This document shows positions 1-64,000 of a stretch of DNA of 64,000 bases, in pieces. This DNA is from Anaerofustis stercorihominis DSM 17244 (lineage in GTDB: Bacteria; Bacillota; Clostridia; Eubacteriales; Anaerofustaceae): the NCBI RefSeq assembly GCF_000154825.1, contig NZ_DS560019.1, positions 372,001 through 436,000 on the forward strand, written 5' to 3'. The position numbers were made by a program, and so were the translations under genes. Below the pieces are notes generated by a model. That model did no database searches, was not told the origin of the DNA, and saw only the letters and a list, made by a program, of their open reading frames with translations. The first letter of the stretch is position 1; every line of letters begins with the position of its first letter.

Positions 1-1
1 T

Positions 2-352
2 AAAGCAGTTAAGGACAGTGATGCCCTATATACTGATATATGGGTATCCATGGGAGAAGAAGACAAATTTGCGGAAAGAATTGAACTTTTAAAAGATTAT
101 CAAGTAAACATGGAAATGCTTAAGAAGACAGGAAATGAAAATGTTATATTCCTGCATTGTCTTCCATCTTTCCACGATTTAAATACTGAAGTGGGAAGAG
201 ATGTTTACGAAAAATACGGACTTAAAGAAATGGAAGTAACGGACGAAGTATTCAGAAGCAAACATTCAAAAGTATTCGACGAGGCGGAAAACAGAGCTCA
301 TACAATAAAAGCGGTAATGTGCGCGACTTTATCTGATAAATTATATAAGTAA
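2..352 (+). CDS. argF: Ornithine carbamoyltransferase, C-terminal part (5' end outside window)
   Basis: The open frame runs from base 2 to the stop at 352 with no start, so the gene begins upstream of the window. Known of the family: OTCase transfers the carbamoyl group of carbamoyl phosphate to ornithine, giving citrulline, in arginine synthesis or in the arginine deiminase route. Seen: the [10 protein letters not shown] segment, the HCLP signature followed by SFHD (cysteine and leucine of the ornithine site), and the family ending with [11 protein letters not shown]. About 116 residues, roughly the last third, are present. No arg or arc neighbour is visible downstream, so the pathway direction (anabolic or catabolic) cannot be decided. 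The gene symbol assumes the anabolic form. Confidence 0.93.
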
Positions 353-465
353 AACTCAGACATCATTATAAAAAAGGAGTAATTAATACAACTTTCTGTA
401 ATCTGAGAAATTTATAAAATATAATAATTATTATATAAAAAGAAAATCAAGAAGGAGAATATAAA
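353..465. other. Intergenic region before the surface protein gene
   Basis: AT-rich gap. It contains a good Shine-Dalgarno-like AAAAAGGAG at 371-379 not followed by any usable ORF, a CTCAGA (355-360) / TCTGAG (403-408) inverted pair, and a TATAAT-like -10 at 420-425. The real SD for the next gene is GAAGGAG at 451-457. No clear -35 is visible. Confidence 0.4.
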
Positions 466-1947
466 TTGAATAACAAAATTAGTAAAACACTATGTGTTTT
501 TATAGTTATCAGTATAATATTTTGCATATATCCAACAACAGCTCTTGCAAAAGAACAAACACTTCTTGATATTTCAAAAGGATCTATAAATATAACAGAC
601 ACTCAAATAACTCAAGATAATATCGTAATTGAGGATAAGTTAAATCCCAACGGATATCAAATAACCGGAGAAAGCAACAGCAATTCTTTAATAATAGAAA
701 CGTCTAAAGATGTAAATATAACATTTAAGGATTTAAAAATATTACATGGTTCTGATAAGGTAGCAATAAATTCAGGGAAAACAATTATATCATTACAAGG
801 TGATAACGAAATAGGATATAGAGGAGACTCTCAAATAGCATCTATTTATGTTGCACCAAATGCTACGATAGAATTTTCAGAGAAAAGCACCGGAAATTTA
901 AATGTATACTGTGCAACAAACAGCGTGGGAAATGGGAATGCTGCCGCAGCTATCGGTGCTCATCATAAATATTTGGGAAGAAATCTTTTAGATGCGGGAA
1001 CGATAATCATAAACGGAGGACATATAACCGCAAGAGCAGGATACGGCTCTGCAGGAATAGGCGGAGGAAACGGCACAAAAGTAAAGAAAATAATAATAAA
1101 CGGAGGATATATTGATGCCCAAGGCGGTAAAAGGTCTCAGGGAATCGGTAGCGGTAAAGATTCATACGTGGAGCAAGACATTATTATAACAAATGGCATA
1201 TTCTCCGAAGGAAACACCGTAAAAGATAAAATAAAATTATCCGTTCCAACTGCGACACTTTCATATAATGATCTTTCATTAATAAACACTTCATCAAATT
1301 GGAAGTATTCATTGGATGACGGTAAAAGTTTTATAACAAGCATTACAGATAAAATAGAATTTAGTGAAGAACACCTAAATAAGTTAAAAAATTTGATGAT
1401 AGTCAATATCGGAGATAACAGAGTAACTGAAGACAGCGATACTCAAACAATTGCTATAATAAAAAACGCTACTCCGGATGCTCCGCAATTTATCTCTGCA
1501 AATGAAAGCGAAATTAAAGTAGAAAAAATTGACGGACAGGAATATGCCATATCGAAGTCGGGAGAAGATAATTACAGCAAATGGCAAGATAGTGGTATAT
1601 TCAAAGGTATATATAAAAATGGGGAAACCTACGACATTATAACCAGAACAAAGAGAAATGAATACGGACTTACTAGCGAAGCAAGCAGCATAACGACCGT
1701 AAAAATAATAACCGACACCGAGAACATTGATAATGATAGCAATAATAGTAATGATAGTAATAATAGCAATGTTACTACAAATAAAGAAACTATTAAAAAA
1801 AGAAATAAAAGTAATAATAACATACAACCTGAAAATCCCGAAACAAGAGATAATAACGACATGAAAAATTGGATTTTAATATTATTTTCATCTTTGTTTT
1901 TTATATTAATTATAATTACAAGAATTCAAAAAACAACAAAAGAATAA
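466..1947 (+). CDS. Secreted glycine-rich beta-helix-like surface protein with sorting-type C-terminus
   Basis: Function is not recognised. The 493-residue protein starts with TTG, eight bases after GAAGGAG. It has a signal peptide (basic start, hydrophobic stretch to about residue 24, TTALA cleavage-type motif). Residues about 170-245 hold repeats of the type INGG-I-AxxG-G-GIGGG/GIGSG, typical of right-handed beta-helix surface proteins of gut Firmicutes. A low-complexity Asn/Ser linker (about 420-445) precedes a C-terminal ENPETRDNN motif, a 20-residue hydrophobic segment and a basic tail: the layout of a sortase substrate, but with Arg where LPxTG-type motifs have Gly. It is probably exported and held at the surface. 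A sortase is not in the window. Confidence 0.75.
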   Translation: MNNKISKTLCVFIVISIIFCIYPTTALAKEQTLLDISKGSINITDTQITQDNIVIEDKLNPNGYQITGESNSNSLIIETSKDVNITFKDLKILHGSDKVAINSGKTIISLQGDNEIGYRGDSQIASIYVAPNATIEFSEKSTGNLNVYCATNSVGNGNAAAAIGAHHKYLGRNLLDAGTIIINGGHITARAGYGSAGIGGGNGTKVKKIIINGGYIDAQGGKRSQGIGSGKDSYVEQDIIITNGIFSEGNTVKDKIKLSVPTATLSYNDLSLINTSSNWKYSLDDGKSFITSITDKIEFSEEHLNKLKNLMIVNIGDNRVTEDSDTQTIAIIKNATPDAPQFISANESEIKVEKIDGQEYAISKSGEDNYSKWQDSGIFKGIYKNGETYDIITRTKRNEYGLTSEASSITTVKIITDTENIDNDSNNSNDSNNSNVTTNKETIKKRNKSNNNIQPENPETRDNNDMKNWILILFSSLFFILIIITRIQKTTKE

Positions 1948-1950
1948 AAA

Positions 1951-1979
1951 AAAGAACAGCAAAAGCTGTTCTTTTTTTT
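1951..1979. terminator. Bidirectional intrinsic terminator
   Basis: AAAGAACAGC (1951-1960), loop AAAA, GCTGTTCTTT (1965-1974), then T-run to 1979; A-run on the other side. It serves the surface protein gene (+) and recA (-), which converge here. Confidence 0.9.
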
Positions 1980-3015
1980 ATTCTTCGGCTTTTACGGTAT
2001 CGGCAGATTCAGGCTCTTCTTCTTTATTCCTGCCCAAAACTTCATCCAATACCAACTTTTCTATATGTTCTGCAATTTCCGGATTATCTGCAAGGAATTG
2101 TTTTGCTTTATCTCTTCCTTGTCCTATTTTCTCATCATTATAGGAATACCAAGCACCGGCTTTTTTGATTATTCCGTACTTAGCCGCCATATCCACTATA
2201 TCGCCTTCTCTGGAAATACCTTTACCGTACATTATATCAAATTCAGCGATTTTAAAAGGAGGAGCTACTTTATTTTTAACTACTTTGACTTTCGTCCTGT
2301 TACCTATTATTTCCTGACCGTTTTTAATAGAATCTATCCTTCTTACTTCGAGTCTTACAGAGGAATAGAACTTTAATGCTCTACCTCCCGGAGTAACTTC
2401 CGGATTACCAAACATGATACCAACTTTTTCTCTAAGCTGATTTATAAAAACTGCCGTGGTATTTGATTTATTTATCGCACCGGCTAATTTTCTAAGAGCC
2501 TGAGACATGAGTCTTGCCTGTAAACCTACATGACTATCCCCCATATCACCTTCTATTTCCGCTTTTGGAACAAGGGCAGCTACAGAGTCCACAACCACTA
2601 CATCTACAGCAGCACTCCTTACAAGAGCTTCAGTGATTTCCAAAGCCTGTTCTCCCGTATCCGGCTGAGATACGATTAGTTCGTCTATATTAACACCCAA
2701 AGCTTCCGCATAAATAGGATCAAGAGCATGTTCCGCATCAATGAATGCAGCGACCCCTCCCGCCTTTTGTGCTTCCGCTACAACATGTAAGGCAACGGTT
2801 GTCTTACCTGAAGATTCGGGACCGTATACTTCGATTATCCTTCCTCTTGGAAGTCCTCCCACACCAAGGGCCGCATCAAGGGAAATAGATGATGTTGAAA
2901 TAGCATCTATGGTAACCGCAGGTTTATCGCCTAATTTCATTACCGCACCTTTTCCAAAGTTGCTTTCTATATTTCTCATTGCAAGCTCTAAGGCTTTTTC
3001 TTTATCTGGATTCAT
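1978..3015 (-). CDS. recA: Recombinase A
   Basis: RecA forms filaments on single-stranded DNA, drives strand exchange and triggers LexA self-cleavage. Seen: Walker A GPESSGKT near residue 65, the [10 protein letters not shown] Walker B strand, the L2 region with NQLREKVG and [10 protein letters not shown], and an acidic tail. The frame opens at an ATG at 3039, but that ATG lies inside a LexA-like box right at the predicted transcription start and has no SD. The ATG at 3015 ([10 protein letters not shown]) follows a GAAAGGAAAG sequence and gives 345 residues, the usual length, so I chose it. It lies downstream of cinA as in many Firmicutes, but has its own promoter (TTGACT at 3076-3081, 17-bp spacer, TATAAT at 3053-3058). 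Confidence 0.98.
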
Positions 3016-3033
3016 TACTTTGACTTTCCTTTC

Positions 3034-3045
3034 AAACATTTGTTC
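3034..3045 (-). promoter_or_regulatory. LexA (SOS/Cheo)-like box at the recA transcription start
   Basis: On the minus strand this reads GAACAAATGTTT, one mismatch from GAAC-N4-GTTC, the Gram-positive LexA half-site arrangement. It begins about eight bases downstream of the -10 hexamer, where bound LexA would block initiation. Confidence 0.7.
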
Positions 3046-3052
3046 TTATTTA

Positions 3053-3081
3053 ATTATACATTTAGTTTTGAGATTAGTCAA
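3053..3081 (-). promoter_or_regulatory. SigA-type promoter of recA
   Basis: Minus strand: -35 TTGACT (3081-3076), exact 17-bp spacer, -10 TATAAT (3058-3053). It sits in the 46-base cinA-recA gap, so recA can be expressed apart from cinA. Confidence 0.8.
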
Positions 3082-3085
3082 CAAT

Positions 3086-4321
3086 TTATTGCATTATTTT
3101 TAACATATTATTAAGTGAATAATATGCACTTCGCATTTGAACTCTTTTTCTTTCCCCGGTTATATTATATTTAGTGTAAGTAACTTCTCCCTTATAATAA
3201 AATCCCATATAAACCGTTCCTACAGGCTTTTCGGGAGTACCTCCGTCCGGTCCGGCAATCCCGCTTATGGATATTGCAACATCGGAATTAAACCTTTCAG
3301 CACAACCAAGAGCCATCTCTTCAACGCACTGAGAACTCACCGCTCCGTATTTCTTCAAGGTTTCGTTTTTAACTCCCAAAAGAGAATGCTTTATCTCATT
3401 GGTATAGGTAACGGCACTGCCCATGAATACTTCGCTTACCCCTGGGATTTCCGTTAAATAACTTGCAAGAAGCCCGCCCGTACAGGACTCCGCACAAGAA
3501 AATGTAAGCCCCATACTTTTAAGCAAGGCAACAAATTTTTGAGGCAAAGTTTCTCCTTTAACCGAATAGATATATTCTTTAAAGTTGTTCATTATAATAT
3601 CATCTATTTTATCCAGATTTTCAACGGCATGTTTTAAATTATCGGCCTTTGATACCGCTTTTACTTTAACACCGCTATCATTAAAATATGTATTTACATT
3701 GACCCCGTCTAAATCCGGAAGCAAATCTCTCATTCTGTACTCTATTTCAGACTCTCCTATTCCCGCAGTCATATAGTCTTTTACGGCAAAGAATTTATTT
3801 AATTTATTCATCAAATATTCCTTGATATGTTTGTTGTACATATGAGTATTTTCCCTTGGAGGTCCGGGAAGCATTATAATCATTTTATCGTCAATTTCAA
3901 GAAGTGCTCCCGGTGCCGTTCCTCTGTCATTACTCAATATCTTTGCTCCTTTTGGAAATAATGCCTGCCTGAAATTATTTGGAGTTAAAACAAAATCCTT
4001 TTCCTTATTTTTAAAATAAGTTTCGACATGATGTCTGGCTTCCGCATTTTCTTCCAAAGGTCTTCCTGTAACTTTAGCTATCGCCTCTTTTGTCATATCG
4101 TCAAGAGTAGGTCCCAGACCTCCTGTAGTAATAATCAAATCACTTATATTTACCGCATCATTAAATGCACCCTCCACCATATCTTCATCATCACTGACTA
4201 CTACATGCTTTACAACTTCTATTCCTATTTCCGTGAGTTCTTTTGCAAAAAAAGTTCCGTTAGAATTCAAAACATCTCCGCATAAAACTTCATCACCTAT
4301 ACAAAGTATTGTTGCTTTCAT
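3086..4321 (-). CDS. cinA: CinA-type protein: MoaB-like domain plus NMN deamidase domain
   Basis: 411 residues, the full two-domain CinA length. The N-terminal half (about 1-170) is the MoaB-like fold, seen as GDEVLCGDVLNSN and TTGGLGPTLDDMTKEA, linked in the family to ADP-ribose pyrophosphatase activity. The C-terminal part (about 250-405) is the PncC nicotinamide-mononucleotide deamidase domain, seen as SCAESCTGGLLA and the GIAGPDGGTPEKPVGTVY loop. Family role: pyridine nucleotide recycling, historically linked to competence. It ends 46 bases before recA, the common cinA-recA arrangement. An SD (AAGGAGAT) precedes the ATG at 4321. Confidence 0.95.
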   Translation of the reverse strand: MKATILCIGDEVLCGDVLNSNGTFFAKELTEIGIEVVKHVVVSDDEDMVEGAFNDAVNISDLIITTGGLGPTLDDMTKEAIAKVTGRPLEENAEARHHVETYFKNKEKDFVLTPNNFRQALFPKGAKILSNDRGTAPGALLEIDDKMIIMLPGPPRENTHMYNKHIKEYLMNKLNKFFAVKDYMTAGIGESEIEYRMRDLLPDLDGVNVNTYFNDSGVKVKAVSKADNLKHAVENLDKIDDIIMNNFKEYIYSVKGETLPQKFVALLKSMGLTFSCAESCTGGLLASYLTEIPGVSEVFMGSAVTYTNEIKHSLLGVKNETLKKYGAVSSQCVEEMALGCAERFNSDVAISISGIAGPDGGTPEKPVGTVYMGFYYKGEVTYTKYNITGERKRVQMRSAYYSLNNMLKIMQ

Positions 4322-4431
4322 AATATCTCCTTATATAAATAAAATTTATTGTTCAATAAAAATATCATTCCCATTAATTATACATCTTAATAATCCCATT
4401 TCAAAGTAAAAACCATAATAAATTAAAGAAT

Positions 4432-4467
4432 AAAAATAGACTCATATGAGAAATGAGCCTATTTTTT
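4432..4467. terminator. Bidirectional intrinsic terminator
   Basis: TAGACTCAT / ATGAGCCTA stem (one A-C mismatch) with a 7-base loop, flanked by AAAAA on the left and TTTTTT on the right. It ends the surface-protein locus transcribed on the minus strand. Confidence 0.75.
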
Positions 4468-4488
4468 AATCCTGAAATTTATATACTA

Positions 4489-5115
4489 TTATTTAGTATT
4501 ATTTTTATTAATAGTAAATGATACTATCGATATCATTATTACGGAAGCAGCAAGTAAGATTATATACATATATAAATTATTATCATCTCCCGTTTCAGGA
4601 GAATTTTTTACAGATGAACCCTTACTTATCTTATGATTTTCAAACTTCACATTAGAAATTTTATTATTAATCTCACCGGTACTATTAATAGATTTTACTT
4701 TATATCCATTATAATTGCTTTCTTTTACGGAATATTTCACACTCAAAGGAAGTCCTTTAGCAATTTTACTTTGTCCATGTTTCAGTTCAAAAGAAGAAAC
4801 ACCGTTTTTAAATTCCATATCACCGTAATTACCGTTTATTGATTTATCATTAAGCGTTACAATGAATTTAAATCTTTTCGAAGTGTCTATATCCTTTCCA
4901 ATGACGGTTTTTGATACACTTAAATCACCTTCGTCCCGTTCGTTATTTAATCGGTTTATCAACTTAATGGTAATTGTTTTTCCGTTTAACACAGCATCAC
5001 CGTAAACAGGTATTGATAAGTCTAAATCCTCTTCAACTATGTTATATTTTTTTAATACATTTCCTACATTAGGAAGATGAGTAAAAGAGCCTTTATATCC
5101 ATTTTCTTTTGTTAA
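4489..5115 (-). pseudogene. Downstream part of the split surface protein: DUF7601/Cna-type repeat and LPxTG-like anchor
   Basis: This stretch is in the same frame as the upstream gene (5116-6963), separated only by a TAA at 5116-5118. Translating through the stop continues a Cna-B-like domain (LTKENGYKGSFTHLP), then a DUF7601-type domain (VSKTVIGKDI..., NGNYGDMEFKNG, ending in VKESNYNGYKV), then the cell-wall sorting signal SPETGDDNN, a hydrophobic segment and an Asn/Lys tail. A GTG at 4992 could start a 167-residue product, but it lacks a signal peptide and begins mid-domain. Most likely this is the detached anchor region of one ancestral gene of about 825 codons. Confidence 0.8.
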
Positions 5116-6963
5116 TTAAATATGATCTACTTTAACACCGTCAATCGTTAAATATATTTTTATTATATCCGGTTTTAAATTATCGGGATAATCATCTGCA
5201 AAGCTTTTTTCTACTCTTAATGACAGTTCATCATTATCCCTTTGACCTATCTTAATTGCTCCATTTGAGCCGACACCGCCGCCTTTTGTTGCTTCGTTAT
5301 TTTTTATAATCAGCTTTTTCTCCTTGTTGGCAAGATCTTTTGCTCCTTGAGATGCTTTAGAGTGAAGATATATATTTTCTTTTACCGGCATATTTTTATT
5401 GGTTTCAGACATTTCTATCGGGTTTTCGGTTTCTTTAAACCTTGCATTCTCACTATCTTCATACCAAGTTGTTTTACCGCCCCCAAGCATTCTGCTTGAC
5501 AAATATGCATAATATTTTTTTTGTTCCTCTTCACTTTTATTTTCGCCCATAAAATCATCACCTGCTGTTTTTGCAGCATTATCAAATACCGCACCACCGT
5601 TTTTAACGGCGATTTCAACAGTTCCTGTAGGGCAGAACCATAAACCTCCTCCGAAATCCGCATTATTTTCCGTTATTACTACATCATTCATTTTTAAGAG
5701 ATATGGAACGGACCCGACATATATCCCCCCGCCTTGTCTTTCCGCTTTATTGTTTTGTATTACACCACCGTTTAAAACAACTTTATTTGAGGATACATAC
5801 ACGCCTCCTCCGCAGCCGTCATCACCTAAAATATAGTTCTTACTGATATTAGTCTCTATTGTTCCTCCGTTCATTGTAAAAGAGCCTGGACAATGAAACT
5901 GATTTATCCAAGCATTATGATCGATTCCCCCGTCCATAGCTCCATGGCTTACATATCCGTCATTTACACATACTCCGGCACCCATCCTTGAAGTATTATT
6001 ACTTATAGTTCCTTTATTTAAAGTAAAATTCCCGCTCACATTGACCATAACACCTCCCCCGTAACCTCCGGCAGGATTAGTTCCGCTGCCTATGGCTGTG
6101 ACGGATTTATTACCCTTTATAATTCCTCCATCCATTGTAAAGTGTGCTTCATTTTTATAAGACGGCTGTCCGGCTGTTCCAACAAGTACAGCTCCGAAAT
6201 TTGCTGCATTGTTTAGTATTTCTCCCCCCGTCATTTTAAAATAAGAATCTGCGGAAGAGCTTCCAAAAAATTCAGGTGTTACATATACAGCAGCCGTATT
6301 CATCGTATCATTTATATCCAAAATGTTATCATTTATGCTTCCGTTATTGAGTTCAAAACGACCGCCTTTATAAACGCCGACAATACCGCAATATTGAGTT
6401 GCGTTCCCGCTGATGTCGGTATTTGCAACAGTATTATTTTCAATACTGCCCCCGTTCATTATCATTTCTGCATCACTGCCGGATATATTTATGGTACTGC
6501 TCCAATAACCAGAACTTACAGACCTGTACAGCTTTCCTTTTTCCAATTTAAAAGTCCCTTTACAATCTACTAAACTACCCTTTTCGTGACTAAAATGAAC
6601 AGGTATATTATTACCGTCTATTGTAATGCCGTCTATTGTTAAACTGCCGCCCTTTTCAATGGAAATCAATGTTGGCTCTGAGCTTACAAAACCATTATCT
6701 CTTACAAGAGTACCGTCTCCGCTTAAAATTATATTTTTATCTTTTGGTATTATGATCGTTTCTGTTATAGGGATATCACCTTTTATTTTTAGCTCAACGT
6801 TCCCGTTTGAATTATTGATATTATCAATTAAAGAATTAAAATCCGTAATTTCATATATATTTTTATTTTCTCCCGCATATAAAGCATTCCCGACAAATAA
6901 AAATAATGAAAGAAAAGTAATTAATAATAGATTTATCATAATTTTTAGACGCATAATTTTCAT
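5116..6963 (-). CDS. Large secreted beta-helix surface protein, ended early by an in-frame TAA
   Basis: Function is not recognised beyond a secreted adhesin-like architecture. The start is the ATG at 6963, eight bases after AAAGGAG; a TTG at 6969 is too close to the SD. A signal peptide covers about residues 1-30 (MINLLLITFLSLFLFVGNALYA). Residues about 60-480 carry some ten irregular repeats of the form (M/L)(N/D)GG-I-NN (for example MDGGIIKGNKS, MNGGTIETNIS, LNGGVIQNNKA), the pattern of right-handed parallel beta-helix proteins. The last residues enter a Cna-B-like domain and stop at DGVKVDHI. The rest of that domain and the cell-wall anchor lie in frame downstream (4489-5115). Without readthrough the product would be secreted and not wall-anchored. 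A 520-base control region precedes it. Confidence 0.82.
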   Translation of the reverse strand: MKIMRLKIMINLLLITFLSLFLFVGNALYAGENKNIYEITDFNSLIDNINNSNGNVELKIKGDIPITETIIIPKDKNIILSGDGTLVRDNGFVSSEPTLISIEKGGSLTIDGITIDGNNIPVHFSHEKGSLVDCKGTFKLEKGKLYRSVSSGYWSSTINISGSDAEMIMNGGSIENNTVANTDISGNATQYCGIVGVYKGGRFELNNGSINDNILDINDTMNTAAVYVTPEFFGSSSADSYFKMTGGEILNNAANFGAVLVGTAGQPSYKNEAHFTMDGGIIKGNKSVTAIGSGTNPAGGYGGGVMVNVSGNFTLNKGTISNNTSRMGAGVCVNDGYVSHGAMDGGIDHNAWINQFHCPGSFTMNGGTIETNISKNYILGDDGCGGGVYVSSNKVVLNGGVIQNNKAERQGGGIYVGSVPYLLKMNDVVITENNADFGGGLWFCPTGTVEIAVKNGGAVFDNAAKTAGDDFMGENKSEEEQKKYYAYLSSRMLGGGKTTWYEDSENARFKETENPIEMSETNKNMPVKENIYLHSKASQGAKDLANKEKKLIIKNNEATKGGGVGSNGAIKIGQRDNDELSLRVEKSFADDYPDNLKPDIIKIYLTIDGVKVDHI

Positions 6964-7002
6964 AGTCAAATCTCCTTTTTTTATATATATATGAAATTAT
7001 TT

Positions 7003-7030
7003 AGTTATAAAAAGTGTACTTTTTGTAACT
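7003..7030. promoter_or_regulatory. Operator-like palindrome, site 1
   Basis: 28-bp imperfect palindrome (12 of 14 positions match between arms), left arm AGTTATAAAAAGTG. It contains TTATAAAAAGTGTA at 7005-7018. It lies 40-67 bases upstream of the start codon at 6963, so it may overlap the promoter. Confidence 0.55.
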
Positions 7031-7051
7031 AATAATTTTATCAATTAAAGT

Positions 7052-7095
7052 ATAAATATTAATACAAAACTCAAAAGATTTGTATTAATATTTAT
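7052..7095. repeat. Perfect 17-bp inverted repeat with 10-base loop
   Basis: ATAAATATTAATACAAA (7052-7068) and its exact reverse complement (7079-7095). A T-run (7095-7101) follows on the plus strand, but no plus-strand gene precedes it. On the minus strand it could form a long stem in the surface-protein leader. Confidence 0.6.
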
Positions 7096-7158
7096 TTTTT
7101 TACTTCATTTTATAAAAGTTTTAATTTGTTTTATCAATATTTTTTTAGATACAAAATC

Positions 7159-7172
7159 TACACTTTTTGTAA
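7159..7172. promoter_or_regulatory. Operator-like half site, site 2
   Basis: TACACTTTTTGTAA, the exact reverse complement of the TTACAAAAAGTGTA core of site 3. A degenerate partner TACAAAA lies at 7150-7156. Confidence 0.5.
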
Positions 7173-7270
7173 AGAATTAATACATTTACTCAAATACTAT
7201 TTGATTACTCGTTTTATCCAAATATAAATACAATTTGATACAAATATCAATTCAATGTGTATTGAAATCT

Positions 7271-7302
7271 AACGTTACAAAAAGTGTAATTTTTGTAACG
7301 TT
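7271..7302. promoter_or_regulatory. Operator-like palindrome, site 3
   Basis: 32-bp palindrome with exact 13-bp arms AACGTTACAAAAA / TTTTTGTAACGTT around GTGTAA. It contains the shared core TTACAAAAAGTGTA at 7275-7288. It is the strongest of the three sites. Confidence 0.55.
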
Positions 7303-7448
7303 TTGTCAATAATAATATTATATTGTTTTTTTCATTATAACAAATATAATTTACAATAAACAATACATATCTGTTAAGGTTAGTATATAGCTATCTTATA
7401 TTGCTATAAATAAAGGTAATTTAAAAGTTCAAAAATCAAACATCGTAA

Positions 7449-7481
7449 ACAAAAAAACACCCCAAATAATATTAGGGTGTT
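7449..7481 (-). terminator. Intrinsic terminator of uvrA
   Basis: Stem AACACCC (7456-7462) / GGGTGTT (7475-7481) with an A-run at 7451-7457 that becomes the U-tract on the minus strand. Confidence 0.85.
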
Positions 7482-7489
7482 ATTTATAT

Positions 7490-10300
7490 TTATAATATTT
7501 TCTTTAAAAACTGTCCGGTATAGCTTTCTTTGACTTTTGCTACCTCTTCCGGAGTACCCGTAGCAATCACAGTTCCGCCTCCATCTCCTCCTTCGGGACC
7601 TAAATCGATCAGATAATCCGCACATTTTATAACATCAAGATTATGTTCTATTATTAGGATTGTATTTCCGCCCTCTCTGAGTCTGTAAAGGACTTCGAGT
7701 AGTTTCTTAACATCTTCCATATGAAGCCCTGTGGTAGGTTCGTCCAAAATATACAAAGTTTTGCCTGTTTGTCTTTTTGACAGATAAGTTGCAAGCTTAA
7801 TCCTTTGAGCCTCTCCTCCGGAAAGAGTAGTAGAAGGCTGTCCGAGTTTGATATATCCAAGCCCAACATCATATAAAGTCTGTACTTTGGATTTAATGGA
7901 TGGAATATTTTCAAAGAACGTCAAAGCTTCTTCGACACTCATATCCAGTACCTCCGAAATATTCTTTCCCTTATATTTAATTTGAAGTGTTTCATCGTTA
8001 TATCTATGACCTTTGCAAACCTCACAAGGAACATACACATCGGGAAGAAAATGCATTTCTATTTTGATAATACCGTCACCTTTACAGTGCTCACATCTTC
8101 CGCCTTTTACATTAAAGCTGAAACGACCTTTTTTATAACCTCTCATTTTTGCTTCATTTGTCGAAGCAAAAACATCTCTTATAAGATCAAACATTCCTGT
8201 ATAAGTAGCAGGATTGGATCTCGGCGTACGTCCTATAGGAGACTGGTCTATATCTATTATCTTATCAAGATTTTCCCAGCCTTTTATTTCCTTATGTTTT
8301 CCAGACTTTTCTACGGAACCCAAAAGTTTTTTTCTTAAAGCTTTGAATAGTATTTCATTGATCAAAGTACTTTTTCCCGAACCCGAAACTCCGGTAACAC
8401 AAGTCATATTCCCAAGCTCAAATTTTACATCAATATTCTTTAAATTATTTTCTCTGGCACCGATAATTTCAAGATACTGTCCGTTGCCTTTTTGTCTTTC
8501 TTTTGGAACATCTATCTTTTTCCTGCCTGACAAATAATCCGCAGTTATAGAATTTTTGTTATCTATTATTTCTTCTAAAGGACCGTTAGCTATTACTTCT
8601 CCGCCGTGAATCCCCGCTCCGGGACCGATATCAACTATATGATCCGCTTCTCTCATCGTATCTTCATCGTGCTCTACGACGATAACGGTATTACCTATAT
8701 CGGTAAGCTCTCTTAAAGTATTTAAAAGCATTTCATTGTCTCTTTGATGCAGCCCTATACTCGGTTCATCAAGAACATATAATACACCTGTAAGCTTTGA
8801 ACCTATTTGAGTAGCAAGCCTTATTCTTTGGCTTTCTCCTCCTGACAAAGTAGAGGCTGCTCTGTCCAAAGTAAGATAACTTAGTCCAACATCATTTAAA
8901 AATCCAAGTCTGGATTTTATTTCTCTGAGCACAAGTTCCGCTATTTTAGCTTCATTTTCGTTAAGGACCAAATTATCTATAAATTTTTTACAGTCTCTTA
9001 TTGACATTTCTGTGAGTTCGATAATGTTAATCCCATTTATTTTGACGCTTAGGGAATTATCGTTTAGCCTCTTTCCTTTACAGGCACTGCAAGTGATATT
9101 AGACAAAAATTTTGAGAATTTAGCCTTTACATATTCACTGCTGCTTTCAAAGTATCTTCTTTCTAAATTATTTACTATTCCTTCAAAAACTATTTCTCTT
9201 TCCTTGTATCCTCCGAAGTGAGAATTAAATCCGATTTTGATTTTATCTTTATCTCCGTAAAGAAGTGCATCCATAAATTCATCGCTCGCTTCTTCCAAAG
9301 GTTTATCCATGGAGAAATTATATTTCTCTACCAAAGTTTTGACAATCACTGAATAGTAAGTGCTATCGTCACTGCTTACAAAATTGGATAATGCCCCTTC
9401 ATTTATAGAAATACTTTTATCGGGAATAACAAGGTCCGGGTCTATTGTTTGATGATATCCGATACCGTTACATTCCATACACATACCAAAAGGTGAGTTG
9501 AATGAAAAACTTCTCGGTTCAGGTTTATCCATTGCGATACCGCAGTCCATGCAGGCAAATTTCTCAGAATATAATTTTTCCTCGTCATCGGTTTTACATA
9601 TAACAAGCCCCTCGCTCAAATTAAGAGCGGTTTCCACAGAATCGTTAAGTCTCGATTTTATCTTATCTCTAACTTTGAGTCTGTCTATTACAACGCTTAT
9701 ATCATGTTTTTTATTCTTGGGAAGTTTTATTTCATCATCAAGGTCATAAAGCCCTCCGTCTATAAATACTCTGAGATAACCTTCTTTTTTAAGATGAGTA
9801 AGAAAGTTTTTATGAGTTCCCTTTTCCCCTCTTATAACGGGAGCCAATATTTGTATCTTAGTCCCTTCTTCCATAGATAGAATATCGTCTATTATAGTAT
9901 CTATACTTTGACTCTCTATTTTCTTACCGCATTTAGGACAATAAGGCGTCCCTATTCTCGCAAATAAAAGTCTGAAGTAATCATATATTTCGGTTACCGT
10001 TCCTACGGTAGAACGAGGATTACGGTTTGTGGTTTTTTGATCTATGGAAATAGACGGACTGAGTCCCTCAATATTATCAACGTCAGGTTTATTTGTTTGA
10101 CCGAGGAACATTCTTGCATATGCGGAAAGGCTTTCAACATATCTTCTCTGTCCTTCGGCATATATTGTATCAAAAGCAAGAGATGATTTCCCCGAACCGG
10201 AAAGTCCGGTAAAAACTATCAGCTTATCTCTCGGTATGGTTAAATCTATATTTTTAAGATTGTTTTCTCTAGCGCCTCTTATAACAATTTTGTCTGTCAT
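7490..10300 (-). CDS. uvrA: Excinuclease ABC subunit A
   Basis: UvrA is the damage-sensing ATPase of nucleotide excision repair; a dimer loads UvrB on damaged DNA. Seen: two ABC modules, Walker [10 protein letters not shown] near residue 32 and GVSGSGKST near 640, two LSGGE-type signatures ([13 protein letters not shown] and [13 protein letters not shown]), and zinc-binding CxxC pairs (CPKCGKK; CMDCG with [16 protein letters not shown] with CEVCKGHR). 936 residues is the normal length. The start is the ATG at 10300 ([14 protein letters not shown]), five bases after AAGGAGG. An in-frame ATG at 10318 lies before that SD and is rejected. uvrB is not adjacent; uvrC is at 27.5 kb. Confidence 0.98.
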
Positions 10301-10352
10301 AATACCCTCCTTAAACATTAATATGATATTATCACAAATTTTTTAAAATAAC

Positions 10353-10377
10353 AACAAATTTTTAGAAAATTTGTTCG
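10353..10377 (-). promoter_or_regulatory. uvrA upstream operator: overlapping LexA-like and CodY-like sequences
   Basis: A 10-bp inverted repeat AACAAATTTT (10353-10362) / AAAATTTGTT (10366-10375). On the minus strand CGAACAAATTTTC (10377-10365) matches GAAC-N4-GTTC with one mismatch and shares GAACAAAT with the recA box. AATTTTTAGAAAATT (10357-10371) is 14 of 15 to the CodY consensus AATTTTCWGAAAATT. Given the gene, LexA control is the likelier reading. Confidence 0.45.
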
Positions 10378-10410
10378 GTTTTACATAATATACCTTAGAT
10401 ATTTAAACAA

Positions 10411-10439
10411 AAAAGAAAGATTTTAATAATCTTTCTTTT
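10411..10439. terminator. Hairpin terminator
   Basis: AAAAGAAAGATT (10411-10422), loop TTAAT, AATCTTTCTTTT (10428-10439). It works on either strand, yet no recognised gene ends here, so it may close an unannotated minus-strand transcript. Confidence 0.7.
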
Positions 10440-10616
10440 AATCTTAAAAAACTTTATTATATAGCCCTTTCAATACTCAATAAACATTTTAAAATTTACA
10501 ATAAACCTTTATTTTTTTATCGATTACTTCCTTTAATAAATCATAAATCATTTATATTTAACTTAAAATATTATAATTTAAAAATACAGTTGACTAGACT
10601 TAATTTTAATTCTAAC

Positions 10617-10641
10617 AAAAAAAGAGCTTCCGCTCTTTTTT
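10617..10641 (-). terminator. Terminator of trxA
   Basis: AAAAAAGAGC / GCTCTTTTTT stem with loop TTCC, 34 bases beyond the trxA stop. Confidence 0.85.
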
Positions 10642-10674
10642 CAAACAATTTAATTTTAAAGGTTTATATATTAT

Positions 10675-10989
10675 TTATTGTACTTGGTCGATAACTTCTA
10701 AAAGCTCTTGTTTTGTCATGGCACCTTGAGTTCTTTTCACTTGTTTGCCGTCTTTATACATCAAAAGTGTAGGTATTGACATTACCTTATTCTTCATAGC
10801 AAGCATCCTTTCATCATCTACATTGACCTTGCATACTTTTATATCATTTCTTTCTTCTGACACTTCATCTATTACCGGAGAAAAAGCACTGCATGGTCCG
10901 CACCAAGGAGCCCAAAAATCTACTATCACCAATCTATTATCATTTATCTCTTCCTTGAAAGTCTTATTTGTTAAATCTATTACACTCAT
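10675..10989 (-). CDS. trxA: Thioredoxin
   Basis: A 104-residue single-domain thioredoxin, a cytoplasmic dithiol reductant for proteins such as ribonucleotide reductase and peroxiredoxins. Seen: the active site WCGPC at residues 29-33, the preceding VIVDFWAP strand, and the cis-proline loop SIPTLLMYKDGK. SD AAAGAGG precedes the ATG at 10989. It is divergent from a Crp/Fnr regulator with a TGTGAC/GTCACA palindrome between them, suggesting it is a target of that regulator. Thioredoxin reductase is not next to it. Confidence 0.97.
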   Translation of the reverse strand: MSVIDLTNKTFKEEINDNRLVIVDFWAPWCGPCSAFSPVIDEVSEERNDIKVCKVNVDDERMLAMKNKVMSIPTLLMYKDGKQVKRTQGAMTKQELLEVIDQVQ

Positions 10990-11048
10990 TTTTTCTTACC
11001 TCTTTCCTGTTATTTGTTTATATTATATTCAAATAAAAAATAAAAGAC

Positions 11049-11063
11049 TGTGACAAAGTCACA
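11049..11063. promoter_or_regulatory. Crp/Fnr-type operator between trxA and the regulator gene
   Basis: TGTGAC-AAA-GTCACA, a perfect palindrome. The halves match the Crp-type TGTGA/TCACA but with a 5-base centre in place of 6. Its place between the divergent genes suggests autoregulation and control of trxA. Confidence 0.65.
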
Positions 11064-11136
11064 TAAGGAAAATATAAAGTCATAATGGACAAATAAGAAT
11101 AATAATTATAGAATATATAATAAGGCGGTAAAAAAT

Positions 11137-11802
11137 ATGAATGATTACAATTTCAATATGAAAGAATTCCTTCCCTTTTGGGATGACCTAAAAAGTGAAT
11201 GTCAAAACACTATATTAAAAGAATTAAAACATAAGACATATAAAAAAGGCGAAACTGTTCACGACAACTCCGTAACATGTACGGGACTTATATTCATTTT
11301 AAGCGGTAAGCTCAGAGCATATATGATTTCGGAAAACGGGAGAGAGCTTAGTTTATATTATTTGATGGATAATGATATATGCTTAATGTCTGCTTCATGC
11401 GTGATGAAAGATATAACATTTGATATATTCATTGAAGCAATGGAGGATACAAAAGTAGCTATTTTACCTACACATATTTATAAAGATATAGCTAATAATT
11501 ATATCGAGATGTCAAAGTATGTTAATAGCATTATGTCTTCAAGGTTATCAGATGTAATGTGGATTTTAGAACAAGTATTATTTAAAAAATTCGATTCCAG
11601 ACTTGCGGAATTCCTTCTTTTCCACAGAGATGAAAATGATAAAATAAAAATGACTCATGAAGAAATAGCAAATCATTTGGGAAGTGCAAGAGAAGTGGTA
11701 AGCAGGATGCTCAAACACTTTGAAAGTAACGATATCATAAAACTTTTCAGAGGCGGTATCGAAATATTAAATGAAGATGAACTTATAAAACTCTCCGATT
11801 AA
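11137..11802 (+). CDS. Crp/Fnr-family transcriptional regulator
   Basis: 221 residues. The N-terminal two-thirds is the cyclic-nucleotide-binding-like beta roll (KKGETVHDNSV, FILSGKLRAYMISENGRELSLYYL). The C-terminal third holds the winged helix, with recognition helix region THEEIANHLGSAREVVSRMLKHFE. The cAMP phosphate-binding RxS motif is not evident and there is no N-terminal Fe-S cysteine cluster, so the effector is unknown. Cysteines near residues 49, 87 and 93 could sense redox, but this is speculation. SD AAGGCGG precedes the ATG. It is divergent from trxA and likely autoregulated through the palindrome at 11049-11063. The GC-rich repeat at 11822 acts as its terminator. Confidence 0.88.
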   Translation: MNDYNFNMKEFLPFWDDLKSECQNTILKELKHKTYKKGETVHDNSVTCTGLIFILSGKLRAYMISENGRELSLYYLMDNDICLMSASCVMKDITFDIFIEAMEDTKVAILPTHIYKDIANNYIEMSKYVNSIMSSRLSDVMWILEQVLFKKFDSRLAEFLLFHRDENDKIKMTHEEIANHLGSAREVVSRMLKHFESNDIIKLFRGGIEILNEDELIKLSD

Positions 11803-11821
11803 TTGATTTTATAATAAAACG

Positions 11822-11859
11822 GCGGGCGCGGAATCTGCTTTAGCAGGCGTAGTGCCCGC
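11822..11859 (+). repeat. GC-rich hairpin repeat, copy 1 (also acts as terminator)
   Basis: Stem GCGGGC / GCCCGC, internal loop GCGGAAT opposite GCGTAGT, inner stem CTGC / GCAG, loop TTTA. It is followed by ATTTTTTAG, so it can terminate the regulator gene. It matches copies at 21504-21538 and 32945-32982 nearly base for base and is far more GC-rich than its surroundings. Confidence 0.85.
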
Positions 11860-11947
11860 ATTTTTTAGCTAAATCCTAATTTACATTATATTTAAGTTGT
11901 GATAAACTTTATCTTATAGAATATACAAAGTTTAAGGAGAAATAATT

Positions 11948-12709
11948 ATGTTAAAAATTGACTTAACAGGAAAGAAAGCATTTCTTACAGGCGGCAGCAG
12001 AGGTGTAGGAAGAGCCATCTGTCTTGCTCTTGCCGAGTGCGGAGCGGACATTGCATTCACTTATTTATCAAGAGATGAAGCAGCAAATGGGGTAGTTAAA
12101 GAAATAGAAGCTTTAGGTAGAGAAGCTTACTGTTATAAATGCGATGTCGGAAACTTTGACCAAATGAAAGAAACTTTAAATGATATTAAAGAAAAATTTG
12201 GCAAACTGGATATAATAGTAAACAATGCGGGAGGTTCAAAGGTAGTAGAAATAGATGAACTTACTCCGGAATATTTGGATACCGTATTAAAATCAAATTT
12301 ATATGGTTCATTTTATTCTATCATGGCAGGAGGATTAGATCTCCTTAAAGAAGCAGGAGGGGGAAGCATAATAAATATAGGTTCTTCTGCAATGTATTCG
12401 GGAATGGGAGGAGGCCCTCAATACTCCGCATCAAAAGCCGGCTTATTGGGACTTACGAGATATATGGCAGTACAGTACGGACCTGAAAACATAAGATGTA
12501 ATACACTTGCAATTTCTCTTATCAAGACAGAACTGTTAAATAAGTTCGATGATGAAATGTTAAAGAAAAAAATAGCTACGGTACCTGTCGGAAGACTCGG
12601 AGAACCGGAAGATGTAGCTTATATGACAGCATTCCTTTCAAGTGAAATGGCATCATACATAAGCGGCGAAGTAATACTAATGGACGGGGCTAGGACTTAC
12701 GCAAAATAA
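11948..12709 (+). CDS. Short-chain dehydrogenase/reductase, FabG-like
   Basis: 253 residues, classical SDR. Seen: nucleotide loop TGGSRGVGRA near residue 14, NNAGGS after the fourth strand, catalytic Ser in INIGSSAMYS, YSASK (Tyr and Lys), and a C-terminal SGEVILMDGA. Arg next to the glycine loop and in TYLSRDE suggests NADPH preference. The family includes 3-oxoacyl-ACP reductases, but no fatty-acid genes are near, so the substrate is unknown. The third glycine-motif set is intact, so it should be active. It is a single gene with AAGGAG SD and its own terminator. Confidence 0.9.
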   Translation: MLKIDLTGKKAFLTGGSRGVGRAICLALAECGADIAFTYLSRDEAANGVVKEIEALGREAYCYKCDVGNFDQMKETLNDIKEKFGKLDIIVNNAGGSKVVEIDELTPEYLDTVLKSNLYGSFYSIMAGGLDLLKEAGGGSIINIGSSAMYSGMGGGPQYSASKAGLLGLTRYMAVQYGPENIRCNTLAISLIKTELLNKFDDEMLKKKIATVPVGRLGEPEDVAYMTAFLSSEMASYISGEVILMDGARTYAK

Positions 12710-12716
12710 TAAAAAC

Positions 12717-12744
12717 AAAAAAAGCGGATTATTATCCGCTTTTT
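12717..12744. terminator. Bidirectional terminator between converging genes
   Basis: AAAGCGGAT (12721-12729), loop TATT, ATCCGCTTT (12734-12742), flanked by A- and T-runs. Confidence 0.9.
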
Positions 12745-12757
12745 ATTATTATATAAT

Positions 12758-13147
12758 CTAAATAATGAAAGAAACTATTAAAGCTATCAATGTTAATACC
12801 CATATAGGAAAAATCAAAAACATCCTTGAAGTTTGCAGTTCTCTCTTAAAACACACATTTTGACCCGGCTTTCTTGGACTATATAAAATTTCAATGACAT
12901 CATCTTTCTTTATCATTTCACTGTTTAAATCCAAGCTGTTTTTTACATTAATAAAATTTTCGTCTACTTTATATGTTAAAACAGCACTTGCGATTTTTTT
13001 ATTATTCCCATAAGATGATTTAATGGAAATTACTTTAGCATAAGCGCTTTTGGTGCATATTTTATATAAATAATATTCTTTGATTTTTATAAATGCAATA
13101 CCTAATGATGTAACTACAAATAAAACAATAAATAAAAACTTATCCAT
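12758..13147 (-). CDS. Small two-TM membrane protein, DUF3592-like
   Basis: 129 residues. One membrane helix at the N-terminus (FLFIVLFVVTSLGIAFIKI) and one at the C-terminus (MFLIFPIWVLTLIALIVSFII) flank an extracytoplasmic beta-rich region. In this region AYAKVISIKSSYG, AVLTYKVDENF and VIEILYSPRKPGQNV follow the DUF3592 pattern (conversion of V-x-G-type strands ending in a Y-x-P motif). The function of this family is unknown. It stands alone between two terminators. Confidence 0.65.
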   Translation of the reverse strand: MDKFLFIVLFVVTSLGIAFIKIKEYYLYKICTKSAYAKVISIKSSYGNNKKIASAVLTYKVDENFINVKNSLDLNSEMIKKDDVIEILYSPRKPGQNVCFKRELQTSRMFLIFPIWVLTLIALIVSFII

Positions 13148-13235
13148 TACTGACCTCTTAAATTATAATTTATAAAACAGATTATAACATATAAAAACCA
13201 ATTAAAATAAATATTAATATTAATTACATATTTAA

Positions 13236-13271
13236 TAAAAAAAGACGGCATCAAAATATTGATGTCGTCTT
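13236..13271 (-). terminator. Terminator of the two-component operon
   Basis: AAGACGgCATCAA (13242-13254) / TTGATGtCGTCTT (13259-13271) with an A-run on the left giving the minus-strand U-tract. Confidence 0.85.
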
Positions 13272-13276
13272 ATACT

Positions 13277-15295
13277 TTATTTATTATTTTTGAAATCAAG
13301 TCTTGCTTTAAATAAATCTTTATCTATAGTAACACTAAAGTCAATCCCCATCAGTCCGGTAAAACTTTGAACAATGGAAAGCCCCAACCCAAAACCTTCA
13401 AGATCTCTTGCTTTATCCGCTCTTGCAAATCTGGTTAATATTTCATCACTTGTAAAATCCATTTCGTAATTTGAAATATTGATTATTGTTATACTAGGAC
13501 CGTCTTTTTCCAAATCTATATATATCCTTGTTCCTTTGAGAGAATATTTGACCGAATTTTGAATAAGATTCTCAAGAACCCTTCCAAGTCTTTCTCCGTC
13601 AGCATAAACATAAACGTCATCATCCACATTTACTCTAACTTCAAGGTCATTTTCATTAATACTGTCACTAAATTCACTTATACTTTGATTTATCAAGCTC
13701 TTTAAATTTATATTTGTATTATGAAGTTCTATATTCCCGCTCGTAGCCTTAGATATATCAAATATATCCTCTACCAATTTTTTTAACTTTTGAGATTTAC
13801 TGTCTAATATTTCCAAATATTCCTTCGCTATTTCCGGTTTTATATCTTCTCTCTTCATTAAATCAACATAATTTATGATTGATGTAAGAGGGGTCTTTAA
13901 ATCATGAGAAACATTTGTTACCAGCTCACTCTTCATTTTTTCGCTTTTTACTTGTTCCTCAACTGCTTCTTTAATGTGTTCGTTAAGTGCATTCAAGTTA
14001 TATTCAATTTCTTTAAAATAACTGTTATCGCTTAAATAAATATTTTCATTAAAATGTCCGAGCCCCAGAGTTTCTGTATAGTTATACACATCTTCTATAT
14101 CTTTTACACTTTTTATTGAAGATGAATACAATCTGAATATCGAATACAGCAAATATATAAAAGAAACGACAATTATGAGTGCATACAACTGTTCATAAGG
14201 TCCGGATATCCCCATGGCTATAAGAAGAAAAGCAAGCATTAAAATCCCTCCGGAAACAACACATCTAGTAATACCGTTAACCATTCTTGACTGAACTTTC
14301 TTACTGAACGGTTTAAATACCTGATTACTCTTATATATTTCCATTACCTTTTTATATAAAGATACGTTCAATAAATTTTCATTATCATACATTGCCGCAC
14401 AGTAAAGACAAAATATAAACAGTATTGCTGCGATCGTACCGTTGATACTGGAAAAATTACCATAAATAAAGTATGCCATAAACAATTTGATTTCAAGAAA
14501 AACCTTATTAAATATCTGTCCTATAACATCAAGAGTTTCCCTTATTCCATATTTCTTTTTTATAATTATCAGTAAATATAACAATAAAAAAGATGAAAAG
14601 ACAAAACCTATAGTTGACCATACAGCGTCGGATTTATAAACATCATAGCTATCTTTAAAATAACCTCCGGCTGTAAAATCATGGTTTACCGCCAACAACA
14701 CAGTCGGAGGTAGTACCTTAGTCTGAAGATATGAATTATTATCATCATACATATCAAAATTATTAGTCAAATTATATGAAACATTAAGAAGTTCTTTTTT
14801 TCCGTTTACATATGTGGTTGTAACATTGCTTCTTGTGTTTATGAAAGTATAACCATCTTTATTATATTCTTTTTCAAATTCAGAATCACTTTTTGCACCT
14901 GAATTGCTATATACAATATCCGTATTGTTATCCATTATAAAATAAGAAACTTCAGGTCCGTAACTGCCTATTACGTTAGCTTTTAGTTCACCTCTCAACT
15001 TTGGCGACATAGACGCAACGGTTTTTTGCAGATCCGCTTTAGGATCCCCATCATGCACCTCCTGATATTCTCTGTATAAAGCATTATTTAAATAAGCATG
15101 TATTTCATCCAGTTTATAACCGTAATCGGAAGATGTAAGATATGCATGGTTACCGAACATCTGATACGATTTATTTAAAATAACTTTATTTCCGTTATTA
15201 ACAGCAAAACTAAATATAATAAATATTGCTATTATTAAAAGTATATGATTAAGTAGACTTTTATTCTCCTTAATGTTTTTCAATTTTATATCCAA
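13277..15295 (-). CDS. Membrane sensor histidine kinase
   Basis: 672 residues, larger than usual. Membrane helices lie near residues 17-34, then a long extracytoplasmic sensing domain (about 35-220), then about four or five more helices (220-400). The cytoplasmic part has the HisKA H-box VSHDLKTPLTS (His near 463) and a HATPase domain with N-box ENLIQNSVKYS and G-box GFGLGLSIV. No HAMP is evident. The start is unclear: the TTG at 15295 overlaps the response regulator gene by 26 bases, and an AAGGAG at the regulator's stop is not followed by a standard start. It pairs with the regulator at 15270. The position opposite ftsEX and cell-wall hydrolases suggests envelope sensing (inference). Confidence 0.9.
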   Translation of the reverse strand: MDIKLKNIKENKSLLNHILLIIAIFIIFSFAVNNGNKVILNKSYQMFGNHAYLTSSDYGYKLDEIHAYLNNALYREYQEVHDGDPKADLQKTVASMSPKLRGELKANVIGSYGPEVSYFIMDNNTDIVYSNSGAKSDSEFEKEYNKDGYTFINTRSNVTTTYVNGKKELLNVSYNLTNNFDMYDDNNSYLQTKVLPPTVLLAVNHDFTAGGYFKDSYDVYKSDAVWSTIGFVFSSFLLLYLLIIIKKKYGIRETLDVIGQIFNKVFLEIKLFMAYFIYGNFSSINGTIAAILFIFCLYCAAMYDNENLLNVSLYKKVMEIYKSNQVFKPFSKKVQSRMVNGITRCVVSGGILMLAFLLIAMGISGPYEQLYALIIVVSFIYLLYSIFRLYSSSIKSVKDIEDVYNYTETLGLGHFNENIYLSDNSYFKEIEYNLNALNEHIKEAVEEQVKSEKMKSELVTNVSHDLKTPLTSIINYVDLMKREDIKPEIAKEYLEILDSKSQKLKKLVEDIFDISKATSGNIELHNTNINLKSLINQSISEFSDSINENDLEVRVNVDDDVYVYADGERLGRVLENLIQNSVKYSLKGTRIYIDLEKDGPSITIINISNYEMDFTSDEILTRFARADKARDLEGFGLGLSIVQSFTGLMGIDFSVTIDKDLFKARLDFKNNK

Positions 15296-15971
15296 TTCCC
15301 CACACCACCTTTAAATATTTTGGATTTTTAGGATCTATTTCTATCTTTTCTCTTATATGCCTTACATGTACCGCTACGGTATTATCAGTCATATAAGAAA
15401 GCTCTCCCCAAACTTTTTCATATATTTCCTCCATAGAAAACACTTTATTAGGTCTGGACATCAAAAGCTTCAGTATTTTAAATTCAGTACTCGTAAGTTT
15501 TACCTCTTCTCCGTCAACAGTCACCTCTGTAGTATCTTCATTTAAGCTGAGTCCACCGGTGGTCAATATATTATCAGCTTCTTTTTCACTCATATTACCT
15601 AGTATCGTATATCTCCTAATCAAAGATTTAACTCTCGCAATAAGTTCCAAAGGATTAAAAGGCTTAGTTACGTAATCGTCGGCACCGATATTTAGGCCTA
15701 TTATCTTATCGGTATCTTCGGATTTTGCAGACAAAAATATGACCGGAACATTTTGTTTTTCCCTAACTTTAGTTATGGTTGCTATACCATCCAATTTGGG
15801 CATCATTATGTCGAGAACTATCAAGTGGATTTCTTCCTTTTCTAAAACACTTAATGCTTCATATCCATCATAAGCTTCAAATATGTTATAGCCTTCATTG
15901 GAAAGATATATATTTATTGCTTTTACTATTTCTTTATCGTCATCTACTACTAAAATATTATATTTACCCAT
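15270..15971 (-). CDS. OmpR/PhoB-family response regulator
   Basis: 233 residues. Receiver domain with acidic pocket VVDDDKE, phospho-acceptor Asp in LIVLDIMMPKLDG, conserved Thr/Ser in VIFLSAKSE and Lys in VTKPFNP. The C-terminal winged helix is seen as LTSTEFKILKLLM and HVRHIREKIE...VWGIGYKIE. The ATG at 15971 (MGKYNILVVDDD) follows AGGGGGAAG; an upstream TTG at 15989 is rejected. It is the first gene of the operon with the kinase, divergent from ftsE across a 383-base gap, so it may control ftsEX and the hydrolases. Confidence 0.95.
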   Translation of the reverse strand: MGKYNILVVDDDKEIVKAINIYLSNEGYNIFEAYDGYEALSVLEKEEIHLIVLDIMMPKLDGIATITKVREKQNVPVIFLSAKSEDTDKIIGLNIGADDYVTKPFNPLELIARVKSLIRRYTILGNMSEKEADNILTTGGLSLNEDTTEVTVDGEEVKLTSTEFKILKLLMSRPNKVFSMEEIYEKVWGELSYMTDNTVAVHVRHIREKIEIDPKNPKYLKVVWGIGYKIEKH

Positions 15972-16219
15972 GGTCTTCCCCCTAATCAAGTGTTAAATAA
16001 ATTATAAACCATAATATTTAATATTCTTTATGGAAATTATTAATATTTCATTAATATTATATCATAATATAATTTTATTTTATTTCCTTATAAAGCCATA
16101 AATCCACATATCCTTCACTTGATCTTCAACATATTGTTTCTTTTCTTTAATATTTTTGAAAATATACCTATATATGCCATAAAATGGATGCTGTCTATTA
16201 TTAAAAAATGACAAAATAA

Positions 16220-16247
16220 TTGATAATACGACAAAATATGCTATAAT
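16220..16247 (+). promoter_or_regulatory. ftsE promoter with extended -10
   Basis: -35 TTGATA (16220-16225), 16-bp spacer, TGC plus TATAAT (16242-16247). AATACGAC (16225-16232) lies between the hexamers, as an operator might. Predicted leader is about 100 bases. Confidence 0.7.
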
Positions 16248-16258
16248 GTTTTAATAAA

Positions 16259-16314
16259 ACATCTAAATTTATTTAATTATTTATTAATATATTAAAAGTG
16301 TAATATTTAGATGT
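16259..16314 (+). promoter_or_regulatory. Inverted repeat at the 5' end of the ftsE leader
   Basis: ACATCTAAAT (16259-16268) and ATTTAGATGT (16305-16314), exact 10-bp arms, 36-base loop, followed by GTATTTTTAG. It could protect the 5' end or act as a weak attenuator. Confidence 0.4.
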
Positions 16315-16354
16315 GTATTTTTAGTATTTATTTAAATTTAGAATAGGAGTAAGT

Positions 16355-17035
16355 ATGATTACTTTAAATAATGTATCATTAATATATGAAGGCGGAGAAG
16401 AAGCTGCACTTAAAGACATTAATTTAAATGTTGATAAGGGCGAGTTTTTATTTATTGTCGGAAAAAGCGGAGCCGGAAAATCGTCACTTTTAAAACTTAT
16501 ATTAAAAGAAATATCTCCAACTTACGGAGACATCTCCGTTGCGGGATATGATTTAAACAACTTAACGAACAAACAAGTCCCATTTTTAAGAAGGCATGTA
16601 GGCGTAGTATTTCAAGATTACAGACTTCTGGAAAACAGGACTGTATACGAAAATGTTGCTTTTGCAATGGAAGTTATGCAGCATAAACCCGATAAAATAC
16701 ATAAAAGGGTCCCAAATGTTTTAAAAATGGTTGGACTTAAAGATAAAGCCAGAAAATATCCCAATCAATTATCAGGGGGGGAACAGCAGAGAGTAGCCAT
16801 TGCAAGAAGTATCATAAATAATCCAAAGATACTTATATGCGATGAACCTACCGGTAACTTAGACCCTCATACCTCAATAGGGATAATGAAACTTCTTCAT
16901 GACATTAACAGAAGAGGAACTACTTTACTTATAGCAACACACGATAAAACAATAGTCGACGCTATGCAAAGAAGAGTAGTGCTTTTAAAAGACGGAAAAA
17001 TAATCGGAGACAGAAAAGGAGGATATAACAATTAA
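16355..17035 (+). CDS. ftsE: FtsE, ATPase of the FtsEX division complex
   Basis: 226 residues, ABC ATPase. Walker A GKSGAGKSS at 36-44, Q-loop VFQDYRLL, signature LSGGEQQRVAIA, Walker B with CDEPTGNLDP, switch ATHD. FtsE drives conformational change in FtsX to switch on periplasmic or wall hydrolases (EnvC in E. coli, PcsB in streptococci, CwlO in Bacillus). An SD (AATAGGAG) lies before the ATG. Its stop overlaps the ftsX translation start. Two M23 hydrolases follow, which are the likely clients. Confidence 0.97.
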   Translation: MITLNNVSLIYEGGEEAALKDINLNVDKGEFLFIVGKSGAGKSSLLKLILKEISPTYGDISVAGYDLNNLTNKQVPFLRRHVGVVFQDYRLLENRTVYENVAFAMEVMQHKPDKIHKRVPNVLKMVGLKDKARKYPNQLSGGEQQRVAIARSIINNPKILICDEPTGNLDPHTSIGIMKLLHDINRRGTTLLIATHDKTIVDAMQRRVVLLKDGKIIGDRKGGYNN

Positions 17036-17933
17036 ATTATCAACTATAAAGGTGTTCATAAGAGACTCTTTTCAAAATATCAAAAGAAACTCTTTGATGA
17101 GTGTAGCATCTGTTTTATCAGTAGTCGCCGCACTTATCATTATCGGAGTATTCCTCGTTTTTGCATTAAATTTAAACTTTATGACAGGTGAAATTGAAAA
17201 CAATTTAGAGCTTAAAGTTTATCTTAATGACGGACTGACCCAAGCACAAAAAGATAGTGTAAAAACAAATATAGAAAAAAATAGTTTATGTAAAAGTGTA
17301 ACTTATGAATCTAAAAACGATGCTCTTACAAATTTCAAACAGGATTTTGGAGATAAATCCTATTTATTAAACGGATATGAAGGGAAAAACAATCCTCTTC
17401 CAGAATCTTACATAGTTAAAGTAACTGATTCTACAAAGCTAAAAGACATGTATTCTTACTCAAAGGATATTTCAGGAGTAAAAGATGTCGTTTACGGCGA
17501 AGAAGTTGTTGATAACCTTCTTAAATTTAACGATATGGCCAGTGTGGTTTGTATAGTGATATTTATAGTTCTAAGTATAGTGAGTATATTTATCATTTAT
17601 AACACCATTAAATTAACTGTTTATGCAAGAAGAAATGACATTACGGTTATGAAATACGTAGGTGCCACGGACTGGTTTATAAGATTCCCATTTTTAATAG
17701 AAGGAAGTATCCTCGGACTTTTGGGTTCCAGCGTATCTATCCTAATAATAAGAAATATTTACTACTATGTAATCGGATTTATTCAAGGCGGAGGAACGGG
17801 ACTTCCTCTAGGAAGCGGAATAGCACCTCCGGGAATAATAATGGGACAAGTAACATTATTATTTATCGTTTACGGAATAATCATAGGTGCAGCAGGAAGT
17901 GCTTTCTCGATTAGGAAATTCTTAGATGTATAG
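17031..17933 (+). CDS. ftsX: FtsX, membrane subunit of FtsEX (probable ATT start)
   Basis: About 300 residues. One N-terminal helix (VLSVVAALIIIGVFLVFAL), an extracytoplasmic domain (about 50-170), then three helices near 180-290: the FtsX topology. The first standard start is GTG at 17052, which has no SD and drops the family N-terminus. The SD AAAGGAGG at 17015-17022 points, eight bases on, to an ATT at 17031 that opens (M)KLSTIKVFIRDSFQNI, the usual FtsX beginning, and overlaps the ftsE stop. I take ATT as the start; GTG at 17052 is the fallback. It couples FtsE ATP use to activation of the two coiled-coil M23 proteins encoded next. Confidence 0.93.
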   Translation: MKLSTIKVFIRDSFQNIKRNSLMSVASVLSVVAALIIIGVFLVFALNLNFMTGEIENNLELKVYLNDGLTQAQKDSVKTNIEKNSLCKSVTYESKNDALTNFKQDFGDKSYLLNGYEGKNNPLPESYIVKVTDSTKLKDMYSYSKDISGVKDVVYGEEVVDNLLKFNDMASVVCIVIFIVLSIVSIFIIYNTIKLTVYARRNDITVMKYVGATDWFIRFPFLIEGSILGLLGSSVSILIIRNIYYYVIGFIQGGGTGLPLGSGIAPPGIIMGQVTLLFIVYGIIIGAAGSAFSIRKFLDV

Positions 17934-17942
17934 GTAACAGCC

Positions 17943-19208
17943 ATGAATAAAAAAATAGTATCAATTTTATTAGTATTATCATTTGTATTCACAACCCCAT
18001 TTACATTTAATACTGTAAATGCAAAGACAGATAAAGAAAAGTTAAACGACGTCAAAAGTAAAATAGACAGTAAAAAAAACAATTTAAATAATGAAAAAAA
18101 CACTTCGGATAATTTATCCGGAGAAATCAAAGATGTTGACAGCAAAATATCTGAGTTGTCAAATACCATCAGCGCACAAGAAAAAAAGCAATCAACATTA
18201 GAGAAAGATTTAATTAGAACTAAAGAAGAATTAAAAGATGCAAAAGAGAAAAGAAAAAAATATCAAGATGCATTAAAAGAGAGAATGGAGACCATGTATA
18301 TGTACGGAAACATGGGTTATCTTGATTTGATATTTTCCTCAACCGATTTCTCTGATTTAATCAGTAAAATAATAACAGTTCAGTCTTTAGTAAGCTATGA
18401 CCGAAATATTATATCTAAATTACAAGATACAGAAAATGATATTAAAACTAAAACTACTAAAATATCCAGTAGCAAAAAAGAGCTTGATACTACTATAAAA
18501 AGTTTAGCTAAAAATAAAGACGATTTAAATACCTTAAAAATCGCAAAAAACTCAGAATTAAAAAATGTAAATGGTACAATTGACGATTTAAAGAAGCAAA
18601 TAGCTAGTCTGGAAAAAGAAAAATCCGATTTGGACAGTAAGATAGCGGCACAAAGTGCAGCCTCAACCAATGTAAATTACAATAATGGAAATGACAGTTC
18701 AAAAGATAAGGATGACAAGGATAAAGATAAAGGAAACGGGAATTCCGGCGGCAATACAGGGGGAAGCAGTTCCGGCGGAGGCTCAAGTTCAAGCAGTAAA
18801 GACGGTGTTCTTTCATGGCCGGTTCCTGGACATTATAACATAACCAGTTATTTTGGTCATAGAGACCAACCGACCGCAGGTGCCAGCACAAACCATGGAG
18901 CAGTTGATATAGGTGTAAGTACGGGAACTCCAGTAAGAGCTCCCGCAAACGGAAAAGTCACTTATTCCGGATGGAACGGAGGATATGGATATGCGGTATC
19001 TATAGACTGCGGTAACATAAACGGGGATCATATAACGGTACTGTTGGCTCATAACAGTTCTCTAAAGGTATCAACAGGACAAAAAGTAAAAAGAGGCCAG
19101 GTTGTTTCCTACAGCGGAAGTACAGGGATCTCCACCGGTCCGCATTTACATTTTGCAGTATATAAAAACGGATATGCTGTAGATCCATTAAATTATGTAA
19201 ATATTTAG
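17943..19208 (+). CDS. Secreted coiled-coil M23 peptidase (EnvC/PcsB-like), copy 1
   Basis: 421 residues. Signal peptide (about 1-28, TFNTVNA), long Lys/Glu-rich coiled coil (about 30-225, including the motif KERMETMYMYGNMGYLDLI), a Gly/Ser/Lys-Asp linker (about 245-285), then a C-terminal LytM/M23 zinc peptidase domain. Ligands are seen as NHGAVDI (His, Asp) and PHLHF (His), with LLAHNSS carrying the further catalytic His. The zinc site looks complete, so this may be an active murein endopeptidase, not an EnvC-type dead activator. It lies directly behind ftsEX with a 9-base gap, making it a likely FtsX partner. Confidence 0.92.
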   Translation: MNKKIVSILLVLSFVFTTPFTFNTVNAKTDKEKLNDVKSKIDSKKNNLNNEKNTSDNLSGEIKDVDSKISELSNTISAQEKKQSTLEKDLIRTKEELKDAKEKRKKYQDALKERMETMYMYGNMGYLDLIFSSTDFSDLISKIITVQSLVSYDRNIISKLQDTENDIKTKTTKISSSKKELDTTIKSLAKNKDDLNTLKIAKNSELKNVNGTIDDLKKQIASLEKEKSDLDSKIAAQSAASTNVNYNNGNDSSKDKDDKDKDKGNGNSGGNTGGSSSGGGSSSSSKDGVLSWPVPGHYNITSYFGHRDQPTAGASTNHGAVDIGVSTGTPVRAPANGKVTYSGWNGGYGYAVSIDCGNINGDHITVLLAHNSSLKVSTGQKVKRGQVVSYSGSTGISTGPHLHFAVYKNGYAVDPLNYVNI

Positions 19209-19249
19209 CACAAAAATAAAAAATTTATTGAAAATGACAGGAGAGTAAA

Positions 19250-20398
19250 ATGAAAAAAAGAATACTATCATTAATATTAGTGTTTATTTGTGTTTTTACC
19301 CTACCCCTCACGCAAAGTACCGTAACAGCAAAAAGTACTAAACAAAAATTAAAAGATGTAGAAAATAAACTTGAAGACAAAAAAGATAGTCTTGATAGTT
19401 CAAAAAGTAAAGCAGATGATTTATCTAATCAAATAGAAAGCTATGATACAAAAATTGAAAAACTAGAAAAGAAAATAGAAGAACAAGAATCCAATAAATC
19501 GAAAGTGGAAAAATCTTTAGAAAAAGCAAAAAAAGAACTAAAAAAAGCCAAAGAAGAAAGAAAAAAATATCAAGATCTTTTAAAAGAAAGAATGGAAGTC
19601 ATGTATATGTACGGAGACACCGGATATCTTGATTTGATTTTTTCTTCAGAAAATTTCTCTGATTTGATAAGCAAGGTAATAACTGTCCAGGAACTTGTAA
19701 GCTATGATCAAAATATAGTAAAAAAACTTCAAGATGTTGAAAAACAAATACAAACAAAAACAGATAAGATCGCAAAAGAAAAAAAAGAATTAGAAGATTT
19801 AATTTCTAAATTAAATTCAAATAAAGATGATTTAGATACATTAAAAATAGCTAAAAATGCACAGCTTGCAAATGTAAAAGGCGATATTAAAGACCTAAAA
19901 AAAGAAGTTGAAAAACTTGAAGCGGAACAAAATGAACTTAGCAATAAATTAGCATCTCAAAGCGGTTCCTCAACAAATGAAATATATAATACAGGAAATG
20001 GTTCACTGGGTTGGCCTACTCCAGGTAATTATTATGTTACAAGTGAACAGGGTTACAGGTATCATCCTATATCAGGGGTTTATAAATACCATGCGGGAAT
20101 GGATATCGGTTTAAGTTATGGTGATAGTGTCGTTGCACCTGCAAACGGAAGGGTTACTATTGCAGGCTGGTATGGCGGATATGGATACGCCGTAGGAATA
20201 GATGCGGGACTAATAAAAGGAAAACATGTAACCATTCTACTGGGACATAACTCAAGTGTAAAAGTATCCGTTGGACAAAAGGTAAGGAGAGGACAAACTG
20301 TAGCATACGGGGGCAGTACCGGATATTCTACAGGACCTCATTGTCACTTTGAAGTTCATGCAAACGGAGTAACGCAAAATCCAAGAAATTGGTTGTAA
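19250..20398 (+). CDS. Secreted coiled-coil M23 peptidase, copy 2
   Basis: 382 residues, a tandem paralogue of the previous gene. Signal peptide (about 1-27, STVTA), coiled coil about 28-235 with the shared KERMEVMYMYGDTGYLDLI segment, and an M23 domain with YHAGMDI, LLGHNSS and PHCHF, so the zinc ligands are present. It lacks the Gly/Ser linker of copy 1, so the catalytic domain sits close to the coiled coil. SD GGAGAG lies before the ATG. The pair probably arose by local duplication, and divergence in the linker hints at different reach or timing. Confidence 0.92.
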   Translation: MKKRILSLILVFICVFTLPLTQSTVTAKSTKQKLKDVENKLEDKKDSLDSSKSKADDLSNQIESYDTKIEKLEKKIEEQESNKSKVEKSLEKAKKELKKAKEERKKYQDLLKERMEVMYMYGDTGYLDLIFSSENFSDLISKVITVQELVSYDQNIVKKLQDVEKQIQTKTDKIAKEKKELEDLISKLNSNKDDLDTLKIAKNAQLANVKGDIKDLKKEVEKLEAEQNELSNKLASQSGSSTNEIYNTGNGSLGWPTPGNYYVTSEQGYRYHPISGVYKYHAGMDIGLSYGDSVVAPANGRVTIAGWYGGYGYAVGIDAGLIKGKHVTILLGHNSSVKVSVGQKVRRGQTVAYGGSTGYSTGPHCHFEVHANGVTQNPRNWL

Positions 20399-20428
20399 AA
20401 AAGAAAAGCAACATGCTTTTCTTTTTTT
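20397..20428. terminator. Terminator of the ftsEX-M23 operon
   Basis: AAGAAAAGCA (20401-20410), loop ACA, TGCTTTTCTT (20414-20423), flanked by A- and T-runs. Confidence 0.9.
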
Positions 20429-20473
20429 ATTCTTATTTTGTAATATAAACTTTTATTAAATATATATTTTATA

Positions 20474-21475
20474 TTAAAGACAATCACTAAACAATCTAAG
20501 AGTATTCTTATAATATAATTTCTCTATTTCAGTACCTGTAAACCCTGCTTTTTCAAGTAAAGGAATCAATGAAGGGACTCCTGAAATATCTTTCATTTCA
20601 AGACTGCAGCTTATACCGTCAAAATCGCTACCGAAAGCTATCACATCACTGCCTCCGATATTTTTAATATGAGATAGGTGCTTTACTATATCCTCATTTT
20701 TACTAACTTGTTTACCTATTATTTCATCTAATTTTTCATAATTTTTATTTTTTATCAAAAGCTCCAATTCTTCTTTTGTCGCTCCCGAAATTTGTTCATT
20801 TAAAAATAAACTATAAAAATTTATACCAATAACTCCACCCTTATCTGCAATTATTCTAATCATATCATCTTTTAAATTTCGTGTATGATTGCATAATTCA
20901 CGTGAACATGAATGAGAAGAGATAAAAGGCTTTTTAGTTATATCCGAGACGTCATAGAACCCTCCGTCATTTAAGTGCGAAACGTCAACTATTATTCCGA
21001 GTTCATTCATATATTCTACCGCTTCTTTCCCAAATTTCTTAAGACCTAATGAACTATCCATAGTATTTGGAAATCCCAATGTATTTTCATAATTCCATGT
21101 TAAAGTTCCTATACGAATCCCTCTGTCATAATAATACTTAATATTTTCAAAACTGCCGTCGACACTCCCCATATCTTCTACGGAAATCAAGACATGCTGT
21201 TTATGGGTATCTTCAATATCATTATAGTTTTTTATTAAATTATACTTGCCTTTATTTTTATCTATTAAATCAAATGCAAAGTCTATGAGTTTATTAAATT
21301 CTTCTAATTTATAATCGGTTTTATCTTTATTATCAAATAAAGCAAAGACCTGGAGATAGGAATCAGCCTTTATAAGTTTATTCAAATCTATATGCAGATC
21401 ATTATTTTCTACATTTAAAATATTATTTTCATACATTCTTGAAAAAGTATCACAGTGCAAATCTATCAGTTTCAT
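20474..21475 (-). CDS. Membrane dipeptidase (peptidase M19)
   Basis: 333 residues. M19 zinc dipeptidases cleave dipeptides, often including D-amino acid dipeptides. Seen: the first metal motif LHCDT near the N-terminus, VSVEDMGSVDG (bridging Glu), DVSHLNDGGFYDV, SSHSCSRELCNHTRNLKDD (His ligands and the N-H-x-R-N segment), and a late FGSDFDGI. The metal site appears complete. No signal peptide is seen, so the bacterial enzyme is probably cytoplasmic. It is divergent from hslO, with a GC-rich repeat between them. Confidence 0.92.
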   Translation of the reverse strand: MKLIDLHCDTFSRMYENNILNVENNDLHIDLNKLIKADSYLQVFALFDNKDKTDYKLEEFNKLIDFAFDLIDKNKGKYNLIKNYNDIEDTHKQHVLISVEDMGSVDGSFENIKYYYDRGIRIGTLTWNYENTLGFPNTMDSSLGLKKFGKEAVEYMNELGIIVDVSHLNDGGFYDVSDITKKPFISSHSCSRELCNHTRNLKDDMIRIIADKGGVIGINFYSLFLNEQISGATKEELELLIKNKNYEKLDEIIGKQVSKNEDIVKHLSHIKNIGGSDVIAFGSDFDGISCSLEMKDISGVPSLIPLLEKAGFTGTEIEKLYYKNTLRLFSDCL

Positions 21476-21503
21476 TATAAATCCTCAAATCCATAAATTC
21501 TTC

Positions 21504-21538
21504 GGGGCACTGCGCCTGCTATGCAGATTCCGCGCCCC
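21504..21538 (-). repeat. GC-rich hairpin repeat, copy 2
   Basis: Read on the minus strand: GGGGC, GCGGAAT, CTGC, loop ATA, GCAG, GCGCAGT, GCCCC. Same order and internal loop as copies 1 and 3; the outer stem has a C-G pair changed to G-C. It lies in the promoter gap between two divergent genes, with no T-run, so it is not simply a terminator. Confidence 0.85.
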
Positions 21539-21631
21539 TTATTATAATACATAAAATCCATACTAAAATAAAACATAAATTGAAAAAAAAAGATAAACAT
21601 AGTATACTTACTTAAACGAGGTGAAAATAAA

Positions 21632-22507
21632 ATGGACTATATGATCAGAGGAAATCTTAAAAATAAACCTATTATATTTTTTGTTATAACAGCAAAAGAT
21701 ACAGTTGAAGAAATGAGAAAAATCCACAACTCAAGCCCTAATGCAACAGCATGTGCGGGAAGAAGTTTAATGGCTACTGGATTAATCGGTTATACAATGA
21801 AAAACGACAATGATATGGTTACGAGCATTATTGACTGTGACGGAGAGATAAAAAAAGTAACCGTTACGGCAAACCCAAAAGGCGAAATAAAATGCGATAT
21901 AATAAATCCTAATACAGGAATTTATTTAAATGATATAGGAAAATTAGATGTAAAAAAGATAGTCGGAAACGGAACTTTAAAAGTGATCAAAGATATGGGG
22001 CTAAGAGACCCCTATGTGGGAGAAATAAATTTAGTCAGCGGAGAAATAGCGGAAGATTACACATATTACTTCGCAATGAGCGAACAAACCCCAAGCGTTG
22101 TCTCACTGGGGGTACTCGTAGACAATAAAGATTTCTTCGTGAAAGAAGCTGGAGGACTGATCATACAACTTCTTCCGGATGCAATGGAAGAAGATATCAG
22201 ATATTTGGAAGAAAAAATAAAAGGGTTAGAATACATGACTACATTACTTAGCGAAGGCAAAACTCCCGAAGATATAATAAGATATATTTTCGACGACAGC
22301 GAAGTTGAAATTACGGGAAAAGAAAATGTAGTTTATAAATGCAACTGTTCGAAGGAAAAAATAGAAAAAGTGATTTTAGCTCTGGGAAAAGAAGAATTAA
22401 AAAATATACTAAAGGAAGATCATGGTATTACTTTAAAATGCCATTTCTGTGGTAAAGAATATCACTTAAACGAAAAAGAACTTTCAGAATTGATTAAAGA
22501 GGTCTAA
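21632..22507 (+). CDS. hslO: Hsp33 redox-activated chaperone
   Basis: 291 residues. Hsp33 is held inactive by zinc on four cysteines and becomes a holdase when these are oxidised. Seen: the N-terminal core (NATACAGRSLMATGLIG; SGEIAEDYTYYFAMSEQTPS; GGLIIQLLP), and the C-terminal switch with CNC at about residue 250 and CHFC at about 283, giving the CxC/CxxC set. GAGGTG SD lies before the ATG. It is first of a closely spaced six-gene run ending at 26240. Confidence 0.96.
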   Translation: MDYMIRGNLKNKPIIFFVITAKDTVEEMRKIHNSSPNATACAGRSLMATGLIGYTMKNDNDMVTSIIDCDGEIKKVTVTANPKGEIKCDIINPNTGIYLNDIGKLDVKKIVGNGTLKVIKDMGLRDPYVGEINLVSGEIAEDYTYYFAMSEQTPSVVSLGVLVDNKDFFVKEAGGLIIQLLPDAMEEDIRYLEEKIKGLEYMTTLLSEGKTPEDIIRYIFDDSEVEITGKENVVYKCNCSKEKIEKVILALGKEELKNILKEDHGITLKCHFCGKEYHLNEKELSELIKEV

Positions 22508-22508
22508 A

Positions 22509-23333
22509 ATGTCTAAAGCGGATTTACATGTGCATACAATAATGTCTGATGGATCGAACACCATAGACGAGCTTATACCTATGTGTAAAGCTAGGGGTGT
22601 AGATACATTGGCAATTACCGACCATGACACAATTGGAGCCTTTGAAAATTTTAAAGATAATTATGACATAAAAATCATTAAAGGAATAGAATTTTCTACA
22701 ACATACAAAAACAAAAGCGTTCATATTTTAGGATATTTTATAGACGATAAAAACAAAGAATTAAATAACAAATTGACTTATTTAAGAAACAAACGAAAAA
22801 ACAGAGCAAGGGAAATAATAAAAAAACTAAGTGCCAAAGAAAATATAACAATTGATTATGACAATATAAAAAAAGATACTGATGATGCCTCGGTAGGCAG
22901 GATGCATATTGCGAGAGAAATGGTTAAGCTTAAATACGTAAAAAATACCGAGGAAGCATTTGCTAAATATATTGGAGATGATATGCCTTGTTTCGTAAAG
23001 AATGAAAAAGTTACGATCCCCGAAGCTGTAGAACTAATTAAAAATACAGGCGGAATAAGCTTCTTGGCTCATCCCGGATTAATTAAAGATGTTGACAACT
23101 ATAATGAAATATTGGATTATGGTCTAAACGGGATAGAAGTATTTTATCCCAAACACTCAAATGAACAAAGACAGTATTTTTATGATTTAGCTATTGAAAG
23201 GAACCTTTTAATAAGCGGAGGAAGCGATTTTCACGGAGTAAAGACAAAAGGAAAAAATAAAATTGCAAGTGCTTATTTAACCGATAAATATTTAGAACAA
23301 ATAATAAATTTTCATAAAAATATGACAAAATAA
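22509..23333 (+). CDS. PHP-domain phosphoesterase (TrpH/YciV-like)
   Basis: 274 residues. The PHP metal motifs are DLHVHTIMSDG (1st), ITDHDT (2nd), GIEFST, SVHILGYF, FLAHPG (near 180) and GGSDFHG near the end. This spacing fits the YciV/TrpH group, whose studied members are 5'-3' exonucleases or 3',5'-nucleotide phosphatases (RNase AM). Histidinol-phosphate phosphatase (HisJ/HisK) is a related PHP family and no such gene lies in the his operon here, but the motifs and insertion favour the YciV group. It starts one base after the hslO stop, so it is translationally linked. Confidence 0.88.
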   Translation: MSKADLHVHTIMSDGSNTIDELIPMCKARGVDTLAITDHDTIGAFENFKDNYDIKIIKGIEFSTTYKNKSVHILGYFIDDKNKELNNKLTYLRNKRKNRAREIIKKLSAKENITIDYDNIKKDTDDASVGRMHIAREMVKLKYVKNTEEAFAKYIGDDMPCFVKNEKVTIPEAVELIKNTGGISFLAHPGLIKDVDNYNEILDYGLNGIEVFYPKHSNEQRQYFYDLAIERNLLISGGSDFHGVKTKGKNKIASAYLTDKYLEQIINFHKNMTK

Positions 23334-23381
23334 TAAAAAAACTATACTATAATAAAAATAATATAAAAAAAGGAGACGATC

Positions 23382-23969
23382 ATGTTATTAGGAGAATTAG
23401 CAAAATTAGAAGAAAACAAAGAAATCATTGTTTCTTCATTTATGAAAGCAAATAAACTTAAGATAAAAAGAATAACATATATTTCAAATGAAGGATACGG
23501 GAGCGGAGTAAATATATATATTGCAAGAAAAGATAAAGAATTTACTCCCCTTGAAGTATTTTTGGGGTTATGGCTTAAAAATACTATTTGGGAAGAGGAA
23601 TTAGATGATTTCGATTATTCGAAAGAAGAATGTGACAAGGTATTTAATGACTTGTTCTTTGAAATGGCGAGCGGTTATGACTTAAAAAAGCTAAGTCCAA
23701 GAGATGCTTCGATTTCCTTGGCTAAAGCCGTTAAGAAAGAACTTGATAATATAAACAAAGAAAATATAGAAGTAAAAAATCCGGACGATATAGAATTCCT
23801 TGATGTTTCGGGAATATATGTAAATAAGAAGTATACAGTATCTCCCCCGCTCATACTGAGAAGTAATGATGAGATAGTTGACGCAATAGAATTATTTTCA
23901 AGTGATATTATGGGTGAATATGAAGAAATGTTTTTAGAAAGTAAAGAAAGATATATTTATTTCTTTTAA
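23382..23969 (+). CDS. Uncharacterised acidic cytoplasmic protein
   Basis: Not recognised. 195 residues, no signal peptide or membrane segment. It is rich in Glu, Asp and Lys and is predicted mixed alpha/beta. Features include an N-terminal helix, a GYGSGVNIYIARKD beta stretch, FTPLEVFLGLWLKNTIWEEELDDFDYS, and a C-terminal half with VSPPLILRSNDEIVDAIELF. It has no cysteine-rich or nucleotide motif. SD AAAGGAG lies before the ATG. It stands between a PHP phosphoesterase and a lipoprotein with gaps of 48 and 13 bases, so it is probably co-transcribed. Confidence 0.7.
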   Translation: MLLGELAKLEENKEIIVSSFMKANKLKIKRITYISNEGYGSGVNIYIARKDKEFTPLEVFLGLWLKNTIWEEELDDFDYSKEECDKVFNDLFFEMASGYDLKKLSPRDASISLAKAVKKELDNINKENIEVKNPDDIEFLDVSGIYVNKKYTVSPPLILRSNDEIVDAIELFSSDIMGEYEEMFLESKERYIYFF

Positions 23970-23982
23970 ATAAGGATATAAA

Positions 23983-24798
23983 ATGAAAAAACTTTTTTCT
24001 ATCCTACTCGCTCTTATATTAACTTTAGTAATTTTTACTGCCTGCGGTAAAAATAATGTAAATGACAGAGACAGCGGAAAAATAAAAGATTTCAAAGTAA
24101 AACATGAGTATGTAGACGGAAATTATTATATATTTGCAGAAAAATTTGATAATGATTCAAAAGCTCCTTATATGAAACTTACCGTCAAAAATAAAATATT
24201 AACCAGTATATATTTTAATTATTTATCAACTAACGGAACATTATATTTGAGCGATAACAATAATAACGAAACATGGTTTTATATTAAAACTTTAAATACT
24301 GCTGTCCTTCAAAATCAAGATAATGTAAAGAACACAAATCAAGACTTTGAATATGTTTATAAAACATATAACGAATTACTGAGTGAAGGTTTAAAGAGCA
24401 TAAAAAATGGGAAAAATAATATCAACTATGTTGATTTCGCAACAACATATACCGCACAAAACTATAAATATGACAAAAACGGATATGATGCAACACTAAA
24501 GGTCACTTATGAAAATAATAAGATCAGCAAAATATCATATACAAAAAAAGACTCATCCGGAAATATAATAACTTCTAATAATTCATATTTAAAAAAATTT
24601 AAAGACACCAATAATATAAACTATCAAAAATACATTCAAAATGTAATCGACTTATCCATAGGAGAAGATAAAGTAAGACAATCTTTAAATGATTTGGATA
24701 TAGACAAAGAATATAATATATTAGCCAGAAAAATAAATGCAAAAGCAATTGATTTTGATTATACAAAATATGAAATATTCAATAACATAAACATGTAA
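23983..24798 (+). CDS. Lipoprotein with FMN-binding-like repeats
   Basis: 271 residues. A lipoprotein signal with lipobox FTAC (Cys at about residue 21) predicts a membrane-anchored extracellular protein. Two segments (about 40-75, GNYYIFAEKF...LTVKNKILTSIYFNY; about 155-195, YKYDKNGYDATLKVTYENNKISKISY) resemble the strand-turn pattern of FMN-binding domains of lipoproteins such as PplA. The threonine-bearing S(T)GAT flavinylation motif is not seen, so covalent FMN is unlikely. It starts 13 bases after the unknown gene and ends 14 before tdk. Function is unknown. Confidence 0.7.
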   Translation: MKKLFSILLALILTLVIFTACGKNNVNDRDSGKIKDFKVKHEYVDGNYYIFAEKFDNDSKAPYMKLTVKNKILTSIYFNYLSTNGTLYLSDNNNNETWFYIKTLNTAVLQNQDNVKNTNQDFEYVYKTYNELLSEGLKSIKNGKNNINYVDFATTYTAQNYKYDKNGYDATLKVTYENNKISKISYTKKDSSGNIITSNNSYLKKFKDTNNINYQKYIQNVIDLSIGEDKVRQSLNDLDIDKEYNILARKINAKAIDFDYTKYEIFNNINM

Positions 24799-24812
24799 AA
24801 ACGGAGAAAACA

Positions 24813-25382
24813 ATGGCACAATTATACTTTAGATATTCAACTATGAATGCAGGAAAATCAATAGAAGTATTAAAAATAGCCCACAACTATGAAGAACAAG
24901 GTAAAAACGTATTGATATTTACTTCGGAACTCGATGACAGATACGGAGAGGGCTTTGTAGGTTCAAGGATAGGCTTAAAAAGAGAAGCGATGACTTTCAA
25001 CGAAAATACTGATTTTAAACAAATCGTACAAATGCAGGAAGAAGAAATACACTGCATAGTTATCGACGAAGGTCAATTTCTAACAGGACAGCACGTTCTT
25101 GATCTTACTCAAATCGTGGATTATATGGATATACCGGTTATAGTCTACGGACTTAAAAACGACTCACAAAACAATTTATTTGAAGGAAGTATAAATCTAC
25201 TTATATATGCAGACAAAATTGAAGAAATAAAAACAGTCTGCTGGTTCTGCAATAAAAAAGCTACAATGAATTTAAGGATAATTGACGGCAAACCCAATTA
25301 TTCAGGCAAACAAATTCAAATAGGCGATAATCAAAACTACATACCGGTTTGCAGAAAGTGCTATGGAAATCCCAAATTATAA
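24813..25382 (+). CDS. tdk: Thymidine kinase (type II)
   Basis: 189 residues, normal for the small Firmicute enzyme that phosphorylates thymidine with ATP for salvage. Seen: P-loop STMNAGKS near residues 8-15, VIDEGQFL (Walker B with the catalytic Glu), GLKND, and a C-terminal zinc site made of CWFC and CRKC. It is the fifth gene of the run beginning at hslO. Confidence 0.95.
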   Translation: MAQLYFRYSTMNAGKSIEVLKIAHNYEEQGKNVLIFTSELDDRYGEGFVGSRIGLKREAMTFNENTDFKQIVQMQEEEIHCIVIDEGQFLTGQHVLDLTQIVDYMDIPVIVYGLKNDSQNNLFEGSINLLIYADKIEEIKTVCWFCNKKATMNLRIIDGKPNYSGKQIQIGDNQNYIPVCRKCYGNPKL

Positions 25383-25412
25383 ACGTACATATCAATTTAA
25401 AGGAGGAAGTCC

Positions 25413-26240
25413 ATGTACTTTGACGTCCTAGTTTATAATGGGAATATCCATACTTTTGAAAATCCATATGATATATACAGAAGTATGTTAATAAAAGATG
25501 GAAAAATTGTAAAATTATATAAAGAAAATTATGTAGAGGATGAAATAGACTTAAAAAATGACGTAGGTAAAATGATTAATTTATATAATCAAACTGTAAT
25601 ACCTTCATTTATAGTAAAAGATGTCTATATGCTTCCTCTTCTTTTATTTAAATATAATAAATATTTAAAGTTTAATACATTGGGAGAAGCAGAAGTTTAT
25701 TTCGGTAATTTAGACAGTAAGACGCAGAAGCAAATATTATCCGAATGTAATGATTATTTGCTTAATAAGGGTATAAGCACGATTATTTTAAAAGAAGATA
25801 ATTACTCTGAAAGTGTAAATAACAGAGTAAATGAATATTTGATCCATCACAGTACTATCAAATATTTAAAGAAAAAATCAAACAGAAGGCTCATTAATAA
25901 TGACACCATAATAAATGCAGCGGAACATTTCCCAGATTTAGACCCGTTAAACAAAGTAAAAAAATCAATAGAAGAAAATATGTATCCGTACCTCGCAATA
26001 AAAAAAGAATTGTATATTGAGGCAAAAGAAGCCGAACATTTAAATGATATGGGTATTATCAACGAAAATTATTATGCAAATTTTATGATATTGAATAAAG
26101 ATATATTTGTACCGGAAGATAATAATTATAAAGACCTGGAAATCATTAAAACGTACGCATTTGGCGAGGAAGTAAAAAAAATAAAGCATAAAAATACTAT
26201 AGACAATATAAGAAAAGTAATATTAAAAAAAGAAGCATAA
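25413..26240 (+). CDS. Degenerate amidohydrolase-like protein lacking the catalytic core
   Basis: 275 residues. The N-terminus (NGNIHTFENPYDIYRSMLIKDGKIV) and C-terminus (DPLNKVKKSIEENM... EAKEAEHLNDMGIINENYYANFMILNKDIF) match the two small beta-sandwich parts of YtcJ/amidohydrolase-3 enzymes (usually about 530-550 residues). The region that should carry the metal HxH, after VIP-F, reads SFIVKDVYM and has no histidine pair; the barrel between is largely missing. SD AAAGGAGG lies before the ATG, and there is no frameshift or stop. It looks like a maintained pseudoenzyme, not a fresh pseudogene. It is last in the hslO run. Confidence 0.6.
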   Translation: MYFDVLVYNGNIHTFENPYDIYRSMLIKDGKIVKLYKENYVEDEIDLKNDVGKMINLYNQTVIPSFIVKDVYMLPLLLFKYNKYLKFNTLGEAEVYFGNLDSKTQKQILSECNDYLLNKGISTIILKEDNYSESVNNRVNEYLIHHSTIKYLKKKSNRRLINNDTIINAAEHFPDLDPLNKVKKSIEENMYPYLAIKKELYIEAKEAEHLNDMGIINENYYANFMILNKDIFVPEDNNYKDLEIIKTYAFGEEVKKIKHKNTIDNIRKVILKKEA

Positions 26241-26252
26241 TTGCTTCTTTTA
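26229..26252. terminator. Bidirectional terminator overlapping both stop codons
   Basis: AAAAGAAGCA (26229-26238), loop TAAT, TGCTTCTTTT (26243-26252), then TTATTTTTT. It lies between two converging genes whose stops are 10 bases apart. Confidence 0.85.
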
Positions 26253-27215
26253 TTTTTTAGTATGGTAATACAGTAAACTTCCTATCAATATCATGATAAG
26301 TCCTATACCTTGAATATAACTAAAAGTTTCCGATAAGAATATTATTCCCGCAAGTGTCGAAACCAAAACAGTAACATTATTCATAAGCCCTACACTTATA
26401 ACGCTGATATTTTTCACAGCAAAGTTATTTAAATAAAATACTGCAATTGTAGCAAGTAGTGCAAGATACAAGATCCCGTAAATAAAATCAATATTTCTTA
26501 TTACGGATATTATTTGATGAGTAGGAGAAAGGAACATAAATACCAGTAATATGATCAAAAATATTATAAATCCATAGTATATTTGATAAAAACAAACATC
26601 GTTCAAATCCACATCTTTTCCGATTTGTTTAAACTTTCCCTGATATATTGCCCTCGAGAATATGGACATTATTATCAACGCTGCGCCTATTATAGCAAAA
26701 TGGTAGTTATTATTAACGGAAGAAGACACACTGGCTATAATAGTTCCTGCAATACATATCGCCATGCAGGAAGCCTGTTTGATCGTAAGCTTTTCGTGTA
26801 GCATAAAATAGCTTACAATAACATTTGCTATCGGTATCAAAGCAATAAGAACACTTACTGTTGTAACGGGACACATCATAACTCCAATAGTCTGAAAAGA
26901 GAAATTAACAACGGGATTATAAAAAGATAATTTAAACATTTCTTTATGTTTAAAAGATAAGTCGATAGGTCTTTTCTTTATAAGGAATATAATAAGCATT
27001 ACGATAAAAGCTACAAAAAATCTTGAGCTTAATACTAAAAATACATTATTATTTGAAAGTTTCACTAAATCTTTGATAAAAATATATTGCATACCCATGA
27101 TTAAACTCATGAGTAAAGTCGCTAAGTATCCTTTTTTCTTATTATCCATAAATATAGTATATGCATAATAAAATAAAATTATAAAAAAAACAAGAGCTAA
27201 ACTCTGTTTAATCAA
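26250..27215 (-). CDS. DMT-superfamily (EamA) transporter
   Basis: About 321 residues with some ten or eleven hydrophobic segments in two EamA repeats (SLIMGMQYIFIKDLVKL, FSFQTIGVMMCPVTTVSVLIALIPIANVIV, second half from about 170). It probably exports a small metabolite; the substrate is unknown. The start is uncertain: a TTG at 27215 overlaps the upstream gene by eight bases and adds an extra helix, while an ATG at 27149 gives a standard ten-helix protein but has no SD. The overlap suggests translational coupling to the 64-residue gene upstream. Confidence 0.85.
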   Translation of the reverse strand: MIKQSLALVFFIILFYYAYTIFMDNKKKGYLATLLMSLIMGMQYIFIKDLVKLSNNNVFLVLSSRFFVAFIVMLIIFLIKKRPIDLSFKHKEMFKLSFYNPVVNFSFQTIGVMMCPVTTVSVLIALIPIANVIVSYFMLHEKLTIKQASCMAICIAGTIIASVSSSVNNNYHFAIIGAALIIMSIFSRAIYQGKFKQIGKDVDLNDVCFYQIYYGFIIFLIILLVFMFLSPTHQIISVIRNIDFIYGILYLALLATIAVFYLNNFAVKNISVISVGLMNNVTVLVSTLAGIIFLSETFSYIQGIGLIMILIGSLLYYHTKK

Positions 27216-27402
27216 GCATGCCGTAGGCGATCTGTTCTAATTCTTCATTTGAAAGATTTTCGTTTATATCGATTTTCTGAACTATATCGTAAAAGGTTCC
27301 TTTTAAAAATTTTTTTAAGGTATATCCAAAAAATACTTTTTGTGTTACATAGACATCGTATTTATCATTACTGACTTTAAGTTCATTAAATTTAGTTTTC
27401 AT
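27208..27402 (-). CDS. Small uncharacterised protein
   Basis: 64 residues, not recognised. There is a clear SD (GGGAG) before the ATG at 27402. Charged N-terminus, a hydrophobic/aromatic centre (VTQKVFFGYTLKKFL), acidic C-terminal helix (NENLSNEELEQIAYGMLD). No transmembrane helix is convincing. It overlaps the EamA transporter gene and is divergent from uvrC. Confidence 0.6.
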   Translation of the reverse strand: MKTKFNELKVSNDKYDVYVTQKVFFGYTLKKFLKGTFYDIVQKIDINENLSNEELEQIAYGMLD

Positions 27403-27430
27403 GTCATACTCCCGATTTATTTAAATTAAA

Positions 27431-27454
27431 CAAGTTATATGATATAATAACTTG
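27431..27454 (+). promoter_or_regulatory. Inverted repeat around the uvrC -10 element
   Basis: CAAGTTAT (27431-27438) / ATAACTTG (27447-27454) flank an extended -10 (TGA TATAAT, 27440-27448). A protein binding here would block the promoter. It does not resemble the recA LexA-type box. Confidence 0.45.
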
Positions 27455-27487
27455 GTGTAAAAAGCAAGATACATAGGTGAAAATTTT

Positions 27488-29356
27488 ATGAGTAAAGCAT
27501 ACAGCAAAAATTTAAATAATAAAATCAAATTACTCCCCGAAAACAGCGGCGTTTATCTTATGAAAGACGAAAACGGCACTATTATTTATGTTGGCAAAGC
27601 TAAGGTACTTAAAAATAGAGTAACCCAATATTTCAGAAAAAATTCCAATCATACACCAAAAGTTTTAAAAATGGTTGAAAACATTGCAGACTTTGAATAT
27701 ATAATAACCAATAACGAAATGGAAGCATTAATACTGGAATGTAACTTAATAAAGAAGTATAGACCATACTATAATATTTTAATGCGTGATGATAAAACTT
27801 ATCCATATATTAAGATAACGATAAAAGATGAGTATCCCAAATTATTCGTCACAAGAAAATATATAAATGACGGGAATAAATACTTCGGACCTTATGCAAA
27901 TGCAACATATGCAAAAAAAGCAGTGAGTACCATAAATGAGTTATACCCTATAGCTATGTGTAAAAAAGAACTTAAAAGCGGAGTCAAAAAAGGCAATGTT
28001 TGCTTAAATTATCATATAGGGCAGTGCCTTGGAGTATGTCAGGGCAATATAGATACAAAGCTGTATAACCGTTATATAAAAGAAATAATAGATATACTGA
28101 ACGGAAAGACATCTAAGATAATTCAAAGCCTTGAAAACAAAATGAACGGCTACAGCGAGAACCTTGACTTTGAAAATGCAGGAAAGGTCAGAGACAAGAT
28201 TTTTGCAATCAGAGGTCTAAAAAGCGAACAGAACGTATCAAATGCCAATGCGGACAATATGGATATTTTAGGGCTTGCCATGGCAGAAGATATGGCTTGT
28301 GTACAAGTTTATGCCCTAAGAGATAAAAAGATAGTAGGCAGAGAAAATTATATATTAAAAGGTCAGAATGAAAAAGATGTAAGCGAAGTGTTGGCCGCAT
28401 TCATAAAACAGTTCTATACCAATACACCGTTTATCCCCCCTTTGATTTTAGTTGAAAAAGAATTTGAAGATATAGATAATATTAAGGATCTGCTTACAAA
28501 TCTAAAATCTAAAAAAGTAGAAATAAAAGTACCTGTAAAAGGAGAAAAGAAAAAACTATTAAAGCTTGCCACTGACAATGCAAAATTAAATCTTGAAAAT
28601 ATAATAGGAAAAGAAAAACAAAAAGCATTGATGGAAAAGAAAGCCGTTGAAGAAATAAATAAATACGCAAATATCAGCAAAGAAGGCAATTTCAGATATG
28701 AGGCATATGATATATCCAATACTTCGGGTGTGGACAGCGTAGGAGTCATGGTAGTATTTGACGGAGCAAAAAGAAATTATAAAGCATATAGAAAATTTAA
28801 AGTCAAATCTATAGAAGGTCCAAATGATTACGGAAGTATGGTAGAAGTGGTATTCAGAAGGCTGAACAGAGCACAGAAAGAACTCAAACAAAATGATGAT
28901 AACCCAAGATTTTTACCTCTTCCTGATGTAATTTTTGTCGACGGAGGCATAGGTCATGTAAATGCGGTCAAAAATGTAGTAGACACATTTGATTTTAATA
29001 TAAAAGTTTTGGGACTTGGGAAAAACAATAAACATAAGTTAAAAGAAGTAGTAAAAAACAATGAAGAAGCAAGAAATATAAGAGACTTCGAATTTGCCGG
29101 AAAACTATTAAACGATATAAGCGAAGAAGTCCATAGATTTGCTATTGATTATCATAAAAACCTAAGAAGCAAAAGCTTTCTTAAAACTACGCTTGAAGAA
29201 ATTGAAGGGATCGGAAAGGTCAAATGCAGGAACCTTTTAAAGCATTTTAAAAATATGGAAGAACTAAAAAATGCATCTATTGAAGAAATAGTTAAAGTAG
29301 ACGGAATGAATGAGGAACTTGCAAAAAAAGTCAAGGACCATTTTAAAAACGATTAG
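27488..29356 (+). CDS. uvrC: Excinuclease ABC subunit C
   Basis: 622 residues, full length. UvrC makes both incisions around a UvrB-bound lesion. Seen: N-terminal GIY-YIG nuclease (NSGVYLMKDENGTIIYVGKAK, about 18-38), a Cys cluster (CKKE...CLNYHIGQCLGVCQG), UVR motif (NLDFENAGKVRDKI, about 225), RNase H-like second nuclease (YDISNTSG, FVDGGIGHVNA with catalytic Asp), and C-terminal helix-hairpin-helix (IEGIGKVKCRNLLKHF). A PAP2 gene follows 9 bases on. Confidence 0.97.
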   Translation: MSKAYSKNLNNKIKLLPENSGVYLMKDENGTIIYVGKAKVLKNRVTQYFRKNSNHTPKVLKMVENIADFEYIITNNEMEALILECNLIKKYRPYYNILMRDDKTYPYIKITIKDEYPKLFVTRKYINDGNKYFGPYANATYAKKAVSTINELYPIAMCKKELKSGVKKGNVCLNYHIGQCLGVCQGNIDTKLYNRYIKEIIDILNGKTSKIIQSLENKMNGYSENLDFENAGKVRDKIFAIRGLKSEQNVSNANADNMDILGLAMAEDMACVQVYALRDKKIVGRENYILKGQNEKDVSEVLAAFIKQFYTNTPFIPPLILVEKEFEDIDNIKDLLTNLKSKKVEIKVPVKGEKKKLLKLATDNAKLNLENIIGKEKQKALMEKKAVEEINKYANISKEGNFRYEAYDISNTSGVDSVGVMVVFDGAKRNYKAYRKFKVKSIEGPNDYGSMVEVVFRRLNRAQKELKQNDDNPRFLPLPDVIFVDGGIGHVNAVKNVVDTFDFNIKVLGLGKNNKHKLKEVVKNNEEARNIRDFEFAGKLLNDISEEVHRFAIDYHKNLRSKSFLKTTLEEIEGIGKVKCRNLLKHFKNMEELKNASIEEIVKVDGMNEELAKKVKDHFKND

Positions 29357-29365
29357 GTAATATAT

Positions 29366-29854
29366 ATGAATAAAGAATTTTATTTAAAATTATATGAACC
29401 CTTTTATAAAGATAAAAATAAGAAAAGTTTTCTCAATATAATAGATAAAATAGTAACAAATCTGATATTTATATCATTCCCCATATTTATAATTATTGTT
29501 TTTATTAATGTTCATGGTGTAATCAGACTTATACTTTCTACTCTAATTCCCTTTATGCTATTAAGTATATTTAGGAAAGTATTTGATGCAAAAAGACCAT
29601 ATGAAATATTTGATATAAAACCGATACTCAACAAAGATACAAAAGGCAAATCATTTCCCAGCAGACATGTATTTTCCGCATTTGTAATAGGAACTTCCGG
29701 CTTATTTATATATATTCCTTACGGAACGCTAATCATTATATTAGGCGTATTGCTTGCAATTATAAGAGTTATCGGCGGAGTACATTTTATAAAAGACGTG
29801 TCTGTCGGAGCGTTAATAGGAATATTGAGTGCATTGATAGGTATGCTCATATAA
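29366..29854 (+). CDS. PAP2-family membrane phosphatase
   Basis: 162 residues with about four membrane helices. The acid-phosphatase signature is complete: K-x6-RP type (RKVFDAKRPYEIF), PSRH (KGKSFPSRHVFSAF) and R-x5-H-x3-D (RVIGGVHFIKDV). Such enzymes dephosphorylate lipid phosphates such as undecaprenyl pyrophosphate or phosphatidylglycerol phosphate; which one is not decidable. It is co-transcribed with uvrC. Confidence 0.88.
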   Translation: MNKEFYLKLYEPFYKDKNKKSFLNIIDKIVTNLIFISFPIFIIIVFINVHGVIRLILSTLIPFMLLSIFRKVFDAKRPYEIFDIKPILNKDTKGKSFPSRHVFSAFVIGTSGLFIYIPYGTLIIILGVLLAIIRVIGGVHFIKDVSVGALIGILSALIGMLI

Positions 29855-29886
29855 AAAAGAACCCTATTTAAGAAAGGTTCTTTTTT
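29853..29886. terminator. Bidirectional terminator
   Basis: AAAAAAGAACC (29853-29863) / GGTTCTTTTTT (29876-29886), 12-base loop, between the PAP2 gene and the converging XRE gene. Confidence 0.88.
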
Positions 29887-29901
29887 ATTGATTTCATGTT
29901 T

Positions 29902-30834
29902 TTATTTATCATCACCAATAATTATCGTAGCTATAGCACAAAGCACGCCACCTAAAGGAAATACGACCCAGCCGGGATGCCATAAGTTCCAAATAAAGCC
30001 CAAGCTTAAATATATAAAAGTAGCAATAAGCATTATTACTCCCGAAACTTTGCCTATAAGTGAATTCTTTTCAGGTGAGTATATATCATGATGTTTATTT
30101 TCTTTATTATAGTCATTTATATCATATTTAGCCTTTTGCATTCCAAAGTATGTAAATATACTTACAGCTATTGTTATCATAAACATAAACAACCCGATAG
30201 CAGCAGGGATATCATCTACATCGGTTTTTAAGATTTCCTCAACGCCTACCAGAATAGTAACGGCAACCAATATGATACCCACCCCTACAGCCATCATTCC
30301 GGCAAATAATCTGTTATAAGCACTCTTTTCTTCTTTTGTATAGAAATCGTCAAAATAAGGGTGTTCTTCTACGAAATGAGCATGATTGATCCCAAAATAA
30401 ACAAATATGAATACCGCTATCGTAACCAAAATAAAAAATAATATAGTAGATATTGAACTAAAGGTATTTATAAAGAAGTTTCCTCCGTTAATCAATCCAT
30501 CGGACATACTCATTATCGTTACACCAAGAAGAATCAAGAATACTCCTAGGGTTATCATTTTAGAAAACTTATTTTGAGCATTCTCATACAGAGCCTTATC
30601 TTCCTTAAAACTATTATCATCCAAAGATATATTTCCTTTTACAAGTTCGTCCATATTAAGGGAGAATATATCACATAAAATAAGTAATTTATCCATTTCG
30701 GGATATGATGTACCGTTTTCCCATTTTGATACGGCCTGTCTTGATACATCAAGTTTTTCCGCAAGCTGTTCTTGGGATAAGTTATGTATCTTTCTTAAGT
30801 TTTGTAAGTTTGTGTTGAAATTCATTTTATCCAC
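29902..30834 (-). CDS. Membrane-bound XRE-family transcriptional regulator
   Basis: 310 residues. An N-terminal HTH_3 domain (NLRKIHNLSQEQLAEKLDVSRQAVSKWENGTSYPEMDKLLILCDIF, about 8-60) and, after a linker, five or so hydrophobic helices (about 93-112, 125-147, 175-197, 210-232, 262-305). The protein would bind DNA from the membrane. Many such regulators respond to envelope or antimicrobial stress, but the signal here is unknown. SD AAGGTGG lies before the ATG. Three copies of a GCAAYnnnAAGTT motif overlap its promoter, suggesting autoregulation. Confidence 0.88.
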   Translation of the reverse strand: MDKMNFNTNLQNLRKIHNLSQEQLAEKLDVSRQAVSKWENGTSYPEMDKLLILCDIFSLNMDELVKGNISLDDNSFKEDKALYENAQNKFSKMITLGVFLILLGVTIMSMSDGLINGGNFFINTFSSISTILFFILVTIAVFIFVYFGINHAHFVEEHPYFDDFYTKEEKSAYNRLFAGMMAVGVGIILVAVTILVGVEEILKTDVDDIPAAIGLFMFMITIAVSIFTYFGMQKAKYDINDYNKENKHHDIYSPEKNSLIGKVSGVIMLIATFIYLSLGFIWNLWHPGWVVFPLGGVLCAIATIIIGDDK

Positions 30835-30879
30835 CTTCTTTCTGCCCTAATGATACTGTCTGAATGAATTATTTTCTAC

Positions 30880-30925
30880 CAACTTTTGATTGCAACTACA
30901 AGTTTTTTTGTAAACTTCCGGTTGC
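30880..30925. promoter_or_regulatory. Triple operator at the XRE regulator promoter
   Basis: Motif GCAAYnnnAAGTT occurs three times in alternating orientation: 30880-30893 (minus), 30892-30904 (plus) and 30913-30925 (minus). Sites B and C form a symmetric nested palindrome TGCAAC-tac-AAGTTT / AAACTT-ccg-GTTGCA. A minus-strand -35-like TTGCAA lies within the array. Confidence 0.6.
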
Positions 30926-30992
30926 AGCCATGTTAATTATATATACATTATACAAATTAACAGCTATATTTACACTAAAACTTTTAAATAAT

Positions 30993-31022
30993 AAAAAAGA
31001 GATGATGTTACATCTCTTTTTT
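30993..31022. terminator. Terminator of the sufC operon
   Basis: AAAAAAGAGATG (30993-31004), loop ATGTTA, CATCTCTTTTTT (31011-31022). Confidence 0.88.
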
Positions 31023-31029
31023 GTAAGTA

Positions 31030-31947
31030 CTATTTTAAAAAGCCGGATATAATTTTTTGTTCCGCTTCTTCTTTTGTAAGCCCCAAACTTTGAAGCTTAA
31101 GGATTTGTTCTCCCGCAATTTTTCCTATCGCAGCTTCATGGATAAGTTCAGCATCAATATCAGAAGCTATCAAAGAAGGTGAAGCAGATACCGAACCGTT
31201 ATCAACCAATATCGCATCACACTCGGAGTGTCCCTTACATTTTGTCTCTCCGTTAATTTTAGAATTGAATTCCTGATAAGAATTCCCCTTAGCTACAGAA
31301 CGGGAAATCAAATCTACTTTGGAATTTTCGCCCTTTAACACTACATCAAAATCTGTCCTTGCCTTTTCTTCTCCGTCAGTCATTATACGTTCTCTGACGA
31401 GAAGCTTTGCACCTTCTTCCAATACACCGCTTGTTTTACGTATAGAACTGTCAACGCCCTCAAGCTGGATAGTATCCATTTCAAGGACTGCACCTTTTTT
31501 TAGATTTACGTCCGTTACAGGGTCTATTCTTTTAAGACCGCCGCCTTTTCCGGTTGCAATATGTTTTTCTTCATATAATACATGAGCATTTTCTTCCAAG
31601 AAAAATCTATGAATACCGTTATGTCTTGCATCATGACCGTCATCTGTGTGAACTCCACAGCCCGCAACTATGGTTACATCTGCATTTTCACCTACATAAA
31701 AATCATTATATACAAGGTCATCCACAGCTCCGTGTGTTACGCAAGCCGGAATATAAACTTTTTCATCTTTGGTATTTGGTTTTATATGAATAACAAGTCC
31801 GGGACCGTCTTCTTTTGATTCGATTTTAATATTTTTGCTTGACTGCCTTCCCGCACATTTTCCGTCTTCTCGTATATTAAATGCACCTTCGAATTTGCCT
31901 GTAAAGCCGGAAACTACACGTAATATCTGTTCTGTTGTCTTATTCAT
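31030..31947 (-). CDS. SufB/SufD-like Fe-S scaffold protein (minimal SUF/SMS type)
   Basis: 305 residues, much shorter than classical SufB (about 450-470). Seen: the beta-helix core of the SufBD family (YIPACVTHGAVDDLVYNDFYVGE, EENAHVLYEEKHIATG, HSECDAILVDNGS) and the family C-terminus ELIHEAAIGKIAGEQILKLQSLGLTKEEAEQKIISGFL in part. Cysteines at VAGCGVH and CKGHSEC are scaffold candidates. It directly follows sufC with a 3-base gap, and no sufS, sufU or second SufBD gene is present. This two-gene form matches the minimal SUF (SMS) machinery described in anaerobic bacteria and archaea. Confidence 0.88.
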   Translation of the reverse strand: MNKTTEQILRVVSGFTGKFEGAFNIREDGKCAGRQSSKNIKIESKEDGPGLVIHIKPNTKDEKVYIPACVTHGAVDDLVYNDFYVGENADVTIVAGCGVHTDDGHDARHNGIHRFFLEENAHVLYEEKHIATGKGGGLKRIDPVTDVNLKKGAVLEMDTIQLEGVDSSIRKTSGVLEEGAKLLVRERIMTDGEEKARTDFDVVLKGENSKVDLISRSVAKGNSYQEFNSKINGETKCKGHSECDAILVDNGSVSASPSLIASDIDAELIHEAAIGKIAGEQILKLQSLGLTKEEAEQKIISGFLK

Positions 31948-31950
31948 GAT

Positions 31951-32670
31951 CTATAGCTCCTTTTCCTTAGGACACATATTTGCCCTTTCTTCTTTAAACA
32001 ATGTAGGAAGTATCTTTTCTCTGCTTCCCATATCTCTGACTTTTCCGCCCGAAATAACTATGATCTCATCAGCTATCGATAAAATCCTCTCTTGATGAGA
32101 AATAATAAGCAAAGTCCCTTTATTTCTTTTTCTTAAAATTTCAAAAGTTTCAACTAATTTAGAAAAACTCCAAAGGTCTATACCTGCTTCCGGCTCATCA
32201 AATATAAGAAGTTTTGCATCTCTGGCAAGCACTCCCGCAATTTCTATCCTTTTACTTTCCCCTCCGGATAAAGAGTCGTTTAGTTCTCTGTCGATATATT
32301 CTTCGGCACAAAGTCCTACTTTACTTAAAAGAGCACAAGCCTCCCCCTCTTCGAGATCTTTTCCCGCAGAAAGTTTTAAAATATCTCTTACGGTAAGTCC
32401 TTTAAACTTAACAGGCTGCTGGAATGCATATGCAATACCTTCTTTTGCACGAGTGGTTATATCTTCATTTGTGATATCTTTACCATCTAATATAACCTTA
32501 CCTGAAGTAACTTGTTCAATCCCTGCAATAAGTTTTGCGAGAGTAGTCTTTCCTCCCCCATTCGGCCCTGTAACAACAACAAGTTTACCGCTTTCAATAT
32601 TTAAATCTATATCTTTTATGATTTCTTCGCCGTCTTCTGCTTTCCATTTAACATGTTCTAGCTTTAACAT
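31951..32670 (-). CDS. sufC: SufC-type Fe-S assembly ATPase
   Basis: 239 residues, ABC ATPase. Walker A GPNGGGKTT at about 36-44, Q-loop AYAFQQPVKFKGLTV, signature LSGGESKRIEIAG, Walker B LLIFDEPEAGIDLWS, switch ISHQE. The E-A-G-I-D text after Walker B is characteristic of SufC. It energises cluster assembly on the SufB-like partner encoded just downstream. SD AAAGGAAT lies before the ATG. Confidence 0.95.
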   Translation of the reverse strand: MLKLEHVKWKAEDGEEIIKDIDLNIESGKLVVVTGPNGGGKTTLAKLIAGIEQVTSGKVILDGKDITNEDITTRAKEGIAYAFQQPVKFKGLTVRDILKLSAGKDLEEGEACALLSKVGLCAEEYIDRELNDSLSGGESKRIEIAGVLARDAKLLIFDEPEAGIDLWSFSKLVETFEILRKRNKGTLLIISHQERILSIADEIIVISGGKVRDMGSREKILPTLFKEERANMCPKEKEL

Positions 32671-33073
32671 TTTCTTAATTCCTTTCCTTAACTATATATA
32701 ATAAATTATTTCCTTAATTTTACATCTTTTTTATTAAGATAGTATATCACATACTTTTACATAAAAAAAGATTATTTCCTACCGAAGGAGTATTAATTTA
32801 AAAAATATGAGATTTCGACCCGATTTATTAGCAAAAATCGTGAAATATTTTCAGAATATTTTAAAAATTGCTATTAATTTTATTAAATAAATTCTCTGAT
32901 TATTATACTCCGGTTATTGTATATTTACAATAATATTTACCTTTGCGGGCACTACGCCTGCTGACGCAGATTCCGCGCCCGCAGTCACTTATCTATCCCC
33001 TTTTGAATTTAAAAACTCATTAATTTTTATTTTACCCATTTTGATAAAATTTTACTAATATGAGGAGGATAAA
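32671..33073. other. 403-base gap between sufC and the terminase remnant
   Basis: It contains the sufC control region (an RNA-leader-free AT-rich stretch), a TATTTTCAGAATATT sequence at 32846-32860 (13 of 15 to a CodY box, weak in such AT-rich DNA), GC-rich repeat copy 3 (32945-32982) and the SD of the terminase (GAGGAGG at 33062-33068). No gene is seen. Confidence 0.5.
32945..32982 (-). repeat. GC-rich hairpin repeat, copy 3
   Basis: On the minus strand: GCGGGC, GCGGAAT, CTGC, loop GTCA, GCAG, GCGTAGT, GCCCGC. It is identical to copy 1 except for the loop. It lies between divergent genes and has no T-run. Confidence 0.85.
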
Positions 33074-34497
33074 ATGAAAGAAGTAACGATAGATTATGAA
33101 GAAAACGAAAAACAAAAAATTTTTCACAAAAGCAGTGAGGAAGAAGTATTATACGGAGGAGCAAAAGGAGGAGGCAAAAGCTGTGCTTTAGTAATGGACG
33201 CACTTAAATATGCACTTATATATAAGAAAAGCACAATATACCTCTTCAGAAAAACCTATGATGATTTGGAGGCAAATCTTATAAGTGAATGGTTCAATAA
33301 AGTACCGAGTATAATATATAAATATAATGCGTCAAAAAAAATCGCAACATTAATCAATGAAAGTAAAATATTTTCAGATTCGTATCCAATTATAATGACG
33401 CCATAAGATATGACGGAAGAAGTATTGATTATATCGGAATAGATGAACTTACTCACTTTGAAGAGGAATGGGTACAGATATTACTGTCGTGTCTTAGAAG
33501 TCCCAAAGGATACCCGACATTTTTCAGAGCTACGGCAAATCCGGGCAATATCGGTCATGCTTGGGTAAAAGCAAGATATATAACATCTACTGACTATGGT
33601 AAAAAAATATATGAAGACAAAAAAAACGGGAATAAAATAAAATTTATACCTGCAAGAGTATATGATAATAAAATCTTAACGGAAAATGACCCTAAATATA
33701 TAAGAAGACTTGAAAATCTGCCCGAAGCTAAGAGAAAAGCATATTTAGAAGGTGACTGGGATATATATGAAGGTAGAGCCTTTCCAGAATTTGACGAAGG
33801 AATACATATCGTAGATGACTTTGAAATACCAAAACACTGGGTAAGATGGATGGCTGTGGATAACGGATATGCAGACCCTTTTTACTTTGCATGGTTTACG
33901 ATAAGCGAAGACGGGATAGTTTATCTTTACAGAGAATATACGAGAAAACACACAGATATAAGGATCCCGTATTCAGAACAAGGTAAAAATGCAATGGAAA
34001 TGATGACAAAACCTTATGTCGATGAAAACGGTGAAATAAAAGAAGAAACAGAGGATATTGAAGTATGTGTCGCAGGGCTCGACGCTTTCAATAAACATCA
34101 TAGGGATATAAGCGGGAAAACCCTCATTGATTATTATAGACAAGGAGGCTTTACCGTTCCGTTTACCAAAGCTATAACATCTAGGGAACTCAGGAAAAGC
34201 ACTTTTCATGAATATTTAAAACCAATAAATGATAAAAATACAGATACCGATTATGCAAAGTTTCAAGTTTTTAAGTCGTGTAAAACGTTCATTGAAACAT
34301 TTAAAGATTTAATGGAAGAAGAGGGAAACCCGGAGGTCGTGGCTGACGATAAAAATGATCATGCATACGATGCGGTTGGATACGGATTAATATATTATCA
34401 CTCTGACAAGAGTAAAAAGACTGTTAAAGAAAAAAGGATTGAAACATATAAAAATGAGGCAATAAAAAGAAAGAAAAAAACTAAAAAATATTTATAA
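33074..34497 (+). pseudogene. Phage terminase large subunit, broken by one frameshift
   Basis: The N-terminal frame (33074-33406) has Walker A GGAKGGGKS near residue 35 and ends in SDSYPIIMTP before a stop. In the -1 frame, open from 33376 to 34497, the protein resumes as RFVSNYNDAIRYDGRSIDYIGIDEL (Walker B), SCLRSPKGYP, ATANPGNIGHAWVK, then the RNase H-like nuclease (MAVDNGYADPF, VAGLDAF, NDHAYDAVGYG). The break is at about 33365-33378 and fits loss of one base. Together about 474 codons, a full-length terminase with all motifs kept. No portal, capsid or integrase gene is near. An ATG at 33850 could express the nuclease part alone. Confidence 0.85.
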
Positions 34498-34551
34498 ATC
34501 ATTTATTTATATCTGCATTTTCAAGTATAATAAAATAAAAAGGATAATATA

Positions 34552-34929
34552 ATGGGATTTTGGATATTCATGCTATTAATGAATTTATTGCTGCCTATAA
34601 TTATGATAATCTTCGAGAAATTATTTACTAAAAATATACCAAAGACAATCAATATGGCTTTCGGATACAGAACATCAATGTCGATGAAAAATGAAGATAC
34701 ATGGACGTATGCTCATAAGCTATTCGGAGATATATGGTATAAATTAGGTATTGTGTTATTAGTTTTATCAATTATAGCTTCAATATTTACAATAGGTAAA
34801 AGTGATGATTTTTTAGGCAATGTAACTATCGTAAATGAGTCCATTCAATTGATTGTTTTGATAACACCTATATTTTACGTAGAGAAAAAATTAAAAGAAA
34901 CATTTGACAGTAACGGAAACAGAAAATAA
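34552..34929 (+). CDS. SdpI-family membrane protein
   Basis: 125 residues. Three hydrophobic segments (about 3-22, 62-82, 95-113) and the SdpI-type loop NMAFGYRTSMSMKNEDTWTYAHKLFG. In Bacillus, SdpI gives immunity to the SdpC toxin and signals to its own regulator; many short orphan members are of unknown role. No sdpC-like toxin or regulator is visible. It follows the terminase remnant by 55 bases and may have its own promoter. Confidence 0.85.
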   Translation: MGFWIFMLLMNLLLPIIMIIFEKLFTKNIPKTINMAFGYRTSMSMKNEDTWTYAHKLFGDIWYKLGIVLLVLSIIASIFTIGKSDDFLGNVTIVNESIQLIVLITPIFYVEKKLKETFDSNGNRK

Positions 34930-34967
34930 TATTTAGTAAGAAGCAATAATCAGTGGAGGTATGTATT

Positions 34968-35507
34968 ATGAAAGAAAAAAGACTTGATTTAAGAATTCCA
35001 AACGAAGAAAGAGCCAACTCCGCAAAAAGAACAACGGACATTTTATTCAAACTAAACAACACATTGCCGTTTTCAGATGAATATGATTTACTTTTAAAAA
35101 AATTGTTTACCGGAGGACTTGGAGAAAACTGTTATATCGCACCACCTATTTATATAAATCTTGCAGAAAATATTCATATCGGTAACAATGTTTCAATAAA
35201 TGCTTATTTTAAGTGTATGTCTGCAGGCAATATTTATATCGATGATGATGCACAAATAGCAATGAACGTTTCAATTATCACAAATAATCATGATTTTTAC
35301 GACAGACCCGTATTAACGATAAAAGACGTACATATAAAGAAAAATGCATGGATCGGAGCAGGATCTATCATACTTCCGGGAATAACAATAGGAGAAAACG
35401 CTATAGTCGGAGCGGGAAGTGTCGTAACACATGATGTCGAAGCAAATACTATGGTTGCGGGCAATCCTGCGAAACTTATTAAAAAGCTAGACCCGGATAA
35501 ATTTTAA
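34968..35507 (+). CDS. Hexapeptide-repeat O-acetyltransferase (maltose/galactoside acetyltransferase type)
   Basis: About 179 residues from the ATG at 34968; a GTG at 34953 is part of the SD (GTGGAGG). Seen: the N-terminal helical Mac domain (LLLKKLFTGGLGENCYIAPP) and left-handed beta-helix repeats (IGNNVSINAYF, ITNNHDFYDRPV with catalytic His, IKKNAWIGAGSIILPGITIGENAIVGAGSVVTHDV in part), ending AGNPAKLIKKL. It transfers acetyl from acetyl-CoA to a sugar hydroxyl; the natural acceptor is not known. Confidence 0.9.
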   Translation: MKEKRLDLRIPNEERANSAKRTTDILFKLNNTLPFSDEYDLLLKKLFTGGLGENCYIAPPIYINLAENIHIGNNVSINAYFKCMSAGNIYIDDDAQIAMNVSIITNNHDFYDRPVLTIKDVHIKKNAWIGAGSIILPGITIGENAIVGAGSVVTHDVEANTMVAGNPAKLIKKLDPDKF

Positions 35508-35580
35508 TAAAATATTTATATTACATAACTTTCATTCCGTTCACAAAACAATTTTCAGTTGCAGTTAAAAAACAGAACAA

Positions 35581-35618
35581 AAATATAAAAAGGATACATA
35601 TGTATCCTTTTTATATTT
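35581..35618. terminator. Perfect 38-bp palindrome acting as terminator
   Basis: Each 19-base arm is the exact reverse complement of the other (left arm AAATATAAAAAGGATACAT). It includes an A/T-flanked GGATAC stem and overlaps the stop codon of the MBL gene. It is bidirectional. Confidence 0.8.
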
Positions 35619-36426
35619 CTATAACGCTACCGCACTGAACTTCAACATAATTATCTTCAAATTCTTCACTGATTTTAGCAGATACCTTATATCCCGTGCA
35701 GTGACAAGGCATAATATAGTCGATATTTTCTTTCTTAAGCATACCTATCGTTTTATCAATCCTATCCTTATCTGCATTTATTAAATGCATGCCGGCAAAT
35801 AAAGAATATATTTTTTTACCTTTAAACATATCTTTTATATAGGATATGGCATTCATCACTCCCATATGAGAACATCCCATAAATAAAGATAAGCCTTTGG
35901 AAGTCTCAATTACTAATATTTGTTCATCATACATTAAATCCATAGACATCTTATTATTTTGCTTTAAATAAAATCCACTCGGTTTATTTTCAAAATCATT
36001 CTTATAAGGTATATTATTTACTAAATATATTCCTTTAAAGATTTCTTCCTTATTATAAATATAATGAAAATGTTTTTTTATATTATCATTTACTTCAATC
36101 CCATTAAAATAATATTTATTATTCTTTTTATTTATACTGAACTTTGGAATCAATGCTTTTTCACTAATATAAATACTTGGTATATTATCTATTTCATTTA
36201 GATAATCAAGTCCTCCCCCATGGTCATAATGTCCATGAGAAATAATTATCGCATCCAAATCATTTAAATCAATACCGAGCATTTCTGCATTTTTTATAAA
36301 TACATCGCTCTGCCCCGTATCCATCAATATCCTTTTATCACCAGTCTCAACCAGTAAAGAGAGACCATGCTCGGCTATAAGTTTTTTTCTATATACCATA
36401 TTTTCATTTAGAACAGTAATCCTCAT
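35611..36426 (-). CDS. MBL-fold metallo-hydrolase
   Basis: About 271 residues from the ATG at 36426, seven bases after GAAGGTG; an ATG at 36441 has no SD. The metallo-beta-lactamase metal motif is SHGHYDHGGG near residue 60, with further ligands in GCSHMGVMN (about 180) and MPCHCTG (about 245). The spacing fits the group often annotated as 7,8-dihydropterin-6-methyl-4-(beta-D-ribofuranosyl)aminobenzene-phosphate synthase-like, a label inherited from methanogens that need not hold here. Substrate unknown. It is divergent from purA. Confidence 0.85.
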   Translation of the reverse strand: MRITVLNENMVYRKKLIAEHGLSLLVETGDKRILMDTGQSDVFIKNAEMLGIDLNDLDAIIISHGHYDHGGGLDYLNEIDNIPSIYISEKALIPKFSINKKNNKYYFNGIEVNDNIKKHFHYIYNKEEIFKGIYLVNNIPYKNDFENKPSGFYLKQNNKMSMDLMYDEQILVIETSKGLSLFMGCSHMGVMNAISYIKDMFKGKKIYSLFAGMHLINADKDRIDKTIGMLKKENIDYIMPCHCTGYKVSAKISEEFEDNYVEVQCGSVIEI

Positions 36427-36623
36427 AATATACACCTTCATTCGATATAAATAATTATATCATATTTTGGCAATTATGATATTAAATAGTTTGCTTATCA
36501 ATTAAGTTCTGAAAATTCAGATAGACAGCGTGAAAAGTAAGTAAAATAAGGATTTTAGTATTGATTATATATACCAAATGGGGTAAAATAAAGTGTCGTT
36601 ATAAAGTACTAGGAGGTATTATG

Positions 36624-37904
36624 ATGGGAAATTTAGTAGTAGTCGGTTCACAATGGGGCGACGAAGGAAAAGGTAAAATAACAGATTACTTTACAGACAG
36701 ATGCGATATAGTTGTAAGAAGTTCAGGCGGGAACAATGCGGGACATACAGTTATAGCAAACGGCATTACATATAAGTTACATGTTATTCCTTCAGGTGTT
36801 ATCCAGGATAAACCATCAATTATTGGCGCAGGAATGGTAGTTGACCCTACATGGTTAGTTAAGGAAATGAACACACTAAAAGAACAAGGGGTCAAATTCG
36901 ATAAACTTATCATTGATAAAAGAGCGCAGGTAATTATGCCTTATCACAGAGTGCTTGATGAATTAATAGAAAAATCACTTGGTAAAAACGATATAGGAAC
37001 AACAAAAAGAGGTATCGGACCTGCTTACACAGATAAAATCAAAAGAAGCGGTATCAGGATTTGTGATTTAATAGATACACCTCTATTTGAAGAAAAATTA
37101 AAAATCAATCTTGAAGCTGTAAATAAAGAAATAGTGGAAGTTTACGGCGGAGAAGCGTTAAAATTCGAAGATATTTTTGATGAGTACAATAAATGTGCGG
37201 ATATTATAAGACAGTACGTAGATGACGCTACGGTTATTATTTATGATTACATCAAAAAAGGTAAAAAAGTATTATTTGAAGGTGCACAGGCAACACTTCT
37301 CGATATAGACTTCGGAACATATCCTTATGTTACATCATCTCATCCAACAGCAGCCGGAGCATGTATCGGTTCGGGCATAGGCCCTGCTTATATCGATGAT
37401 GTATGCGGTATCGCTAAGGCTTATACAACAAGAGTAGGAAAAGGACCGTTCCCTACTGAATTATTTGATGAAGACGGAGACTATCTAAGAGAAAAAGGCT
37501 ATGAATACGGTACTACAACGGGAAGACCGAGAAGATGCGGCTGGCTCGACGCGGTAATACTTAAATTTGCCGTAAGAGTAAATTCTCTTACAAGCATAGT
37601 ATTCACAAAACTCGATACTCTTACGGGAATGGAAAAAATAAAACTTTGTGTTGGATATAAATACAAAGATGAAATAATCACGGACTTCCCTGCAGAACTT
37701 ACCGTTCTGGGAGAATGTGAGCCTGTTTATGAAGAATTTGAAGGATGGAATGAAGATATTTCACAAATCAGAGATTTTGACAAACTGCCTGAAAATGCAA
37801 AAAAATATGTAAACAGAGTTGAAGAACTTTGTGAAGTTCCGATTGGTATAGTATCGGTGGGACCTGACAGAGAAGATACAATTATAAGACAACAATATTT
37901 ATAA
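36624..37904 (+). CDS. purA: Adenylosuccinate synthetase
   Basis: About 426 residues from the ATG at 36624, seven bases after AGGAGG (the ATG at 36621 is equally possible). PurA condenses IMP and aspartate with GTP to adenylosuccinate in AMP synthesis. Seen: N-terminal GSQWGDEGKGK P-loop, SGGNNAGHT, GTTKRGIGPAY, FEGAQATLLDIDFGTYPYVTSS, TTGRPRRCGWLD, and the late KLDTL guanine-binding motif. rsmI starts one base after its stop. Confidence 0.98.
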   Translation: MGNLVVVGSQWGDEGKGKITDYFTDRCDIVVRSSGGNNAGHTVIANGITYKLHVIPSGVIQDKPSIIGAGMVVDPTWLVKEMNTLKEQGVKFDKLIIDKRAQVIMPYHRVLDELIEKSLGKNDIGTTKRGIGPAYTDKIKRSGIRICDLIDTPLFEEKLKINLEAVNKEIVEVYGGEALKFEDIFDEYNKCADIIRQYVDDATVIIYDYIKKGKKVLFEGAQATLLDIDFGTYPYVTSSHPTAAGACIGSGIGPAYIDDVCGIAKAYTTRVGKGPFPTELFDEDGDYLREKGYEYGTTTGRPRRCGWLDAVILKFAVRVNSLTSIVFTKLDTLTGMEKIKLCVGYKYKDEIITDFPAELTVLGECEPVYEEFEGWNEDISQIRDFDKLPENAKKYVNRVEELCEVPIGIVSVGPDREDTIIRQQYL

Positions 37905-37905
37905 T

Positions 37906-38730
37906 ATGGAAGATAAAGTATATATAGTATCAACACCGATCGGTAATCTCGAAGATATGACCTTCAGAGCTATAAAGGTCTTAAAAGAAGTAGATGTTAT
38001 CTTATGTGAAGATACAAGACATTCAATAAAATTATTAAATCATTTTGAAATTAAAAATAAGCTGATTAGCTATCATAAATTTAACGAAAAGGAAAGAATA
38101 GATTATATTCTTTCCTTGATAAATGAAAACAAAACTTTGGCTTTGATTTCAGACGCGGGAACACCTTTAATCTCGGATCCGGGAAACATACTCGTAAAAG
38201 AATTGATAGAAAACGATATTAAATTTACCGTTGTTCCGGGAGCAAATGCACTTCTGCCGGCTCTCATATTATCCGGATTTAACAGTGAAGAATTTTTATT
38301 TATAGGATTTTTACCTAAAAAGAATAATAAAAAAGAAGAAAAATTAAACACATTAAAAGATTTTGATAAAACTTTGATTTTTTATTCTTCTCCTTACGAA
38401 TTGATTGATATGATAAAAGCTATTGACAATGTTTTAGGTGACAGGAAAACCGCTATATCAAAAGAAATCACAAAACTTCACGAAACTACGTACAGAGGAA
38501 CGCCGAAAGAATTGATTGCCATGTTAAATGATATGGAAATCAAAGGCGAATTTGTCATTGTGGTGGAAGGAAATAAGGAAGAAAAAAAATTACTTACAAA
38601 AGAGGAAGCAAAACAAATATTTGATATGGAAATTCAAAAGGGTGAACATCCTAAAGATTTAATAAAGAAATTAGCGAAAGAAAACAATTTAAACAAAAGA
38701 GAGTTATATAATTATTTAATGAAAAAATAA
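37906..38730 (+). CDS. rsmI: 16S rRNA 2'-O-ribose C1402 methyltransferase
   Basis: 274 residues. RsmI methylates the ribose of C1402 in the ribosomal decoding centre using SAM. Seen: N-terminal VSTPIGNLEDMTFRA, CEDTRH, ALISDAGTPLISDPG, PGANALLPALILSGF, the TP-methylase (tetrapyrrole methylase-like) fold order. The C-terminal extension (EAKQIFDMEIQKGEHPKDLIKKLAKENN...) is the helical tail of the family. The gene is coupled to purA. Confidence 0.96.
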   Translation: MEDKVYIVSTPIGNLEDMTFRAIKVLKEVDVILCEDTRHSIKLLNHFEIKNKLISYHKFNEKERIDYILSLINENKTLALISDAGTPLISDPGNILVKELIENDIKFTVVPGANALLPALILSGFNSEEFLFIGFLPKKNNKKEEKLNTLKDFDKTLIFYSSPYELIDMIKAIDNVLGDRKTAISKEITKLHETTYRGTPKELIAMLNDMEIKGEFVIVVEGNKEEKKLLTKEEAKQIFDMEIQKGEHPKDLIKKLAKENNLNKRELYNYLMKK

Positions 38731-38752
38731 AGCCCAAATATAGGGCTTTTTT
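38729..38752 (+). terminator. Terminator of purA-rsmI
   Basis: AAAGCCC (38729-38735) / GGGCTTT (38743-38749), loop 7 bases, followed by TTTTTT. Confidence 0.88.
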
Positions 38753-38768
38753 ATATCGAGAGGAAAAT

Positions 38769-39692
38769 ATGAATAAGACAAAAGAAACCTTTTTAACAAA
38801 ACCGATTGTAATATGTTTACTGGCATCCATATGCTGCATTTTATGGGGAAGCGCATTTCCGTCAATCAAGATTGGATATAAGCTTTTTAATATCGCCTCA
38901 GCCGATACGGCAAGCCAAATGCTTTTTGCGGGATTAAGGTTCACACTTGCGGGAATCATCACTATTATAATTGGAAGTATCATTTCCAAAAAGCTTTTAA
39001 TTCCTAAAAAAGAATCTTACAAATCTATATTTAAACTATCAATGGTCCAAACAGTCCTTCAGTATGTTTGTTTTTACGTAGGGCTCGCAAATACAACGGG
39101 AGTCAAGGCTTCCATAATAGAAGCTTCAAATGTTTTTTTAGCTATACTAATCCCTTCCTTGATGTTAAAACATGAAAATCTTACGATCAAAAAAATGCTT
39201 GGTTGTATTATAGGGTTTATGGGAGTCGTTATAATAAATTTAAATGGAGCGAGTTTAGACATAAACATGAAATTAAGCGGAGAAGGTCTTATATTCATGT
39301 CCGCGGTAATGTATGCATTATCTTCCATACTCGTAAAAGAATATTCAAAAAATGAACAGCCTGTGGTTTTAAGCGGATATCAATTTATTTTGGGCGGAAT
39401 AGTAATGATATTGATAGGAATATTTACGGGAGGGAAAGTAAGCGGTTTTAATTTGAATTCTACGCTTCTTTTGATATATATGGCTCTTATATCAGCTGTT
39501 GCTTATTCACTATGGTCAATACTCCTTAAATATAATCCCGTAGGAAAAGTTGCGGTCTTTGGATTTTTAAACCCGGTATGCGGTGTAATACTATCTGCAG
39601 TATTATTAAAAGAAGGAAATGTATTCAATATCCTTGGTATGATTTCTTTGATATTGGTTTGTATAGGGATATATATGGTAAACAGGGAATAA
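38769..39692 (+). CDS. DMT-superfamily (EamA) transporter
   Basis: 307 residues, ten predicted helices in two EamA repeats. Seen: N-terminal LLASICCILWGSAFPSIKIGY, the conserved AGLRFTLAGIITI and Asn/Gly-rich helix turns, and LLKYNPVGKVAVFGFLNPVCGVILS in the second repeat. It is probably an exporter of amino acids or related metabolites; the substrate is unknown. It differs in sequence from the EamA gene at 26250. GAGAGG SD; the promoter may lie within rsmI's end or this may be readthrough from the terminator just before. Confidence 0.88.
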   Translation: MNKTKETFLTKPIVICLLASICCILWGSAFPSIKIGYKLFNIASADTASQMLFAGLRFTLAGIITIIIGSIISKKLLIPKKESYKSIFKLSMVQTVLQYVCFYVGLANTTGVKASIIEASNVFLAILIPSLMLKHENLTIKKMLGCIIGFMGVVIINLNGASLDINMKLSGEGLIFMSAVMYALSSILVKEYSKNEQPVVLSGYQFILGGIVMILIGIFTGGKVSGFNLNSTLLLIYMALISAVAYSLWSILLKYNPVGKVAVFGFLNPVCGVILSAVLLKEGNVFNILGMISLILVCIGIYMVNRE

Positions 39693-39715
39693 AAAAACGC
39701 CTTAAGGCGTTTTTT
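39692..39715. terminator. Bidirectional terminator, perfect palindrome
   Basis: AAAAAACGCCTT / AAGGCGTTTTTT, 24 bases, overlapping the stop of the ribbon-helix-helix gene. Confidence 0.88.
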
Positions 39716-39878
39716 ATGACTTCTTCTTTTTACCCATGTTTCGTTCCAGTAAATGCTTGTTTAAAACAATGTTAATATACTGAGAAAATGACCTGTCGTC
39801 TAACTCTGCTAACTTCTTAATATCTTTAATAATTTGTTCATCCAGAGTAATACTAACTTTTGCTTTTAATGGTTTCAT
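39714..39878 (-). CDS. Ribbon-helix-helix (CopG/Arc-type) DNA-binding protein
   Basis: About 54 residues from the ATG at 39878 (MKPLKAKVSITLD), six bases after GGGAGG; a GTG at 39896 lies before that SD and is rejected. The beta strand KAKVSITLDEQ, helix IIKDIKKLAEL and helix SFSQYINIVLNKHLLE make one RHH domain, which would dimerise and insert its strand into the DNA major groove. The tail is Lys-rich. It is not paired with a recognisable toxin gene. Two direct AATACGAC repeats lie about 100 bases upstream (39977-39994), the type of arrangement RHH regulators bind. Confidence 0.8.
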   Translation of the reverse strand: MKPLKAKVSITLDEQIIKDIKKLAELDDRSFSQYINIVLNKHLLERNMGKKKKS

Positions 39879-39976
39879 AACTATCCTCCCATGCACATAC
39901 TAAACTCCGATATCTTATAATATATTATACTACCAAATTTTACCATTATCTCGTAAATATGATAAAATAATATATA

Positions 39977-39994
39977 GTCGTATTTTGTCGTATT
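39977..39994 (-). promoter_or_regulatory. Tandem AATACGAC direct repeats upstream of the RHH gene
   Basis: GTCGTATT at 39977-39984 and 39987-39994, ten bases apart (one helical turn). The same octamer is found at 16225-16232, 45004-45011 and 51027-51034, each in an intergenic region. Confidence 0.5.
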
Positions 39995-40008
39995 ATGTAG
40001 AAATATAT

Positions 40009-40034
40009 TAAAAAAGGAGATTTTCTCTCCTTTT
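40009..40034 (-). terminator. Terminator of the spoIIIA operon
   Basis: AAAAGGAGA (40012-40020), loop TTTTC, TCTCCTTTT (40026-40034); A-run gives the minus-strand U-tract. It overlaps the spoIIIAH stop region. Confidence 0.85.
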
Positions 40035-40674
40035 ATATACTTTTATTCATACTTGCACTGCTTTCACCAGTATTTTCTTTTGTTTTTTCATTTGTATCTG
40101 TCTTATCATCTTTATCGTCCTTTTTTGTATTGCTTGTTGCAATGGTTATTTTGGAAATATCTATTTTACATTCTTTATTTACTATATTTTGAACTTTGGA
40201 AGCATCTGCGGGACTCAGTTCATCTGCGTCCACAATTACATTAGCATACCCTTCATGGATAATTACTATAGCATCATCAAACCCTTTAGATTTGATTAAA
40301 TTTTCCACTACAAGCTCGGTTTCCGACAACTTTGAAATCGCTACACTTTCTTCAACCGCTTCCTTAACTATGTTCTTATCAGCCGAAGAATCCTTTGCGA
40401 TATTTTGAAGAGCTTCCAAATTCTGACTTCTTATCTTATCTCTGTTGAGTCTATATTCACTGAAAAATTCATCCGACAATTCTGCATTACCGCTGAGTAC
40501 ATCATCCTCGCTTATATTAGAAACAAGTGTAGCATTGCTTGGTTCATTATTATTTACATTAGCTACAGATGAACTGTCCCCCTTATAAAACAATGTATAG
40601 TTGGCAATGCTGATAACCAGTAAACACGTAACCAGCCCCACCAAAACTGCATTTTTTTTCTTGATTTTATTCAT
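40033..40674 (-). CDS. spoIIIAH: Stage III sporulation protein AH
   Basis: 213 residues. SpoIIIAH sits in the mother-cell membrane and binds SpoIIQ across the space between the two membranes, forming part of the feeding channel to the forespore. Seen: one N-terminal helix (AVLVGLVTCLLVISIANYTLFY), a coiled-coil stretch and a YscJ/FliF-like ring domain (about 105-175, ENLIKSKGFDDAIVIIHEGYANVIVDADELSPAD in part). A long charged Lys/Asp/Thr tail follows, longer than in Bacillus. It is the last gene of the operon, 13 bases after spoIIIAG. Confidence 0.93.
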   Translation of the reverse strand: MNKIKKKNAVLVGLVTCLLVISIANYTLFYKGDSSSVANVNNNEPSNATLVSNISEDDVLSGNAELSDEFFSEYRLNRDKIRSQNLEALQNIAKDSSADKNIVKEAVEESVAISKLSETELVVENLIKSKGFDDAIVIIHEGYANVIVDADELSPADASKVQNIVNKECKIDISKITIATSNTKKDDKDDKTDTNEKTKENTGESSASMNKSI

Positions 40675-40687
40675 AACCCCATTCTCC

Positions 40688-41254
40688 TTATATATTTTCT
40701 TTACTTGGTAAAACTACCACTTTATAACTAGGCAAGCTAAGTAACGCCTCTACACTTTTGGTTATGTAATACTGAACCGTCTTATTGCCCGCTCCGCTTG
40801 CCACAATAACAACTCCCACAACTTCGGGATATTTATCCTTAGTCGTAAATGGACTTTCATTGGAACCATCTCTTACCATAACGGCATCCTTTGAAGAATT
40901 ACTGCTGTCATTAGTATTTGCATCACCGCTTCCGGAAGTACTTGTAGAGTTGCTTTCATTATAAGCAATATTCTTTTCTATTTCTCCGTCGAGAGTTATA
41001 GTGACTTTTACATTCCCTACCCCGCTTACTTTACTTAAAGTTTCTTCAATACTCTTTTCCAAGCTCAATTTATATTCACTTGAAGATAATTCCTTAGAAG
41101 TCTCTTTTTTATCTTTATTATCGGAAGACGAGAATAAAGAAGAAAATAATATTAAACAAAGTCCGATTACCAGAAGTATTATGAGTAAAGATTTATTTTT
41201 ATCTTCACCCTTAATAAAATTATTAATGATACCGCTTAGTTTATCTTTATCCAT
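40688..41254 (-). CDS. spoIIIAG: Stage III sporulation protein AG
   Basis: 188 residues. N-terminal cytoplasmic segment, one helix (SLLIILLVIGLCLILFSSLF, about 19-38), then an extracytoplasmic ring-building domain with SLEKSIEETLSKVSGVGNVKVTITLDG in part and the C-terminal VVGVVIVASGAGNKTVQYYITKSVEALLSLPSYKVVVLP region typical of the family. In Bacillus it forms a large oligomeric ring. It overlaps spoIIIAF. Confidence 0.93.
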   Translation of the reverse strand: MDKDKLSGIINNFIKGEDKNKSLLIILLVIGLCLILFSSLFSSSDNKDKKETSKELSSSEYKLSLEKSIEETLSKVSGVGNVKVTITLDGEIEKNIAYNESNSTSTSGSGDANTNDSSNSSKDAVMVRDGSNESPFTTKDKYPEVVGVVIVASGAGNKTVQYYITKSVEALLSLPSYKVVVLPSKENI

Positions 41255-41760
41255 TACCCTACACTTCCTGTCTTAATATTTATATTATTTAAGTCCACTA
41301 AATATGTTTTACTTAAATAACTTTTTATCTTATCTTTCTTTTTTATGTCATTTTCATTTAAAGTAATATCAATTTCTTTAATATCCCCGTACATATCACT
41401 GTTTTGATCCTCATTTATCCTTACACTTACTTTAGAATCTATATAATATTTCTTCTTTATTATTCCATTTATACTATCGTTCAGCTTATTTTTATATTCA
41501 TCTATTATTAAGCTGTCAGTATCAATTACCCCTTCATTGATCTGACTTTCAAACGTATCTATCCTCACATAACTATCGTTTAAGAGAGAAGAAAACTCAC
41601 CTTTTTTAACTATGGTCAATATGGGAGCCAAAATGGATACCACGAGAAGTAAAGATATAAAAAACTTAATATATTTGTCATATTCTTTTGAAGGAGAAAG
41701 CAGCCTTAATATGCTTATTACCATTATCAAATATAAAAAATTCTTTGCAAAATCAGCCAT
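41254..41760 (-). CDS. spoIIIAF: Stage III sporulation protein AF
   Basis: 168 residues. Two N-terminal hydrophobic helices (NFLYLIMVISILRLLSP; FISLLLVVSILAPILTIV) and a soluble domain with YKNKLNDSINGIIKK and IKEIDITLNE, as in SpoIIIAF. It is a membrane component of the SpoIIIA channel. It begins one base after spoIIIAE ends. Confidence 0.9.
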   Translation of the reverse strand: MADFAKNFLYLIMVISILRLLSPSKEYDKYIKFFISLLLVVSILAPILTIVKKGEFSSLLNDSYVRIDTFESQINEGVIDTDSLIIDEYKNKLNDSINGIIKKKYYIDSKVSVRINEDQNSDMYGDIKEIDITLNENDIKKKDKIKSYLSKTYLVDLNNINIKTGSVG

Positions 41761-41761
41761 C

Positions 41762-42934
41762 TTACCCTCCCAGCATTGCTATTATTCCAATAAGCATTAT
41801 AAAAAGTACCGCTACAACCAAGAAGCATGCAAATATCAAACTTAAAAAAGTTGAAGCATCATTCAAGGCTTTACTTACCCTAGGATCGGTCAAAGGCTCA
41901 CTTAAAAATGCAGATATTTTCAATGTGACTATGGAACACAACATGTGCATAAAAGGTATCAGCAAAAGCGATATAAGTATCAAAACGCCAATCAGTCCTA
42001 CGGAATTTTTAATCACCTTTACAAATCCTATTACCGTATCCGCACTGTCGGATATAAGAGAACCGAGAACCGGAACTAACTTACTCACAGCAAACTTCGC
42101 AGTCTTAACGGAAAGACTGTCAAGAGATGAAAACAAGCTGCCTTGAATGCTCAAGATACCTACAAAAAGTACCGAGAACAATCCCATTATAAAAAGTACA
42201 CCTTGTTTAATGAACGATACCAAATATGAAATATTTATATCTGTCAAGAGGTTGTCCATTATGCTAAGGATAAAACCAAAACTTAAAGTCGGTATTACAA
42301 AATAAGTCATCGCCGATGCAAAAAAGTTGATTATAAATACCAAACTGATACTTATTATATTTCCCGAAAATACATTCCCGCTCAAATTCATAAGGATTAT
42401 TATTATGGGAAGAAGTACGTTCATAAAACCTGTGATTGCTTTTATAAGAGAGTAAGCTATGGTAACTATATTGAAAAAAGTCTTTACTATAAGTGCGACC
42501 AGAACCAAGTAGATACCAAAAAATGCTACATCACTTATCTCCTTATTCATAAAAGAAGTATTGAGAAGGTTGATAAGACTTAAAAATATAGACAGTGCTA
42601 TAAAAGTTAGAAGTATGGATATGCTTTCTCTTAATGTCATAAAAAATAAATCTTTTAAAGCATTTATAAAGTCATTATAATCAAAGGAATAATTACCGCT
42701 TACAACATCACTTATAAAATTTTTTATATTCCCGTAGTTAAAAAGTTCATAAAAATTATTGTCATTGGTATATAGATCCAATTTATAAAGCTGTCCCTTT
42801 TCATAGACACTATCTACTAAGGCTCCGTAATCCTGCTCGCTATTTCTGCCGTTACTGTTTTCACAGTATCCTAAAGCTGGGATAGATATAAAAACAACAA
42901 AGCAACATATTAAAGCAAATAACCTTTTCATCAA
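41762..42934 (-). CDS. spoIIIAE: Stage III sporulation protein AE
   Basis: 390 residues, polytopic. A signal-like N-terminal helix (LFALICCFVVFISIPALGYC), then about seven or eight helices. Seen family segments include ALKDLFFMTLRESISILLTF, GFMNVLLPIIIILM, SVKTAKFAVSKLVPVLGSLISDSADTVIG in part. It is the largest membrane subunit of the SpoIIIA complex and contacts the channel. It overlaps spoIIIAD by four bases. Confidence 0.93.
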   Translation of the reverse strand: MMKRLFALICCFVVFISIPALGYCENSNGRNSEQDYGALVDSVYEKGQLYKLDLYTNDNNFYELFNYGNIKNFISDVVSGNYSFDYNDFINALKDLFFMTLRESISILLTFIALSIFLSLINLLNTSFMNKEISDVAFFGIYLVLVALIVKTFFNIVTIAYSLIKAITGFMNVLLPIIIILMNLSGNVFSGNIISISLVFIINFFASAMTYFVIPTLSFGFILSIMDNLLTDINISYLVSFIKQGVLFIMGLFSVLFVGILSIQGSLFSSLDSLSVKTAKFAVSKLVPVLGSLISDSADTVIGFVKVIKNSVGLIGVLILISLLLIPFMHMLCSIVTLKISAFLSEPLTDPRVSKALNDASTFLSLIFACFLVVAVLFIMLIGIIAMLGG

Positions 42935-43314
42935 ATCACTTCCTCAATATAAGAAAATAAACTTATAATCAAAGGAAGAGAAAAGTATAGTATCATTATT
43001 TTTGTAAAGAAACCTATCTTGGTACTTAAAGTCTTATTTCCGCTATCCAGACAGAGTTCACTTGAAAACTGACCTATATAAGCTATGGCAATTATCTTAA
43101 ATATGGCTTTTATATTAAGCATGTCCACATTTGCTTTAACAGAATATGTATTTACAACATCTATTACCGCATAAAGATATTTTATGGCAAAACCTAAGAT
43201 TATAATTCCCGCAATTATTGAAATAAACAGTGCATATTCTTTATTATCTTTTATGAAAAATAAGCTTATAACAGATCCCAATATCCCTATCATAGCTATT
43301 TTTACAATATCCAT
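42931..43314 (-). CDS. spoIIIAD: Stage III sporulation protein AD
   Basis: 127 residues with four helices (KIAMIGILGSVISLFFI; YALFISIIAGIIILGFAIKYL; ...AIFKIIAIAYIGQFSSELCLD; MILYFSLPLIISLFSYI). The IAYIGQFSSELCLDSGN segment is strongly conserved in this family. A small membrane subunit. Confidence 0.92.
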   Translation of the reverse strand: MDIVKIAMIGILGSVISLFFIKDNKEYALFISIIAGIIILGFAIKYLYAVIDVVNTYSVKANVDMLNIKAIFKIIAIAYIGQFSSELCLDSGNKTLSTKIGFFTKIMILYFSLPLIISLFSYIEEVI

Positions 43315-43315
43315 A

Positions 43316-43513
43316 TCAGTACAACCCGAACATCGTTTTTACCGTACCGAAAAAGTCATTTACCATATTTACTACCAGCATAAGAACAACTATAATTCCC
43401 GCTAAAGCTACCATGGTAGCCATATCATCCCTGTCACTTTTCTTTAAGATTATACTTAAAACCGCAACTATAAAACCTATTCCCGCTATTTTAAAAATAA
43501 TATCTATCTGCAT
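43316..43513 (-). CDS. spoIIIAC: Stage III sporulation protein AC
   Basis: 65 residues, two helices: IIFKIAGIGFIVAVLSIILKKSDRDD then MVALAGIIVVLMLVVNMVNDFFGTVK. The KSDRDD loop is typical. It starts 12 bases after spoIIIAB. Confidence 0.93.
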   Translation of the reverse strand: MQIDIIFKIAGIGFIVAVLSIILKKSDRDDMATMVALAGIIVVLMLVVNMVNDFFGTVKTMFGLY

Positions 43514-43525
43514 ATCTGCTTCTCC

Positions 43526-44044
43526 TTAAATAAAAATTACTACCAAAAAACTACCGAACAACACCCCCATTTTTTCGTATAAACTTACTTTGCTGTCCCT
43601 GTCTTCTCTAGCTTTTTTTATTGCTTCCGTCAAACCGGACTGAATTAAAGTAAGCTGTTTTACCATTCTGTTTTTATCATTAAAAGATAAACTGACTCCG
43701 ATATTTTCAAGCAAAATCATTTCTTCTCTGGAAATGTTGAACTTATGATTATTTAAACATTCAAACCAAATCGCAGAAAAATCACTCAAATCTTTTTTGA
43801 TCATAGTAGTTTTTACGTCTCTCAAAAAATCATGATATGTAGTCTTTGTGATTTTAATTGCCTCAGTAATAAGAAAGTTAACATCATATAATCCGACATT
43901 TATACTTACTATAAAATCATTTAAGATCCTATTTATTTCTTCAAGTTCAAGAAGTCTGTTTTTTATTTTCCTGGTTATACTTCTTGAAAATAAAACACTG
44001 AATATAAACAAACAAACCATACCCGGTAATTTAATATACATCAC
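43526..44044 (-). CDS. spoIIIAB: Stage III sporulation protein AB
   Basis: 172 residues. An N-terminal helix (LPGMVCLFIFSVLFSRSI), a helical cytoplasmic domain, and a C-terminal helix (GVLFGSFLVVIFI). The domain resembles type II secretion F-type cytoplasmic domains; SpoIIIAB is the partner of the AA ATPase. It overlaps spoIIIAA by four bases. Confidence 0.9.
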   Translation of the reverse strand: MMYIKLPGMVCLFIFSVLFSRSITRKIKNRLLELEEINRILNDFIVSINVGLYDVNFLITEAIKITKTTYHDFLRDVKTTMIKKDLSDFSAIWFECLNNHKFNISREEMILLENIGVSLSFNDKNRMVKQLTLIQSGLTEAIKKAREDRDSKVSLYEKMGVLFGSFLVVIFI

Positions 44045-44955
44045 ATCAACCTCTCTAGCTTTTCGTTATAGATTTCTTTAATATATCTCTCTCCATGTTC
44101 TATGGATAAGAATATATATCTGTTAAAAATTTTCTTTTTTATTATGGAAACGAAATTATCCTTCCTTAAAATATCTTTCATATCTTTACCGTGCGCGGAA
44201 GAGATTACTTTGACCCCGCTTAAAACAGAATTTTCAAGCGCAGAAATATCATCTATTTTTCCTATTTCATCGGTTATTATAACTTCGGGGGACATGGCTC
44301 TTACTAACATATTCATGCCGTCACTTTTATTTATCCCTTCAAGTACATCAGTCTTATCCCCGATATTAAGTTCATTTACTCCATCATGAAGACTTGCAAT
44401 TTCTTTTCTCTCATCCACGATACATACTCTTTTTCCGACAAAATCTCCCTTATTAGTGGATATTACCCTGGAAATATCGCGAAGTAATGTCGTTTTACCG
44501 ACTTTAGGAGGAGATATTATCAAAGTATTGTAGACTTCTCCTTTATTTAAAATATAGTTTAAAACTAAATTACTGGCACCTATTATTTGCCTAGAAATCC
44601 TTATATTGAGTGAATTTATATTCCTAAGCCCTATGACTTTGTTATCCTCCATTATCACGCTTCCTGAAAAACCTATCCTGTGCCCGCCTTTGATTGTAAT
44701 AAACCCTTTGAGCAAACTATCTTCATTGGCATAAAAAGAATAATTTGTAGCTAAATTTAATATACCTTCTATATCTTCTTTTTTAACATCGTAGGGAATT
44801 AAAATATCCTCTTTTGAACCGACTATATGTATATTTCTGTTAAGTCTTAATCTTATTTCTTCTATTTCATCATGAATATTTACTTCATCAATAACTTTAA
44901 GTATTTCATCAGGCAGAATATCTATAATTTCCTTTGGAAGTTTATTAGTATTCAT
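44041..44955 (-). CDS. spoIIIAA: Stage III sporulation protein AA, secretion-type ATPase
   Basis: 304 residues. Walker A PPKVGKTT at about 149-156, Walker B region VIITDEIG near 235, and an N-terminal domain with EEIRLRLNRNI and GHRIGFSG. It is the ATPase that would power the mother cell-to-forespore channel needed for late forespore gene expression. It is the first gene of the operon; in Bacillus this operon is driven by SigE. An SD (AAAGGA) precedes the ATG. A GTCGTATT octamer lies about 50 bases upstream. Confidence 0.95.
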   Translation of the reverse strand: MNTNKLPKEIIDILPDEILKVIDEVNIHDEIEEIRLRLNRNIHIVGSKEDILIPYDVKKEDIEGILNLATNYSFYANEDSLLKGFITIKGGHRIGFSGSVIMEDNKVIGLRNINSLNIRISRQIIGASNLVLNYILNKGEVYNTLIISPPKVGKTTLLRDISRVISTNKGDFVGKRVCIVDERKEIASLHDGVNELNIGDKTDVLEGINKSDGMNMLVRAMSPEVIITDEIGKIDDISALENSVLSGVKVISSAHGKDMKDILRKDNFVSIIKKKIFNRYIFLSIEHGERYIKEIYNEKLERLM

Positions 44956-45003
44956 ATAACTTGTCCTTTACTTTAATTTAGTATTACTATACTTCTTTGT
45001 GTT

Positions 45004-45011
45004 GTCGTATT
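45004..45011 (-). promoter_or_regulatory. AATACGAC octamer upstream of spoIIIAA
   Basis: Plus strand GTCGTATT within TTGTCGTATT. It is one base from the Spo0A box core TGTCGAA, and on the minus strand the ATA could serve as a SigE -35 with TATAGTAA 16 bases on. Three readings remain open. Confidence 0.4.
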
Positions 45012-45081
45012 TGAGAAAAGCTGGAGGTTTACTTTAACTTTTTTAAGTTTTAAGTATATTTTTACTTTAAGTGAATATAAA

Positions 45082-45108
45082 AAAAGCTATAGAAAAACTA
45101 TAGCTTTT
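45082..45108 (-). terminator. Terminator of the tocopherol-cyclase-like gene
   Basis: AAAAGCTATAG (45082-45092), loop AAAAA, CTATAGCTTTT (45098-45108), overlapping the stop codon. Confidence 0.85.
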
Positions 45109-46000
45109 ATAATTCCCATTCAACGCTTGCATTTTCATTTATAACATCGAATATTAACTTCTCAGGACCTATCAATTTATAATTTACTTTGCACTTGAGC
45201 CCTTCCCTTATTATCCTGTCCATTTTACCCGACACCGGAGCATCCAAATCCAAATTAGGGAAATTTAAAACTTTCATATAAAACTTGTATTTTCCTTGTT
45301 TTACAATCAAGCTGTCATTTGTCTTATAAACCACTTTAGCACCTAAATAGGTAGCAAACCGATATTCCCTGTCTTTATAATGAATGACACCTATAAGTCC
45401 TTCAAAACCGTAATTAAGTATTGGTATATCGGCTACGGAAAACATAATTGAATTATTTCCGCCGTAATCAAAACCGCATTGAGTCCAAATATATCTCTCG
45501 GGAAAAGATGAACCAAAATCTTTTTCTATATAACCTCTGCCGCCGTCAAAATTTATGACTTTTCCGTTTATATTTAAATTGCCTTTTATCGAATGATGCA
45601 TACTTAAAACATCATGTGAGCACTGCATAAAAGGAACATATTTAAAAGGTCCCATTATATTATAAATAAGAGGCGAAAACTCTCCGTAAGATATACCTCC
45701 TTTTATCTTCAAATCCTCAGCATCAATATCTAATATTATACCTTCCCTCGAAAATTCACTTTTCCCGACTTTGACGTAGAAGTCTCTTTTATATGTCTTA
45801 AACTCAGTTATATCATATTTTACTTTATAGGTTTTATCCTCTGTTATTACCTGAATCATTGCAAATTTATTCCCGTCACCATCAATATGAAAAGAGGGTA
45901 TGAAACTTATCATAAAATCATCTGTCTGATGTTTTAAATACCATCCTTCAAAATAAGATCTAGTTTTATATTCACCATGAAAATTAATGTATGTTCCCAT
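45107..46000 (-). CDS. Tocopherol cyclase-family protein
   Basis: 297 residues. The family signature is seen as YFEGWYLKHQ at the N-terminus, ISFIPSFHIDGDG, MHHSIKGNLNINGKVINFDGGRGYIEKDFG in part, and PERYIWTQCGF. No signal peptide. In plants this fold closes the chromanol ring of vitamin E; in anaerobic Firmicutes no such quinol pathway is known, so the name describes the fold (a lipocalin-like double barrel) and not the reaction. A membrane-lipid or terpenoid ligand is conceivable. It is a single gene with its own terminator. Confidence 0.85.
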   Translation of the reverse strand: MGTYINFHGEYKTRSYFEGWYLKHQTDDFMISFIPSFHIDGDGNKFAMIQVITEDKTYKVKYDITEFKTYKRDFYVKVGKSEFSREGIILDIDAEDLKIKGGISYGEFSPLIYNIMGPFKYVPFMQCSHDVLSMHHSIKGNLNINGKVINFDGGRGYIEKDFGSSFPERYIWTQCGFDYGGNNSIMFSVADIPILNYGFEGLIGVIHYKDREYRFATYLGAKVVYKTNDSLIVKQGKYKFYMKVLNFPNLDLDAPVSGKMDRIIREGLKCKVNYKLIGPEKLIFDVINENASVEWEL

Positions 46001-46046
46001 AATTATCTCCTTTGTGAAATTATTAACGGCTTATTGGTATTTTAAA

Positions 46047-46076
46047 CATAAAAAAAGAAGCTCAATTTGAGCTTCT
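46047..46076 (-). terminator. Terminator of the ylmE-sepF-ylmH-rluD operon
   Basis: AAGAAGCTCAA (46054-46064), one-base centre, TTGAGCTTCTT (46066-46076), A-run on the left. Confidence 0.85.
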
Positions 46077-46081
46077 TATAA

Positions 46082-46987
46082 TCATCTGTCAAGTAATTCA
46101 TAAAAATAATCCGGCAGCTCACTGTTAAACTCCATATATTCATTCGTTTTGGGATGAATAAATCCTAGTTTATAGGCATGGAGCAGCTGTCCTTTAAAAG
46201 GTCTGTCTATTTGACTATTAAATCCATATACTTTGTCCCCTATAACGGGATGAGAAATATATTTAAGATGAACTCTTATTTGATGAGTACGTCCGGTTTC
46301 CAAATGAACATCTAAAAACGTATATTTATCATATCGCTTAATTACGTCAAAATGAGTTACTGCTCTCTTGGAATTACTCTGCGTTACACACATCTCTTTT
46401 CTTTTTATCTTATCTCTTCCGATAGGTGCGTCTATCGTCCCTGAATTTTCATGTATTATCCCATGACATATGGTTTTATACCTTCTATTGATAGAATGCT
46501 CCTTAAACTGTACCGCCAAATGATTATGAGCATTATCGTTCTTCGCAATTATAAGTAGCCCCGAAGTATCTTTATCTATCCTATGAACTATTCCGGGTCT
46601 TATAACTCCGTTAATAGAAGATAAATCTTTCACATGATACATTAAAGCATTCACGAGTGTTCCCGAGTGATTTCCGTTAGCGGGATGTACGACCATTCCC
46701 TGAGGCTTATCCACTATCACCACATCTTCGTCTTCATATACTATATTTATAGGTATATTTTCAGCTATAACATCTAAAACTTCAGGTTCAGGCAAATTGA
46801 CTTTAACCCTTTCACCGGCAATCAATTTTCTTGACGGCTTGACTTTTTCATCATTAAGAAAGACCTCTCCTTCCTTGAAAAGTTTTTTTAAACTTTCCCT
46901 TGAAAAGTCTTCCAATTTATCGGATAAAAATTTATCGCATCTTATATTCTGTTTTTCTTCTGTCACAATAAATTCTTTTATTTCCAT
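46082..46987 (-). CDS. rluD: RluD-family 23S rRNA pseudouridine synthase
   Basis: 301 residues. N-terminal S4 RNA-binding domain (CDKFLSDKLEDFSRESLKKLFKEGEVFLNDEKV in part), then the RluA/C/D catalytic domain with GIVHRIDKDTSGLLIIAKN carrying the catalytic Asp, and GRTHQIRVHLKYISHPVIGD. Such enzymes make pseudouridines in 23S rRNA helix 69; the exact site is inferred from family membership. It is 10 bases after ylmH. In Firmicutes this position also often has lspA, which is not here. Confidence 0.93.
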   Translation of the reverse strand: MEIKEFIVTEEKQNIRCDKFLSDKLEDFSRESLKKLFKEGEVFLNDEKVKPSRKLIAGERVKVNLPEPEVLDVIAENIPINIVYEDEDVVIVDKPQGMVVHPANGNHSGTLVNALMYHVKDLSSINGVIRPGIVHRIDKDTSGLLIIAKNDNAHNHLAVQFKEHSINRRYKTICHGIIHENSGTIDAPIGRDKIKRKEMCVTQSNSKRAVTHFDVIKRYDKYTFLDVHLETGRTHQIRVHLKYISHPVIGDKVYGFNSQIDRPFKGQLLHAYKLGFIHPKTNEYMEFNSELPDYFYELLDR

Positions 46988-46997
46988 TTAAACCTGC

Positions 46998-47741
46998 TTA
47001 TACAAATTTTTTAACCAGCAATTTAGTATTGCCTTTTTTAGTCTGACCGCTCTCGCTGTCTACAATAGCTCTGCCTTTCGTCCTTACTGATATCATATCC
47101 CCAACCTTTACAGTCATGGCAGGTTTAGAAACCTGATTATGATTTATTTTGACTTTGCCGCCCTTTACAAACATATTAGCTTCATTTCTGGATAGCTTAA
47201 ATATATTACCTATAACAGCGTCAAGCCTCATGGAAGGAACTATAATATTAAGCTCTTTAAATTTAGGTTCTATCACACTGGCTTCATTTATATCACATTC
47301 ATAGAAGGTTACATTGTTCCCGCCTATTTTAGTCAGTTCACTTACTAAAAATTCACTTATTGTATCATAAACAAAAATCTCTATATGATCATCAAGTATA
47401 TTAATATCTCCCACTTTAGACCTATCTACACTTAAAGAAAGTATAGAACCCAAGACGTCCTGATGTCTTACATCAAGAGCTTCCTTTGATTTTAATACTT
47501 TAATCGGATATTCACTTTCCTCAGGCTCATGTCCTTCCTTAAATATACTCATTATCTTTCTTTCAGTATATATGTGACCGCCAAAGAATGAACAGTCTTT
47601 ACCTTTATATCTGCCGATTTCTCTTCCGCCAACCATTTGGTCGGAAGGATCCAAGAAACTAGAAAAGACACTTCCACCTTTTTTATCGGATAAAAGTGCC
47701 ATATCTTCTATTCTGGATATGAAAAATTCATATTCGCCCAT
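46998..47741 (-). CDS. ylmH: YlmH-type S4-domain RNA-binding protein
   Basis: 247 residues. Seen: FSSFLDPSDQ near residue 27, GGREIGRYKGKDCSFFGGH, then a C-terminal S4 domain (RLDAVIGNIFKLSRNEANMFVKGGKVKINHNQV). YlmH family proteins act on stalled large-subunit complexes carrying peptidyl-tRNA, as ribosome quality-control factors. It lies between sepF and rluD, the common Firmicute order, with a two-base gap to sepF. DivIVA and YlmG, usual neighbours in Bacillus, are absent. Confidence 0.93.
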   Translation of the reverse strand: MGEYEFFISRIEDMALLSDKKGGSVFSSFLDPSDQMVGGREIGRYKGKDCSFFGGHIYTERKIMSIFKEGHEPEESEYPIKVLKSKEALDVRHQDVLGSILSLSVDRSKVGDINILDDHIEIFVYDTISEFLVSELTKIGGNNVTFYECDINEASVIEPKFKELNIIVPSMRLDAVIGNIFKLSRNEANMFVKGGKVKINHNQVSKPAMTVKVGDMISVRTKGRAIVDSESGQTKKGNTKLLVKKFV

Positions 47742-47743
47742 AT

Positions 47744-48220
47744 TTAGTCTTCATACTCCCATAAATCTCTGGAACGTGTTGATGTATTATAAGAATCGTT
47801 TGGTCTTTCCTGTGTTTCTACTTCAACGCCGTAAGGAGCTAAAATAAACACATTTTGAGCAATTCTCTTCATACTTGCGCCAAGTACATAAACGGCACCG
47901 CTTAAGAAGTCAAATATTTTTTTAGCATCTTCATTTTCTACTTTATCCATATTTACTACAACAGTAATCCCGCCTTTTAATTTATCGCAAACCAATGGTG
48001 CGTCATTAAAAGTTCTCGGTTCAACAAGCATAACCGTTGAAGCAGCATGTGTCGCAACAGGTGCGCTTTCAGTTCTTACTGAAGATTTTTTACCAAATAA
48101 TCCGCCTTTTCTAGGTTCATCATCATAGTAATCATCTTCTTCATAGTATTCGTCTTCGTAATATTCATCTTTCCCTACAATCTTTTCGCCTAATTCACCT
48201 ATAAAATCGTTAAATCCCAT
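47744..48220 (-). CDS. sepF: SepF, cell division protein
   Basis: 158 residues from the ATG at 48220, six bases after GAAGGAG; an upstream TTG at 48235 is rejected. SepF anchors FtsZ to the membrane and bundles filaments. Seen: an N-terminal amphipathic start (MGFNDFIGELGEKIVG), a very acidic Tyr/Asp/Glu linker, and the SepF core (about 60-140: EPRTFNDAPLVCDKLKGG, VVVNMDKVENEDAKKIFDFLSGAVYVLGA in part). It lies between ylmE and ylmH, as in Bacillus. Confidence 0.95.
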   Translation of the reverse strand: MGFNDFIGELGEKIVGKDEYYEDEYYEEDDYYDDEPRKGGLFGKKSSVRTESAPVATHAASTVMLVEPRTFNDAPLVCDKLKGGITVVVNMDKVENEDAKKIFDFLSGAVYVLGASMKRIAQNVFILAPYGVEVETQERPNDSYNTSTRSRDLWEYED

Positions 48221-48221
48221 T

Positions 48222-48911
48222 TTATTCTCCTTCAAATATACTTGTCCCTATACGGACAATATTACTACCTTCATCTATGGCGACTTGATAATCATTTGAC
48301 ATCCCCATAGATATTACAGATAAGTTTATATTATCACATTTATTATACATATTTCTACAATTATCATAAATTTTTCTTAACTTTCTAAAAACATTCACTA
48401 AAACATCTTTATCTTTTGTAAACGGAGCCATGCACATAACCCCCATAACATTTATATTTTTAAACTCAATGGATTTATTGAAAGCTTCTTCTACTTCACT
48501 TTCATCAAACCCATATTTATTTTCTTCTTTGCCTATATTGAATTCTATCAAAATATTTGTAATAATATCTTTTTTCTCACTTTGCTTATTTATCTCTTCC
48601 ATTAAACGAATGGAATCGACAGAATGTATGAGATGAACTTTACCGACAATATCTTTTACTTTGTTTCTTTGCAAATGACCTATAAAATGCCAATTTATAT
48701 TCTGTCCTTTAAAATATTCATATTTTCCCAAAAATTCTTTTACTTTATTTTCACCAAGGTCTTTTATTCCGTAATCGATAACTTCTTTGATCTCTTCATT
48801 AGTCCTAAATTTTGTTACCGCAAGTAATTTTACATTCTCGTTAAAAGCACTGTTATCACCGGATGTTTTTATGTTATTTAATATCTTATCCAAATTATCT
48901 TTTATACTCAT
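48222..48911 (-). CDS. ylmE: PLP homeostasis protein (YggS/PROSC family)
   Basis: About 229 residues from the ATG at 48911, seven bases after AGGAGGT (the ATG at 48917 is only one base from it). A single TIM-barrel alanine-racemase-like fold that binds PLP but has no known catalysis. Seen: LLAVTKFRTNEEIKEVIDYG with the PLP Lys, DLGENKVKEF, WHFIGHLQRNK, LIHSVDS, GVMCMAPF, SMGMSNDYQVAIDEGSNIVRIG. It is in the sepF operon as in Bacillus. Confidence 0.94.
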   Translation of the reverse strand: MSIKDNLDKILNNIKTSGDNSAFNENVKLLAVTKFRTNEEIKEVIDYGIKDLGENKVKEFLGKYEYFKGQNINWHFIGHLQRNKVKDIVGKVHLIHSVDSIRLMEEINKQSEKKDIITNILIEFNIGKEENKYGFDESEVEEAFNKSIEFKNINVMGVMCMAPFTKDKDVLVNVFRKLRKIYDNCRNMYNKCDNINLSVISMGMSNDYQVAIDEGSNIVRIGTSIFEGE

Positions 48912-48922
48912 TTTCATACCTC

Positions 48923-50275
48923 CTAATCAGGATTAGTTATAACTTCCATATTATTACTTAGTCTCGGATTTTCACTAGGTTTTAAAAGTACGTTTTTAAA
49001 ACCTTCTTCATATACTTTAACCTCCACAAGCTCCTTAAAATTTCCGCTTGTAAGTGCATAAACATACTTTTTACTTCCATCTTCAATTATAGCACTTTTC
49101 GGTATTGTAAAAACATTTACTTCATTCGTATGAATATTAAGTTTTGTTTTATCTACGTTTATCAAATGATCAAAAGCATCTTTTAAACATATAACCAAAA
49201 CTTTTTTATCATCTCCGTAATCCATAGAATTAATAAGGTAACCTTCATCCAAGACTTCATCGTTATCTTCAAATTTGATTGTAGGATAAGTAATAAGCAT
49301 ATCAACTCTCGTTAAAAGATAATCATAATATTCTCCGTCTGTTTTTAAATCATGATTTTTCTTCACGGATTTATTATATTTTTTTGCCTCTTTTTCCCCT
49401 TCGACATATGTATCTTTATTAACGACCGCACATACATAAGCACATTGATTGTTTACGATTTTTATAATAGATTTATCATCTTTAGTACTTGGTGGTTTAA
49501 ATCCCTTTAAATAATCAAAATAATCCTTACTTAAAGCTCCCATTACATTGGTATTAAGGACTTCTTCATATCCCGTTCTGGAAAAATATATATTTCCCGT
49601 AAATGAAAAATTCAAATTTGAAATAGTAAGGGATTTATTCTTTGAAGATTTTTTACTCTTGAGTTCACTCTTTATTTTTTTAAGAGTGGCAGAATCTGCA
49701 AAAATATATTTCATGGATTTCTGCATCATATTCTTCTTATCTTTTAATTTTGTTAAGGAAGCTCCATATTTATTTATACTGGTAGTATTATTTGAACTCT
49801 TGGCATTGTCGTATTTATCCTGAGTACTTGTTATTTTTTCCTCTAGCTCGCTAAGGTCTCTAAAAAAAACTTCCCTGCTTTCATATGACTTATTTTTAAG
49901 CCTCCAGTCTATTACTTTTATCGCATCATTTATATATTTATTGGTTTTTATTTTATAACTTGAAGAAAGCTTCGTATTTGAGCCTACCTTCTGTCCCTCT
50001 TTAACCGTAAATTTTATGGGCGTGGTCTCCTTTAAGTCCACATATTCAGAATTTGTAAAGATGTAGCTTTCGGCAGTTTCCGTCGTAATATGTTTCTGTG
50101 AATTAAGTATTACAGTATCCTCTGTATGAAAAACGGAAAATAAAAAAAAGACTAAAATAGCTGATATGATTATTATTTCTTTATATCGTTTTCTGATAAA
50201 ACTTTTTTTTCGTTCTTTTTTTATTGGTTTATTATTTTGGGGTAATCTATTTCTGTTTATGTTTTTATTTTGCAC
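48923..50275 (-). CDS. HlyD-like membrane protein of the sepF gene cluster
   Basis: 450 residues. Strongly basic cytoplasmic start (about 1-32), one helix (EIIIISAILVFFLFSVF), then a large extracytoplasmic region with a barrel-sandwich start (FTVKEGQKVGSNTKL), a long charged coiled coil (about 110-215), and a C-terminal beta domain (FTIPKSAIIEDGSKKYVYALTSGNFKELVEVKVYEEG in part). This is the layout of HlyD/RND-type adaptor proteins. No transporter partner is adjacent, so it may act in envelope assembly with the division genes behind it. Such a gene before yggS-sepF recurs in Clostridia (recalled, not checked). Confidence 0.8.
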   Translation of the reverse strand: MQNKNINRNRLPQNNKPIKKERKKSFIRKRYKEIIIISAILVFFLFSVFHTEDTVILNSQKHITTETAESYIFTNSEYVDLKETTPIKFTVKEGQKVGSNTKLSSSYKIKTNKYINDAIKVIDWRLKNKSYESREVFFRDLSELEEKITSTQDKYDNAKSSNNTTSINKYGASLTKLKDKKNMMQKSMKYIFADSATLKKIKSELKSKKSSKNKSLTISNLNFSFTGNIYFSRTGYEEVLNTNVMGALSKDYFDYLKGFKPPSTKDDKSIIKIVNNQCAYVCAVVNKDTYVEGEKEAKKYNKSVKKNHDLKTDGEYYDYLLTRVDMLITYPTIKFEDNDEVLDEGYLINSMDYGDDKKVLVICLKDAFDHLINVDKTKLNIHTNEVNVFTIPKSAIIEDGSKKYVYALTSGNFKELVEVKVYEEGFKNVLLKPSENPRLSNNMEVITNPD

Positions 50276-50288
50276 TTTAAATACCTCC

Positions 50289-50912
50289 TTATATTCCTTT
50301 TAGCACTACAAAAATAGTGGAAAAAAGAATTTTAAGGTCTAAAAATATAGAGTAATTATTAATATATTCAATATCCAACTTTACGACATCATGTATATTA
50401 AGCTTGCTTCTTCCTTTTAATTGAGCAAGTCCGGTAAGTCCGGGATATGCTATACATCTTTGTTTTTCATTTTCATCCAGTAAATCCGTTTCGATAGGGA
50501 TAAAAGGTCTGGGACCTATCAAACTCATATCTCCCTTTAAAACATTTATAAGCTGAGGGATTTCATCAAAGCTTGTCTTTCTTAAAAATCTTCCAAACTC
50601 CGTAACTCTGGGATCTTGTTTTATCTGAACAAAACCGTTCCTCGATTTTTTAAGTAATTTGGCTTCTTCTTTGTCACTGCCTTCTCTCATAGTCCTGAAT
50701 TTTATTATATTAAAATGCCTCCCGTTTCTGCCAACTCTTTCTTGAACGAAAAAAACACTTCCACCATCGGATATTTTAACAATAATAGCAATTACTACTC
50801 CCGGAACAATAAAAGCTACACTAAGCAGTAAAGCGCATATTATATCTATGAGCCTTTTAATAAATATGGAATTTTTATATTTTTTAATTTTTTCTTTACT
50901 TACTTTTTCCAT
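50289..50912 (-). CDS. Initiating sugar transferase (undecaprenyl-phosphate sugar phosphotransferase)
   Basis: 207 residues. One N-terminal helix (IICALLLSVAFIVPGVVIAIIV) and the bacterial sugar transferase domain: VFFVQERVGRNGRHFNIIKFRTM, EFGRFLRKTSFDEIPQLINVLKGDMSLIGPRP, YPGLTGLAQ in part. It moves a sugar phosphate from UDP-sugar to undecaprenyl phosphate, the first step of capsule or glycan synthesis. No other glycosyltransferase, flippase or polymerase is adjacent, but an LCP ligase starts divergently 150 bases away. The sugar is unknown. Confidence 0.93.
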   Translation of the reverse strand: MEKVSKEKIKKYKNSIFIKRLIDIICALLLSVAFIVPGVVIAIIVKISDGGSVFFVQERVGRNGRHFNIIKFRTMREGSDKEEAKLLKKSRNGFVQIKQDPRVTEFGRFLRKTSFDEIPQLINVLKGDMSLIGPRPFIPIETDLLDENEKQRCIAYPGLTGLAQLKGRSKLNIHDVVKLDIEYINNYSIFLDLKILFSTIFVVLKGI

Positions 50913-51026
50913 AGTTATTCCTTTACAAAAGTAATAATTAGCTGATTATTTATTATATCATTTTCTTATACTTTTTACAAATATTTATTAAATGCTTACA
51001 AAAACATTAAAATTATAATAGATAAC

Positions 51027-51046
51027 GTCGTATTTTATGCTATAAT
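51027..51046 (+). promoter_or_regulatory. LCP gene promoter with GTCGTATT site and extended -10
   Basis: GTCGTATT (51027-51034) followed by TGC TATAAT (51038-51046). It shares ATGCTATAAT and the AATACGAC/GTCGTATT site with the ftsE promoter at 16220. No clear -35 is seen, as expected for extended -10 promoters. Confidence 0.6.
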
Positions 51047-51078
51047 AATAAATTATAAAATCTTTTTTGGAGAATAAA

Positions 51079-52179
51079 ATGAAGCAAAATAAAGCAATAA
51101 AACCAAAAAAAACATTAAAAAGAACTAAGAAAAAAACTAAAGGGCTAAGCAATCAGGGAAAGAAAAATATAATAGTCGTAATCTTGGCATTAGCCATAAT
51201 TTTAACCTCCAGCGGACTTGGATTTGCAAAGACCTTGGGATATGATATATTGAACGAAAATCCTATGCAAAGTGCAAAATATACAAGATTTAGTGATAAA
51301 ACAAAGCTAAACAACTCAGAAAAACTAGCGGATACGATGAATATCCTCATATTCGGTATAGATAAAAACGAAAGCAGAAGCAAAAAAGAAACGATATTCA
51401 GACCGGATACAATAATGCTTGCAAGCATAAACACAAACAAAAAAACAATCAAACTGGTTTCCGTTCCCAGAGACAGCAGAGTAAATATATATAACACATC
51501 GGGAAGAGATAAAGTTAACTCATGTTTTTACTATGCCAGTTTAGGTCTGAGCGAATCGGAAAAACAGGATCAAACAAAAATGTTTAATACCGGTGTTACA
51601 TATTTAGAAAATACAGTCAGTGACGTACTTGGAGGAGTTCAAATAGATTATTACCTCGGTATCGATATGGATGCACTCCCTAAAATCGCAGATGTAATGG
51701 GCGGTGTGACCATCGATGTTCATCAAAATCTATATGCAAAAAACGGACATGATTATTCAAGTATTAAAATCAAAGAAGGCAAACAAAAGTTAAACGGGGA
51801 GCAGCTTTTATATTACAGCAGATACCGTGCATATCCCGACGGAGATATAGGAAGAGTAGCCATCCAGCAAAAAATAATGAAGGCTATTTTCAATGAATTC
51901 AAGAGACAAAAAAGTTTTTCAAAAATCCCGCAAATTTACAACCTCGTTCAGGATATGGTCGAAACAGATTTAAAATTTGCACAGATAGCGTCTTTAGGCT
52001 TCTCATTTAAAGACTTCAACATAGATGACCTACAGACTTTTACATTACCGGGGAACTTCGGAAATCTCGGAGGAGTATCATACTGGATAGTAAATCAACC
52101 TGAAAGAGTCACATTTATAAAGGATCTATTTAATATAGATGCTGAACAACTATCACAGGATCCAAGGAGTGATAAATAA
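51079..52179 (+). CDS. LytR-CpsA-Psr (LCP) family glycopolymer ligase
   Basis: About 366 residues from the ATG at 51079 (TTGGAG SD; a TTG at 51067 is part of it). A Lys-rich cytoplasmic start, one helix (NIIVVILALAIILTSSGLGFA), then the LCP domain: NILIFGIDKNESRS, RPDTIMLASINTNKKTIKLVSVPRDSRV in part, the second conserved block (DYYLGIDMDALPKIADVMGGV), and RYRAYPDGDIGRVAIQQ with the Arg residues that hold pyrophosphate. LCP proteins attach teichoic acids or capsule to peptidoglycan. It overlaps the following ABC-F gene's SD. Confidence 0.94.
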   Translation: MKQNKAIKPKKTLKRTKKKTKGLSNQGKKNIIVVILALAIILTSSGLGFAKTLGYDILNENPMQSAKYTRFSDKTKLNNSEKLADTMNILIFGIDKNESRSKKETIFRPDTIMLASINTNKKTIKLVSVPRDSRVNIYNTSGRDKVNSCFYYASLGLSESEKQDQTKMFNTGVTYLENTVSDVLGGVQIDYYLGIDMDALPKIADVMGGVTIDVHQNLYAKNGHDYSSIKIKEGKQKLNGEQLLYYSRYRAYPDGDIGRVAIQQKIMKAIFNEFKRQKSFSKIPQIYNLVQDMVETDLKFAQIASLGFSFKDFNIDDLQTFTLPGNFGNLGGVSYWIVNQPERVTFIKDLFNIDAEQLSQDPRSDK

Positions 52180-52183
52180 TAAA

Positions 52184-54103
52184 ATGCAGATTAATATAAA
52201 TAGTTTAAATAAAAGCTTTGGAAGCGAACACTTATTTACTATTAATTCACTTATGATAAACGATAAAGATAAGGTGGGCATTGTCGGTCGTAACGGAGCC
52301 GGCAAGACCACCTTACTTAATATTATAATGGGTTTGGATGAGGATTATACAGGACATCTATCCAAAATAGACAAAGATAAGATAGGCTTTTTAAGACAGG
52401 ACTTAAACCTAAACTTAGATAATAATATTTATAATGAAGTACTATTAGGAGCAGAAAAATACACAAAAAAAGAAGAAGAAATAGAAAATATTTCTATGCT
52501 TATAGATTTTGAAAAAGATAAAGAAAAACTTAATAAGTTAAATGAGCAATACCATGAACTTATAACAGAATTCGAAGATATGGACGGATATAAGTATAAA
52601 AGTTTAATGGTAGGAATTATTAAAGGACTTGGTTACAGTGAAAGTGACTTTAATAAAAAAATATCTACTTTATCCGGCGGACAAAAGATGAGAGTAGCTC
52701 TTGCAAAACTACTCGTTTCTTCTCCGGAAGTCTTGATACTCGATGAGCCTACAAATTATCTCGACACAAGCAGTATTACATGGCTGGAAAATTTTTTATC
52801 TTCAGTTAAATCCACAGTCATAGTTGTAAGTCACGACAGATATTTTTTAGATAGATTTACAAATAAAATAGTGGAAATAGAAAACAAAGAATGCTATATA
52901 TATAGCGGGAATTATTCAGATTACATTTATAAGAAGAAACAAAGACTTATAAGCGAAGAACATGCCTATAAAAAACAACAGGCAGAAATTAAAAAACAAG
53001 AAGAAGTAATAAAGACATTAAAACAATTTAACAGAGAAAAAAGCGTAAAAAGAGCAAGAAGCAGAGAGAAAATGCTCGATAAAATAGAAAAAGTAGATAA
53101 ACCATATACCTCAAAAAACTCTCACATAAGATTTAGATATACGCCAATGGTCAGTAAAAAAGCCATAACTGTAGAGGGGTTGAAATTTGGCTATACCGAA
53201 AATAAAAAGTTATTTAATGATTTTAATATCACAATAGGCAGTACAGACAGACTTGGGATTTGCGGCAGAAATGCAACGGGGAAATCGACCTTTTTAAAGC
53301 TGATTACGGGAATACTCAAAGAAAATAACGGACTTATAAAGAAAAATCCAAAATGCCAAGTATTATATTTCGAACAGGAACATAACGACTTAGACGGCAG
53401 TTTGACAATAATAGAAGAGCTGAGAAGATCAACCGGAGCAGATGACGGAGAAATAAGGAACATTTTGGGATGTATGATGTTCTCGGGAGACGATATAAAT
53501 AAAAAGATTTCCACATTATCCGGCGGAGAGAAAAGCAGAGTAGCCATAGCAAAACTGATGATGAAAGAATCAAATGTTTTAATACTCGATGAACCCACAA
53601 ATCACTTGGATATAGAAACAAAAGAAATATTGGAAGACGCGCTTCTATCTTATAACGGTGCAGTGATAAGCGTATCTCATGACAGATATTATCTAAATAA
53701 AATTTGTAACAGAATAATGTATTTGACGGGAAAAGACATCAAAGTATACGACGGAAATTATGATTATGCAATGGAAAAAGAAAGTATAATCAATACAAAA
53801 ATAAAAGAAAAAACTTTAGAAGTAAAAAAAGAAGAGAATAAAGATAATAGAAATACTTCAAAGCTCAGCAACAATAAAAGAACAGCATATGAAAAAGAAC
53901 TTAAAGATATAGAACTTTTAATGGATAAACTGGAAAGCGACAAAGAAGAAATTGCGGTAAAAATGAACGATCCCGACTTCTTCAGCAATGAAGGAAAAGT
54001 CGAAAAAGTATCTTTAAGATTAAATGATATCCAAAATCTACTCGAGGAAAAAGAACTAAGATGGCTTGAGATTACGGAAATACTCGAAAATGACAAAGAA
54101 TAA
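52184..54103 (+). CDS. ABC-F family ATPase
   Basis: About 639 residues from the ATG at 52184 (MQININSLNKSFG). AAGGAG at 52164-52169 lies 14 bases upstream, longer than usual; the stop of the LCP gene is four bases before. Two ABC modules: GRNGAGKTTLL near residue 35 and GRNATGKSTFL near 350; two signatures (TLSGGQKMRVALA and TLSGGEKSRVAIA) and EPTN Walker B ends. A charged P-site linker lies between (about 230-310) and a coiled coil at the C-terminus. ABC-F proteins act on the ribosome in translation or antibiotic protection; the length suits the Uup/YdiF-type housekeeping group. Confidence 0.92.
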   Translation: MQININSLNKSFGSEHLFTINSLMINDKDKVGIVGRNGAGKTTLLNIIMGLDEDYTGHLSKIDKDKIGFLRQDLNLNLDNNIYNEVLLGAEKYTKKEEEIENISMLIDFEKDKEKLNKLNEQYHELITEFEDMDGYKYKSLMVGIIKGLGYSESDFNKKISTLSGGQKMRVALAKLLVSSPEVLILDEPTNYLDTSSITWLENFLSSVKSTVIVVSHDRYFLDRFTNKIVEIENKECYIYSGNYSDYIYKKKQRLISEEHAYKKQQAEIKKQEEVIKTLKQFNREKSVKRARSREKMLDKIEKVDKPYTSKNSHIRFRYTPMVSKKAITVEGLKFGYTENKKLFNDFNITIGSTDRLGICGRNATGKSTFLKLITGILKENNGLIKKNPKCQVLYFEQEHNDLDGSLTIIEELRRSTGADDGEIRNILGCMMFSGDDINKKISTLSGGEKSRVAIAKLMMKESNVLILDEPTNHLDIETKEILEDALLSYNGAVISVSHDRYYLNKICNRIMYLTGKDIKVYDGNYDYAMEKESIINTKIKEKTLEVKKEENKDNRNTSKLSNNKRTAYEKELKDIELLMDKLESDKEEIAVKMNDPDFFSNEGKVEKVSLRLNDIQNLLEEKELRWLEITEILENDKE

Positions 54104-54128
54104 AAAGAGCAGATTTCTGCTCTTTTTT
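54102..54128. terminator. Bidirectional terminator
   Basis: AAAAAGAGCAG (54102-54112), loop ATTT, CTGCTCTTTTT (54117-54127), between the ABC-F gene and converging gltA. Confidence 0.9.
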
Positions 54129-54181
54129 ATTTATAATTATTTAATTTTATATGCTATCATCTAAACCGTTGAATTAATTAT

Positions 54182-55561
54182 TTATTTCCTTTTATCCAAA
54201 GGGATATATTCTGTCTTAGGCTGAACATTCATATAAGCAGGTCTTATGATTTTTCCCGCATTAATAAGTTCTTCAAGCCTATGAGCAGACCAGCCGGAAA
54301 TTCTCGCTATTGCAAACAAAGGCGTGAACAATTCCTTTGGTATCCCAAGCATTTTATAAACAAATCCACTGTAAAAGTCAATATTTGCACAAATATCTTT
54401 GTATGTTTTAAATTTGCCTTTGATTATATCGGGAGCAAGTCTTTCGACTCTTTCATACAACTTAAATTCATCGGTAAGCCCTTTTTCTTCAGATAACCTT
54501 TCAACGAAATACTTAAATATAAGAGCTCTCGGATCGGAAGTAGAATAAATACCATGACCAACACCGTAGATAAGTCCCTGTTTATCGAAAGCTTTCTTGT
54601 CAAGTATCTTATTTAAATAAGAACTTACTTCCTCATCATCTTCCCAATCTTTTACATTAGCTTTTATTTCTTCAAACATATTTACTACCTTAACATTTGC
54701 ACCGCCGTGTTTAGGTCCTTTAAGTGACGCTAAAGCCGCACCAACGGCAGAATATGTATCTGTTCCGGAAGATGAAACGACATGCATGGTAAATGACGAG
54801 TTATTACCTCCGCCATGCTCCGCATGAAGTACAAGTGCAAGGTCTAAAATCCTTGCTTCAAGAGTAGTATATTTAGAATCCGGTCTAAGCATATGGAGTA
54901 TATTTTCGGCAGTTGATAACTCCGGTTTAGGTGGATGAATGTATAAGCTTTCACCTTGATGATAATGTATGCTTGATTGATAACCGTAAACAGCTATCAT
55001 TGGGAATATGGATATAAGATGCATACACTGCCTCAACACATTTTGTATCGATATATCATCCGGATTTTCGTCATAAGAATATAATGTAAGGACGCTCCTT
55101 GCCATTGTATTCATTACATCTATACTGGGAGCCTTCATGATTATATCTCTTACAAAAGAAGGCGGCAATGATCTATATTTTGCAATCTGACTGGTAAAAG
55201 CCTCAAGTTCTTTTTTGTTTGGCTGTTTGCCTGCCAAAAGCAAATATGTAACTTCTTCAAAACCAAATCTGTTATCTTCCAAAAATCCGTCAACCAATGA
55301 TTCGATAGGAATACCTCTATATCTTAAATATCCCTCGACCGAAACTTTTTTTCCGTCTACAATCTCACTTCCGCAAACATCGGAAATCTCCGTAAGCCCT
55401 GTTAATACACCTACACCGTTAACATCTCTAAGTCCTCTGTTTACATTGTGAATTGCATATAGATCTTTTTCTATATAACAATTATTCAAGCACGTCTTGC
55501 TTAAATCTTTGATTTCAGGTGTTATATCCGAAAAGTTGATTTCTGTATCTTTATGTTTCAT
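54182..55561 (-). CDS. gltA: Citrate synthase
   Basis: 459 residues, with an N-terminal extension compared with the common 370-430 residue form. It condenses acetyl-CoA and oxaloacetate. Seen: catalytic His regions LHAEHGGGNNSSF and GHGIYSTSDPRA, substrate loop SLKGPKHGGANVKV, and C-terminal YSGFVYKMLGIPKELFTPLFAIARISGWSAHRLEE in part, which are si-type citrate synthase features. 2-methylcitrate activity cannot be ruled out. No other TCA gene is adjacent. Its role may be glutamate synthesis. An SD-type GGAGGG precedes it, and it follows hisIE by 34 bases, so it may be partly co-transcribed with the his operon. Confidence 0.94.
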   Translation of the reverse strand: MKHKDTEINFSDITPEIKDLSKTCLNNCYIEKDLYAIHNVNRGLRDVNGVGVLTGLTEISDVCGSEIVDGKKVSVEGYLRYRGIPIESLVDGFLEDNRFGFEEVTYLLLAGKQPNKKELEAFTSQIAKYRSLPPSFVRDIIMKAPSIDVMNTMARSVLTLYSYDENPDDISIQNVLRQCMHLISIFPMIAVYGYQSSIHYHQGESLYIHPPKPELSTAENILHMLRPDSKYTTLEARILDLALVLHAEHGGGNNSSFTMHVVSSSGTDTYSAVGAALASLKGPKHGGANVKVVNMFEEIKANVKDWEDDEEVSSYLNKILDKKAFDKQGLIYGVGHGIYSTSDPRALIFKYFVERLSEEKGLTDEFKLYERVERLAPDIIKGKFKTYKDICANIDFYSGFVYKMLGIPKELFTPLFAIARISGWSAHRLEELINAGKIIRPAYMNVQPKTEYIPLDKRK

Positions 55562-55595
55562 TTACACCCTCCTTTGTTATTCTCTAAATTTAAAT

Positions 55596-56237
55596 TTATT
55601 TATGTCTGTTGTTAAGTTTACTAAAAATATCCTCTATTTTTACTCCTCTGTCATTTAATAATACTAATAAGTGATATATCAAATCACTGGCTTCACATAT
55701 GATTTCTTCTTTATCATCATTCTTCGCGGCAATTATAGTTTCCGCACTCTCTTCGCCTATTTTTTTGCAAATCTTATCGGTTCCTTCTATAAGTAAATAC
55801 TGTGTATATGAACCTTCATATTTGGTAGGCATTTTTTCTAATTTCTTTATATCTTCTTTTCTTTGATTGATAGTATCCTGAAGCGTAAATAAAATTTGTG
55901 CACTCTCTTCTTTATCTGATTTTACTATATCGTTAAAGAAACAGCTTTCACTGCCGGTATGACAGGTAGGTCCCACAGGATCAGCATTAACAAGCAAAGT
56001 ATCGTTATCACAGTCGGATTTTATGCTAACGACATTTAAAAAGTTCCCGCTTGTCTCACCTTTAAGCCACTGTGTCTTTCTACTCCTTGAATAAAAGTTT
56101 ACCTTACCCGTCTTAAGAGTGTTATTATAAGCTTCTTCATTCATATATCCGAGCATCAATACTTTCCCCGTTTTATAATTCTGAACGATAACAGGCAGAA
56201 GTCCGCTATCATCAAGTTTAAAATCTTTAAAATCCAT
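55596..56237 (-). CDS. hisIE: Phosphoribosyl-AMP cyclohydrolase / phosphoribosyl-ATP pyrophosphohydrolase
   Basis: 213 residues, a fusion. The HisI part (1-105) has LMLGYMNEEA, FYSRSRKTQWLKGETSGN, DCDNDTLLV and GPTCHTG (metal ligands Asp and Cys). The HisE part (about 115-210) has SYTQYLLIEGTDKICKKIGEESAETIIAAKN in part and YHLLVLLNDRGV. It carries out steps two and three of histidine synthesis. It starts one base after hisF's stop and is the last his gene. Confidence 0.96.
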   Translation of the reverse strand: MDFKDFKLDDSGLLPVIVQNYKTGKVLMLGYMNEEAYNNTLKTGKVNFYSRSRKTQWLKGETSGNFLNVVSIKSDCDNDTLLVNADPVGPTCHTGSESCFFNDIVKSDKEESAQILFTLQDTINQRKEDIKKLEKMPTKYEGSYTQYLLIEGTDKICKKIGEESAETIIAAKNDDKEEIICEASDLIYHLLVLLNDRGVKIEDIFSKLNNRHK

Positions 56238-56238
56238 T

Positions 56239-56994
56239 TCACAACCTCATTTCTATACTATTATCTTTTAAATACTCTTTAAGCTCCATAATATCTATTT
56301 CCCCAAAATGAAATACACTGGCTGCCAAAGCAGCGTCTGCACCAGATTTTAATACCTCAAGAAAATGCTCCATTCTTCCTGCTCCGCCTGAGGCAATGAT
56401 AGGAATGGATAAAATACTATTTAATTTTTCTATAAGTTCAAGGTCAAAACCATTTTTCACTCCGTCGGTATCTATGGAATTGATACAAATTTCTCCGGCG
56501 CCCAAATCTTCGCCTTTTTTAGCCCACTCAACAGCGTCTATATATGTATTTTCTCTTCCGCCTTTTACATAAACATCCCAGCTGTTTTTATCATTTCTCT
56601 TTGCATCTATAGATAAAACAACACACTGAGAACCAAATCTTTTGGCGCCGTCGGAAATTATACTTGGATTAGTAACGGCACTGGAATTGACGCTTACTTT
56701 ATCCGCACCGGCAAGCAGTACTTTTCTAAAGTCTTCGACTGTTCTTATTCCGCCTCCGATAGTAAAAGGAATGGAGACTTCTTTTGCTATATCCTCTACG
56801 GTATGTATAAATATATCTCTTTCATCGCTTGAAGCGGTAATATCGTAAAATACCAGTTCGTCTGCACCCAGCTCGGAATATCTTTTACCTAATTTAACGG
56901 GGTCATCCACATCTTTTATATTCGCAAATTGTTTACCCTTTACCACTCTGCCGTGGTCAACATCAAGGCATGGTATAATTCTTTTTGCTAACAT
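56239..56994 (-). CDS. hisF: Imidazole glycerol phosphate synthase, cyclase subunit
   Basis: 251 residues, TIM barrel. Catalytic Asp residues in [12 protein letters not shown] (near 11) and [12 protein letters not shown] (near 175), with [10 protein letters not shown] and [10 protein letters not shown] phosphate loops. It forms IGP and AICAR with HisH, using ammonia. It overlaps hisA by seven bases. Confidence 0.97.
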
Positions 56995-57692
56995 ATTATA
57001 TCCTCTACACTAAACTTATTTTCATATAAAGCTTTACCTACTATCACTCCGTAAGTATCATCTTCTTTTAATTTATTGATATCATCAAGTGAAGATACGC
57101 CGCCCGATACAACTATATTATGCTTCGTTGCTTTTTTAAGCTTTCTATACAATTCAAAGCTCGGCCCGCTAAGCATACCGTCCTTTTTAATATCAGTCAC
57201 AACTATACCGGTAAGAGGCAAATCCTTTATTTTATCAAGATAATCCCAAATCAAAATCCCGCTGTTTTCACTCCAGCCTTTTATATAGACATATTCGTCT
57301 TTTACATCTAAAGACAGACTTATTTTATATGGGTACTTTTCAGACATTTCTTTTAGGAATGCAAAATCTTTGACTGCTTTTGTTCCTATAGATACTCTGT
57401 CCACACCTATATCAACATATTTCTTGATTTGTTCTTCTCCTCTTATACCGCCGCCGACTTCGATGAGCATATTTGTATCCGTGATAATCTTTTTTATAAT
57501 ATCGAAATTAGTAAGCTTCCCTATCAACGCAGCATCAAGGTCTACGATATGAAGATACTTTACACCTCTTTTTTCAAAATCCTCCGCTACGGTAAAAGGG
57601 TTATCAAAGTAAACGGTTTGTTTATCATAATCCCCCTGAGAAAGTCTTACACATTTATTGTCTCTTATATCTATTGCAGGAAATATTATCAT
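56988..57692 (-). CDS. hisA: ProFAR isomerase
   Basis: 234 residues, TIM barrel, isomerises ProFAR to PRFAR. Seen: [19 protein letters not shown] with catalytic Asp near 8, [32 protein letters not shown] (second Asp) and SGGVSSLDD. It starts four bases after hisH's stop. Confidence 0.96.
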
Positions 57693-57695
57693 ATA

Positions 57696-58301
57696 TTATT
57701 CTCCTAAGTAATTTAAAAGTAATTTTGTACCTGTTTTATCGCTTTTTTCCGGATGAAACTGCATTCCTATTACGTTTCCGTGTCTTACTACTGCCGGAAC
57801 GTTATAATGGTATTCGCTGTAAGCAATCAAATCTTCATCATTCATCTTATCCGCATGGTAAGAATGAACAAAATATACATATTCGCCATTATTTACATCT
57901 TTTACGATATTGTCAGTTTGATTTATAATAAGCTCGTTCCACCCCATATGAGGAACTTTATAACTCTTTGGGATATCAAAGGGTACGACATCGCCTTTTA
58001 TAAAACCAAGACCGTCATGTTCGCCCATTTCATAGCTTTTATCAAACAGAAGCTGCATTCCGAGACATATACCGAGAAGATATTTACCGTCCTTTACCCA
58101 ATCGTTCAAGAATGAAATAAGATTATTTTCTCTAAGCCCCTTCATCCCGTCTTCAAAAGCGCCTACTCCGGGTATAATCAGCTTTTCACAGTTTTTTAAA
58201 ACTTCTGTATCATTAGTGATTACACTTTCATAACCAAGCCTGCTTAAAGTGTTATATACATTTCTGAGGTTACCCGCACCGTAATCGATTATTCCTATCA
58301 T
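57696..58301 (-). CDS. hisH: Imidazole glycerol phosphate synthase, glutaminase subunit
   Basis: 201 residues, class I glutamine amidotransferase. Catalytic Cys in LLGICLGMQLLFD, His and Glu in GMQFHPEKSDKTG, and DYGAGNLRNV at the N-terminus. It feeds ammonia to HisF. It overlaps hisB by four bases. Confidence 0.96.
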   Translation of the reverse strand: MIGIIDYGAGNLRNVYNTLSRLGYESVITNDTEVLKNCEKLIIPGVGAFEDGMKGLRENNLISFLNDWVKDGKYLLGICLGMQLLFDKSYEMGEHDGLGFIKGDVVPFDIPKSYKVPHMGWNELIINQTDNIVKDVNNGEYVYFVHSYHADKMNDEDLIAYSEYHYNVPAVVRHGNVIGMQFHPEKSDKTGTKLLLNYLGE

Positions 58302-58876
58302 AATACACCTTTGCTTGAAGGGATATCATCACCGACAATTGCAGTTGCCTCTCTTAAAGCTCTTGCCAAAGCTTTAAAAATAGCTTCACACATATGATGA
58401 TTATTTCCCTTGTCCAGTACTTTGATATTTAAATTGATACCCGCATTTATACAAAATGCATATAAAAAGTCTTCAAGTATTTCTGTCTCAAAATCACCTA
58501 TTCTTTCGACCGTAAATGGATTTTCATAAACAAGATAGCCTCTTCCGCTCACATCCACACATACTCTTGCCAAGACTTCATCCATAGGAACAAAGAAGGT
58601 CGAATACCTGTTGATGCCTCTCTTATCCGAAATCGCTTCTTTAAAACATTTCCCAAGAACAATCCCAATATCCTCTACGGTATGATGATTATCAACTTCA
58701 AAGTCACCTTTTGCTTTAATATCAATATCGAATTTAGAGTGACTTGCAAGTAAATCTATCATATGATTAAAAAATCCCACACCCGTATCGGAATAAACGA
58801 CACCGCTTCCGTCTAAATTAAGATTTACTTCAATATCTGTTTCTTTGGTTACTCTGTGTTCAAAACTTGACCTCAT
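58298..58876 (-). CDS. hisB: Imidazoleglycerol-phosphate dehydratase
   Basis: 192 residues, the monofunctional form without the histidinol-phosphatase domain found in enteric HisB. Manganese-ligand motifs FFNHMIDLLASHS, DNHHTVEDIG and the repeat GNNHHMCEAIFKALARAL. It starts at the base after hisC's stop. Confidence 0.96.
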   Translation of the reverse strand: MRSSFEHRVTKETDIEVNLNLDGSGVVYSDTGVGFFNHMIDLLASHSKFDIDIKAKGDFEVDNHHTVEDIGIVLGKCFKEAISDKRGINRYSTFFVPMDEVLARVCVDVSGRGYLVYENPFTVERIGDFETEILEDFLYAFCINAGINLNIKVLDKGNNHHMCEAIFKALARALREATAIVGDDIPSSKGVL

Positions 58877-59935
58877 TTAGAAAACCTCCTTTATCACATC
58901 TATTACTTCATTATTTTCTTCTTTACTTCCTACAGTGATTCTTACTACATTTTCAAGTTCATCTCCGTAAGACCTTATGGAGATACTTCTTTTTTCACAT
59001 TCTTCATACAGTTTTTTTGCTTTTTCGGTTTTTATCGTTATAAAATTTGCATTAAGTGGAAGTATAAGGATATCTTTATAATTTTTCAGAACATTTACTA
59101 TTCTGTCTCTTTCTTTTTTTATAACCTTTAATTCTTCTTCTATAAGTTCATGATTATCTACGAGAACTTCTCCCGCTGTCTGCGAGGTAACGGATAGATT
59201 ATAAGGTGCCTTTGCGGCAAATAAAAAGTTTATTATTTCCTTATTTGCAACAATAAAACCTACTCTAAGCCCCGCTCCGCTGAATGCCTTTGACAAAGTC
59301 CTTAAAATAATGACTCTGTCACTGTAATTAAGCAAATCCATATTGTCATCTTCCGCAAAGTGAATATATGCTTCATCAATAATCACAAGCCCTTTGGTAT
59401 TATCTATTACTTTTTTTATTTCGTCTTTTGAATATAAATATCCCGTTGGATTATTCGGAGTACATATGTAAACTATCTTTGCATTATTTTTATTTGCTTC
59501 TTCAATCAATTTATCTATATCGGGAGATAAATCTTCTTTATCACTATTAAGACCTATATATTTACCTTTGGCTAAAATAGCAGCTTGTTTATACATGGAA
59601 AATGTAGGCTCATAACTTATGGCAATATCATCTTTATCCATAAAAGTATTATTTATTATTGTTATTCCTTCATCGGAACCCGATGTAGCAATCAAATTCT
59701 CCGAAGCTACACCAATAAGGCTAGCATACTTTTCTCTGAGTCTATTGGCATAAGGGTCAGGATATCTGTTTATATCTATACTCTTCATTCTGTCGATAAA
59801 ATCATCCTGAAGTTTTGTTCCGAGGAAATTTTGATAATGTTCATTAGCATTTAAAATTATTCTATAGTCCTGTCCCGCAGCTTTATAATACTCATAATCT
59901 TTTAAAGCCGGCACTACCAAGTCCTTAATGCTCAT
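58877..59935 (-). CDS. hisC: Histidinol-phosphate aminotransferase
   Basis: 352 residues, fold type I PLP enzyme. Seen: LNANEHYQNF, TSGSDEGITIINNTF, TPNNPTGYLYSKDEI, IDEAYIHFAE, and RTLSKAFSGAGLRVGF with the PLP Lys. It converts imidazole acetol phosphate to histidinol phosphate. Its start overlaps the end of hisD by one base. Confidence 0.96.
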   Translation of the reverse strand: MSIKDLVVPALKDYEYYKAAGQDYRIILNANEHYQNFLGTKLQDDFIDRMKSIDINRYPDPYANRLREKYASLIGVASENLIATSGSDEGITIINNTFMDKDDIAISYEPTFSMYKQAAILAKGKYIGLNSDKEDLSPDIDKLIEEANKNNAKIVYICTPNNPTGYLYSKDEIKKVIDNTKGLVIIDEAYIHFAEDDNMDLLNYSDRVIILRTLSKAFSGAGLRVGFIVANKEIINFLFAAKAPYNLSVTSQTAGEVLVDNHELIEEELKVIKKERDRIVNVLKNYKDILILPLNANFITIKTEKAKKLYEECEKRSISIRSYGDELENVVRITVGSKEENNEVIDVIKEVF

Positions 59936-61218
59936 TATTCAAATCTCCTTTCAATGGCTTTTGCATGAGCGGTTAGCCCCTCTTTATTTGCAAATTTTAT
60001 TATCTTATCCTTTTGTTTTGTAAGCTCTTCTTTTGAATAGTATACTATGCTCGTCCTTTTTAAAAAGTCATATGTTGAAAGCGGAGAATAAAATTTTGCT
60101 TTTCCAGATGTAGGGATAGTATGATTGGAACCTGCAAAATAATCCCCTACAGGCTCGGGAGTATATTCTCCCATGAATACTGTTCCGGCATTTTGTACTT
60201 TATCTATATAATCAAAAGGTTCTTCCAAAGATAATTCTAAATGTTCCGGAGCAATTTCATTGGAAACTTCGAAAGCTTCATCAATATTATCAACGACAAA
60301 TATTATTCCATAATTTTCAACCGATTTAGTTGCGATATCAACTTTAGATAATTCTTTAAGCTGGTTATTAACTTCTTCTTTTACTTTACCTGCTAAATCC
60401 TCTGACGTCGTAACAAGAATACAAGCCGCATTTTCATCGTGTTCTGCCTGAGATAATAAATCAGCCGCTACAAATTTCGGATCAGATTTTTCATCGGCAA
60501 TAACAAGGACTTCACTTGGGCCTGCCAACATGTCTATATCAACATCTCCGTAAACTTTTCTCTTTGCCTCTGCAACAAATAAATTTCCCGGTCCGCATAT
60601 TTTATAGACAGGTTTAATGGTTTCGGTACCGTAGGCAAGAGCGGCTATGGCACCCGCACCTCCCGACAAATAAATTTCATCCACACCGCAAAGATACGCT
60701 GCTGCCAATATGTTTTCATTGACTTTGCCTTCTTTATTAGGAGGCGTTATCAAAGCTATTTCTTTTACTCCCGCTACTTTTGCGGGAACCGCATTCATCA
60801 GTACGGTGGAAGGATAAGGGCTTTTGCCTCCGGGTATGTAAAGCCCTACTCTTTCGATAGGTGTGACTTTTTGCGTAAGTCTTTTTCTTCCCTCATCCAT
60901 ATCAAAATGAGAATACTTTTGATTTTTATGATACTTTTCTATATTATCCTTACTCTCTTTTAATACTTCAAGAAAATCCTTATCAACATTTTCATAAGCC
61001 TTTTTTATGTCTTCTTTATCTACTTTAAGACTTTCAACTTCTACTTTATCAAAGTCTTTCATCATTCTAAGTAAGGCTTTATCTTTATTTTCTTTTACAT
61101 CTATTATTATATTTTCAACTAACTTTTCTACTTCGTTTAACTTATTCCCATGTCTTTGAAGCTTTTCTTTGACAACACTTAAAATATTTTTTTCGTTTCT
61201 TAAATCTACTATATTCAT
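59935..61218 (-). CDS. hisD: Histidinol dehydrogenase
   Basis: 427 residues, zinc-dependent, oxidises histidinol to histidine in two NAD steps. Seen: GLYIPGGKSPYPSTVLMNAVPA in part, GGAGAIAALAYG, KICGPGN, LAGPSEVLVIAD, AAADLLSQAEHD-type QAEHDENA (zinc ligands Gln and His), and NHTIPTSGKAKFYSPLS. It ends in EAIERRFE-like AKAIERRFE. Confidence 0.97.
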   Translation of the reverse strand: MNIVDLRNEKNILSVVKEKLQRHGNKLNEVEKLVENIIIDVKENKDKALLRMMKDFDKVEVESLKVDKEDIKKAYENVDKDFLEVLKESKDNIEKYHKNQKYSHFDMDEGRKRLTQKVTPIERVGLYIPGGKSPYPSTVLMNAVPAKVAGVKEIALITPPNKEGKVNENILAAAYLCGVDEIYLSGGAGAIAALAYGTETIKPVYKICGPGNLFVAEAKRKVYGDVDIDMLAGPSEVLVIADEKSDPKFVAADLLSQAEHDENAACILVTTSEDLAGKVKEEVNNQLKELSKVDIATKSVENYGIIFVVDNIDEAFEVSNEIAPEHLELSLEEPFDYIDKVQNAGTVFMGEYTPEPVGDYFAGSNHTIPTSGKAKFYSPLSTYDFLKRTSIVYYSKEELTKQKDKIIKFANKEGLTAHAKAIERRFE

Positions 61219-61220
61219 CT

Positions 61221-61847
61221 CTACACCATCCTATCGCTTGCCTTCTGCAAGTTCTCTATAAAAGGCTTTAAAGATGAATGTTTCATTTTAAGGCTGGCCT
61301 TATTAACTATAAAAACAGAATATATATCAAAAATTTCTTCAAGCACATTAAGCCCGTTTTCCTTTAAAGTTACCCCGCTTTCAACTATATCAACTATTAC
61401 ATCCGACATATTAAGCAGAGGGGCAAGTTCAACAGAACCGTTTATCTTTATGATCTTTGCCTTGATTCCAAGACCGTCAAAGTATTCTTTAGCTGTATTT
61501 ACAAACTTTGAAGCCGCAACGATCTGTTTCATATTTCTTATATCGGTGCCTTTAAATCCTGCCACACACATCTTACATCTACCTATATTTAAAGGAAACA
61601 ATCTATATACATCAGGGTTATCTTCAAGTAAAATATCTTTACCTACAATACCGCAATCACAAACTCCGGTTTCAACATATATAGGCGTATCGCTCGGTTT
61701 AACAAGAACCATTTGGACACTTCCGTCATCACTGTTTAAAATCAATTTTCTGTTTAAATCAAATTCGGAAAAAGTAATACCAAACTCTTTAAATAATTTA
61801 ATAGCTTGTTTAGCTACTCTTCCTTTTGCTACTGCTATTTTAATCAT
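61221..61847 (-). CDS. hisG: ATP phosphoribosyltransferase, short catalytic form
   Basis: 208 residues, the short HisG that lacks the C-terminal regulatory domain and needs HisZ. Seen: IAVAKGRV at the N-terminus, VETGVCDCGIVGKD, and VDIVESGVTLKENGL (PRPP loop). It commits ATP and PRPP to histidine synthesis and is feedback-inhibited by histidine through HisZ. It starts one base after hisZ ends. Confidence 0.96.
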   Translation of the reverse strand: MIKIAVAKGRVAKQAIKLFKEFGITFSEFDLNRKLILNSDDGSVQMVLVKPSDTPIYVETGVCDCGIVGKDILLEDNPDVYRLFPLNIGRCKMCVAGFKGTDIRNMKQIVAASKFVNTAKEYFDGLGIKAKIIKINGSVELAPLLNMSDVIVDIVESGVTLKENGLNVLEEIFDIYSVFIVNKASLKMKHSSLKPFIENLQKASDRMV

Positions 61848-61848
61848 T

Positions 61849-62988
61849 TTATTCTCCTATCAAATTCACGATTTCTTCTCTTTTTAAATTCCTGTTCTTT
61901 TTTCTGTCGACAACTTTGAAATTTTTACCTTCCATTAAAGAAACGTTATATCCCTTAGCTCTTAACTGTTTTGACATATCGATTCCTTTTTTTATGTCTT
62001 CTTTGATAGAGTAAATCAAATAATCGACACTGAAGAAATCATCATTGTTATCAGATAAAATCTGAGCTGTCAAATCAAGATTTTGACTGAACCCGCAGGC
62101 TCCGCTTCTTCCCGCAATTTTCCTTGCAAGTCTGTCATATCTTCCACCGTTTATGATTTCTCCTCCGGCATCTATGGAATACACTTTAAACATGATACCG
62201 CTGTAATAATTCATAGCATTTGTAAAGCCCAAATCAAGATAAACATATTTATCCAAATCATAAAGTTTTAAAATATTATAAACGCCCTCTATTTTATCAA
62301 GTGCATCGTTCATCTTATCATTTATTGCTATGGTTCTTGCTTTATTTATGACTTCTTCAAAATCTCCGAAAAGCATACAAATATCAATTAACTTATCTTT
62401 ATATTTTATATCAACATTTTTCTTGTCGAGATAACTTATTAAATCATCTCTGTTTTTTTGTTCAATAAATTTATGGACTATCTCTACCTCATCTTTTTTG
62501 ATTTCGTCGATTTCCTCAATCAATGCATATACAAAATCGGCATGTGATAAATCAAGTCTTATATCTTTAATACCAAGGGCAAAAAGGCTGTTTATTGCAA
62601 GCGCTATGATATCGCTGTCCACGATATCGCTTTCCTTTAAAAAACATTCTACTCCGGTTTGATTGATTTCATCTAAAGTATAATCTTTATTCATATTTCT
62701 GAATACTTTTGCTTCATAAAAATATTTTTCATTTTCCTTGCTTTTAAGTGTTGAGACTGTCTTTAAAACATGGAAAGTAGCATCAGCTCTTATCACCAAA
62801 ATATTTCCGTTTCCGTCTATTAATTTCAATTCCTCATTCTGATGTGAAAAATTAAATTTTTTATATAATTCATATGGCATAAACATAGGTATAGTTATCT
62901 GCTCATAACCATATTTTTTATAAAACATACTTAGCGTATCTTTTAAAAATGCGTATTTTTTTTGTGTGTTATCTTCTCTATGTAACAT
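61849..62988 (-). CDS. hisZ: HisZ, regulatory subunit of ATP phosphoribosyltransferase
   Basis: About 379 residues from the ATG at 62988, six bases after GGGAGGT; a TTG at 63006 is rejected. HisZ is a histidyl-tRNA synthetase paralogue without aminoacylation. Seen: class II motif 2-like FYEAKVFRNM, a DEINQTGVECF block, and INGGRYDRLA with SGACGFSQNLD. The usual HisRS motif 3 Arg context is not conserved and there is no full anticodon-binding domain, which separates it from HisRS. First gene of the nine-gene operon. Confidence 0.93.
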   Translation of the reverse strand: MLHREDNTQKKYAFLKDTLSMFYKKYGYEQITIPMFMPYELYKKFNFSHQNEELKLIDGNGNILVIRADATFHVLKTVSTLKSKENEKYFYEAKVFRNMNKDYTLDEINQTGVECFLKESDIVDSDIIALAINSLFALGIKDIRLDLSHADFVYALIEEIDEIKKDEVEIVHKFIEQKNRDDLISYLDKKNVDIKYKDKLIDICMLFGDFEEVINKARTIAINDKMNDALDKIEGVYNILKLYDLDKYVYLDLGFTNAMNYYSGIMFKVYSIDAGGEIINGGRYDRLARKIAGRSGACGFSQNLDLTAQILSDNNDDFFSVDYLIYSIKEDIKKGIDMSKQLRAKGYNVSLMEGKNFKVVDRKKNRNLKREEIVNLIGE

Positions 62989-63320
62989 ACTAAACCTCCC
63001 AGTCAAAGACTAATAAGTATAATTAATTTATTATACCATATTTACCCACTTAGGAAAATAAGAATTAAAAAAATTCTGAAAATTAAATCTATTTTTTAAT
63101 TTTAAATAATTATTCAACTATAGATATAATTATGATTGATTATTACACTTGGTTTAAAATTTTTATAAACAAAATATTATAATTATTCATTTTAATTCTA
63201 GCAAACAAAACTTTATTTTTCCTTAAAAATATAAATATTCACTTATTTTTATAAAGAATTTCACTTAATTTACTACCTTTAAAATTATTATTTAAATATA
63301 AATAATTCCATATAAAAAAT
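62989..63320. other. his operon promoter and AT-rich gap
   Basis: Minus-strand extended -10 TGG TATAAT (TATAAT at 63035-63030) lies about 42 bases before the hisZ start, leaving a short leader with no room for a T-box. Upstream a CodY-like AAAATTCTGAAAATT lies at 63070-63084. The rest (63090-63320) is very AT-rich with no ORF or clear structure. Confidence 0.6.
63070..63084. promoter_or_regulatory. CodY-like box upstream of the his promoter
   Basis: AAAATTCTGAAAATT, 13 of 15 to AATTTTCWGAAAATT, with the right half exact. It is about 35 bases upstream of the -10, near the expected -35. Chance hits are frequent in such AT-rich DNA. Confidence 0.3.
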
Positions 63321-63346
63321 AAAAAAGGACTTTTTAAGTCCTTTTA
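63321..63346. terminator. Terminator of the last minus-strand gene
   Basis: AAAAGGACTT (63323-63332), loop TTT, AAGTCCTTTT (63336-63345), flanked by A-run and T-rich sequence. Confidence 0.85.
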
Positions 63347-63366
63347 TTTTTATTTATTAAAATCTT

Positions 63367-63999
63367 TTATAAATTTTCATTTATATCATTCTCATAATCT
63401 GATTTAGATTCGATTAAATTATCGTTGTCATTATTATTTTTAAGGATCCTATTAAATAAAATAGCGATTGCTAAAGAAAAATATAAAGACAGACCTATAA
63501 TGCATATTACCCAAAGTATCGTAATCAAAATCACAAGTATAACACCAAAACCACTCTCACTGCCTACACCTACAAAAAGGGCAATAAAGAAAGGAATACA
63601 AGTAATAATGATCAATAACAAAAACCATAAATTCAATAAAACATAGTTTTTAATATTTTTAAACCCAATAGAAAAAGTATTACTGAATAGATTTTTCTTT
63701 AAACCTTCATCTTCTTTTGCAACAATACCCATAGACAGTGCCGGAAAAATATCACATACCAATGATACTCCAGAAACAATCAAAACGTAAAACAATATCT
63801 TCGGAAAAATAGATAAAATTATATTTGCCATCATATTACGGGAAATAAAAGGATATGAGTTATAGATGTTCACAAAATCACTTGTAAAGAATATCATTCC
63901 CAGTAAAATAGATATTGCTATTATTATAATAATAAGTAAAAGCTGAAGTAAATATACAAGCACGCATTCCTTTACATTAGGTAAAAATGAAAACAAGTC
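63367..63999 (-). CDS. Polytopic membrane protein, 5' end outside window
   Basis: At least 210 residues and open to the window edge (the TTG at 63996 is not a convincing start). Four or five hydrophobic stretches: LVYLLQLLLIIIIIAISILL, ILSIFPKILFYVLIVSGVSL, YVLLNLWFLLLIIITCIPFF, and VILVILITILWVICIIGLSLYFSLAIAILF in part. The tail is hydrophilic and rich in Asn/Asp. A central FPALSMGIVAKEDEGLKKNLF loop is suggestive of the DUF975-like/YIP-like group, but I do not recognise the family with confidence. Confidence 0.6.
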   Translation of the reverse strand, partial: DLFSFLPNVKECVLVYLLQLLLIIIIIAISILLGMIFFTSDFVNIYNSYPFISRNMMANIILSIFPKILFYVLIVSGVSLVCDIFPALSMGIVAKEDEGLKKNLFSNTFSIGFKNIKNYVLLNLWFLLLIIITCIPFFIALFVGVGSESGFGVILVILITILWVICIIGLSLYFSLAIAILFNRILKNNNDNDNLIESKSDYENDINENL

Positions 64000-64000
64000 G

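What the first reader, a model, noticed from the sequence alone, without database searches (positions are those of the whole stretch)
4489..6963. A wall-anchored surface protein split by a single in-frame TAA inside a Cna-B-like domain
The minus-strand frame is continuous from 6963 to 4489 except for TAA at 5116-5118. Both sides of the stop belong to one domain (DGVKVDHI, stop, LTKENGYKGSFTHLP), and the anchor SPETGDDNN lies after it. The stop turns a wall-anchored protein into a secreted one. It may be a recent nonsense mutation, a sequencing error, a phase-type variant selected in the host, or partial readthrough.
Basis: seen in the sequence. Interest (0 to 1): 0.55.

Follow-up and report, generated by a model that had tools for sequence, protein, structure and literature searches.

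The report
Truncated surface gene behind invertible promoter
A gut bacterium's surface-protein gene is cut short by one stop codon, and just in front of it lie three short recombination-site-like sequences that also occur in pairs before other surface genes of the same genome, which suggests a genome-wide DNA-flipping switch for the cell surface.

Summary
One in-frame TAA (5118-5116) cuts a frame of 824 codons; the wall-anchor half after it stays open and in register. Sixteen distinct distant relatives that align across the spot have no stop there. Both congeners held lack the gene altogether. The plain reading is a fresh nonsense allele of an accessory surface protein, comparable to truncated InlA of Listeria. 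Nothing supports readthrough. A read error cannot be excluded, but 52 of 57 conserved ORFs compared are uninterrupted and none of the five exceptions is a nonsense change.

The larger result lies upstream. Three 26-bp palindromic sites (7004-7029, 7148-7173, 7274-7299) alternate in orientation. The same site recurs in pairs 126-148 bp apart before eight other surface genes and one 123-aa ORF of this genome. In 13 of 13 pairs examined the two central bases are reverse complements, as serine-invertase crossover sites require. In four other places a serine recombinase gene lies beside such a pair: this genome's integrated element, L084, L207, and L023, where the next gene is a homologue of this one. 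I read this as promoter inversion (phase variation) of surface proteins, comparable to the Mpi regulon of Bacteroides. Inversion itself was not observed.

The parts
5119..6963 (-). truncated surface-protein ORF, 615 codons: signal peptide, predicted parallel beta-helix, start of a Cna-B-like domain
   Evidence: AlphaFold2 model mean pLDDT 81.7, strand-rich; Foldseek best hits are beta-helix proteins but none at E<=0.001
5116..5118 (-). in-frame TAA
4489..5115 (-). frame after the stop, 208 codons plus its own stop, no signal peptide of its own
   Evidence: first in-frame GTG only at 4992
4630..4929 (-). DUF7601 (PF24547) domain, lost from the truncated product
   Evidence: genome place C5:376630-376929
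4585..4602 (-). SPETGD sorting-like signal, lost from the truncated product
7274..7299 (+). site A, GTTACAAAAAGT GT AATTTTTGTAAC, 26-bp palindromic invertase-like site
7148..7173 (-). site C, opposite orientation to A and B (core AC on the + strand)
7004..7029 (+). site B, gene-proximal, about 40 bp from the start codon
7174..7273 (.). putative invertible segment between C and A; 87 of its bases match the segment before the 1390-aa surface gene at about 90%, same orientation
7221..7250 (-). promoter-like TTGATA-18-TATATT facing the gene, 10 of 12
   Evidence: consensus match only
7030..7147 (.). putative second invertible segment between B and C, holds an AT-rich inverted repeat 7047-7100
4432..4466 (-). 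terminator-like hairpin after the gene
4427..7480 (.). stretch present here and absent between cinA and uvrA in both congeners (boundaries by alignment to G002)

Best explanation
The gene is an accessory, sortase-anchored beta-helix surface protein. It carries one recent nonsense mutation, so it encodes a 615-aa product without DUF7601 and wall anchor, probably released if it is made at all. Its promoter region looks like a serine-invertase phase switch. Three 26-bp sites alternate in orientation; recombination of A with C, or of C with B, would flip about 100-120 bp carrying a promoter (ON/OFF), and A with B would delete. The same kind of paired site precedes eight other surface genes of this genome, and probably controls them through one or more small serine recombinases acting in trans (candidates: C1:724-1332, and one on an integrated element, C5:36494-37141). 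A gene that is often OFF is weakly guarded by selection, so a stop codon can persist. SHOWN: the stop, site sequences, pairing, core rule, positions before genes, recombinase genes beside pairs at four loci. INFERRED: inversion, promoter activity, trans action, secretion, relaxed selection.
For: Stop unique: 16 of 16 distinct relatives aligned across the spot are stop-free. Of 15 such frames followed, 14 close at their own stop and 1 runs off its contig. Sites: 17 distinct places in the genome at up to 3 mismatches, reversed-pattern control 0. With partners, 11 pairs in this genome, spacing 126-148. Cores reverse-complementary in 13 of 13 pairs, four different core classes GT/AC, AT, TT/AA, AG/CT. 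In a loose scan of 42 own stretches (overlaps counted twice), pairs with matching inner arms have complementary cores in 12 of 14, pairs without matching inner arms in 2 of 34. De novo pair search: only such sites found in 822 kb (overlaps counted twice), 0 in shuffles. Recombinase beside a pair: C5 element, L084, L023, whose next gene is a homologue of ours, and L207, found by recombinase similarity alone. PF00239 confirmed in the three recombinases scanned.
Against: No inverted state was seen in any sequence. The two homologous segments (this gene and the 1390-aa gene) lie in the same orientation. The chromosomal pairs have no recombinase beside them. The C1 recombinase has no site pair beside it. 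Outside the core the half-sites show no consistent orientation; pair C4:160754/160889 is more alike in direct than in inverted order. Promoter-like matches occur in both directions in most segments. Five of 13 anchored frames seen in sampled stretches have no pair, among them the neighbour at 466-1947. One pair precedes a 123-aa ORF without signal peptide, and one site (C1:200044) has no partner. Of nine loci with recombinase relatives from viral contigs, eight were scanned; a pair was found in one, though at least two of the others have short flanks. The stricter scan did not pick up the L023 pair, which has 3 inner-arm mismatches.
Confidence: 0.72

Rival explanations
1. The 26-bp sites are paired operators of a transcription regulator of surface genes (looping repressor or activator), not recombination sites.
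For: Palindromic, close to start codons, spacing 126-148 bp, shared by co-functional genes; half-sites have no consistent orientation outside the core; an FNR-like palindrome in two segments and a Crp/Fnr-like ORF at 11137-11802 show that regulators of such genes may exist.
Against: An operator needs no rule for its two central bases, yet they are reverse complements in 13 of 13 pairs with four core classes. Serine recombinase genes adjoin such pairs at four loci.
Confidence: 0.17
2. The TAA is a sequencing or assembly error and the species has an intact wall-anchored protein.
For: Single change; the frame downstream is perfectly preserved; two frameshifts exist elsewhere: an A-run in the surface gene of L171 and the terminase at about 33373. 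The assembly may therefore hold some errors.
Against: No nonsense difference in 16,840 residues of uninterrupted conserved ORFs; the spot is not a homopolymer.
Confidence: 0.15
3. Programmed or partial readthrough of the TAA makes a minor wall-anchored form.
For: The downstream frame is intact.
Against: UAA followed by U is a strong terminator context (recalled); no RNA structure beyond chance (z 0.51); 16 of 16 relatives have no stop there.
Confidence: 0.03
4. The sites are res-like deletion sites left by mobile elements that inserted the surface genes, not a regulatory switch.
For: Both surface genes in this window are absent from the congeners; the recombinases are near Tn3/Sin resolvases by sequence; A and B are in direct orientation.
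Against: Adjacent sites are inverted by the core rule and sit in 5' regions only, not on both sides of the genes.
Confidence: 0.08

Closest known systems
Mpi (serine recombinase) promoter-inversion regulon of Bacteroides fragilis
   Same: One genome, many short invertible promoter elements before surface loci, serine recombinase, trans action; [quoted passage not shown]
   Different: Here the targets are single sortase-anchored proteins of a Gram-positive anaerobe; recombinase not identified for the chromosomal sites; inversion not shown; core dinucleotide differs between loci
Hin/hix flagellar switch of Salmonella
   Same: 26-bp sites, serine recombinase, promoter inside the invertible DNA (PMC3798978, passages)
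   Different: About 1 kb segment and a Fis enhancer (same passages); here elements of 126-148 bp and no enhancer identified
Invertons found by PhaseFinder-type surveys of gut bacteria (PMC11892184, passages; PMC5903667, passages)
   Same: Short invertible DNA before surface genes; Clostridia included
   Different: The passages seen in PMC11892184 speak of tyrosine-type invertases; 'serine' and 'Anaerofustis' occur 0 times in its main text (supplements not readable here)
Premature-stop alleles of inlA in Listeria monocytogenes (PMC6558679, passages)
   Same: A nonsense codon before the anchor gives a secreted, truncated surface protein
   Different: Many independent alleles and an invasion phenotype are known there; here one genome, no phenotype, different protein family

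Membership tests
Serine-invertase promoter switch (Hin/Mpi kind) | Two short recombination sites around a small intergenic segment upstream of a gene | tested here: met
   11 pairs in this genome, proximal site 29-131 nt from a start codon in the sequences printed
Serine-invertase promoter switch (Hin/Mpi kind) | Sites are imperfect palindromes with a 2-bp core, cores in inverted orientation | tested here: met
   13 of 13 pairs; 2 of 34 control pairs
Serine-invertase promoter switch (Hin/Mpi kind) | Cognate serine recombinase gene | tested here: inconclusive
   PF00239 genes at C1:724-1332 and C5:36494-37141; the second adjoins its own pair; none adjoins the window's sites; only about 35% of the genome was read
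Serine-invertase promoter switch (Hin/Mpi kind) | Promoter within the segment | tested here: inconclusive
   Consensus matches in both directions
Serine-invertase promoter switch (Hin/Mpi kind) | Both orientations exist in a population | not testable with these tools
   No reads and no second strain of the species held
Sortase-anchored (LPXTG-like) surface protein | Signal peptide, C-terminal PxTx motif, hydrophobic stretch, basic tail, sortase in the genome | tested here: met
   Met for the full frame only: SPETGD tail, two class B sortase-like genes; the truncated product has no anchor
DUF7601 / Cna_B repeat surface proteins | Pfam match over the curated cut-off | tested here: met
   DUF7601 72.5 bits, cut-off 27; Cna_B 19.1, below its 22.3

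The most novel reading that the evidence does not exclude
One small serine recombinase, spread as a module with surface genes on mobile elements, drives a regulon of at least nine independently flipping surface-protein promoters in this gut Eubacteriales species. Crossover dinucleotides that differ between loci (GT, AT, AA/TT) would limit crosstalk, and a three-site element at this gene would allow more than two states. The stop codon would be a second, permanent layer of silencing on a gene already switched off most of the time.
Probability: 0.45. Interest if true: 0.66.

Novelty: new member of a known kind. Interest (0 to 1): 0.5.

Why it matters
If true, a human-gut commensal outside the Bacteroidota flips a whole set of sortase-anchored proteins by a Mpi-like scheme. 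Strain-to-strain differences in its surface, and the tolerance of broken surface genes, would then follow from DNA inversion rather than from gene content alone. The truncated gene by itself is ordinary gene decay. The site list (11 pairs) makes the question directly testable with existing short-read data.

Tried and rejected
Readthrough signals: RNA fold around the stop, nothing. A second copy as donor or silent cassette: only one match in the genome. Slipped-strand or invertible DNA at the stop itself: none of the repeats found spans 5116-5118. Strain-level comparison of the codon: no close relative; both congeners lack the gene; viral contigs nothing. Inverted state of the element segment in other records: plasmids no match; the L207 segment is unrelated in sequence. 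The idea that the neighbour's NPETRD is a decayed anchor was dropped: the species uses P-x-T-[SGKR]-D-like motifs in most anchored frames seen. One de novo pair scan overflowed because of N runs and was redone. Whether the gene is ON or OFF in this assembly could not be decided. A site list of 16 was used and of 15 (C1:200044 dropped as unpaired). Rows dropped from the relatives count: 4 own-genome copies and 6 duplicate records of the same contigs; L031 is counted although its alignment there is poor. The scan of loci was meant to include L018-L096 but a naming slip left them out, so it covers 42 own stretches only. L213 was not put through the scan.

Full report
WHAT WAS CHECKED. The minus-strand frame 6963-4492 was translated with TAA read as X: 824 codons with a single stop at residue 616, 5118-5116. 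The start ATG follows a good ribosome-binding sequence. The 615-aa product has a signal-peptide-like start. An AlphaFold2 model with 9 aligned sequences has mean pLDDT 81.7 and is nearly all strand. Foldseek's best PDB hits are mostly beta-helix lyases and tailspikes, none at E<=0.001, so the beta-helix reading is likely but not proven. The part after the stop holds DUF7601 and SPETGD with a membrane tail.

THE STOP AGAINST RELATIVES. The protein has one match in its own genome. In 67 genomes of the order, 15 have some match to the full frame, and only the window's match has a stop inside. The genome-contig scan gave 79 loci. Of all loci then in hand, 16 distinct non-own ones align across residue 616, and 16 of 16 read a sense residue there without a stop in the aligned piece. 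Fifteen of them were followed: 14 frames close with their own stop well downstream, most with a sortase-like tail, and one runs off its contig. The two congeners held (about 88% and 80% nucleotide identity around the locus) have cinA next to uvrA with about 126 and 100 bp between, so the gene is absent. They likewise lack the other surface gene, 466-1947, between argF and recA (gene names by recall from the translations). No strain-level comparison of the codon was therefore possible.

QUALITY OF THE ASSEMBLY. Of 57 congener ORFs of 150 aa or more with a counterpart in the window, 52 are covered by one uninterrupted piece. Three are cut by the window's ends, one merely overruns its natural stop, and one (a phage terminase-like gene, about 33373) is frameshifted in the window. 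No nonsense change was seen. A base-substitution error at 5116-5118 is thus possible but not favoured. The RNA around the stop is no more structured than shuffles.

THE UPSTREAM SITES. A repeat search upstream of the gene gave three related palindromes. They are 26 bp, 12+2+12, half-site consensus GTTACAAAAAGT, at 7004-7029, 7148-7173 and 7274-7299; the middle one is in opposite orientation. Two full matches at up to 3 mismatches are found in the window against none in 100 shuffles. In the whole genome the pattern has 17 distinct places and its reversed control none. Reading 14-19 kb around them shows pairs 135-146 bp apart directly before genes for 566-, 1390-, 1750-, 822-, 816- and 750-aa anchored proteins, before a repeat-rich secreted-looking protein (L171), and before one 123-aa ORF without signal peptide. 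One place, C1:200044, has no partner.

WHY RECOMBINATION SITES. Serine recombinases cut at a 2-bp core, and recombining sites must share it; for inversion the cores must be inverted (established knowledge, recalled; that hix sites are 26 bp is in PMC3798978, passages). In 13 of 13 pairs (11 here, plus L084 and L023) the cores are reverse complements, in classes GT/AC, AT/AT, TT/AA and AG/CT. The partners in L167 and L170 were picked by half-site score alone, without regard to the core. In a loose scan of 42 own stretches, 12 of 14 pairs with matching inner arms obey the rule and 2 of 34 others do (overlapping stretches counted twice). Outside the core, half-sites have no consistent direction, and one pair (L169) looks direct; this is a point for the operator reading.

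RECOMBINASES. L084 (a Bacillota MAG) has a small recombinase gene immediately before such a pair, with a surface gene on its other side. Its protein finds a relative in an integrated element of this genome, C5:36494-37141 (E 8.3e-66). That gene lies between a relaxase-like gene and a pair (C5:36309/36457), followed by a 2030-aa anchored protein and a class B sortase-like gene. A further relative is at C1:724-1332, without a pair nearby. L023, which carries a homologue of the window's protein, has recombinase, pair and homologue in that order. L019 also has a recombinase, but only a weak pair 2 kb upstream of its surface gene. Searching viral contigs with the element's recombinase gave four loci; in one (L207) a pair with inverted cores lies 0.3-0.5 kb behind the gene, and shuffles give none. 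With the C1 recombinase five loci were found; four were scanned and none showed a pair. Three of the recombinases were scanned and match PF00239; the nearest solved structures to the C1 protein are Sin, gamma-delta/Tn3 resolvases and DNA invertases.

WHAT IS NOT SHOWN. No sequence shows the flipped state. The segment A-C and that of the 1390-aa gene are about 90% identical over 87 bp in the same orientation. Promoter-like matches occur in both directions; the best facing the window's gene in the A-C segment is TTGATA-18-TATATT at 7250-7221. Which enzyme acts on the chromosomal sites is unknown. Five of 13 anchored frames seen lack a pair, and the sample is biased because eight stretches were chosen around sites.

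COMPARISON WITH WHAT IS KNOWN. Trans-acting, multi-locus promoter inversion by a serine recombinase is known from Mpi of Bacteroides fragilis (PMC4747536 and PMC5903667, passages). Truncation before the anchor giving a secreted protein is known from inlA (PMC6558679, passages). A search for 'Anaerofustis' with 'invertible' gave 0 papers. The defined-community inverton paper PMC11892184 has 0 'Anaerofustis' and 0 'serine' in its main text; its supplements could not be read, and the 2019 Science survey is not held. That the genome is Anaerofustis stercorihominis (2.28 Mb in 5 contigs), and that this species belongs to that community, is recalled and comes from no call. I therefore call it a new member of a known kind, not a new kind.

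Noticed in passing
window 466-1947 (+): A second accessory surface protein with anchor NPETRD, absent from both congeners between argF and recA; no invertase-like pair before it.
   Followed up: partly
L171 about 6610-6635 (C5:356.6 kb): The repeat-rich surface gene behind pair C5:357165/357300 is frameshifted at a run of seven A; a paralogous stretch later in the same gene has six. Slipped-strand switch, decay or read error.
   Followed up: partly
window 33074-34497: Phage terminase-like gene in two frames, broken at about 33373 relative to the congener's 474-aa ORF.
   Followed up: partly
G000 anchored frames: Sorting motifs run P-x-T-[S/G/K/R]-D (SPDTSD, TPDTSD, NPETKD, TPNTRD, SPETGD) in most of 13 frames, with two class B sortase-like genes; S, K or R in place of the usual G is uncommon as far as I recall.
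   Followed up: no
window 7235-7250 and L164 segment 14735-14845: Both homologous promoter segments hold the palindrome TTGATATTTGTATCAA; a Crp/Fnr-like regulator ORF lies at window 11137-11802.
   Followed up: no
L185 9296-18875 (C5:29-39 kb): Integrated-element cargo: relaxase-like gene, serine recombinase, site pair, 2030-aa anchored protein and its own class B sortase-like gene in a row.
   Followed up: partly
L088 3263/3438: Chitinispirillia MAG with a pair of near-perfect palindromes GGGGAAAAAAGT AC/GT, inner arms identical, cores inverted, 175 bp apart.
   Followed up: no
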